34,933 bases of DNA from Chloroflexota bacterium (GTDB taxonomy: Bacteria; Chloroflexota; Dehalococcoidia; Lucifugimonadales; Lucifugimonadaceae), in the NCBI GenBank assembly GCA_029262735.1, contig JAJCYY010000051.1, positions 1 to 34,933 of the forward strand. The letters are read 5' to 3'. This document shows, one piece after another, positions 1-34,933 of this stretch. The notes beneath the pieces were generated by a model. The model did no database searches. It was not told the origin of the DNA and worked only from the letters and a program-made list of their open reading frames with translations. Made by a program: the position numbers and the translations under genes. Each line of letters starts with the position of its first letter. Position 1 is the stretch's first letter.

Positions 1-357
1 GATTCCATACTCTTTCGCACGGTCGATGGCCATGTTCATGGCCTGCGGCCCGACCACCAGTCCGTGGCCGTCATCGCAGTCGATCGTCGCAGCCGCCGGC
101 ATCTCCCGCACAATTCTCACCTTCGGCCTCGGGTTGATTCCGTTCTCCTGGAACGACTGCACATAGGCCCGGAGCATGTTGCTGACGCCGTGGGATTCAA
201 TGCCTCGCACGTCCGCATAGACGAGCACGTCTGCCGCCTGGGCGGCGTCCTCATTGGACATGCCCATCTTGAGAAAGATATCGGTGACGGTTGCGGACAT
301 GTCGTCCGGCATTACATGGACAGCTATGTCCGCTGGTACGTGGAAGCGTTCTAGCAA
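1..357 (-). CDS. Ldh family (malate/L-lactate dehydrogenase type) oxidoreductase, N-terminal part
   Basis: The gene runs off the left edge; 119 residues are visible. Members of this family (not the Rossmann LDH/MDH family) are NAD(P)-dependent dehydrogenases of 2-hydroxyacids such as malate, L-lactate, sulfolactate or ureidoglycolate. Family signatures seen are the N-terminal ERFHVP segment, a helix ending in DAAQAADVLVYADVRG, and the hallmark ESHGVSN stretch that carries the catalytic His region, followed by INPRPKV. The start is TTG at 357, because the ERF.VP beginning is typical and AAAGGA lies just upstream; an in-frame ATG 14 codons later is less likely. A GntR-type dyad sits upstream at 376-395, suggesting a substrate-responsive repressor. 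The substrate cannot be told from this fragment. Confidence 0.85.
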   Translation of the reverse strand, partial: MLERFHVPADIAVHVMPDDMSATVTDIFLKMGMSNEDAAQAADVLVYADVRGIESHGVSNMLRAYVQSFQENGINPRPKVRIVREMPAAATIDCDDGHGLVVGPQAMNMAIDRAKEYGI

Positions 358-375
358 CTTTTTTCCTTTCAAAGT

Positions 376-395
376 TGGTCAGACCAGGTCTGACC
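376..395. promoter_or_regulatory. Tandem GntR/FadR-type dyad operators
   Basis: Two adjacent dyads are visible: TGGTCAGACCA at 376-386 and GGTCTGACC at 387-395, each perfect around one central base. TGGT-N3-ACCA cores are typical binding sites of GntR regulators of the FadR/FCD group (PdhR, LldR). The pair lies 19 bases upstream of the TTG start of the Ldh-family gene, between it and any promoter, so repression is the likely mode. The same GGTCAGACC core recurs at 31568-31576. No regulator gene is in the window. Confidence 0.5.
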
Positions 396-617
396 GGGTT
401 CGTGCAAAAAGGCAGTCGTCTCGGCAGCCGGGGCATCACCGGGACAGAATGTTTTTGATAGCCCATGCCTGGAGTCGGTCGACAATGTTCGACACCTCAG
501 ACCGGTGGGAGTATAGCTCCGATTTGCAGACGTGGATTGGAGTGTGAAGTAGCGCGCCGGTCAGGGACGATCCGTGTGCGAACGAAGCGGGCGCCCCCCA
601 ACCTGAAAAAGAGTCCC

Positions 618-642
618 TTCGTCCCGAAACAGCGTGAGGGAC
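618..642 (+). repeat. Intergenic repeat, partial copy (family R1)
   Basis: This 25-base block containing GTCCCGAAACAGCGTGAGGG is identical to 4406-4430. It is nearly the reverse complement of 760-784, so 618-784 is an inverted-repeat pair. After the block this copy diverges from the other two. Confidence 0.75.
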
Positions 643-735
643 ATGGATGAGGGGCGGCACACGCGGTCAGCGGTCTTGTTCGCCGCAATCGTCGGTGCGG
701 TGGCGATGGTTCTCGCTGGTGCAGAGAGCGGTTCT

Positions 736-784
736 GGTACGTTGCCTCATCCACCCCGGGTCCCTCACTCCGTTTCGGGACGAT
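736..784 (-). repeat. Intergenic repeat, full copy (family R1)
   Basis: Read on the minus strand, this copy matches 4406-4454 over about 49 bases with a handful of mismatches. The shared parts include GAAAC, GTGAGGGAC, GGGGT, GATGAGGCAAC. It has no coding content, and the copies sit only in gaps between genes. Confidence 0.75.
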
Positions 785-833
785 GGAGCTATTCTTTCCT
801 TTCAGCAGGGAGAACCTGTAACTCCCCGCTCCC

Positions 834-2333
834 CTACTCCTCGACAAACCGGAAGATTCCGGGCGAGTACGTTAGCACGTACACCTCGCCATCCAGCGTC
901 TGCCCGAACGCCGGTATGCTGCTGCTGGTCTCGGCAATCACCATCTGCTCCTGCACCGAACCGTTCACGTGCCGCAATCCCCAGATGATGCCGGAGCAGA
1001 AGTCGCCATAGACATACGCTCCGTGCAGTGAGGGTAGACGCGACCCGCGATACACGTAGCCGCCGGACACGCTGCACCCAAAACTGTGACTGTACGAAAC
1101 GACCGGCTCCACAAAATCGTCCTGATCGCAACCGGACGACGGGTGGAAGCAGTCGGTACCCTCTTTCAGCCGCCAGCCGTAATTCCCACCACGCACGATC
1201 AGGTCGATCTCTTCGACGCGGTTCTGACCAACATCACCGGCCCACAGCTCACCGGTCTCCATATCGAAGCTGAACCGCCACGGGTTGCGTAGTCCGTAAG
1301 CCCAGATCTCGGGCAACCCTCCGCCCAGTCCGGTCGCCTGTCCTGTTGCGAACGGGTTGTCGCCCGGCACCGAGTACGCACGGCCCGGCGTGTCGATATT
1401 TATACGCAGAATTGAGCCGAGGACGACTGACGTGTTCTGGGCATTGTTGGCCTGATCGCCCGCGCCCCCACCGTCACCAAGCGAAATGTAGAGAAACCCG
1501 TCAGGACCGAAGGCCAGCATGCCACCGTTGTGGTTCGACTGCGGCTGAAGCACTTCGAGCACTTTGCGCTCAGAGCCAGGGTCGATGAGACCGTCGGGCT
1601 GGAAGGTGAATTCGGAGATGATTGAACGGCGAGGTCCGGTTGCGGAGTAGTAGACGAAGATCTTGCCGTTCTCTCCAAATTTTGGATGCAGTGCAAATCC
1701 GAGCAGCCCCTCCTCGTTGGCACGCCCGGTGACCAGCAGCCGGATGTCGAGCACAAGGCGCTCACTGCCCGTGGCCGACGTTGGATCGCCCGTCAGCTCA
1801 AGGATGCGGCCCGACTGCTCGGAGACGAAGATGCGGCCGGACTCATCAGGCGCTTCTGCGAGGTGTGTTGGTCTGGTTGGCGAGGACCAGCTGAAGACGC
1901 GTTCCAGTTGAAGCGCCCGAAGCGGTTCCGGTTCGACAGTCGGACCGGCAGAAGGAGTTTTCGTTGATGTTGGTGACGGCGGTGCGACCGGAGTCGGCGG
2001 TGGAGGTGGCGGTGTACGCGGCGGCGTGGGCTGACCGATCACCGTGGGCGAAGGCGTCACGGTCACAGGCTGTCCCACGCCCGGCCCAGCCGTCGATCCC
2101 GGGTCAACGGTCGGCGTCGACGTGGGCGTTCCTGGCCCTGGCTGCTCAACAGTCGGCACAGGCGTTGGCGTCATTCCCGGATCAACCGTCGCAGTCGGTG
2201 CCGGAGTTCCTACGCTTAACGCCGAACTGTCATCCGGTACCTCGTTGTCGGTGTTGCAGGCTGCCAGTCCGGCGAAAACCAGGACGAGCACGATGGAAAA
2301 CATCGGCCTGTGGGTGAACAGCGCTGAGTTCAA
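834..2333 (-). CDS. PQQ-dependent sugar dehydrogenase-like lipoprotein (GSDH family)
   Basis: The family is glucose/sorbosone dehydrogenase (six-bladed beta-propeller; soluble aldose dehydrogenase type), which oxidises sugars outside the cytoplasm with PQQ. The signal peptide ends in a lipobox, LAAC, with Cys26 lipidated. A Pro/Thr-rich linker (about 45-137) tethers the propeller (about 143-499). Family motifs seen are EEGLLGFALHP, SNHNGGMLAFGPDG (His268, the position of the catalytic His), YISLGDGG, IWAYGLRNPWRFSFD, GELWAGDVGQ and NYGW. The start is TTG with AGAGGA four bases upstream; ATG at codon 11 would shorten the charged n-region. Its neighbours are repeats, so it is probably transcribed alone. 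Its real sugar substrate is unknown. Confidence 0.9.
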   Translation of the reverse strand: MNSALFTHRPMFSIVLVLVFAGLAACNTDNEVPDDSSALSVGTPAPTATVDPGMTPTPVPTVEQPGPGTPTSTPTVDPGSTAGPGVGQPVTVTPSPTVIGQPTPPRTPPPPPPTPVAPPSPTSTKTPSAGPTVEPEPLRALQLERVFSWSSPTRPTHLAEAPDESGRIFVSEQSGRILELTGDPTSATGSERLVLDIRLLVTGRANEEGLLGFALHPKFGENGKIFVYYSATGPRRSIISEFTFQPDGLIDPGSERKVLEVLQPQSNHNGGMLAFGPDGFLYISLGDGGGAGDQANNAQNTSVVLGSILRINIDTPGRAYSVPGDNPFATGQATGLGGGLPEIWAYGLRNPWRFSFDMETGELWAGDVGQNRVEEIDLIVRGGNYGWRLKEGTDCFHPSSGCDQDDFVEPVVSYSHSFGCSVSGGYVYRGSRLPSLHGAYVYGDFCSGIIWGLRHVNGSVQEQMVIAETSSSIPAFGQTLDGEVYVLTYSPGIFRFVEE

Positions 2334-2510
2334 TCATTCCTCTTCATGTCGCAATAGTTCCCATTCGGCGGCAGAAGCGTTCGGTGGCACATCGCGGCCA
2401 GCTTACCCGTATCCTCTTCACAGCAGACACGCGGGTAATCTGTCGAGCCTTGCGGGCTGTCGTCGGCCGGTTCGATTTCGCAGAACAGACATACGAGACA
2501 GGGGGACGAG

Positions 2511-2825
2511 ATGATTCTTGTATCGAGTGAGAGGATTGAAGGAAAAGAGATTACAGAGACGATCGGACTGGTGCGTGGCAACGCCGCGCGGACCCGTGGC
2601 ATCGGATTCGACATCCTAGCCGGCATCCGGAACATCTTCGGCGGTGACGTGCCGGAGTACACCAACCTGATCAACGTCACGAGGGACCAGGCGACTGACC
2701 GCATGGTTGAGGCCGCCGAGGCAGCAGGAGCGAACGCCATCGTTGGTGTGAGATACACCACATCCATGATCGCCGGGGGAATTTCGGAGATACTGGCGTT
2801 CGGGACCGCGGTGAAGGTTCGGTAG
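2511..2825 (+). CDS. YbjQ family (UPF0145) protein
   Basis: This 104-residue protein has the family's normal length. The whole chain matches YbjQ: the start ILVSSERIEGKEI, the central RGIGFDILAGIRNIFGGDVPEYTNL, and the ending ANAIVGVRY followed by EILAFGTAV. YbjQ proteins form ring-shaped oligomers and are sometimes labelled heavy-metal binding, but no activity is firmly established. A strong ribosome binding site (AGGGGGA) precedes the ATG. The gene is isolated between a divergent lipoprotein gene and a PEBP gene; nothing in the context suggests a specific role. Confidence 0.9.
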   Translation: MILVSSERIEGKEITETIGLVRGNAARTRGIGFDILAGIRNIFGGDVPEYTNLINVTRDQATDRMVEAAEAAGANAIVGVRYTTSMIAGGISEILAFGTAVKVR

Positions 2826-2913
2826 GTGGGCGGCAGCGCGGATTCGACAGATCACCCGATTCGAATGACTCGAATGACTCGAACGGCAGAAACGGCTCGA
2901 AAAAGGGAAAAGT

Positions 2914-3504
2914 CTGATTCGGAACCACAACATTGCCCGGCGCGCAGTGCTGCTTGCCCTGCTTGTTGTCGCCACGTTGATCGCGCTGGCGTGCGGCAGT
3001 TCCGAGCCGGAATTCGATCCGGCCGAGTTCGACCCGTTCACATCGGTCCCTGTCGAGCTTGATGTGCTCAGTCCGGATATAAGTGCCGGTGAGCAGATCC
3101 CGGTGCGGTTCACCTGCGACGGTGCGGACGAAGCTCCGGTGATCAGCTGGCAACGCCCGCCGAACGGCACGCGGGCCGTGGCCGTGATCATGGACGACCC
3201 TGATGCGCCGCGCGGGATCTTTTCGCACTGGGTGGCGTTCAATCTCGACCCTGACGACAATTCGATTCGGAGCGTTATCGAAGGCGATGGCCCGGCCGTT
3301 CAGGGCGTGAACGACTTCGGCGAAAGCGGCTACGGTGGCCCGTGCCCGCCTCGAGGCCAGACGCACGAATACAGGTTTAACGTCTTCGCTCTAATCGCAC
3401 CACTTGCGCTGGACGATGACGCCACGGCACAGGATGTGCTGACGGCGATGCGCGGCTCGGTGATCGGCCACGGAGTGCTAAGCGCTGAGTACACCCGCCA
3501 GTAG
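2914..3504 (+). CDS. PEBP / YbhB-YbcL family lipoprotein
   Basis: This is a phosphatidylethanolamine-binding-protein fold, known in bacteria as YbhB/YbcL; the physiological ligand is unclear. Family motifs seen are CDGADEAPVISW, VIMDDPDAPRG, FSHWVAFNL and YGGPCPPRGQTHEY, which build the anion-binding pocket. The N-terminus is a lipoprotein signal (ALLVVATLIALAC). The start is uncertain. GTG at 2947 gives a signal with no positive charge. The frame is open upstream to a CTG at 2914 preceded by AAGGGA, which would add a basic n-region (IRNHNIARR), so I prefer that start despite the rare codon. The protein is predicted to be exported and lipid-anchored. Confidence 0.85.
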   Translation: MIRNHNIARRAVLLALLVVATLIALACGSSEPEFDPAEFDPFTSVPVELDVLSPDISAGEQIPVRFTCDGADEAPVISWQRPPNGTRAVAVIMDDPDAPRGIFSHWVAFNLDPDDNSIRSVIEGDGPAVQGVNDFGESGYGGPCPPRGQTHEYRFNVFALIAPLALDDDATAQDVLTAMRGSVIGHGVLSAEYTRQ

Positions 3505-3935
3505 TTTTCTCTTCCTGCCTGGTGTTCACTCTGTTGACACAATCGCCAATCCCCTCTCCCGCAAACGGGAGAGGGTCAGGGTGAGGCCCGTTTCGACATT
3601 CTGCCACTCCGACGAAAGAATTCAGAATCTCTCCGGTGACCTCACATAAACGGTGCGGTGGTTCGGTGAACGCTTGGATGAACGGGCGAGGCACATGTCC
3701 AGTGAGATCCCTCCGCTTCGGTCGGGATGACAAAACAGATCCCTCTCACTCTTCCTGCACCTGCTCCCGGCTGAAGAACGAAGAGTTCCGTCAGTAGTCC
3801 TCCCGCACTTAACTTAGGTGCCAGCACGCCGGAAAGCTGGCCGTTCCCGAAGCTAACCTTTGCCTGCGCGACCGTATCGCCAATCAGACGCAGACGGTCC
3901 CTGTGAATTCGGACAAGAGCCTTCGGAGAATTTAG
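3505..3935. other. Intergenic region, repeats only
   Basis: Apart from the palindrome at 3552-3575 and a CCGCTTCGGTCGGGATGAC-type block near 3709-3730, nothing gene-like is seen. The open frames here lack family resemblance. Confidence 0.5.
3552..3575. repeat. Palindromic intergenic repeat (family R2)
   Basis: CCCTCTCCCG and CGGGAGAGGG form a near-perfect hairpin with a short loop. The same element with its flank (TCAGGGTGAGG) recurs inverted at 34905-34928. It lies just after the PEBP gene and could act as a terminator-like hairpin, but there is no U-tract. Confidence 0.7.
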
Positions 3936-4382
3936 ATGCCCGCCCGCAAACTGTTCGCCATATCGCTACTTTCCGTGTTCGCCACCATCGTTATCGCGTG
4001 CGGATCAGGCTCGATTCCAGAGGCAGACTCCGTGGAAAGCCTCGGCACAGCGCTGGAAGCCGCCGGGATGCGCGTCGACGGGCCGAACGAAAACGACCGC
4101 CTCTCGGCAAACTACTTCTCGATACCCGGTATGCAGTACACGGCCAGCGGTGAGACCCTGTTCGTCTACGAATTCCCTGACGATGATGAACTTGCCACAC
4201 AGAAGGCGCTCGTCTCGCCGGATGGCTGGGGAATCGGCCTGAAGTACATCCAGTGGACCGTTGGCCCAAGCTACTACCAGAACGGCCGGTTGATCGTGAT
4301 CTACGACGGTGAGAAGAGCCTGATCATGGATACGCTGACCAGCGCCATGGGCGACCGCTTCGCGCCAGGCAACCCGGCATAG
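3936..4382 (+). CDS. Small lipoprotein of unknown function
   Basis: The 148-residue product begins with a clear lipoprotein signal (MPARKLFAISLLSVFATIVIAC). The mature part is acidic, with the segments GTALEAAGMRVDG and GETLFVYEFPDDDELATQKALVSPDGWGI, then an aromatic-rich strand region and GRLIVIYDG. The pattern resembles small secreted Chloroflexota lipoproteins whose role is unknown; I do not recognise a domain. GGAG lies ten bases before the ATG. It is flanked by repeat-rich gaps and probably monocistronic. Confidence 0.75.
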   Translation: MPARKLFAISLLSVFATIVIACGSGSIPEADSVESLGTALEAAGMRVDGPNENDRLSANYFSIPGMQYTASGETLFVYEFPDDDELATQKALVSPDGWGIGLKYIQWTVGPSYYQNGRLIVIYDGEKSLIMDTLTSAMGDRFAPGNPA

Positions 4383-4701
4383 GCTCGCCCGAGTCGGCGC
4401 CTCTCTTCGTCCCGAAACAGCGTGAGGGACCTGGGGTAGATGAGGCAACAGACCGGTCCCGCACCCAGCAAGCGGGCACCCGCGTTTCGGCACAAAGAGA
4501 TTCTGACCTCTCGCGAAGCCTCTGGCTCGCGGCACCCGCGCTCCTCACTCTCGGCCGAACCTTCGGCCAAAACACTCATCGAATTTCGGGAAGGCTGTAT
4601 CCTGTCGCTGCTCCCCGGCCGCATTTGCCGTTCTCGTTGATCGCGGGTGGTCAACTCGGCCCCCCTACCCGGCACCCTAACGCCTCCGCCATCGCTGATA
4701 A
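4383..4701. other. Intergenic region with repeat R1
   Basis: Beyond the R1 copy at 4406-4454, no gene, RNA or strong promoter was recognised in this stretch. Confidence 0.45.
4406..4454 (+). repeat. Intergenic repeat, full copy (family R1)
   Basis: The first 25 bases equal 618-642, and the whole block matches the reverse complement of 736-784 with few differences. It lies immediately downstream of a lipoprotein gene. Confidence 0.75.
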
Positions 4702-5544
4702 ATGCTCAACCACTCGTTCATTCACCTCCCAGGCATCGACTCCGCAATAGAGGAATCGCTATGGTCGCGCGGCGTCACATCGTGGGAACTGCTCGAGCAG
4801 GATGACGCCAGGAAAGACCCGGAGCTGCGTGACGCCCTCGCAGAGTCCAGTGAGAGACTTGCTGACCGGGACGCAGCCTACTTCGCAGAGCGTATGCCCG
4901 CCCACGAATCGTGGCGGCTCTACGCAGAGTTCTACGATCAGACCGCCTTCCTCGACATCGAGACGACCGGCCTGGGAGGCGACGCATTCACGACCATCTG
5001 CGGCGTGCTTGACCGCACCGGATTTACCGCCTTTGCACGAGGCGACGAAATGGACCTGCTGCCGGAATACCTCGAACAGTTCCGTCTTGTAGTCACGTTC
5101 AACGGCAGGGCGTTCGACGTGCCGTTCCTGCGGCGAGAGCTTGGTAAAAACGTGCTCCGCAGAGCCGCACACCTGGACCTGATGTACGTGCTGCGACGCC
5201 TTGGCCTGAAGGGCGGGCTAAAACGAATTGAGAAGGCGCTCGGCGTCGGACGACCGTCGAGCCTGAGCACCCTGGACGGCCGGGACGCGATAACGCTCTG
5301 GGCGATGTCAGAGGAGGGCGAGTCGGAGGCTCTCGATACACTGATCCGCTACAACGCAGAGGATGTGCTTGTGCTCCCGCGGCTGGCGGCGATTGCCGTT
5401 CGAGACCACGCTGCGGGCACTCCGATGGCCGGGCAGGAGCCGGAGACATTCCCGGAGCCGGACATCTCCGTTCTGCCGTTCGACGCCTCGATAGTCCATC
5501 ACCTTGCAAGCCGCAGGGGCAAGGTGAGTTCACCCGCGCTATAG
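4702..5544 (+). CDS. Ribonuclease H-like (YprB-type) 3'-5' exonuclease domain protein
   Basis: The RNase_H_2/YprB family has a DEDD exonuclease fold. Three acidic motifs are visible: FLDIETTGLGG (about residue 90, the DxE pair), TFNGRAFDVPFLRREL (the D of motif II with the conserved NG.FD.P), and YNAEDVLVLPRL near 225 (motif III). The first 80 residues (LPGIDSAIEESLWSRGVTSWELL) resemble the helix-hairpin-helix-like lead of this family. Predicted role: metal-dependent trimming of nucleic acid in the cytoplasm. The natural substrate is not known. The start is ATG at 4702 with the typical early HLPGI motif. It is a single gene between a repeat gap and the J-domain gene. Confidence 0.85.
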   Translation: MLNHSFIHLPGIDSAIEESLWSRGVTSWELLEQDDARKDPELRDALAESSERLADRDAAYFAERMPAHESWRLYAEFYDQTAFLDIETTGLGGDAFTTICGVLDRTGFTAFARGDEMDLLPEYLEQFRLVVTFNGRAFDVPFLRRELGKNVLRRAAHLDLMYVLRRLGLKGGLKRIEKALGVGRPSSLSTLDGRDAITLWAMSEEGESEALDTLIRYNAEDVLVLPRLAAIAVRDHAAGTPMAGQEPETFPEPDISVLPFDASIVHHLASRRGKVSSPAL

Positions 5545-5791
5545 CGTCCCGAGGTCACCTGCGGGCGATTCCCGACCGCACAGCACGCCAACTTGCCGGT
5601 TCTCTCCCATCAAAAGGCAGATCTGTGGCGTTAGCTTGTTCATACCGGGACCCATCCTGAGCAAAGCCGAGCAGATGGCCTACTGAGTTGGAGTACCCGC
5701 TTGCGGGCAAGGCTCTGCGCGGCATCGCCCGGGAACCTCGTCGCTGCTCATTCACGTCCGCTTGCACGTAGCGGACAACAACCCTTTCGCC

Positions 5792-7534
5792 ATGCCTGAA
5801 GCTCCCGACTACTACGAACTGCTGGGCATCGACCCGGATGCCGGCGACGACGACGTTCGCGCTGCCCACAGGCGTGCTGCCAGCTACTGGCACCCGGACC
5901 GGAACCAGGCTCCGAACGCCTCATCGATGATGCGCCACGTCAACAATGCGCGTGACACGTTGTTAAGCGCGTCGAAGAGGCGCGACTACAACCTTGAAAG
6001 CCGCGCATATCAGCAGTCGGCAACCCGGCGCACCGATGCAGCTCGACAGACCGCCAGTGCCGAACGCAGCGCCCGGGAGGAGCGGCAGAGACAGGAGTCG
6101 AAGGAACAAGAGGAGCGCGCAAAGCAGGAAGCGGCCAGCGCCGATGCCAGTTCAACGGTCACTTCGCCTGCCAGAAACCCGGTAATGCAACTGGTTCTGA
6201 AACGCCTCTTCGTGCGAGTTCAGCCGGCCGGAATCCTCGTGCCGTTCTTCGTCACGGGACTGACGGTCCTGATCGGGTACGCCTACATCAACTTTTTTGG
6301 CGACGAACCGAACAACGGTGTCGAAGCAGCCCGGCCTCCCACTGCGTCGCCTGCCACCTCCGTGCCCTCAACACCGCCGGGGGGTCTCGTGCCAACCCTG
6401 CCGGTACCTCCCAGCCCCGCTCCGACGGCGTCTCCAATAACGGCGCCAACACCACTTCCCACGGCAACCCCGGCTCCTGCGCCCACCGCAACTCCAACTC
6501 CCACAATAGTTCCCACAGCCACGCCGACCGCGACCCCAACCCCTGTGCCAAGTCTGTTGATCGGACCGGTCAGCGGTGCTCTGTCGAAATTCGAGGAATC
6601 GTCGGCTCTCGGTGAGTTCGACAGCGCGTACGACACTGGCGTCTCTGCAAAGAACTTCAGGCTCGAAGTCCAGTTCGAAAACGCATTCAGTTCGATCACG
6701 CCTGACTGGAGTTACGGCGTCGTGTTCAGGCAGGCAGGTGATGCGAAACACCTGTTGACGATCGAGGGCGACGGATCGTGGCGGCACTTCACAGGTGCCG
6801 AGCTAACGGGCTTCGGAAAGTTCCAGGAAACACAGTTCGTTGAGCCGGTCACCGCGGTGTCCCTGCTGGTGATCGACACCCAGGGATTCTTATTCGTTAA
6901 CGAAGCATTCTCCGGGCTGTTAGACCTCTCGTCAGGCCCCGGCGACGGCGGTATTGCACTGGTGCAGGGTGTGTTTCCAAATGATGATCTAACGGGCGGC
7001 GTTACCGAGTTCCGTGGCCTGAAAATTACCGAGATGAATATGTCGGTTGATGATCCGAGCGGTGTCATCACCGTGGACTCGGAACCGATCAGCGTCTCAG
7101 ATCAGACCGTTCACGCCCGCAACGTCGTCATGACCGCAGAATTCTTGAGTCCATATGCCTCGTTTTCAGGCAACTGGTCATTCGGATTTCACCTACGAGA
7201 AACACCTGATGGCGCGGCACACTATGTGCTCATAACCGATTCGAAAGAGTGGTCCCACTACCGTCGTGAAGGTTCCGGCACTGAGCCGAAGTTGGTGTTC
7301 AAGGCCGATGCACCGTCAGTCGAGGTAGCAGGCGGCAAATACTCCAGGCTGACCATCGTCGTCGATGACACCGTTGGCTACGTCTTGATCAACGACGTGC
7401 TGGTGTCGTCTATCGGCCTCGTCAACCCGGACGCCGGAAGCAACGGAGCTGTGGCAGCGTTCTTTGCAGGCGATCAGCCAGCCGGCTCGCAGGGCGAGTA
7501 TCGCAACCTGGCAATCTGGGAGTTCGACGAGTGA
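5792..7534 (+). CDS. Membrane-anchored J-domain protein with extracytoplasmic repeat domains
   Basis: Residues 6-66 are a J domain (DYYELLGIDPDAGDDDVRAAHR, HPD at 34-36), the DnaK-stimulating module. A charged Arg/Glu/Gln coiled stretch (about 75-115) follows, then one membrane segment (about 147-169), a Pro/Thr/Ala-rich linker (about 180-260), and two homologous beta-rich domains (about 262-420 and 425-580). Each of these carries patterns such as PDWSYGVVFRQ / GNWSFGFHLRE, HFTGAE / HYRREG and GFLFVNEAFSG / GYVLINDVLVS. The repeats resemble LamG/DUF1080-like folds. The predicted topology puts the J domain inside and the repeats outside. ATG 5792 is preferred over TTG 5762 because J domains start shortly before YYELLG; neither has a good ribosome binding site. 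Function unknown. Confidence 0.85.
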   Translation: MPEAPDYYELLGIDPDAGDDDVRAAHRRAASYWHPDRNQAPNASSMMRHVNNARDTLLSASKRRDYNLESRAYQQSATRRTDAARQTASAERSAREERQRQESKEQEERAKQEAASADASSTVTSPARNPVMQLVLKRLFVRVQPAGILVPFFVTGLTVLIGYAYINFFGDEPNNGVEAARPPTASPATSVPSTPPGGLVPTLPVPPSPAPTASPITAPTPLPTATPAPAPTATPTPTIVPTATPTATPTPVPSLLIGPVSGALSKFEESSALGEFDSAYDTGVSAKNFRLEVQFENAFSSITPDWSYGVVFRQAGDAKHLLTIEGDGSWRHFTGAELTGFGKFQETQFVEPVTAVSLLVIDTQGFLFVNEAFSGLLDLSSGPGDGGIALVQGVFPNDDLTGGVTEFRGLKITEMNMSVDDPSGVITVDSEPISVSDQTVHARNVVMTAEFLSPYASFSGNWSFGFHLRETPDGAAHYVLITDSKEWSHYRREGSGTEPKLVFKADAPSVEVAGGKYSRLTIVVDDTVGYVLINDVLVSSIGLVNPDAGSNGAVAAFFAGDQPAGSQGEYRNLAIWEFDE

Positions 7535-7650
7535 GGCGGGTCCGAGGCTCAGGATGGCTCTGCCGGCATCGCTTTTAGACTCGTATGCCCTGTAGCCGCG
7601 GGACACAAAGTAGGGACATTCAAGTGAGGCTTTCTGGAACCTGACGGTGT

Positions 7651-7663
7651 GTGTAAACTGCGG
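7651..7663 (+). promoter_or_regulatory. Possible promoter element, GTGTAAACTGCGG
   Basis: A TAAACT-like -10 box lies 63 bases before the GYD gene start. The same 13-base pattern, with one change, occurs at 17890-17902, 94 bases before grdB1. No clear -35 box was seen. Confidence 0.25.
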
Positions 7664-7713
7664 CCCACGAAGCGCGTAATGAACTCACACGCCGATTTCG
7701 GAAAGGAATAACC

Positions 7714-8043
7714 ATGCCACATTTCATGGCTCAGGTCAGTTACACGCCCGAGTCCTGGGCAGCTCAGGTCAAGAGTCCGCAAGACAGGGCGGCTCAGATC
7801 ACTGCTATTGCCTCCTCAGCTGGTATTCGCGTCGATTCGTTTTACTACGCCTTTGGCGAATTCGATGCTGTAATTATCGGTGAAGCGCCGGACTTAACGA
7901 CTGAGGCTTCATTATTGATCGCAGCAGCGGCCGGAGGTGCTGTTTCTAAGATTCAAACGACTGTGCTGATGTCGCCGGATGAAGGACTCGAAGCAATAGA
8001 AAAAGCTGGCAAAATCGGCTACCGGCCTCCCGCAAGCCAGTAA
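7714..8043 (+). CDS. GYD domain protein
   Basis: This small 109-residue protein matches the GYD domain family: PHFMAQVSYTPESWAAQVKSPQDRAAQI, then FYYAFGEFDAVIIGEAPD and a C-terminal helix. These ferredoxin-like dimeric proteins are common in Chloroflexota and Alphaproteobacteria and have no assigned activity. AAAGGAA eight bases before the ATG fixes the start. A possible promoter element is at 7651-7663. It stands alone, with a repeat-rich gap behind it. Confidence 0.85.
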   Translation: MPHFMAQVSYTPESWAAQVKSPQDRAAQITAIASSAGIRVDSFYYAFGEFDAVIIGEAPDLTTEASLLIAAAAGGAVSKIQTTVLMSPDEGLEAIEKAGKIGYRPPASQ

Positions 8044-8231
8044 CGACGCGGGTCTATTGCGTACGCAGGCTCAGGCTGAAATAAAATCCATCTTCTGTCT
8101 AAATCTCTTTCCGGTCCAGCAAGAGGGGGAATGGTCATTTTGAACTCGATTGGCTCTGTATAAATCCTCTCTCCCCTTGTGGGAGAGACTAAGAGAGAGG
8201 GGGGTCGGCCGGGACGGCCGATAGTCTGCCA

Positions 8232-8254
8232 CCTTTCGACAAGCTCAGGATGGC
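8232..8254 (+). repeat. Short intergenic repeat (family R3)
   Basis: CTTTCGACAAGCTCAGGATGG is close to 16314-16336 (CCTTCGACAGGCTCAGGATG). Short blocks of this type are scattered in gaps of such genomes. Confidence 0.6.
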
Positions 8255-8279
8255 GGACGGTTTCACCCTCTCCCTTTAT

Positions 8280-8302
8280 CCCTCTCCCATCGAGGGAGAG
8301 GG
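8280..8302. repeat. Palindromic intergenic repeat (family R2)
   Basis: CCCTCTCCC and GGGAGAGGG are separated by ATCGA. The stem is like those at 3552-3575 and 34905-34928. Confidence 0.6.
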
Positions 8303-8540
8303 GAAGAACGCGCCCTCCGCCAGGCTCACCATGCTGCACGGCTTACAACAAAAGGAAGAGCACCCTCCCACCTGACCGAATTCGGATTCTGCAAGAACTA
8401 CCCCTCGCGCATCCCACCGGGTCACATGTAAACTTGGCCTTCGACCGGTTACGCCGAGCCGACCTGCAGGCGGAGCGCGCCGGACAGCGTCAGATGCCAC
8501 TCCTGCAAGAAGACCGCGGCCCGAGGGACGATTCCAGAAC

Positions 8541-9557
8541 TTGGCAGAACTAAATCTCACCGAACAGCCAGACCTTGGAGACTGCGTAGTCATAGCTGCG
8601 TGGGCGGGCTGGCCGGACGCCGCTGAGTCGGCAACCCGCGCCGTCAGGGAACTGATCCGGCAGATGCGGGCGGTAAAATTCGGCTCAATCGACCACGAAC
8701 AGTTCTACGTCTTCACCGAACATCGCCCCGTCGTCTCGAACGGCCCGCGTGGTTCGCGCACTCTTTCATGGCCGACAAACGAGCTCTACTACCACCGCGC
8801 CCCTGTCGGCAGCGGCGCCAAAAACGTGCTCCTGATCGTAGGTGAGGAGCCTGACCTGCGATGGGGCGCATACACCGGCTACCTGGCGTCGGTCGCCCGG
8901 TCGAACGGCGCAAACTTGCTCATCACAGTCGGCGCGCTGCTCGACTCCGTTCCCCACACGCGCCCTCCGCGCGTCATGGGCACAACGACCACTGAAAACA
9001 TCAGCGAGATCCTTGGGCAGAGGCTCGAACTCGCCCTCCCGTCCATCAACTATCCGAAGCCGAACTACGAAGGTCCTTCCGGCATTACGTCGGCGATGAT
9101 CGAAGCCTTCAACAAGCACGATATCCCGTCGGTCAGCATCTGGGGCCATGCGCCGCACTACCTCCAGGTCACATACAACCCGGCGATCACGATGGCGATA
9201 CTGCGAGAGCTACAGCCATTCGTGCAGGTGGACATCGACTACTCTGCACTCGAGAAACAGGCGGAGGAGTTCGATAAAAACCTGGTGAAGGCGCTTGAAG
9301 GCCAGAAAGACCTGACGGCTTACGTGCAAAAGCTGGAGGAACGGTTCGATACAGAGGAAGAAGCTCGCGACAGGCCGGAGCCTCGTGAATTGATGCTGGA
9401 GCTTGAGGCGTTCCTTCGCAGCGAGCGTTCTCCCGACGACGACCTCGAACTCGACCCACCCGATCCAACCGATCTAACTGGCCAGGACGATCGCGACTCG
9501 CTTGATGTAGATGAGAACGAACCCGATAGTAGCGACAAAGAGGACACCGTCAGTTGA
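8541..9557 (+). CDS. PAC2 family protein
   Basis: This matches the PAC2 (proteasome assembly chaperone 2-like) family. Bacterial members occur in Actinobacteria and Chloroflexota; their role is not established. Segments typical of the family are CVVIAAWAGWPDAAESATRAV, VLLIVGEEPDLRW, the conserved ANLLITVGALLDSVPHTRPPRV, GPSGITSAMIEAFNKHDIPSVSIWGHAPHY and the C-terminal coiled helix with EQAEEFDKN-like composition. The last 60 residues are an acidic tail. The start is TTG at 8541. Its stop overlaps the TTG of the next gene (TTGA), so the two are translationally coupled. Confidence 0.85.
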   Translation: MAELNLTEQPDLGDCVVIAAWAGWPDAAESATRAVRELIRQMRAVKFGSIDHEQFYVFTEHRPVVSNGPRGSRTLSWPTNELYYHRAPVGSGAKNVLLIVGEEPDLRWGAYTGYLASVARSNGANLLITVGALLDSVPHTRPPRVMGTTTTENISEILGQRLELALPSINYPKPNYEGPSGITSAMIEAFNKHDIPSVSIWGHAPHYLQVTYNPAITMAILRELQPFVQVDIDYSALEKQAEEFDKNLVKALEGQKDLTAYVQKLEERFDTEEEARDRPEPRELMLELEAFLRSERSPDDDLELDPPDPTDLTGQDDRDSLDVDENEPDSSDKEDTVS

Positions 9558-10315
9558 GCAATTTTTCGGAGAGGCTTTCCAGCCTGGGTCAGACAGCGCC
9601 GGCAAAAATGGGTTTTGGCGCGTCTGCCGCACGCGCAAAAAATCCGGTGATGCTCGTTATCGGCAGAGTGGGCAAAGGGGTGAAAGACTCGGATGCCGTC
9701 GACCTTCTACTGAGAGACAGCGGAACCGGCTCCAAAGAAGACGGCCCAGACTGGGGACTTGTCGTCGACGGCAACACCGCAATTGACGCTGAGGCGCTTG
9801 AAAAAGACGGCTGCCACTTCCTGCTGATCTCGTCGGAAGACGCCCCTGCCGAAGTGCTGCTCGCAGAAGAGCTCGGTCTCGGCATCCAGGTGACCGACGG
9901 ACTTCCAGAGCACCGTATACGTGCCATCGAGGACGGCCCGTTCAACTTCCTTCTCTACAAACCAGATGCGGTCTCGTGGCCGCTCACCGTCGGTTCCGTC
10001 CTGAAGCTGCAAGACCTCATCTCCAGCTTTTCAAAGCACATCTTTCTCGAACTGCCCGCCGACGCCAAAATGCCGGGTAAAAAGGACCTCGAGGTTCTGA
10101 AGAACCTGCCGATCTCGGCGATAGTCGTTGATCTTGGCAAGGCAAAGCCTGCTGACGCCAGCAAGATGAAGGATGCCATTGGCGAACTGGAACCGCGTAA
10201 GCCTTCCAACAAGGGTGAAAGATCGCCGATGGTCCCGTTTGCCGGGCGAGGCGCCCCCGAAGAGGTTGAGACTGGCGGCGATGAGGGTTTTGACGACGAC
10301 GACTGGGAAGATTAG
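9554..10315 (+). CDS. Conserved-looking protein of unknown function coupled to PAC2 gene
   Basis: The 253-residue product starts on TTG within the TTGA overlap with the PAC2 gene, so the pair is almost certainly one transcript. I do not recognise a domain. Visible are an Ala-rich lead (GFGASAARAKNPVMLVIG), a repeating alpha/beta pattern (WGLVVDGN, CHFLLISSEDAPAEVLLAEELG, FNFLLYKPDAVSWPLTVG, PISAIVVDLGK), and a strongly acidic tail (EGFDDDDWED). The soluble fold and the HFLLISS / SAIVVDLG strands hint at a TIM-barrel-like or HAD-like layout, but this is only an impression. It is probably a functional partner of the PAC2 protein. Confidence 0.7.
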   Translation: MSNFSERLSSLGQTAPAKMGFGASAARAKNPVMLVIGRVGKGVKDSDAVDLLLRDSGTGSKEDGPDWGLVVDGNTAIDAEALEKDGCHFLLISSEDAPAEVLLAEELGLGIQVTDGLPEHRIRAIEDGPFNFLLYKPDAVSWPLTVGSVLKLQDLISSFSKHIFLELPADAKMPGKKDLEVLKNLPISAIVVDLGKAKPADASKMKDAIGELEPRKPSNKGERSPMVPFAGRGAPEEVETGGDEGFDDDDWED

Positions 10316-10488
10316 GACCGCCGAGCCGGTGAAATCAGATCGACGGTGGAACTGACTGGCGCGGGGGCACGTACACTTCAGCACATCTGCCATACTTGTC
10401 GGCGGAATCTCTGTGACAAAATACCGGCACTCCGGTCAGCAATCCGCCACGGGGCCAGGCTTCGGCCAGATTTCGGAGAACAATAGCA

Positions 10489-11508
10489 ATGCAAGTGACG
10501 ATTATCGGACTAGGGCTGATCGGCGCATCGATCGGACAGGCGCTGCGAGCCAGGCACGGCGACAAAGTCACCGTGATCGGCTACGACTCTGACCAGGAAG
10601 CACACAACAACGCGTCAAAGGTAGGTGCGGTCAACAGGTCCGAGTGGAACCTGGACGATTCGGTAAAGGGCTCCGAGCTGGTGATCGTTGCGGCTCCTGC
10701 AAACGCCGTTTACGACATCTTCGAGGCATGTGGTCCTCATTTTGAACCGGGCGCGATCATCATCGACACATCGTCGTCCAAGCGCGCCGTCACCGACTGG
10801 GCTGACCAACTGCTCCCATCCACGGTGGATTTCATAGGCATCGATCCCCTCGCAGGCGCCGGATCAACCGGCCAAAAGGACGCTCGAGCCGATCTTTTCG
10901 AAGGCAAACGCGTAACGGTTATGCCAACAATCAACTCTCGTGAGAGCTCGATCAAAGCGGCGACCAGTCTGATCGACGACCTCGGCGGGAAGCCCATGTT
11001 CATGGATATCGATGAGCATGACAGCTTTTCCGCAGCCGTAAACGGCCTGCCACTGGTAGTCGCAGCCTCCCTGCTCTCGGTGGCCTCGGCTAGCCCTTCG
11101 TGGCGTGAGATCAGCAGCTTCGTCGGCAGCAACTTCCAGACCATGACTCAGCCCGCTTCCCAGGACCCCGCGCTGGGGCATGCGACCGCCGTGACGAACC
11201 CGGAAATGATGGTCCACTGGATTGACCAGCTCGTCGGTGTGCTAAGTCTTGTTCGCGACAGCATCGCCGACGAGGAGAACCGGTACAACACCGATTCTGC
11301 CCTGGCCGACATCTTTGTGAATGCCTGGGAACAGAAGCTGCGGCTGGACAACGGCATCGAGCCGGGACGCCAGTCCGAAAACCCACTGCCAACCTCTGGC
11401 GAGGCAACGATGTCGCTGATGCTGGGACGGCTCGGCTCACAGTTGATGAATCGCACGAAGCTCAGCCAGCGGGACCCAACGAAGTACGACCGTCGCCGCA
11501 TGAAGTAG
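10489..11508 (+). CDS. Prephenate dehydrogenase (TyrA)-like NAD(P) oxidoreductase
   Basis: The N-terminal Rossmann domain has GLGLIGASIG (7-16) and the acidic strand end VIGYDSD. IIDTSSSK (91-98) contains the Ser of the TyrA substrate site, and ADLFEGKRVTVMP follows. TyrA makes 4-hydroxyphenylpyruvate from prephenate for tyrosine. The catalytic His of the usual HP.AG motif is Asp119 here (IDPLAG), and the later SHLPH motif reads NGLPL (185-189), so two family-defining histidine positions are lost. The position just before aroA fits aromatic biosynthesis, but the substrate may differ. GGAG lies ten bases before the ATG. The product has a normal length of 339 residues. Confidence 0.75.
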   Translation: MQVTIIGLGLIGASIGQALRARHGDKVTVIGYDSDQEAHNNASKVGAVNRSEWNLDDSVKGSELVIVAAPANAVYDIFEACGPHFEPGAIIIDTSSSKRAVTDWADQLLPSTVDFIGIDPLAGAGSTGQKDARADLFEGKRVTVMPTINSRESSIKAATSLIDDLGGKPMFMDIDEHDSFSAAVNGLPLVVAASLLSVASASPSWREISSFVGSNFQTMTQPASQDPALGHATAVTNPEMMVHWIDQLVGVLSLVRDSIADEENRYNTDSALADIFVNAWEQKLRLDNGIEPGRQSENPLPTSGEATMSLMLGRLGSQLMNRTKLSQRDPTKYDRRRMK

Positions 11509-11699
11509 ATTTTCTCATGGTGAAGTGAGACGAGCGACCATCGTGGCGAGGTGGTTGCCATGTTCTTGCCGGGGTCCAGTAGTGCAAGACGACATTCAGG
11601 ACACGCTGCCGCGTTCTCTGTTCAGGTAGAGCGCAACAAGCGGTGCCACCAGGAAAAATGCCGCTGGCTTCCCGTCGCCTGTACGCGCATAATGCGCTG

Positions 11700-13007
11700 A
11701 TGCCAGTCACGATCAGCGGGCCGAAGCGCCTGCGCGGCGAGATCACAGCACCCGGGGACAAGTCCGTCTCCCACCGCGCCGCAATGTTCAATGCGATTGC
11801 CAACGGCAGCGCCACCCTCACCAACTTCTCACCCGGCGAAGACTGCGCCTCAACTCTCGACGTTCTCCGGTCGCTCGGTGTGGAGATCGACCGCGGGCCG
11901 GGCGCTGAAGGTCTGGGTGACACGATCCATGTCTCGGGCCTCGGCATGCACCGTCTCACCGAACCGGCCGAGATACTCGACGCGGGCAACAGCGGCACGA
12001 CCACCCGCCTCATGTCCGGGATTCTCGCCGGTCGAGACATCTTCGCCGTGCTCAGCGGCGACACCTCGATTCGCTCACGCCCAATGGGCAGAGTCGTCTC
12101 GCCACTGCGCCAGATGGGCGCCGAAATCTTTGGCAGAAAAGACAACACGCTCGCACCGCTTGCCTTCGCGGGCGGCAAGCTGACCGGCATGCGCTACGAA
12201 ATGCCCGTTGCCAGTGCGCAGCTAAAGTCGTCGATACTTCTTGCCGGACTGCGCGCAGACGGCGAGACGCAGCTAACGCAACCGGCGCAGTCGCGGGACC
12301 ACACGGAGCGAATGCTGTCCGCAATGGGAGCGCATGTGGAGACGGAGAGGAACAACGTCAGTGTTCGCCCGTCCGAGCTCGAGGCTATCGATGTCTACGT
12401 GCCGGGTGATATTTCGAGCGCGGCGTTCTGGATGGTCGCCGGACTCGTGCATCCAGATGCCGAGATCACGGTCCGCGGCGTAGGCATCAATCCGACCCGC
12501 GCCGGTGTGATCGACGCGCTGAAGATGATGAACGCCGATATCTCACTGGAGAATGAGCGGGACGCCGCTGGTGAGCCGGTTGCCGACATCGTGGTGCGGT
12601 CGAGCAACCTGAAGGGCGCTGTCATCGCAGGCGATATCGTGCCGCTTCTGATCGACGAAATACCCATAATCGCAGTCGCCGCTGCTATGGCCGAAGGCGA
12701 GACGAGGTTCGAGGACGCAGGCGAACTGCGTGTGAAGGAGACCGACCGCATCGCTGCGACCGCAGACTGGATGACCGCTGCTGGTGTGAGGGTTGAGACG
12801 ACAACCGAGACCATGACGGTTCACGGCGCCGGACGCCTGCTGGGCGGCACGTTCAACGGCCACCACGACCACCGCATCGCAATGAGCGAGGGCATTGCCG
12901 GGCTGATTAGCGAGTCGCCGGTGACGATTACCGGAGCGGAGATTGCCTCCATCTCGTATCCGCAGTTCTGGACCGAGATCGAGAAGCTTGGCGGCGCAGT
13001 TGAGTAG
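11700..13007 (+). CDS. aroA: 3-phosphoshikimate 1-carboxyvinyltransferase (EPSP synthase)
   Basis: This enzyme is the sixth step of the shikimate pathway: phosphoenolpyruvate plus shikimate 3-phosphate gives EPSP, in the cytoplasm. Motifs are APGDKSVSHRA (residues 17-27), DAGNSGTTTRLMSG, DTSIRSRPM, the repeated-domain strands, ELRVKETDRIAA and the C-terminal HHDHRIAMS. Length (435) and arrangement are normal. ATG 11700 is chosen because family members begin a few residues before the first strand; the frame is open 19 codons further upstream without support. The TAG stop overlaps the TTG of gmk, so they are coupled. Confidence 0.95.
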   Translation: MPVTISGPKRLRGEITAPGDKSVSHRAAMFNAIANGSATLTNFSPGEDCASTLDVLRSLGVEIDRGPGAEGLGDTIHVSGLGMHRLTEPAEILDAGNSGTTTRLMSGILAGRDIFAVLSGDTSIRSRPMGRVVSPLRQMGAEIFGRKDNTLAPLAFAGGKLTGMRYEMPVASAQLKSSILLAGLRADGETQLTQPAQSRDHTERMLSAMGAHVETERNNVSVRPSELEAIDVYVPGDISSAAFWMVAGLVHPDAEITVRGVGINPTRAGVIDALKMMNADISLENERDAAGEPVADIVVRSSNLKGAVIAGDIVPLLIDEIPIIAVAAAMAEGETRFEDAGELRVKETDRIAATADWMTAAGVRVETTTETMTVHGAGRLLGGTFNGHHDHRIAMSEGIAGLISESPVTITGAEIASISYPQFWTEIEKLGGAVE

Positions 13008-13623
13008 TTCATCGGCAAGCTCAGATAAGAAGGCGTCGCCACTGATCGTGGTGATCTCCGGCCCGTCCGGTGTTGGCAAGGACACGCTGATCGAGCGGAT
13101 GTCGGAGCTTGGACACGACCACCATTTCACCGTCACTGCGACTACGCGTGACCCGCGGCCGGGCGAACGAGAGGGTGTGAATCACCACTTCCTTGCGAAG
13201 GAAGATTTCATCAACATGATCGCCGCCGATGGCCTGCTGGAGTGGGCCGAAGTCTACGGGAACTACTACGGGGTGCCGAAGCAGCAGGTGCGCGACGCGC
13301 TGGCACGCGGCCAGCATGTGCTGATCCGGGTTGACGTGCAGGGCGCCCGCAGGCTGCGCCAACTGCTGCCCGAGGCATTGCAGATCTTCGTGCTGCCGCC
13401 TTCAATGCCGGTGTTGCGTAAGCGTCTCAAGGAGCGCGGCGTGAACAGTGCCGAAGACATGGAGAGGCGGCTTGTTGCAGCTATGACAGAGATCGGCGAG
13501 TCCGACGAGTTCGACTACTGCGTGATCAACGAGGAAGACCACCTGGACGAGGCGGTGAGGCAGGTGTCAGATATTTTCGAGAAGGAATCGAGAAGAGAGC
13601 CACCGCGGGTGTACGAGATTTAG
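13000..13623 (+). CDS. gmk: Guanylate kinase
   Basis: The reaction is ATP + GMP to ADP + GDP, needed for nucleotide supply. The P-loop GPSGVGKDT is near residue 18, followed by TATTRDPRPGEREGVNHHF (GMP-binding segment), EWAEVYGNYYGVP and VLIRVDVQGA, then the C-terminal DYCVINE and YEI end typical of Gmk. The start is TTG 13000, overlapping the end of aroA by eight bases (TTGAGTAG), which gives 207 residues, the usual size. The frame is open upstream inside aroA without family similarity. Translational coupling to aroA is likely; there is no biochemical link between them. Confidence 0.95.
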   Translation: MSSSSASSDKKASPLIVVISGPSGVGKDTLIERMSELGHDHHFTVTATTRDPRPGEREGVNHHFLAKEDFINMIAADGLLEWAEVYGNYYGVPKQQVRDALARGQHVLIRVDVQGARRLRQLLPEALQIFVLPPSMPVLRKRLKERGVNSAEDMERRLVAAMTEIGESDEFDYCVINEEDHLDEAVRQVSDIFEKESRREPPRVYEI

Positions 13624-13700
13624 TGGGGGAGCAGTGCCGTGTGTCTGGTTGGGGCGGGCAAAGATAGTGCGCCCGGTGACGGCTCCGCCATGACATCCCG

Positions 13701-16268
13701 TCATCTCGATCGGTCGCTCGTCCGGCCCACACCAAACTCATCGGTAGCGCCAGCGGCAGCGACGATGTCTTCTGAGCTAAGGTCACCCAGGACCCTTCGT
13801 ACTTCACCGGATATCAGCAGCGTCTTCAGTCCGTCGTTCAAAGGCATCGCCTCTCCCTTGATCAGCGAATCTGAGCCGCCCCTGATCGATGCTGCGAGCT
13901 CCGGCCAGCGAATTCTCAGGATATTCCAGCGCGCCAGTGCGTCTATCGACACCGACTGCCCTTCCAGCGTCCTCACCGCCCGCATCACCTCATAGGCCAT
14001 CGTAAACCGCTTCATGGAGCGCGCATTTTGGTCAAGCAAGTGGCTGTACTCGGCGAGCGCATGCTCCGTTGAGCGTTCTATCTCCTCGCTCAAGAGCCGT
14101 TCGACCACGAGAGGTGCAATCTCCTCCTTGACCCGCGCACTCGCCCCGTCAAATGTCTGCAAAATAGTGCGCTGGCCGCTCCCCTGTCGCACTTCTTGCT
14201 CGGCTTTCTCGAGCTCCTGCTGATGCTCTTCGTTTTCGTCCGCCGACTGGTCATTTCCGTTTTCCGGTCTCGACAGCAGTTGCATGAAGAACGATTGCTG
14301 TAACTGCTTGCCCATGATCGGCACCGGAACCGTTAGCTGGAAAATCTTGTCCAGGAACAGGTGGCCCAGTGATCGTCCCGGCTCATCTATCGCCACCGCA
14401 AGCTCCGAGTGCTCGATCTCGTAGCAACGCTGCAGCCAGCGGCCGTCTGATGCGACGATGAAGAACAGCTTCGCCGGCTTCGCTTTCTTGCCGTTGGTTT
14501 GCAACTCGTTCCGCACCAGCGTCTGGATCGCATCGAGCAGTTCGACCACGAATGGCTGCGGGCAGCGGTCGAGGTTGTCGATCATGAACACAACCGGGTC
14601 CGGTGTCTTCGAAGCGAGCCAGTCGAAGTGGCCTGCCAGGTCGCTCATCGGGTTGGCCCGGGTGTCCTGGTAGATTCTCGCTCCTCTCGGGGAGCTCCAC
14701 GAGACCGTTCTCAGGGTTCCCATCGCCAGGGTGAGGGCAAGTGTAAGTAGACTGCCGATAGTCGCCGCCAGCTGGGCAAGTTTGTTGAGGGAGGAGGCTC
14801 TTGGCAAGATACTGAGGTCGGGAATCGATGCAGCAACCACCAGCCAGGCAACGGCGAGCACGGCGAGCAGCCATAGAGCGCCCTGGTCAGGGGCGAGGAT
14901 TCGTTGCTTTTCGCTAAGCCACAGCCGGAGCCTTGTCGAATGGCCGAGCTTTTTCCGAATCGACAAACGAAGCGAACTCAGCAGTGCCCACCATGCGGGG
15001 CCGATGTGGGCCTGCCGCCAGGCATCGAAATGTACGATCGTCCAGTCTTCACATTTGTCTGATCGCGGTCGTTCACCTGGCTCTTCTTCAGCAGGTGAAG
15101 TTCCGTTTTCTGCGGCCTGCGTTTTCTCGTCCTTCTTCGGGGGACACAGGTCGTCTTGCACGAATCCGAGAATGGTTGACTTGCCGGAGCCCCATGGACC
15201 GTCGAGAAGCATCATGAACGATTCGGTGTTCTTCTCGCTGCGCAGGTCGGTCAGCTTGTTGGCTATGACCCGGGCTATCGGCCTTCGGCGGAGCTGATCT
15301 TCACGAGCAGGCTCATCGCCGGTCCACTGGACAGTTTCGTCTTTTTCGGGTTCGGCTGAATCGGAGCTTTGTACATGTTCGGTGCCCTGTCCAGGTTCGG
15401 CTGATGACTGTTGTTCAACTGGCTGAGGTGGATCGCGAGGTTTGACTTCGATCTCTTTGAAAAGCCGCTCAATGAACTCGCCATCGTCCAGCGCTGTGCG
15501 AACGTGCTCGTCCAGCTTGATCAGACCGGCGAGCAGCAGCTGCCCGTCTAAAACCTGGTGCTTCGAATTGCGAACGTCATCGATGTCGTAGAGACGCCCG
15601 ACTCGTTGCAGCCAATCGTCAATAGTCCACCGTTCGCCACGGTCGGCATCGAACTGTGCCTTCTCAAATTTGCCGCCTACGTACTCAGGGTGCGACTCCT
15701 GTAGCCGGTTGGTTATTCGGGATGCTGTGACGGGTTCTTCGACCAGATCGCGCCAGATGTTGCGAACGGTTACCGAGAACTCATGCAGGTTGCGAACGCG
15801 TCCGTAAATCTGTTCTATACCGGACTGAGGATCTTCGGGGTTAAGCTGGATCACTCCCCGGTTTGCGTAAAGCGCCCGAAATACGGCCGGGTAATCGGGG
15901 TCCATTTGTGTAGATGGATCGACCGCAATGACCGGAATCAGGTTCTCTTGCGCCAAAACAATGTCTTGAACTACGAATGTCGGGAAAGTCCCCATGCTGA
16001 TAGCTATAATCACTCGAATGTTTTCCGCAGGTAGACCTTCGGAAAGCTGCGACGTGAGCCCTGAATCCGCGCCGCTGCCAGCAACCACCTGGAACTCTTT
16101 CTCAAACCGTGCTGCCAGCCTGTCGACAAACTCCAGTTCGCGGGCGTCGTGACTTATGAAAACGATTTGCTGGTCGGGTTCCACGTCGAGATAGTCCCGT
16201 AAATAGAAATGACAGGCGGCTTCACCGGGCTGCTCGAATTCGGGCGGGCTGACGGCCGCAATATACAA
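13701..16268 (-). CDS. TIR-like / KAP family P-loop NTPase membrane protein
   Basis: This is an 855-residue multidomain protein. Residues 34-145 resemble a TIR domain: IVFISHDARELEFVDRLA, then strands RVIIAIS and LIPVIAVD. The usual catalytic Glu of the WxxxE-like helix appears to be Asp (VVQDIVLAQ). A helical middle region (150-275) and an acidic low-complexity linker (280-325) follow. The KAP NTPase core comes next: Walker A DGPWGSGKST (356-365), VHFDAWRQ, two membrane helices inserted at about 463-481 and 497-517, and Walker B VVFMIDNLDRC (558-568). KAP NTPases are membrane-linked ATPases often found in phage exclusion and defence; a TIR fusion suggests an immune sensor-effector (inference). 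The start is uncertain: TTG 16268, or a later GTG near 16185. Confidence 0.8.
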   Translation of the reverse strand: MYIAAVSPPEFEQPGEAACHFYLRDYLDVEPDQQIVFISHDARELEFVDRLAARFEKEFQVVAGSGADSGLTSQLSEGLPAENIRVIIAISMGTFPTFVVQDIVLAQENLIPVIAVDPSTQMDPDYPAVFRALYANRGVIQLNPEDPQSGIEQIYGRVRNLHEFSVTVRNIWRDLVEEPVTASRITNRLQESHPEYVGGKFEKAQFDADRGERWTIDDWLQRVGRLYDIDDVRNSKHQVLDGQLLLAGLIKLDEHVRTALDDGEFIERLFKEIEVKPRDPPQPVEQQSSAEPGQGTEHVQSSDSAEPEKDETVQWTGDEPAREDQLRRRPIARVIANKLTDLRSEKNTESFMMLLDGPWGSGKSTILGFVQDDLCPPKKDEKTQAAENGTSPAEEEPGERPRSDKCEDWTIVHFDAWRQAHIGPAWWALLSSLRLSIRKKLGHSTRLRLWLSEKQRILAPDQGALWLLAVLAVAWLVVAASIPDLSILPRASSLNKLAQLAATIGSLLTLALTLAMGTLRTVSWSSPRGARIYQDTRANPMSDLAGHFDWLASKTPDPVVFMIDNLDRCPQPFVVELLDAIQTLVRNELQTNGKKAKPAKLFFIVASDGRWLQRCYEIEHSELAVAIDEPGRSLGHLFLDKIFQLTVPVPIMGKQLQQSFFMQLLSRPENGNDQSADENEEHQQELEKAEQEVRQGSGQRTILQTFDGASARVKEEIAPLVVERLLSEEIERSTEHALAEYSHLLDQNARSMKRFTMAYEVMRAVRTLEGQSVSIDALARWNILRIRWPELAASIRGGSDSLIKGEAMPLNDGLKTLLISGEVRRVLGDLSSEDIVAAAGATDEFGVGRTSDRSR

Positions 16269-16313
16269 CAGCCGGAGACGCCCGCACCCGGTTGCGGGTT
16301 CCCCGGCTCAGGC

Positions 16314-16336
16314 CCCTTCGACAGGCTCAGGATGGC
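16314..16336 (+). repeat. Short intergenic repeat (family R3)
   Basis: CCTTCGACAGGCTCAGGATG is nearly identical to 8232-8254. It lies between the TIR/KAP gene and the RraA-like gene. Confidence 0.6.
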
Positions 16337-16352
16337 GCGCTCATCTGCCCTG

Positions 16353-16997
16353 CTAAAACCGGTGGTACTTAAGGTAAGCCTCTTGCGGGTCCATGCCACC
16401 CAGGATCATCTTCCGCAGTTCGTTCTCCGTGCCAATCACCTCGCCGACCTTCGCCGCAACCTCCTCTGCGATCGCCCCCGGCACCACGACCACGCCGTCG
16501 CGGTCCGCCACAACATAGTCGCCAGTCGAAATCTCTATACCGCCAATGACCACAGGTTCGCCCATCGTCTCCAGCTTCCACCTGCCGACAACATCAGACG
16601 GCGTGTAGTAGCGGCAGAACACTGGGAACTTCAGGCGCAGGATGAAATCGGAATCACGGTTGCCGCCGTCCACGATGTAGCCCCTGACGCCCCGGAACTT
16701 GAGCGTCTCGGCCGAAAGCTCGCCCATGTGGGCAATCGTCGAGTCGTTCGGCTGGCAGACGATCACCGAATCCGCAGGCGCCTTGCTCAGCATGCCGGTC
16801 CGGCTCAGGAGCGACTCATCGTCCGAAACCGAGGTGTCGATACGGCCGCTGCATGTCCAGATCCTGCCGACTAACGGAAGCTCCGGGTCGAGCGGCCGAA
16901 TGTCCGGCGGCAGGGTGCAGTCGGGATGACCCATCTCACGCATCACGTCGTAGACGGCCCCGGTGTATGCCTTCTCAAGCTGCTCAGTGATCGTCAT
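16353..16997 (-). CDS. RraA family protein (oxaloacetate decarboxylase / HMG aldolase type)
   Basis: The 214-residue chain matches the RraA-like fold. Residues include GELSAETLKFRGVRGYIVDGGNRDSD, where the GG.RD pair forms the metal and pyruvate site of class II pyruvate aldolases, preceded by SVIVCQPND. They also include GDYVVADRDGVVVVP, the family's hallmark C-terminal strand set. Relatives cleave 4-hydroxy-4-methyl-2-oxoglutarate or decarboxylate oxaloacetate; others inhibit RNase E. Catalytic residues look intact, so an aldolase or decarboxylase role on a small oxoacid is likely. It is divergent from the Sec-glutaredoxin gene, with 160 bases between the starts; this may be the edge of the selenium island. 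Confidence 0.85.
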   Translation of the reverse strand: MTITEQLEKAYTGAVYDVMREMGHPDCTLPPDIRPLDPELPLVGRIWTCSGRIDTSVSDDESLLSRTGMLSKAPADSVIVCQPNDSTIAHMGELSAETLKFRGVRGYIVDGGNRDSDFILRLKFPVFCRYYTPSDVVGRWKLETMGEPVVIGGIEISTGDYVVADRDGVVVVPGAIAEEVAAKVGEVIGTENELRKMILGGMDPQEAYLKYHRF

Positions 16998-17157
16998 GTT
17001 GTTCTTTCATTTGGGAGATGGGGAACTTCGGAGCGTCTGACGGCATCTCGTTCTCAGGCCGGAGATGGTACTAAATTCACTCGCCCGCAGCGTGCCGGGA
17101 GATGTACGATAGGTGCACCAACAACTGTCCCGGCCGCTTATCTAGCAGGATTGAGAA

Positions 17158-17397
17158 ATGGCGAACCCCGAGATCGATGTCTTCACCTCGAACGGTTGAG
17201 GCCCTTGCCACATGGTGAAAGTGTATCTTTCACGCAAGGGAATCCCGTTCACCGAGCGGAACGTTTCGCTCGACGAGGACGATAACGCCAAATTGCTCGC
17301 GCTTGGGCGCACCACAACGCCGGTGACGACAATTGGCGATGCCATCATTGTGGGATACAAGCCGAAGGACATCGACGCTGCACTTGCGGCTTTGTGA
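17158..17397 (+). CDS. Sec-containing glutaredoxin-like protein (Sec-Gly-Pro-Cys active site)
   Basis: A 79-residue thioredoxin-fold redoxin results if the TGA at 17197-17199 is read as selenocysteine. The N-terminus MANPEIDVFTSNG is the first beta strand and loop of a glutaredoxin. Then come Sec14-Gly-Pro-Cys17, HMVKVYLSRKGIPFTERNVSLDED and TTTPVTTIGD with the cis-Pro of the fold, then VVGY-like IIVGY and the last helix. Without readthrough the remaining frame would begin inside the active-site helix. The UGA sits at the exposed nucleophilic position of CxxC, and a perfect 7-bp hairpin follows (17215-17233). CGPC is thioredoxin-like, while the small size is NrdH/glutaredoxin-like. Likely role: electron carrier to the GrdB/GrdE-type reductases next door (inference). 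Confidence 0.85.
17203..17239 (+). promoter_or_regulatory. Candidate bacterial SECIS element of the Sec-glutaredoxin gene
   Basis: An inner stem GTGAAAG/CTTTCAC (17215-17221 with 17227-17233) has the loop TGTAT. An outer stem CCTTGC/GCAAGG (17203-17208 with 17234-17239) is separated by a 5' bulge. The loop starts 23 bases after the UGA and has G at its second position; both match known bacterial SECIS rules (hairpin just 3' of UGA, G among the first two loop bases). Confidence 0.7.
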
Positions 17398-17983
17398 GTT
17401 CGACGACGGTTCTTCGACGGTTGAATCTGAACATCCGGTACCGGCAGGGTGAGATGCAATCTTGCTTCTTGGCCGCGTTGATGACCGCGCCACGCTTGCG
17501 CGGCGAGTCAGCGTGTATTTCCTGAGCGAAGTGAAACGTAGTCGAAGGATCTCTCGCGCTTGTGGTTGACCTGAGTGGATTTACTCGTCTCCCACGGTGG
17601 TGGACATTTCAAGACGAGTTGGCTCTATTTGCAAACCACCGCATCAGGACGAGTTAGCCCTTTTGGCGACCACCGCAACAAGATCACCTGACCGCTGAGA
17701 GACCCTTCGACTCCGCTGATGCTCCGCTCGGGGAACGCACTTCACCCAGTGATCGCCTCTTCACCCGAAGAACGCGCGCCTCTTAAAACGCACCGAACCG
17801 TCTCGGAGCGGTATCCAACCGGCCCACGCCACCACTCTGCGCCATCCGCGGAATTCCTGACTGCCGCGGTCGTTTTCAGTAGAAACTGCGTGTAAAGTGC
17901 GGAACGCGTCTCATCGAGCGAGTACGCATTGCCAGGCCGGCCAAGACCCGCATTGAAACGGCCTGCGAAGAGAGATCACGCAA
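17398..17983. other. Long gap with inverted repeat, no gene recognised
   Basis: A block at 17514-17556 (TTTCCTGAGCGAAG, GTCGAAGGATCTCTC) is roughly the reverse complement of 17697-17736 (GACCCTTCGACTCCG, CTCGGGGAA). The 140 bases between contain two GACGAGTT words and no coding frame. It may be a small non-autonomous repeat. The segment 17880-17983 is the probable promoter region of grdB1. Confidence 0.45.
17890..17902 (+). promoter_or_regulatory. Possible promoter element GTGTAAAGTGCGG
   Basis: This differs at one base from the motif upstream of the GYD gene (7651-7663). It contains a TAAAGT-like -10 box, 94 bases before grdB1. No clear -35 was seen. Confidence 0.25.
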
Positions 17984-19327
17984 ATGACTGCTCCCGTCCG
18001 CGTCGTCCACTTCCTGAACCAGTTCTTCGCCGGTATCGGTGGGGAAGAGATGGCGAACTCACCGCTTGAGGTCCGCGAGGGCGCAGTCGGTCCGGGGCGC
18101 GCCCTTCAGCAGCAGTTCGGAGACCGGGCAACCATAGTCGCCACCGTTTACAGTGGCGATAACTGGTTCACCGAGAACCCGGACGCCGCGACTGCCGCCC
18201 TCCAGAAGGCATTTGCAGAACATAAGCCCGATGTCGTGATCGCAGGTCCGGCATTCAACGCTGGCCGCTACGGACTTGCATGCGGGCATGTCTGTGCTAC
18301 AGCCGGGGAACAGGGAATTCCGTCCGTCACAGCGATGTTCCCGGAGAATCCAGGCGTCCTGGAGTACGACACCAGCGCCTACATCGTCCCGACCGGCACA
18401 TCCCCGGCGGACTCTCCCGGAGTGTTCGATTCACTCGCCCGGCTGGCGCTGAAACTGGTATCCGGCGAGGCTCTTGGACCGGCTGAGACCGAAGGCTACC
18501 TGGCCCGTGGCATCAGGCGGCCGGGTCTCAGAGAGCATTCTGCATCACGCCGCGCAGTAGACATGCTGGTCGCCAGGATGACGGGCAATGACTGGACGAC
18601 TGAGCTGCCGATCCGGGCCCCGGATGCGGTCACTCCGGCTGATCCGCTCCTCCAGATCGGAGGCGCGAATATCGGCCTCGTGACAACCGGTGGACTTGTT
18701 CCCAAGGGCAACCCGGACAGGCTGGTCCGCGGCGGCGCGAAGGACTACTTCAAGTATTCGATATCTGATCTCGACTCTCTCAGCCCGGTCGACTGGGAGA
18801 GCGTGCACCGCGGCTTCTACACCCTGACGGTGAACGAAAACCCCAACTACGTCCTGCCGTTGGACACGGTTCGCAGCCTTGAGCGGTCCGGTGTTATCGG
18901 CTCCGTTCACCCGTGGTTCTACACGACCAGCGGGGTTGGAACGGCGGTCGCCGAGTCACGCAAGATTGGCGCCGGTATCGCTGCCGAACTGCGGGAGGCA
19001 GGTGTCGACGCCGCCCTCCTGGTCGCCACCTGAGGGACCTGCAACCGTTGCGGCGCAACGGTAGCGAAGGAGATCGAGCGGGCGGGTATCCCCGTCGCCA
19101 TGATCTCCGCCATCTACTCTCTCGCACTCACCACCGGCGCACCACGCGTCATCAAAGGCGGCCGCATCGAACATGTCTGCGGCGACCCTTCACTGGGTCC
19201 CGAAAAGGACCGCGAGTTCGGGGAGCGAATTGTGAAGACGGCGCTGAACGCGCTTGGCACGGCCGTGACCGAACCTACGCTGTTCGACCCGGTCAAGCTC
19301 CAGGAAGCTGAAGTAGTGACGGCTTGA
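17984..19327 (+). CDS. grdB: GrdB-like selenoprotein 1 (glycine/sarcosine/betaine/D-proline reductase family, component B)
   Basis: This 447-residue protein has TGA at 19031-19033 read as Sec350. GrdB carries the Sec that attacks the substrate held on the pyruvoyl group of GrdE. Family motifs are VVHFLNQFFAGIGGEE, GAVGPG, GDNWFTEN, the strongly conserved DVVIAGPAFNAGRYGLACG, ENPGV, EGYLARG, GLVPKGNPD and the redox motif ATUGTCNRCGATVAKEIERAGIP. The 98 residues after the UGA continue the family (LTTGAPRV, HVCGDPSLGPE), so this is not a termination. A hairpin follows the UGA (19044-19062). It is followed after 25 bases by grdE1, its obvious partner. Substrate unknown. Confidence 0.93.
19044..19062 (+). 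promoter_or_regulatory. Candidate SECIS hairpin of grdB1
   Basis: ACCGTTGC/GCAACGGT form a perfect 8-bp stem with loop GGC. The stem starts 11 bases, and the loop 19 bases, after the UGA. The loop begins with G. Relative to the other two grdB genes, one base pair is swapped on both sides (C-G for T-A). Confidence 0.75.
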
Positions 19328-19352
19328 TGCCGCCAGGAAGCAGAGGAAAAAA

Positions 19353-20636
19353 ATGCGGCTTGAGCTGGGCACTTTCACCGTCGACGAGATCCGGTTCGGT
19401 GCAACGACCTCGTGGTCTAACAACATCCTGGAGATCGACCGCGACACGCTGATCGCGGAGATCATGAAAGATCAGCGCGTCACGTCTGTCTCTCTTGAGA
19501 TCGTCCGACCCGGCGAATCGGTTCGCATCACTACCGTCCGAGACGTCATAGAGCCGCGTGTAAAAGTCTCCGGACCCGGCACCGTCTATCCGGGCATCTG
19601 CGGCCGCCCGGTCGCCACCGTGGGCAAGGGCCGGACGCACAGGCTTGCCGGAATGGGCGTTGTTGAGGTCGCCGCCGTGCCGCTGTACCTGAACCCCGGG
19701 ATGGGCGGATACGTTGACCGCGCCATGATAAATATGCAGGGGAACGGCGACCTTAGTCCCGCCTTCTCTCGCCTCCAGAACCTGTGCGTCGTGCTCGAAA
19801 TCGACCCTGATCTCCACGTCCATGACCGTAACGAAGCGGCACACACCGCTGCCCTGCTCGTCTCCGACACGCTCGCCGAGACCACGCGCCATCTTGAGCC
19901 GCCGGTGCTCGAAACGTTCGAGCTCACAGACGTCGATCCATCACTGCCGAAGATCGCCTACATCCTTTGCCAGCACTCGCCCGAGCATCATGCCGGGTCG
20001 GTCAGGGGCTGGGGCGACCATCTCTACGGGATCACCCGCCTGCACCCGCCGTGGGTGATCCACCCGAACGAGATGCTGGACGGCGCGCTGACGTTCGATA
20101 ACTCGTGGGGCTTCGTCAACGACCCGATGCTGACGGAGCTGTACAGCCGCCACGGAATCGACCTGAACTTCGTCGGCTGCATCGTCATTCGCACAAGGTG
20201 GAGTTCGCAGAGCGAGAAAGACGTCACCTCGCAGCAGGCTGCCAAGACGGCGCGCATGCTCGGAGCGGACGGCGTTGTGGCGGTCGGGATGGTCGGCGGA
20301 AACGACTTCATGGAGGCGGTGCGGACAGCACAGGCGTGCGAACTGGAGGGATTGGCGACGACCTTCGTGGTTGTGGAGGATGAGCCGTCGGACGGCGGAC
20401 CGCCGATACTGGAGCCGCTCCCCGAGGTCAGGTCTATAGTCAGCGTGGGTCTCGGCAGGAAGGACCTTTCACCCAACCCTGTGCCGCCGGTCGAGAGGGT
20501 GATCGGGCCTTCGGAGATAACGCTTGACCTGAGCACCGGCGTCGGCACGGTAGACGCAAAAGGCGAGATGCCGTTCGGGCGCTCGGGACTGGTCTGGACA
20601 GGGTTGGAGAGCCGGACATCGTGTTTCGAGTATTGA
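19353..20636 (+). CDS. grdE: GrdE-like proprotein 1 (component B alpha/beta)
   Basis: GrdE/PrdA-type proproteins self-cleave to give two subunits, the second starting with a pyruvoyl group that binds the amine of the substrate. Family segments are MRLELGTF (start), RPGESVRIT, RDVIEPRVKV, TVYPGI, GKGRTHRLAG, the DGALTFDNSWGF region (N250-S251 at the expected cleavage site) and NFVGCIVIRTRWSSQ, then GGNDFMEAV. At the cleavage site Ser replaces the Cys known in clostridial GrdE. The usual SWDAGG before NDFME is VGMVGG here, unlike its three paralogues. GAGGAA precedes the ATG. It pairs with grdB1 upstream and is convergent with grdE2. Confidence 0.9.
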   Translation: MRLELGTFTVDEIRFGATTSWSNNILEIDRDTLIAEIMKDQRVTSVSLEIVRPGESVRITTVRDVIEPRVKVSGPGTVYPGICGRPVATVGKGRTHRLAGMGVVEVAAVPLYLNPGMGGYVDRAMINMQGNGDLSPAFSRLQNLCVVLEIDPDLHVHDRNEAAHTAALLVSDTLAETTRHLEPPVLETFELTDVDPSLPKIAYILCQHSPEHHAGSVRGWGDHLYGITRLHPPWVIHPNEMLDGALTFDNSWGFVNDPMLTELYSRHGIDLNFVGCIVIRTRWSSQSEKDVTSQQAAKTARMLGADGVVAVGMVGGNDFMEAVRTAQACELEGLATTFVVVEDEPSDGGPPILEPLPEVRSIVSVGLGRKDLSPNPVPPVERVIGPSEITLDLSTGVGTVDAKGEMPFGRSGLVWTGLESRTSCFEY

Positions 20637-20751
20637 GTGGGAGGCGGCGGATTCCGAGAGGGCGGTTGCCATACGACAATCACCCATTTGGTAGGGGCGC
20701 CGCTTGCTGCGCCCCATCGCGTCTCCGCGGTCACAACAACCCACCCTCTAA

Positions 20752-20774
20752 CTCCCTCCCTGTCAGGGAGGGAG
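20752..20774. terminator. Hairpin between convergent grdE1 and grdE2 (possible bidirectional terminator)
   Basis: CTCCCTCCCT and AGGGAGGGAG form a 10-bp stem with a tight loop, placed between the two convergent stops. There is no U-tract, so it may instead be an R2-like intergenic palindrome. Confidence 0.4.
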
Positions 20775-20785
20775 AACACGCCCAC

Positions 20786-22063
20786 CTAATACTCGAAGGC
20801 GCTGGCCTTCATGTAGCCGTAGCGGTCTGCCCAAGCGATCGCCGTTAGCGGCCCTGAGGCGTCGATCTTCGTGTACTGGTTCGAGGCAGGATCAACCCGG
20901 AACAGCTCCTTGCGGCCGATCACTCGCTCCGGCACCGGGATGTCCGCAACGACCCCGCCCGCAGGCCCGTGAAATCCGGTCGTGACCACCGCGTCAGCCT
21001 CAGGCAGCGGCTCCAGGAGCGGAGGCCCGCCGCTCGAAGGCGACTCCTCCTGCGTCATGAAAACCGTGTCGATCCCCGCCTTCTCACACGCCTCGATCGT
21101 GCGGATGACCTCCATGAAGTCGTTTCCACCCGAGTCCCACGAAACGACTACGCCGTCGACACGTAGGGACAGGCACAGTGAAGCGACCTGCTGTGCCGTC
21201 AAGAATTTCTCTTTTTGAGACGACCAACGGGTGCGAATCGTAATCACCCCGGCGAAGTTCAGGTCCTTTCCGTGCCGCTGGGCCAGTCCCCATGCGACCG
21301 GGTTGTTGACCAGCTCCCACGAAGCGCGGCCGGATATCGCGCCATCGAACAGCTCGTTCGGGTTCAGAAGCCAGGGCGGTGTCAGTCGAGTTATCCCGTA
21401 GATGGCGGTCCAGTGCGCGTGCAGCGACGCCGAGTAGTGCTCTGAAGAGCGCATCGCCATCACATACGCAATCCGTGGCAGAGCCGGGTCATCGCTCGTC
21501 AGGTCAGAAACCTCCAAAGACTCTGGCGTCAGATTACGCGTCGTCTCTGCGATCAGGTCAGCGGCACGCAGCACTGCGCCGTGTATCGCATCGTTCTGCT
21601 CCTCGACGTGCGCGCCATCCCGCGCCACGACGCTCATCACAATGTTGTGCATCGAGCCGAACGGCGTCGCCTCGCCGCCCGGTCCCCACATGTCGAAATA
21701 GGTCTCCACATCGCCGTCGCCGCCGTTGTACCAGACGGTGTTCGTGACCTCGAAGATCGACATGCCGCGCAGCACATTGGTCCGCCCCGAGCCAACGGAG
21801 TCCACAGGCCGGCTGCTGATTCCCGGGTAAACGACACCCTGCCCTTCCACCTTCACGCGCGGCTCAACCTGGTCTCGAACAGTGGTGATCCTGACGGCGT
21901 CGCCGGGGTGAACGACATCGAACTGGATGTCGTCCAGCCGTGCGTCGGAAAGTAACTGGTCGCGCAGTGAATTGGCGTCCACGTGCACGACACCGTCCTC
22001 GTAAGCCGTCCGGTCCGACAGGACCACGTCAGTGACCGGGAAGATACCCAGTTCGAGTCGCAT
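20786..22063 (-). CDS. grdE: GrdE-like proprotein 2 (component B alpha/beta)
   Basis: This 425-residue paralogue of grdE1 is the last gene of the minus-strand operon. It begins MRLELGIFPVTDV and keeps HPGDAVRITTVRDQVEPRVKVEG, VVYPGIS, GSGRTNVL, YVMAMRSSEHYSAS, LNPNELFDGAISGRASWELVNNPV (Ser248 at the predicted cleavage position, no Asn or Cys), ITIRTRWSSQKEK and SWDSGGNDFMEVIRTIEACE. Compared with grdE1 it has V instead of the Cys after NFAG (NFAGVIT). It lies 54 bases after the stop of grdB2, so the pair probably forms one reductase complex. The substrate is not inferable, but divergence from grdE1 and grdE3 points to different substrates. Confidence 0.9.
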   Translation of the reverse strand: MRLELGIFPVTDVVLSDRTAYEDGVVHVDANSLRDQLLSDARLDDIQFDVVHPGDAVRITTVRDQVEPRVKVEGQGVVYPGISSRPVDSVGSGRTNVLRGMSIFEVTNTVWYNGGDGDVETYFDMWGPGGEATPFGSMHNIVMSVVARDGAHVEEQNDAIHGAVLRAADLIAETTRNLTPESLEVSDLTSDDPALPRIAYVMAMRSSEHYSASLHAHWTAIYGITRLTPPWLLNPNELFDGAISGRASWELVNNPVAWGLAQRHGKDLNFAGVITIRTRWSSQKEKFLTAQQVASLCLSLRVDGVVVSWDSGGNDFMEVIRTIEACEKAGIDTVFMTQEESPSSGGPPLLEPLPEADAVVTTGFHGPAGGVVADIPVPERVIGRKELFRVDPASNQYTKIDASGPLTAIAWADRYGYMKASAFEY

Positions 22064-22117
22064 TTTTCATCCTTATCAACTGTTCGGGAGCCAGTGGGAA
22101 GTCGCTCGCCCAATCGC

Positions 22118-23452
22118 CTAAAAGGGTTCAAAGAGAGTCGGCTCGGCAACCGCGGTGGTCAGTGACTCGAGAGCCTTTTCCACTATGACCGTGCCGAACT
22201 GCAGGTCCTCATCAGGCGAGAGCCTGGGGTTGCCGCAGACATGCTCGATACGCGTTCCCCGGACGACCCGCGGAGCGCCGGTTGTGAGTGCAAGGCTGAA
22301 CAGGGCCGAGATCAGCGCCACCGGAATGCCCGCCCGCTCGATCTCCTTCGCTATCGTTGCGCCGCAACGATTACAGGTCCCTCAGGTGGCGACCATCACG
22401 ACGGCATCCACGTTTTCCTTCTCCAGCTCAGCGGCCATCTCCTGGCCCATGCGCTCTGAGTCGGCGACCGTGGTGCCGCGGCCCGAGGTTGCGAAGTACT
22501 CGTGGTGAATCGACTCGATCACTCCACGGTCTTCCAGCGTTCGCATGATGTTCAGCGGCAGCACATAGTTCGGATTACCGTTCGTGATATCGGTGAAGAA
22601 GCCAACATGGATAGACTCCCACCTACCGGCCTCCATGCTCCGCAGGTTCCCGATCTCGTACTTCAGCCACACCTGTGACGGTCCGCCGGGCAGGTGATCC
22701 GGATTGCCGATTGGCACCAGCCCGCCCGCAGTCACCAGCGCGATCTTGGCCGTTGTCAGGTCACGTAGCGGAGTGGCAGGCTCGATCTGGGACGGCAACT
22801 CTATCGGCAGCTCCGTCTCGAACGGCTCGCCCTTGACCTTGGCGAGAATCATGTCGATAGCCCGCTCTGCCGCCGGCTTCTCCCGGTGTCCCGCTTTGCG
22901 AATGCCGCGTCCCAGGTAACCTTCTTCGGAAGCCGGTCCGAGCTCCTGTCCGTCGGCCAGCTTCAGCCCGATTCGGGCGACTGTCGCAACAGCCTCGCTC
23001 ATGCCTGCGACGCCCTCGCTGGTCGGGACGATCACGACTTCCGGCCGGTGCGTCAGCGTCCCCGGGTTCTCGTTGAACATCGCCGTCACGGCCGGGATTC
23101 CGTCCTCGTATGCGAGATAGCACACCTCAGTGCAGGAAAGACCGTAGCGGCCCGCGTTGAACGCAGGACCGGCAATCACGAGGTCGGGACGGTAGTGCGC
23201 CAGCGTCTCGACGACAGTCCGCCGTGAGACCTCAGACTCCTCGTTGAAGTAGTTGTCTCCGGCCACGATAGTCGCAACTATCTCCGCCTTGCCGTCGAAC
23301 GCTTTCAGGAACGCGTTGCCGGGGCCGACCGCCCCCTCGCGCACTTCGATCGGATAGTTAGCCGATTCTTCCGAGCCGACACCAGCGAAGAACTGGTTCA
23401 GAAAGTGGACCACCCTCACCGGCTTCACCGCACCGCTATTTTCGTCTGACAT
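22118..23452 (-). CDS. grdB: GrdB-like selenoprotein 2
   Basis: This 444-residue protein has TGA at 22384-22382 read as Sec357. It shows the family core: VRVVHFLNQFFAGVGSEE, REGAVGPG, GDNYFNEE, DLVIAGPAFNAGRYGLSC, NENPGTL, EEGYLGRGIRKAG, GLVPIGNPDHLPGG and ATUGTCNRCGATIAKEIERAGIP. The frame continues 87 residues with LTTGAPRV and HVCGNP to PTLFEPF. Without recoding it would lose the redox motif and the C-terminal domain. A perfect hairpin follows the UGA (22353-22371). It follows grdE3 by 36 bases and precedes grdE2. The proteins B1-B3 share the architecture but diverge elsewhere, so they are old paralogues, not recent copies. Confidence 0.93.
22353..22371 (-). promoter_or_regulatory. Candidate SECIS hairpin of grdB2
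   Basis: On the minus strand ATCGTTGC/GCAACGAT form an 8-bp stem around loop GGC, 11 bases after the UGA. It is identical to that of grdB3, and carries a T-A pair where grdB1 has C-G. Confidence 0.75.
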
Positions 23453-23488
23453 CTCTGCCTCCGTACATTTCGATATGACCGCTGGTCG

Positions 23489-24796
23489 TTAGTAGTCCAG
23501 CGCGCTCCACGTCGTGCTTCCGTATCTGTCTACCCATTGATATGTGCGCAGCTCATCGTGGGCATCGATGCTCCCGGAAAGCGAGTTCTGGTTGGCAAGC
23601 ACCGAAGGCCGACCGATCACTTTCTTCACCGCTGGAAGAGGCGCGTCATACTCTGGCACGCTTTCAGCGGGCATCAACTCGTTGCGCCCCCAGCCGGTGC
23701 TTACAACGGCCTGTGCCTCAGGCAACGGCTCCAGCAGCGGGCTTCCCGTGTCCGGGTGCTCCTCCGTCGTCAAAAAGACAGTGTTGATGCCGATCTTCTC
23801 GCACGCCTGCACCGTTCGGATAACCTCCATGAAGTCGTTCCCACCGGCATCCCATGACACGACCGCACCGGTTGCCCCGACCTGCTGGGCTATCTTCGCC
23901 GCCTGGTTCGATGTGACGTTCTTTTCGACCTGCTGGCTCCAGCGCGTCCTGATAACGATGCAGCCCGCGAAGATGATCTCCGTGCCGTGCCTTGAGTACA
24001 GGTCCTGCACGATCGGGTTGTTCACGAGAATCCATGAGTCCCTACCCGCAACGGCGCCGTCCAGCCACTCGTTCGGGTTCAGCAGCCACGGCGCGTTCAG
24101 CCTGCTCAGGCCATAGGTCGCAGTACCGAACCCGCGCACTGAATCGGCGTAGTGCTCAGGTGAGTTGTGGCACGAGATATAGACGACTCGCGGCAGGTCC
24201 TGCCGGTCCGTCTCGGGACTTTCGAACACGCGCACACTCGCTGGCGATGCATCGGCGACGGTTGCTGCCAGCGCGTCGCTGACCTTCATCGCAGCCGCCT
24301 CGGCAGCCCATGCCCGCGCCGCGGCGGACAGGTTTCGGTCCGTGTTCACCAGAACACAGACGCTGTGTAGCTTGCCGTAGGGAATGAGTTCGGCTGACGG
24401 ACCGCTCTGGTCGTAGATCGTGTCGAACGCCTGCGGGCGCTTCTCCTCATCGAGACCGGGTGGTGGCGTGGTGTCGGGCAGGTTGACGACGCCAACGCCT
24501 TCGAGGCGATGGGTGCGGCCAGTGCCGACGGTTGCCGCGTCACGATCACAGATGCCGGGATACGCAACGCCGGGACCTTCAACCTTCACCCGCGGCTCCA
24601 GCACATCTATGTAGCCCACGATCCGCGTCGAATCGCCGGGGTGGGCGATCTCGATCCTTGCGTGGGTGATCGCCGGGTCTTCGAGCACGAGTGCTGCCAG
24701 CGCGTCGACATCAATCGTCAGCTCTCCGTCCGAGTAGCCGGTCTCGTTTCCTTCGCGCACGTTCGTGACAGGGAAAGTGCCCAGTTCAAGACGCAT
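23489..24796 (-). CDS. grdE: GrdE-like proprotein 3 (component B alpha/beta)
   Basis: A 435-residue paralogue: MRLELGTFPVTNV, AHPGDSTRIVGYIDVLEPRVKVEG, VAYPGICDRD, GTGRTHRLEG, PRVVYISCHNSPEHYADSV, LLNPNEWLDGAVAGRDSWILVNNPI (Ser254 at the predicted cleavage site), FAGCIVIRTRWSQQVEK, VVSWDAGGNDFMEVIRTVQACEKIG. It lies between grdB3 (65 bases upstream) and grdB2 (36 bases downstream) in the minus-strand operon. It contains an extra Pro/Asp/Glu-rich loop at 107-122 not present in the other copies. Likely role: the pyruvoyl-bearing partner of GrdB3 or GrdB2. Confidence 0.9.
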   Translation of the reverse strand: MRLELGTFPVTNVREGNETGYSDGELTIDVDALAALVLEDPAITHARIEIAHPGDSTRIVGYIDVLEPRVKVEGPGVAYPGICDRDAATVGTGRTHRLEGVGVVNLPDTTPPPGLDEEKRPQAFDTIYDQSGPSAELIPYGKLHSVCVLVNTDRNLSAAARAWAAEAAAMKVSDALAATVADASPASVRVFESPETDRQDLPRVVYISCHNSPEHYADSVRGFGTATYGLSRLNAPWLLNPNEWLDGAVAGRDSWILVNNPIVQDLYSRHGTEIIFAGCIVIRTRWSQQVEKNVTSNQAAKIAQQVGATGAVVSWDAGGNDFMEVIRTVQACEKIGINTVFLTTEEHPDTGSPLLEPLPEAQAVVSTGWGRNELMPAESVPEYDAPLPAVKKVIGRPSVLANQNSLSGSIDAHDELRTYQWVDRYGSTTWSALDY

Positions 24797-24861
24797 GTGA
24801 GTCCGATCCTCTCTGAGCCAACACTGTGATTGCGTGCCTGTTTCCGGAAGCTGACATTTCG

Positions 24862-26181
24862 CTATCCCCTCACCGGCTCGAACAGCGTCGGTTGATCGAC
24901 CTCCGTGGTCAGGGATTCCAGGGCGGTCTGCACGATGCTGCGCCGGAACCGCCTGTCCCTTTCGGGGCCGAGAGACGGATCACCGCAGACGTGCTCGATG
25001 CGTGCGCCTCGGATGACCCTGGGCGCGCCGGTCGTGAGGGCGAGGCTGAAGAGAGCAGAGATAACGGCCACCGGAATGCCGGCGTTCTCGATCTCCTTGG
25101 CTATCGTTGCGCCGCAACGATTACAGGTCCCTCAGGTGGCGACCAGCAGAGCGCCGTCAATATTGTTCTTCTTGAGATGCTCGGCCATCTCCTTGCCGAT
25201 TCGCCGTGAGTCGCTGACGTGGGTTCCCACGCCGGACACGCTCAACATCTCGTCATGCACACGCTCGACACCGCCCGCGTCCTCGATCTCCCGCATCACA
25301 TCGAGCGGAGCCGCGTAGTTCGGATTTTCGTTGGTGATGCCGACGTAGAAACCGCGGTGAATCGACTCCCAGTCCGCGGCCTCAAGTGTCGGCAGACCAC
25401 CGACGTCATACAGCCACCAGCTTGTCGAGCCGCCTCGCACCTGCCCTTCCGGGTTGCCTTTCGGCACGACGCCGCCCGAGGTCATCATCGCGATAGACGC
25501 CTTCGATAGATCGGCAATTGGCGGAGCAGGTGTCGCAACATCAGGAACGTCGATCCTTAGCTCAGTCGTCCACGGAGCGTCGGTCAGGCGGGCCACAAGC
25601 ATGTCGCCTGCTCTTGTCGCAGCGGACGCATACCGCTCACCCTCGCGCCGGATGTCACGCGGGAAATATCCGTCCTCAGCGGCCGGGCCGAGCTGCTGCC
25701 CCGAACCCAGCTTGACTGCGAGACGCGCCAGCGACCCCAGCGCGTCTTCCATGCCCTGCACCTCTTCGGAACATGGGACGATGACGACTTCGGTCCGGTG
25801 TGCCAGGACTCCCGGATTCTCCTCGAACATGCTCGTGACGGCGGGAATGCCGAGCGACTGTGCGATCTCGCAGACGGCTCCGCTGGCAAGGCCGTAACGA
25901 CCGGCATTAAACGCCGGACCGGCGATCACAACATCGGGCGATGCCGCTTTGATGGCGTCGTTTATGGCGCTTGAAGACTCGTCGACGTTCTCCGTCACCC
26001 AGTTATCACCGGCAACCAGAGTCGTAGTGATGTGACCTTCGTCGCCAAGCAGCGCGTCGATGCGCCTGCCGGGGCCGACCGCGCCATCCGTGACAGACAG
26101 CCCGATATTGGCGTGTTCCTCGCCGCCCTGCCCCGCGAAGAACTGGTTGATGAAGTGGAGGACTCGTAGTTGTTCAGGCAT
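24862..26181 (-). CDS. grdB: GrdB-like selenoprotein 3
   Basis: This 439-residue protein has TGA at 25134-25132 read as Sec350. Motifs are LRVLHFINQFFAGQGGEEHANI, DGAVGPG, AGDNWVTENVDES, DVVIAGPAFNAGRYGLASG, ENPGVLAHRTEV, EDGYFPRDIRREG, GGVVPKGNPEGQ, ATUGTCNRCGATIAKEIENAGIP and then LTTGAPRV, HVCGDPSLGPE and PTLFEP. It follows the DppC-like permease gene by 30 bases with AGGATAGGA upstream of the ATG, so reductase and importer share a transcript. A hairpin identical to that of grdB2 follows the UGA. Confidence 0.93.
25103..25121 (-). promoter_or_regulatory. Candidate SECIS hairpin of grdB3
   Basis: The same 8-bp stem ATCGTTGC/GCAACGAT and loop GGC as in grdB2 lie 11 bases after the UGA, although the surrounding gene has diverged. 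Confidence 0.75.
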
Positions 26182-26211
26182 GCTCTGGTCCTATCCTGCC
26201 AGTTCGGGTTA

Positions 26212-27132
26212 TCAGTTTAACTGTCTGAGGCGCGGGTCCAGCTTGTCCCGTAGCCAGTCGCCAAGGAAGTTTCCGGAGAGCACCAGGAGGAAGATCGCGA
26301 AGCCCGGGAAGAACGCGATCCACCAGGATGAGCTGAGATAGTCTCGGCCATCCGCCACCATCACGCCCCAGGCAGGCGTCGGCTTCGGTATGCCGACACC
26401 GAGGAAACTCAGGATGGCCTCGGCCAGGATCAGGGACCCGACACGGAGTGTGGCGACGACGATCAGTGTGTTCACAATTCCCGGGAAGATATGCCTGACC
26501 ATGATCCTCCGCGTCGGCGCGCCCGCCACGCGCGCGGCCGCAACGTAGTCCTGGCTCTTGATCGTCAGCGCATCTGCTCGTATCTGACGCGTGTAACCGT
26601 TCCAACTGAACAAGGCGAGCAAAATGATCACGATTGTGAAACTCTGCCCGAAGACAATCACCGTGACGAGTGCAACCAGGATGAACGGCATCGCCAGCGT
26701 GAAGTCAACCAGCCGCATGATGATTTCGTCGATATGCCGTCCGTACCAGGCTGCGACGATGCCGAGCACCGTTCCGACGGATCCGCCAATCGCAACGACG
26801 ACGACCACGATGATTATCGATATGCGCGCGCCAAACACGACGCGACTAAAGATGTCACGGCCCTGCTGATCCGTTCCCAGCAGGTGTTTGAAAGACGCCT
26901 CTTCGTCCGATGACCAGAACGGTGGAATCTCCCTGTCTCCCAGGTAGCCGTTCTCGGGGTCGAAAGGAGCTATCAATGGCGCAAAAATCGCGCCGACGAT
27001 CATCAGCGCCATGATCCCCATTGGAATCACCGGATATCTGTTGATAATCCGCACCCACCGCCACACTTCTGAAACGCCGAACCCGCGTCTTGCGTGCAAG
27101 CGTGTGACATCTGTTTCAGTGGTTGCTGTCAA
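26212..27132 (-). CDS. ABC transporter permease, DppC/OppC type
   Basis: The second membrane component of a peptide/nickel/opine-type importer, 306 residues. It shows the N-terminal OppC_N region (GIMALMIVGAIFAPLIAPFDPENGY), GTDQQGRDIFSRVVFGARIS, five further membrane helices, and the cytoplasmic EAA loop (YVAAARVAGAPTRRIMVRHIFPG) that docks the ATPase. AWGVMVADGRDYL follows. The start overlaps the stop of the DppB-like gene by four bases (ATGA). Its place between the binding protein and the grdB/grdE genes suggests it imports the substrate of these reductases (inference). Confidence 0.93.
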   Translation of the reverse strand: MTATTETDVTRLHARRGFGVSEVWRWVRIINRYPVIPMGIMALMIVGAIFAPLIAPFDPENGYLGDREIPPFWSSDEEASFKHLLGTDQQGRDIFSRVVFGARISIIIVVVVVAIGGSVGTVLGIVAAWYGRHIDEIIMRLVDFTLAMPFILVALVTVIVFGQSFTIVIILLALFSWNGYTRQIRADALTIKSQDYVAAARVAGAPTRRIMVRHIFPGIVNTLIVVATLRVGSLILAEAILSFLGVGIPKPTPAWGVMVADGRDYLSSSWWIAFFPGFAIFLLVLSGNFLGDWLRDKLDPRLRQLN

Positions 27133-28046
27133 TTGAGTCGGATCCTCGGATCGATCACGGCGTACAGCAGGTCAGTCAGCAAATTGACGATCACATAGAG
27201 GGAGGTCAGGACGAGCACAACTCCGGAGAGCACGGGCAGATCGAGGTTGTTCACAGAGGTGACGGCAAGGCGTCCCAGTCCCGGCCATGCGAACACGGTC
27301 TCGGTCACGACGGCACCGGTCAGGAAGGCGACGAAAACCAGCGCCGAATATGTCAGCGGGGCGATGAGCGCGTTGCGAAATGCATGTTTCCAGACAACCT
27401 TCGTACTTCCCACCCCCTTTGCCCGCGCAAGGGTGATGTACTCGGAGTCCATGACCTCGAGCATTGAAGACCGCACAAGACGCAGTAGCCCGGAGGCTGT
27501 CAGCCAGCCGAGCGTGATGGACGGCAATATGTAGTGATCGAAACCACCACGGCGTCCGAACGGCAGCCACTCCAGCTGCACTGAGAAGATCAATATCAGC
27601 ATGATGCCGAGCCAGAATGGAGGCAGCGCCTGGCCGAACAGGGCCATGGTCCGGCCGGAGTAGTCCCAGAAGGAGTTCCTGCGCACGGCAGAAAGAACTC
27701 CCAGCGGTATCCCCAGTAGAAGCGCAAACAGGAACGAGCCGATGGCGAGTTCTATAGTCGCCGGAGCCCGTTCACGAATCACGTCCAGGACCGGCCGGTT
27801 TTCACGGAGCGAATCACCAAGGTCGCCCTGGACCGCGTTACCGACCCAGATGAAGTACTGGACGATCACCGGCTTATCCAGGCCCCACTGCCGGCCCCAC
27901 TCGTCGTACTGTTCCTGGGTTGTGTACTCGTTCAAGAACACCGTGCGCGGGTCCCCCGATGCGCGCGACAGCAGGAACACCACGAGTGTCACCAGAATGA
28001 CAACGATGACACTGTAGAAAACCCGTCTAATAATAAATCTGGTCAT
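27129..28046 (-). CDS. ABC transporter permease, DppB/OppB type
   Basis: The first permease of the importer, 305 residues: MTRFIIRRVFYSVIVVILVTLVVFLL, the typical FLLSRASGDPR lead, GDLGDSLRENRPVLDVIRERAPATIEL, QALPPFWLGI, LLRLVRSSMLEVMDSEYITLARAKGVG (EAA loop) and the closing VNLLTDLLYAVIDPRIRL. About six membrane helices are visible. It is translationally coupled to the DppC-like gene and lies 155 bases after the binding-protein gene, with a long hairpin in that gap. No ATPase subunits (DppD/DppF) follow in the operon, so they must be shared from elsewhere. Confidence 0.93.
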   Translation of the reverse strand: MTRFIIRRVFYSVIVVILVTLVVFLLSRASGDPRTVFLNEYTTQEQYDEWGRQWGLDKPVIVQYFIWVGNAVQGDLGDSLRENRPVLDVIRERAPATIELAIGSFLFALLLGIPLGVLSAVRRNSFWDYSGRTMALFGQALPPFWLGIMLILIFSVQLEWLPFGRRGGFDHYILPSITLGWLTASGLLRLVRSSMLEVMDSEYITLARAKGVGSTKVVWKHAFRNALIAPLTYSALVFVAFLTGAVVTETVFAWPGLGRLAVTSVNNLDLPVLSGVVLVLTSLYVIVNLLTDLLYAVIDPRIRLN

Positions 28047-28138
28047 GTTGAGACGGCACGACTGACGAAGGCCGAGACCGGTTCCGGAACCGGCTCGACA
28101 GATGGTTTATGCGACGGCGGTCGATTCGGTCCCGGGGA

Positions 28139-28184
28139 GGGCCTGCCGCTGTTGCCAGTGATGGCAAAAAGCGGCGACAGGCCC
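28139..28184 (-). promoter_or_regulatory. Long hairpin between binding-protein and permease genes
   Basis: On the minus strand the stem pairs GGGCCTG with CAGGCCC, CCGCT with AGCGG, and TTGCCA with TGGCAA around a 4-base loop, with two small bulges. Such hairpins behind binding-protein genes commonly stabilise the upstream mRNA and reduce read-through into permeases; that function is inferred. Confidence 0.6.
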
Positions 28185-28201
28185 ACCCGGAACCAGATTG
28201 A

Positions 28202-30043
28202 CTAGTTGTCTAGTACCACCGTTTCGAAGGTGCCGGCAAATCCGGCGCCCTCTGTGTATGGCGTCCACTCCAGAACCCTTGGGCTAACTACCCAGAGGTT
28301 CGAGATGTCGACAACCGGGGCCACGACCATCCAGAACCTGGACAGATCCTCAGCCTCGATGTTGTTTGTCACACGCACCGACGGGTCGTTCTCAACCTGG
28401 TTTTTCTGCCAGTTCTCAAGGACCCACGGAATCTCCAGGCCACGGTTCCATCCGGCAGACGGAATCACGCCCTGGCTCTGCGCGGTATCGACTTCACCAA
28501 CGGCGTCGTGCTGCCACATCCACACAACGTCGAGTGACCTGGCGACCATGGTTGGGCGTCGCGCCTGGTACGCAGTGTTCTCAATGGACACGTTCAGGCC
28601 AATGTCCTCCCACATCTGTGCGATCGCCTCACCAACTTCGACGCTTACAACGCCGGGAACGTCTGGAGGCAGGAAGAACGGCACGTCAAACCCGTTCGGG
28701 AAGCCCTGCGCAGCGATTATCGACTCCGCCTCGTCGGGATCGAACGGAATAACCCACTCATCTTTGAACTCGGCCATCTCTGGTGTGAACCCGAACCAGG
28801 AATGCGAGGGAGCTCCGAACCCGTCAAGAACCTCGGCGTTGATCAGCTCCCTGTCGATAGCCATCGCCATCGCCTGGCGAATCTGCCTGGCCTTCTCCAT
28901 GCTGGCATCGTCGTCAGGATCACCAATCCACGGGTGGTCCTCGTCAGGCTTCAGACCAGGCCTCGGGAAGACAGACTCCCCTGTGTCGTGGTGCTCCTTG
29001 ATCCAGTAGTTGCCACCAAACGAAACGTGCTTGCTGGCAGGCTGGCCAATCATCTGGATCCTGCCACCGCTGCCATCTACCGCATCCCTCAGGAAGTTGT
29101 TCGGAAGCTGGGCAATGTCGACCTGGCCGGTCTCGATCGCCGCCAGCCTCGTCGAGACCTCAGGTACTTCGACGATTTCCACGTTGGCAATGTTTGGCGT
29201 CGCTCGCCAGTGCGGGTTAACGGCAGAAAGCTTCACAACGTCGTTCGCTTTCCAGTCGTCAACCTCGAACGGTCCGGTGAACACAGGCGTCAAAACCGCC
29301 TGGTCGAAACCGAGCTCGTCGTGGGCCTTCTTGCTGATCATGGGAGTGAAACCCGTCACCGGGTACATCCACTGGAACCAGCGGCTCTCCCACTTCTTGA
29401 AGTGAGCAACGACCTCATTGGGACCTGTCGCCTCGACGTTGTCTATGAAGTCACCCATCTCTACACGAGCCCAGGTGCTGCCGTCGCTGATCGCCTCGTT
29501 GAAGCTGAAGGCAACGTCTTCTGCTGTGAGCTCGCCGTAGCCCCCGTGGAACTCGACACCGCTCCGAATAGTGAACGTGATCTTGCTCTGGTCACCGGCA
29601 ACTTCCCATGACGTTGCGATGCCTTCGTTGTTCAGCGGTCCAATCAACGGCGGCGGAGCGGGGTCTGTTCGGACGAGACCCTCGCCAATGCCCCATGCCG
29701 CGATGTTCAGGTTGCCGGGCCAGGGAATCTTGCTCGGAAGGAAGTTTGCAGGCGTGATCAGTGCAACTCCAACCTTGAGCGTGCCTTCAGGACCCGTCGT
29801 CCTCGGAGGCGTAGCCGTCGGCGGGACCCGAGTCGGCTGCGTGGTTGACGGAGTCGCAGTCGGAATTAGCCGTCCAACGGTCGGTATCACAACCGGCACC
29901 GTTGCAGTCGGCTCTGGAGTTGCTGTTGCGGCCGGTGCGCCCCCTCCGCTGGGAGTTGCGGTGGGATCGTCTCCGCTTCCGCAAGCAACGGCGATAGCCA
30001 GCACCGATGCCAGCACCGCGGTCGATAACCATTTACGTTTCAT
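28202..30043 (-). CDS. Extracellular solute-binding protein, family 5 (peptide/opine/nickel type) lipoprotein
   Basis: A lipoprotein signal MKRKWLSTAVLASVLAIAVAC (lipid on Cys21) is followed by a Thr/Pro/Ala linker (about 25-85) and a family 5 binding domain. The domain includes EGTLKVGVALITPANFLPS, ITFTIRSGVEFHGGYGELTAEDVAFSFNEAI, FTGPFEVDDWKANDVVKLSAVNPHWR, VSTRLAAIETGQVDIAQL and KARQIRQAMAMAIDRELI. The 613-residue length is normal with the linker. ATG 30043 is preferred over the TTG directly before it; AAAGG precedes. It delivers a small peptide-like or amine substrate to the DppB/DppC-like permeases. The gene sits between grdE4 and the permeases in one apparent operon. Confidence 0.93.
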   Translation of the reverse strand: MKRKWLSTAVLASVLAIAVACGSGDDPTATPSGGGAPAATATPEPTATVPVVIPTVGRLIPTATPSTTQPTRVPPTATPPRTTGPEGTLKVGVALITPANFLPSKIPWPGNLNIAAWGIGEGLVRTDPAPPPLIGPLNNEGIATSWEVAGDQSKITFTIRSGVEFHGGYGELTAEDVAFSFNEAISDGSTWARVEMGDFIDNVEATGPNEVVAHFKKWESRWFQWMYPVTGFTPMISKKAHDELGFDQAVLTPVFTGPFEVDDWKANDVVKLSAVNPHWRATPNIANVEIVEVPEVSTRLAAIETGQVDIAQLPNNFLRDAVDGSGGRIQMIGQPASKHVSFGGNYWIKEHHDTGESVFPRPGLKPDEDHPWIGDPDDDASMEKARQIRQAMAMAIDRELINAEVLDGFGAPSHSWFGFTPEMAEFKDEWVIPFDPDEAESIIAAQGFPNGFDVPFFLPPDVPGVVSVEVGEAIAQMWEDIGLNVSIENTAYQARRPTMVARSLDVVWMWQHDAVGEVDTAQSQGVIPSAGWNRGLEIPWVLENWQKNQVENDPSVRVTNNIEAEDLSRFWMVVAPVVDISNLWVVSPRVLEWTPYTEGAGFAGTFETVVLDN

Positions 30044-30127
30044 CAATCTGTACCTTTCCGATAGTTCGAACTAGTGGTTGGCCACCCGCGAAACTGTAAC
30101 GCGGGCTGGAATCTGTTTGTTTACGGA

Positions 30128-31444
30128 CTAAAATTCATAACAAGAGCGAGTTCCGAACCCGAAATGGTCTTCCCATTGCAGGGTCCGGATCTCCGATTTC
30201 GCATCGAGCTCTACCAGCGGCGAGTCAGGACTGTAGTTGATCTGAATCGTCGGCGAACCGATCACACGGTCCACTGCGGGCATCGGCGTCCGCTCGTACC
30301 ACATGTTGGCACCGATACCCGTGCTCACAACGGCAGACATCTCCGCCAGCGGCTCAAGCAGAGCCGGTCCACCACTATCAGGATCTTCTTCCCCGGTCAC
30401 CAGGACCGTCTGCACACCGGCCCGCTCGCATGCCTGTACCGCTCTGGCCACCTCCATGAAGTCGTTGCCTCCGGCGTCCCACGAAATAACCGCGCCGTCA
30501 GCGCCGAGCGACTTCGCAACCGAGGCTGCCTGGTTTGAGGTGACATCCTTTTCCCACTGCGAGCTCCAGCGCGTTCGAATAGTGATTACTCCTACAAAGT
30601 TGCACTCTCTTTCTCCGTGCTTTCGTAAAAGTCCCAGCACCACCGGATTGTTTGTCATCTGACAGGAATAGATGCCACTTATCGCCCCGTCCAACAGCTC
30701 GGTTGGCCGAAGCACCCAGGGCGGCGTCTGCATGGTCACGCCGTAGATGCCAACTCCGTATGCCTCCAGGCTGTCGGAGTAGTGTTCCGGCGAGTTCATG
30801 CACGATATGTAGACGATATTTGGCAGACCGGGTTGCGGCTCGGAGGTGTCGAACGTTTCGGTCTTGTCCGGGGTCTGGCCAACGGTTACCGAGGCCAATA
30901 AATCGGAGACCCGGAGCGCGGCGGCCTGAAGTGCCTGGTTCTGATCGTCGAGACCGAGAGATTCGTTGACTTCCAGGCTCAGGCAGAGGTGATGGATGCT
31001 GCCGTAAGGGACAGCGTCCGCCCCGGGGCCTGACATGTCGAACAGGTTTGAGCCCGGACCGGTCGAGTTGCCAGAGATACTGGCGGAATCCGATGCGACC
31101 GTGAACGCCTTGATGGGGCTGATTTCGACCAGTGCCACGCCGGAGAGCCGGTTCGTGGTGCCAATACCGACGGCCGTAACGTCACGGTCTCCAATGCCGG
31201 GATAGGTCTGGCCGGGGCCATCGAGCTTGACCCTCGGCTCGATCACGTCCTTGATCGCAGTTACGCGAACGGATTCACCCGGGTGGGCCAGCTCAATGCG
31301 CGCACCCGTAATCCTGTTGTCTGACAGCGCGGTTTCGAGTAACTGGCCTTCGGATATCTCAAGAGTGCCCGCCCCCAAGGCTGTCTTGTCTCCGAACTGG
31401 ACCCGGTTGACCCGGTATGTGTTGACTGTGAGGCCGATAGTCAT
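30128..31444 (-). CDS. grdE: GrdE-like proprotein 4 (component B alpha/beta), first gene of the operon
   Basis: A 438-residue paralogue, the most divergent at its N-terminus (MTIGLTVNTYRVNRVQFG). Family segments are AHPGESVRVTAIKDVIEPRVKLDG, TYPGIGDRD, VYISCMNSPEHYSDSL, LRPTELLDGAISGIYSCQMTNNPV (Ser260 with Cys261 next to it at the predicted cleavage site), ITIRTRWSSQWEKD and ISWDAGGNDFMEVARAVQACERAG. ATG 31444 is chosen on homology; the frame is open 17 codons upstream. It precedes the transporter genes without its own adjacent grdB, so grdB3 behind the transporter is its probable partner. An operator-like dyad and extended -10 lie at 31568-31591. Confidence 0.88.
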   Translation of the reverse strand: MTIGLTVNTYRVNRVQFGDKTALGAGTLEISEGQLLETALSDNRITGARIELAHPGESVRVTAIKDVIEPRVKLDGPGQTYPGIGDRDVTAVGIGTTNRLSGVALVEISPIKAFTVASDSASISGNSTGPGSNLFDMSGPGADAVPYGSIHHLCLSLEVNESLGLDDQNQALQAAALRVSDLLASVTVGQTPDKTETFDTSEPQPGLPNIVYISCMNSPEHYSDSLEAYGVGIYGVTMQTPPWVLRPTELLDGAISGIYSCQMTNNPVVLGLLRKHGERECNFVGVITIRTRWSSQWEKDVTSNQAASVAKSLGADGAVISWDAGGNDFMEVARAVQACERAGVQTVLVTGEEDPDSGGPALLEPLAEMSAVVSTGIGANMWYERTPMPAVDRVIGSPTIQINYSPDSPLVELDAKSEIRTLQWEDHFGFGTRSCYEF

Positions 31445-31795
31445 TGTTCCGTTGCGCCCAGGGGGCAATTTCCCTGACGTTCCTACCCGATCCACATTCT
31501 GAACTTCAGTTGTGCGTCTTCATCTTCAACTGCGGAGCCGCATCCTCGCTTCGAAGTGATTAATCGGGGTCAGACCGGCGGAATAATACCAGTTTTTACG
31601 GTGCCCGGCCCGCAGATTCCTCAATTCAAATAAGTTTTCCTCTACGAAAGAAGCTCACTGAGTCGATTTCTACGCCTTAATTCGTACACCAGGAATCTGG
31701 CGTAAAAGCTCATGGGACTGGCAGCATGGCTCGCCGATCTGCGCTGCGATGAGCTGTAAAAGCTCTCGAACACACCAGCATCGTACGTGTTCGCG
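31445..31795. other. Intergenic region holding the likely promoter of the minus-strand operon
   Basis: Besides the elements at 31568-31591, no gene is recognised; the small frames here have no family resemblance. It separates the grdE4 operon from a lipoprotein gene that is also on the minus strand. Confidence 0.5.
31568..31591 (-). promoter_or_regulatory. Extended -10 promoter with overlapping GntR-type dyad upstream of grdE4
   Basis: On the minus strand TGGTATTAT (31591-31583) is an extended -10 (TG-n-TATTAT). GGTCTGACC (31576-31568) lies six to seven bases after it, at the predicted transcription start. The dyad is the same as in 376-395. A repressor sitting on the start site would fit substrate-induced expression. 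No -35 is needed for an extended -10. Confidence 0.45.
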
Positions 31796-32278
31796 TTACT
31801 GAGAAGATGGAATTCCCGACGCCGCTGCTTCTGCCTCGGCAAATATCGATTCCGCCTGATTCAGCACCACTATTACGGAATCGAGCGCGTTCCTGGCCTG
31901 CTCACTCACCGGGCATCCCGTGTCGCCCGTGCACGGATGCGGGAAACTCTCCTGGATGCTCCTCAACTCTCCGCACGCAGCCGTAATCGCAGCTCGCTGG
32001 TCTTCCCGCTCCATCTCTTCAATCGTTCCCGGAAAGCAGACACCCTGGTGAAACCGGTAGCTGGCCCACTGGTAGGAAAACTCAGCACGCAAAAGTTTGT
32101 TCGCCTCTCGTAAAAGCACGAGTCGTGAGAAGGCCTCTGTTGGAGGTCGGAAATCGGGCGTTTGCCGCTCCTGGTGGTCTCTGAACCTCTGGGTGCAGCC
32201 GCCCGCGACGACCATGAGCGCAAACAGCAGCGCCACCAGCCACAACCAGCGTCTGGCACTCGTTATCGGGATATTCAA
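31796..32278 (-). CDS. Small lipoprotein of unknown function
   Basis: The 160-residue frame has a signal with membrane helix WLWLVALLFALMVVAGGC (lipobox Cys). A Cys-containing helical domain follows: FSRLVLLREANKLLRAEFSYQW, GVCFPGTIEEMEREDQRAAITAACGELRSIQESFP, HPCTGDTGCPVSEQ and a C-terminal helix with an Ala-rich end. Five cysteines in the mature part may form disulfides outside the membrane. I do not recognise the family. The start is TTG 32278, but a downstream start is possible. It is divergent from the hydrolase gene. Confidence 0.65.
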   Translation of the reverse strand: MNIPITSARRWLWLVALLFALMVVAGGCTQRFRDHQERQTPDFRPPTEAFSRLVLLREANKLLRAEFSYQWASYRFHQGVCFPGTIEEMEREDQRAAITAACGELRSIQESFPHPCTGDTGCPVSEQARNALDSVIVVLNQAESIFAEAEAAASGIPSSQ

Positions 32279-32351
32279 ACCCTCTCTGGCCGGTTTTAGT
32301 GACTATCGGGACCTGCTCCGACCAGTCGACGAACAGGTTATTCTGGGCTCC

Positions 32352-33110
32352 ATGCGATACAGCACACGCCAGGGATCAAGCGAGTACCTGAAGCTCCTTG
32401 GCTACAAACGCTACCACTACCTGGCATGGCCCCGGGTCTCGTCAACACGCCTGGTGCTGCTCCACGCGCTCGGTGAGTGCGCCGATATCTGGACAGCTTT
32501 CGCAAACAGCCTCGCCGGTTCAGCAGACATCGTCGCGTTCGATCTGCGCGGCCACGGCGGCACGCCCTGGGACCCTGACACCGATTACGAAATCGCCGAC
32601 TATGTGGATGACCTGCGCCTGCAGATAGGGCACTGGAGCCGGCCATCCGTCCTGGTCGGACACGGGCTCGGCGCGCAGATTGCCATAGAGGCTGCCCGAG
32701 AACTGGGCGACCTGGTAACTGCGCTGGTTCTGATCGACCCGGACAGCGGGGCCGATGCAGCAGACACTCTTGTGCAACAACTTGCAGCCGACGATGGCTC
32801 ATTTGGAGACGCTCTGCGGCAGCACCTCGTCCGAGAGTTGACATGGGCGCGGCCCGGCGGCGGAAGAACGCCCAAATGTGACCCGGCGGCGCTGGAGCAT
32901 TCGTCTGCCGGATCTGCGCAGGGCGAAGTTACGTCGATCGATCATTCGGCGCTGGTTATCTCCAGCAAGATCAACGGCACCGAGGCACCGGCGAGTGAGC
33001 TCAAACCCACTCAACACGCATCAGTCCCAACCGGCGGGTGGCCTCATATCAACTCGGCCGCTGAAACAGCCGAAGCAACGCTCCGGTTCCTGCAGGCACT
33101 CGACGCTTAG
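32352..33110 (+). CDS. Alpha/beta hydrolase-fold protein lacking the nucleophilic residue
   Basis: This is an alpha/beta hydrolase fold: LVLLHALGECADIW (oxyanion region, usually HG.G), DIVAFDLRGHGGTPWD and the nucleophile elbow LVGHGLGAQIAIEAA. At the elbow Gly105 stands where Ser, Asp or Cys is expected (G-x-S-x-G), so catalysis by the usual triad is unlikely. The C-terminus keeps GGWPHINSAAETAEATLRFLQ with the catalytic His. The cap region (115-215) is short and irregular. ATG 32352 is chosen because homologous strands begin soon after; the frame is open further upstream without support. Probably a pseudoenzyme or binding protein. It is convergent with the FTR gene, nine bases apart. Confidence 0.75.
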   Translation: MRYSTRQGSSEYLKLLGYKRYHYLAWPRVSSTRLVLLHALGECADIWTAFANSLAGSADIVAFDLRGHGGTPWDPDTDYEIADYVDDLRLQIGHWSRPSVLVGHGLGAQIAIEAARELGDLVTALVLIDPDSGADAADTLVQQLAADDGSFGDALRQHLVRELTWARPGGGRTPKCDPAALEHSSAGSAQGEVTSIDHSALVISSKINGTEAPASELKPTQHASVPTGGWPHINSAAETAEATLRFLQALDA

Positions 33111-33119
33111 GCGCCGGGC

Positions 33120-33533
33120 CTACTTTTTGGGCTTTTCCGCCTTGCTCCTGTACGTGCCCTCCTCGAACAGGTCTTGCCCCTCAGGCACCGCCTCGTCAAT
33201 CGTCTGGGCAAACTCTTCCCCGGACTCGAATTGGCGAAGAAACTCTTCGCTTACGAAAAACATTCATATACAGAAGCCGTCTCTGGCGATGTCCTCGTGA
33301 TGCCGGTCACAGGGACAGATCTTCTTGCGATCCTCAACGGGATCGCCGCTCAAGGGCATTCAGGGACAGTAGCGGTAGCCTTGAATTCGCTCATTGTCCG
33401 CCAGTCCCTTCTGGACCACCTCGACAACCTCTGCCTCGGGGAAGAATTCGTACTGACCACGTTCGACATACTTCTCTGAGAACGAAACCGCCCGCTTCAG
33501 CGCCTCCGCCTCGGTCAACTCCCGTTTAGCCAT
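33120..33533 (-). CDS. ftrC: Ferredoxin-thioredoxin reductase catalytic subunit with two selenocysteines (U58, U90)
   Basis: Reading both in-frame TGAs (33362-33360 and 33266-33264) as Sec gives 137 residues. The pattern Cys56-Pro-Sec58, Cys73-Pro-Cys75, Cys88-Ile-Sec90 matches FTR's CPC...CPC...CHC. In Synechocystis FTR, the first, third, fourth and fifth Cys bind a 4Fe-4S cluster; the second and sixth (Cys57, Cys87) form the active disulfide. Here the four ligands remain Cys and both redox positions are Sec, predicting a diselenide. The N-terminal KRAVSFSEKYVERGQYEFFPEAEVVEVVQKGLADNE helices also fit FTR. The ATG has GGAG eight bases upstream and overlaps the preceding gene by eight bases. 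A hairpin follows each UGA. Likely role: ferredoxin-driven reduction of redoxins. The variable subunit is not in the window. Confidence 0.9.
33234..33250 (-). promoter_or_regulatory. Candidate SECIS hairpin for Sec90 of the FTR subunit
   Basis: On the minus strand GCGAAGA and TCTTCGC form a perfect 7-bp stem around loop GTT. The stem starts 14 bases, and the loop 21 bases, after the second UGA, exactly as for the first UGA. The loop begins with G. Confidence 0.75.
33327..33346 (-). promoter_or_regulatory. Candidate SECIS hairpin for Sec58 of the FTR subunit
   Basis: On the minus strand GCGATCC and GGATCGC form a perfect 7-bp stem with loop CGTTGA. The stem starts 14 bases and the loop 21 bases after the first UGA, and the loop has G at position 2. 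Confidence 0.75.
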
Positions 33534-33921
33534 GCTCAGTCTCCGTTGGTTCTGGTGGTTCCATGTTATTAGCCAGGTTCGATCGCATCTTCCGGTGCGT
33601 CGAACAGGACATCGACTTAAATCCGCGGTACTGGAGGCTCAATCTGTCGACTATCTGCGGCAGAGCGACAATCAACTCGCTGCGCGTCTTCGACTGTTCC
33701 ACCTCTACGGACAGTACGGCAGCGGTCTCGCACGTGCACGAGACTCCGAACCAGACCTTCAGTGCGGAGCCAGGCAGCGCCGAACCCGGCGGTCCGGCAA
33801 TCGCCTCGGGAGCCCGCAATGGCCGGAGCGTACCGGCGAGGTCAGGGTCCTGTCTCTCTGCCTCGGACCGAACCTGAGCTGAAACCCACTCCTGCGTTAC
33901 CGCTTCGGTGTCGCCCATCAT
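33526..33921 (-). CDS. Unknown protein between thiD-like and Sec-FTR genes
   Basis: A 131-residue protein. The ATG at 33921 overlaps the stop of the thiD-like gene (ATGA), and its own stop overlaps the FTR start by eight bases, so it is in the middle of a tightly coupled operon. I recognise no family. It has an N-terminal helical part (TQEWVSAQVRSEAE), a Pro/Gly-rich loop, then ALKVWFGVSCTCETAAVLSVEVEQ with a Cys-x-Cys pair, and SMSCSTHRKMR. Three cysteines near the C-terminal half could bind metal or act as redox sites. The coupling suggests a role in FTR assembly or use (inference). Confidence 0.65.
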   Translation of the reverse strand: MMGDTEAVTQEWVSAQVRSEAERQDPDLAGTLRPLRAPEAIAGPPGSALPGSALKVWFGVSCTCETAAVLSVEVEQSKTRSELIVALPQIVDRLSLQYRGFKSMSCSTHRKMRSNLANNMEPPEPTETEHG

Positions 33922-34745
33922 GCTCCATACCCGCGGTCGCCACCTGCCGCCCACCATGCGTGGAGCGGGTTGACCGCAACAGCACCGTTCTTGAGCTCAA
34001 ACCCGTTCAGTGCCGTGTCCGTTGCGAACATCTTCGCCACCGCCACCGACTCCTCGGCAGACCGGCCTTCATAGGTCAGTCCCGCCGCGATCGCCGCAGC
34101 AAACGAAGCGCCGATTCCCTGCAAGGACGACGCCTCCACCTTCTCGCTCGGCAGGTCCATGTATTCGATGCCGTCGAAGAGGTAATCGACCACCTCCCCT
34201 TCTTCGAACTCACCACCGGTGACAACTACGTACTTTGCGCCCAGCTGGTGGATCAGCTTGCCGCCAGCCTTCATACCCATCGGGTTCCGGATGCGCACGC
34301 CGGTAATGGCCGAAGCCTCAGCGATGTTCGGCGTCGCCACCATAGCCAGGGGAAGCAGGTCGGCCTTCAGAATCTCCCGAATGCCTGCCAGGCCTCCCGA
34401 TTCGTCATCACCTTCATATTCGACAGGGTCGACGACGATGTTCACAAGCCCGTGCTCTCGGATCTTCGAGACGACGGTTTTGGCAATCTCCTCGGAACAC
34501 AGGCTGCCGGTTTTTACCGCCTGTACGTTCACATTTTCGAGAGCTGAGTCGATCTGTGCAGCGACCTGTTCCAGCGTTAGAGGCAGGCAGGTGATGCCGG
34601 ACTCGGAGCGACTATAGAGACCCGTGATCGCGCACGTTCCGTGAACGCCAAACGCGCCGAAAGCCTTTAGATCGGCCTCGACGCCGTCCGACCCTGTCGG
34701 ATCAGACGCTCCGATTGTTAAGACCGCTGGAAACTCTGATCGCAT
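33918..34745 (-). CDS. thiD: ThiD-like hydroxymethylpyrimidine kinase family protein
   Basis: This is a ribokinase-fold kinase related to HMP/HMP-P kinase of thiamine synthesis. Seen are AVLTIGASDPTGSDGVEADLKAFGAFGVHG (substrate-binding GSD..G...ADLK), QAVKTGSLCSEE, IVVDPVEYEGDDESG (usual DPV...SG), TPNIAEASAITGVRI, YVVVTGGEFEEGE and SSLQGIGASFAAAIAAGL. The normal GTGC anion-hole motif is GIGA here, so the Cys is absent and the Thr is Ile. Catalysis or substrate may therefore be altered. ATG 34745 gives the family-typical start; the frame is open 18 codons upstream. It is the first gene of the operon ending in the Sec-FTR. Confidence 0.8.
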   Translation of the reverse strand: MRSEFPAVLTIGASDPTGSDGVEADLKAFGAFGVHGTCAITGLYSRSESGITCLPLTLEQVAAQIDSALENVNVQAVKTGSLCSEEIAKTVVSKIREHGLVNIVVDPVEYEGDDESGGLAGIREILKADLLPLAMVATPNIAEASAITGVRIRNPMGMKAGGKLIHQLGAKYVVVTGGEFEEGEVVDYLFDGIEYMDLPSEKVEASSLQGIGASFAAAIAAGLTYEGRSAEESVAVAKMFATDTALNGFELKNGAVAVNPLHAWWAAGGDRGYGA

Positions 34746-34904
34746 ATTTTTATCTGTTTCTCCGCAAGGGTTCCGCATGGCACTCGTCGGACAGCGCACT
34801 ACTCTACTTGAATCTTGTCAGGGAGTGGTTCTGTTGGCATGGTCGCAACGTGAAGTGCAACATCGTCTACTCGTTCTCTACAGGCGACGCGACCCTCACC
34901 CTGG

Positions 34905-34928
34905 CCCTCTCCCGCTGGCGGGAGAGGG
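34905..34928. repeat. Palindromic intergenic repeat (family R2)
   Basis: CCCTCTCCCGC and GCGGGAGAGGG with flank CCTCACCCTGG match, inverted, the element at 3552-3586. It is at the window edge; no gene is seen after 34746. Confidence 0.65.
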
Positions 34929-34933
34929 GATTG

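Follow-up and report, generated by a model that had tools for sequence, protein, structure and literature searches.

A predicted double-selenocysteine ferredoxin-thioredoxin reductase chain in Chloroflexota and its conserved neighbor orfX

RESULTS

Three overlapping genes, one with two in-frame UGA codons

The window analyzed here, the whole stretch of 34,933 nucleotides taken from a Chloroflexota genome (assembly GCA_029262735.1, termed G000 herein), holds on its minus strand a ThiD-like gene, a small gene that we call orfX, and a gene for a ferredoxin-thioredoxin reductase (FTR) catalytic chain of the double-selenoprotein type (Table 1). Each of these genes overlaps the next, and the three are likely on a shared transcript. 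The FTR frame starts with ATG and ends with TAG, and reading it confirmed the original prediction that it is interrupted only by TGA codons, exactly two of them, at codons 58 and 90. With both read as selenocysteine (Sec, U), the translation is MAKREL...RYCPU(58)MPLSGDPVEDRKKICPCDRHHEDIARDGFCIU(90)MFFVSEEF...KK, followed by the stop.

With both UGAs read as Cys, the protein matched the Pfam family of FTR catalytic chains (PF02943) at 79.9 bits (gathering cut-off, 22), and the window FTR matched the NCBIfam model NF041072, "FtrB family double-selenoprotein," at 222.8 bits (curated cut-off, 160). An AlphaFold model with Cys in place of Sec reached a pLDDT of 87.5, and the 13 best Foldseek matches to it were all FTRs or ferredoxin disulfide reductases (7pwe, 4tpu, 7bzk, 1dj7, and others), with E values of 1e-6 to 1e-3 (1.2e-4 for 1dj7). 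Alignment with the solved chains 4tpu and 7pwe placed codons 58 and 90 at the second and sixth Cys of the CPC-CPC-CxC motif, and the remaining four places are all Cys (C56, C73, C75, and C88). From the FTR literature we take motif Cys 1, 3, 4, and 5 to be the cluster ligands and Cys 2 and 6 to be the redox pair, with Cys 6 interacting with the cluster. Both the assignment to the FTR catalytic subunit and the claim that UGA falls exactly on the two redox positions, with Cys at every ligand, were thereby upheld.

Table 1. Features of the window discussed in the text
Feature	Position	Strand	Remarks
ThiD-like phosphomethylpyrimidine kinase (PF08543)	33918..34799	minus	overlaps orfX start; ends at TGA
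orfX, conserved small partner gene	33526..33921	minus	invariant CxC and CxxH; spans FTR start codon; longest ORF start 33957
FTR catalytic chain, double-selenoprotein type (FtrB_double_U)	33120..33533	minus	137 aa; U58 and U90
In-frame TGA, codon 58	33360..33362	minus	second motif Cys (redox); reading and alignment to 4tpu and 7pwe
Predicted bacterial SECIS stem-loop for UGA58	33327..33346	minus	GCGATCC-CGTTGA-GGATCGC; 7 bp; 13 nt past codon
In-frame TGA, codon 90	33264..33266	minus	sixth motif Cys (redox); reading and alignment to 4tpu and 7pwe
Predicted bacterial SECIS stem-loop for UGA90	33234..33250	minus	GCGAAGA-GTT-TCTTCGC; 7 bp; 13 nt past codon
FTR stop codon TAG	33122-33120	minus	
GrdB-like gene with in-frame TGA	17984-19071		VATUGTCNRCGA; SECIS_4 match
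GrdB-like gene with in-frame TGA	22344-23452		VATUGTCNRCGA; SECIS_4 match
GrdB-like gene with in-frame TGA	25094-26181		VATUGTCNRCGA; SECIS_4 match

Distribution of the double-UGA form

Eight of 60 relatives, the window genome included, hold the protein, each with exactly two TGAs; the seven other holders are 67 to 74% identical to the window FTR, and two more relatives hold only a distant Cys FTR. GTDB species genomes were scanned with a probe consisting of the 31 residues between the two UGA sites, which is blind to both positions, and the 153 pattern matches yielded 55 confirmed loci, every one of them TGA/TGA and titled Chloroflexi, Chloroflexota, Dehalococcoidia, or SAR202. The NF041072 cut-off was exceeded in 45 of 250 genomes sampled from the order and in 26 of 393 sampled from the class, and all of these (45/45 and 26/26) showed two TGAs and no other internal stop; the relatives, the GTDB scan, and the order and class samples overlap one another. 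One additional genome of the order sample (G156) gave split partial NF041072 matches and is perhaps frameshifted. In the phylum sample, PF02943 was matched in 35 of 400 genomes. The original prediction had argued that this is not a random nonsense pair, and the recurrence of the same two TGAs across relatives, including all 55 blind-probe loci, bears this out; the relatives have UGA at both codons, with no pattern of unrelated codons or frameshifts.

Order-wide genome searches found neither the FTR nor orfX in the six same-genus genomes (G001 to G006), an absence that may reflect loss, transfer, or incompleteness; the estimated contamination of the window assembly is 6.26%. Among public records, nine double-U FTRs (P0002 to P0010) are printed with W at both Sec sites. 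Two metagenome proteins of the double-U family, P0011 and P0012, have Cys at position 58, so Sec58 seems dispensable; their chains end right after the residue preceding site 90. P0013 has S58 and P0014 a gap over site 58, and both end after FCI.

Predicted SECIS stem-loops and Sec decoding machinery

The stem predicted for UGA58 was paired in 309 of 322 cells (96.0%; 46 distinct sequences) versus 14 to 46% in slid controls, and that for UGA90 in 297 of 301 cells (98.7%; 43 distinct sequences) versus 32 to 69%. The apical loop has GT in 48 of 55 sequences at UGA58 (GA in 7) and in 55 of 55 at UGA90. In a codon alignment of 55 distinct sequences, synonymous changes drop sharply at codons 63-64, 67-69, and 95-100, as exemplified by Leu99 (CTT in 55/55), Glu97 (GAG in 55/55), and Glu67 (GAG in 55/55). 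Among codons whose residue is present in at least 48 of the 55 sequences, the mean synonymous entropy ratio was 0.33 in 13 stem codons versus 0.93 in 45 others (Mann-Whitney p 4e-7), with windows that were chosen after the stems had been seen; in a circular-shift control, 1 of 58 shifts was as low, namely the real register. The stems are embedded in conserved coding sequence, so that both partners of a pair are changed in just two cells, both of them at UGA90; the pattern is thus one of constraint and not of covariation. Minimum free energies were moderately low relative to synonymous shuffles (mean z of −1.26 for UGA58 and −1.49 for UGA90). By conservation and pairing, then, a stem-loop with the predicted function of a SECIS element lies close after each UGA. 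The Rfam SECIS covariance models matched at neither of these UGAs; within the window, SECIS_4 matched only at the three GrdB-like genes, with scores of 32.0 (under the gathering score), 43.3, and 43.5 bits (both over it). These GrdB-like genes lie close to two PF09338 genes, two similar-looking ORFs, and one SBP_bac_5 gene.

Of the Sec machinery, whose absence would have spoken against the original prediction, three components were found in G000: tRNA-Sec (contig C47, 68.5 bits; gathering score, 47; next best in G000, 49.0), SelB (contig C9, 337.8 bits; cut-off, 242.25), and SelA (contig C13, 543 bits; cut-off, 267.9). The tRNA-Sec cut-off was also passed by 5 of 14 control genomes, so this test is weak when taken alone and the margin matters. 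For tRNA-Sec, 18 of 20 genomes were over the cut-off, and for SelB likewise 18 of 20; genomes lacking the FTR were among them. SelA was over the cut-off in all eight double-U genomes of the first set and in G609 (549 bits). In a further set of 80 genomes, hand-picked among those of known FTR state, it was over the cut-off in 24/26 genomes with double-U FTR, 18/20 with FTR2-U, 8/8 with FTR3-U, 13/18 with FTR2-Cys, and 4/8 with FTR3-Cys (subfamilies described below). The two of these 26 double-U genomes without selA over the cut-off were G277, which is 71% complete, and G165, which has a partial match.

orfX accompanies the double-U FTR

Profile searches assigned orfX to no Pfam or NCBIfam family. 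By ORF clustering of 56 loci (55 loci plus the window), a homologue lies just upstream of the FTR in 43; in an alignment of 42 of these 43 sequences (one was dropped for X residues), C62, C64, E73, K78, F101, C106, and H109 are invariant, and the resulting CxC...CxxH pattern points to a likely metal site. Among the 250 genomes of the order, orfX was found in 45 and the double-U FTR in 46 (45 over the cut-off plus G156): 45 of the 46 double-U genomes have orfX (the exception is G166), and none of the 204 others does. The two genes share a contig in 44 genomes, the exception being G164, with a weak match on another contig. Over all fetched double-U loci, a redundant set, orfX was present in 93 of 127 and on the same strand in 92. 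Among the loci where it was not seen are those of the early-branching double-U clades, several of which have only about 1.5 kb of upstream sequence in view. A word-limited search of 5.8 billion proteins gave 57 homologues, the window's own included. The structure model of orfX had a pLDDT of 84, and a structure search with it returned no trustworthy fold match. It is likely that orfX works with the double-U reductase, and we propose that it is an accessory or a client of that enzyme.

FTR subfamilies with a single UGA

Weak NF041072 matches containing one TGA led to two further FTR subfamilies, FTR2 and FTR3. In FTR2 ("CHU"; loci L130-L147, L153-156, L177-178, and L214-253 except Cys members such as L218, L242, and L250), the one in-frame TGA is at the sixth motif Cys only, and the same position alone is TGA in FTR3 ("CYU," ACYU/TCYU; L254-L261), which we call rubredoxin-type for its C-terminal likeness to 4tpu (...LPLPVWRC). 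One FTR2 and one FTR3 protein scored 45 to 51 bits with NF041072; no other NCBIfam model matched these two proteins, and none was over its cut-off. The converse arrangement, with TGA confined to the second motif Cys, occurs in a single genome (L304, G609:C292), where the UGA is followed by a stem-loop resembling that of UGA58; this locus is the sole TGA case in the 7 genomes outside the class among the PF02943 matches of the phylum sample. With U allowed at all six Cys, 174 distinct motifs were collected (CCCCCU, 67; CUCCCU, 57; CCCCCC, 49; CUCCCC, 1), and in none of them does UGA fall on a ligand Cys. The loci were picked by FTR matches, partly for having TGA, and many FTR2 matches were not fetched; the motif proportions are therefore not prevalences.

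FTR2 offers a within-family control. Codons +6 to +9 are frozen in its 57 UGA members (Gly GGT in 53/57, Glu GAA in 43/44) but free in its 28 Cys members (Gly GGT in 2/28); the UGA members have a common stem of 4 to 5 bp, whereas the Cys members have none, and the mean z of the minimum free energy is −1.39 versus −0.59. This comparison is the best evidence in our analysis for Sec decoding in FTR2. The eight FTR3 sequences are too few for a synonymous-site test. On one contig (G273:C120; L266 and L176), a double-U FTR adjoins a Cys FTR2 on the opposite strand.

A quick tree of 152 rows (near-copies were dropped, L304, P0011, and P0012 were left out, and public rows required the full Cys motif) placed the double-U sequences on one side of a branch with an SH-aLRT of 99 and implied at least 8 changes at position 6 and one at position 2. 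In a more careful tree of 84 rows, the double-U sequences together with P0011 and P0012 had a support of 100/98, starred branches forced at least 5 changes of the Cys label, and L304 sat on a long branch with unsure placement. These change counts cannot separate gain from loss, and the 128 columns limit resolution. Constraining all U6 rows to one clade was rejected (p 1e-72), as was a single FTR2-U clade (p 0.001); a single FTR3-U clade was not rejected (p 0.40). Judging from the single-U families, selenium seems to bring the greatest benefit at the cluster-facing place; L304 shows, and P0011 and P0012 imply, that the two redox places can be exchanged separately.

DISCUSSION

We consider it probable that the window gene encodes an NF041072-family FTR chain in which both UGAs are decoded as Sec and a selenium pair beside a predicted 4Fe-4S cluster moves electrons from ferredoxin to a disulfide partner. 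Sec would be inserted at both UGAs through SelB and the SECIS elements, and the cluster would be bound by C56, C73, C75, and C88. By analogy with Cys FTR, ferredoxin would reduce the cluster and the first electron would open the predicted Se-Se bond; Sec58 may then serve as the exchange group that attacks the partner disulfide, while Sec90, which is expected to face the cluster, could stand in for the thiolate that Cys FTR attaches to its cluster in the one-electron intermediate, and the second electron would let Sec90 release the product. The diselenide itself is likewise predicted by analogy. A thioredoxin-fold protein is the most likely partner, and family membership points to thioredoxin as the possible substrate. 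The plant-type variable subunit (PF02941) was found in none of eight double-U genomes, G000 included, under a search that was positive in the control, Synechococcus elongatus. This fits a statement in the available part of PMC9025218 that the subunit is exclusive to oxygenic phototrophs.

A wider reading, which we put forward tentatively although we rate it nearly as high as an even chance, covers the full Cys/Sec series: Cys at both redox positions, C-U (FTR2 and FTR3), U-C (one Chloroflexota genome), and U-U, arising by repeated exchanges and never at a ligand. Selenium would here have been selected as the cluster-attaching group of the one-electron step, with a selenolate bound to the 4Fe-4S cluster in the intermediate, and the double-U form would have orfX as a dedicated partner that is as yet undescribed.

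The same double-Sec Fe-S enzyme might instead serve a client other than thioredoxin, either orfX or another oxidized partner (a selenoprotein or a metal or chalcogen compound), and would then share the chemistry of FTR but not its physiology. The co-occurrence of orfX with the double-U FTR in the order (45 of 46 genomes against 0 of 204, on the same contig in 44) speaks for this, and G000 has a thioredoxin-reductase-like flavoprotein (262 bits, under the cut-off of 343), so thioredoxin may be served otherwise. Against it, the early-branching double-U clades yielded no orfX, which therefore cannot be the sole client. We regard a non-thioredoxin client as rather unlikely, though worth keeping in view.

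Readings that dispense with Sec altogether fare much worse. The W printed at both sites in P0002 to P0010 is what a table 4 gene caller would give, and a code 4-like reassignment of UGA to tryptophan would turn the motif into CPW...CIW; but Cys is invariant at position 58 and at least 90% at position 90 among 58 aligned proteins (TGA entered as C; 51 are hand-picked public proteins), synonymous sites hardly vary after either UGA and, within FTR2, are frozen in the UGA members alone, the genome has tRNA-Sec, SelA, and SelB, and the neighboring ThiD-like ORF terminates at TGA. A tryptophan reading is accordingly very improbable. That the gene is decaying through two nonsense mutations might be thought from its absence in all six same-genus genomes, yet the same two TGAs, with no other inner stop, recur in every genome over the cut-off across families of the order and class, and both the protein and its synonymous sites are under constraint; we give decay hardly any credence.

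First predicted in 2008 from a single metagenomic read, the double-Sec FTR now has its own NCBIfam model. Natural homologues with predicted Sec at none, one or the other, or both of the redox positions form a series that would allow comparison of what selenium buys beside an Fe-S cluster, and orfX is a first lead to a physiological partner of the double-Sec form. Together with orfX and the single-Sec reductase lineages, the double-U FTR could allow the reason for selenium use to be tested directly. In some public records Trp is entered at both Sec sites or the chain stops at the UGA, so single-Sec forms may be misannotated too.

Comparison with known systems

The original prediction knew of no described example, a claim that fails on NF041072 (FtrB_double_U) and on the accessible portions of PMC2398784, PMC13188914, and PMC9312934, all of which already have a double-Sec FTR. 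In the part of their paper available to us, Zhang and Gladyshev (2008; PMC2398784) report two FTR selenoprotein sequences, one of them a GOS ocean read with two predicted Sec exactly at the redox-active Cys and a SECIS-like element. A 2026 review (PMC13188914) enters the double-Sec FTR in a table as CxU with 2 Sec, and PMC9312934 lists it as well, each as seen in excerpt. The literature searched, itself accessible in part, yielded no biochemical study of a double-Sec FTR. By the curated cut-off and by Sec predicted at both redox Cys, the window FTR is like NF041072 and the GOS read and differs from them in nothing of kind; what is new is the many genomes, the codon-level constraint after both UGAs, the partner gene, and the phylogeny.

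With the plant and cyanobacterial FTR catalytic chain (PF02943; 1dj7 and 2puk), the window FTR has in common the fold, by model and Foldseek, and the CPC-CPC-CxC motif. That chain has Cys at both redox positions and pairs with the variable subunit PF02941, whereas the window FTR has UGA at both. The closest solved structures by sequence and fold are 4tpu (Methanosarcina) and 7pwe (Desulfotalea, glutaredoxin-fused), which by alignment also have Cys at both redox positions, unlike the window FTR, and are longer chains (173 and 196 residues, respectively) with a further domain (rubredoxin by the molecule name of 4tpu, glutaredoxin by the title of 7pwe). Another comparison is with SelL, which Shchedrina is said to have presented in 2007 as a selenoprotein family with a diselenide in its redox motif. 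As in the window FTR, two Sec are proposed to form one redox pair; SelL has them as UxxU in one short motif and without an Fe-S cluster, whereas those of the window FTR are 32 residues apart.
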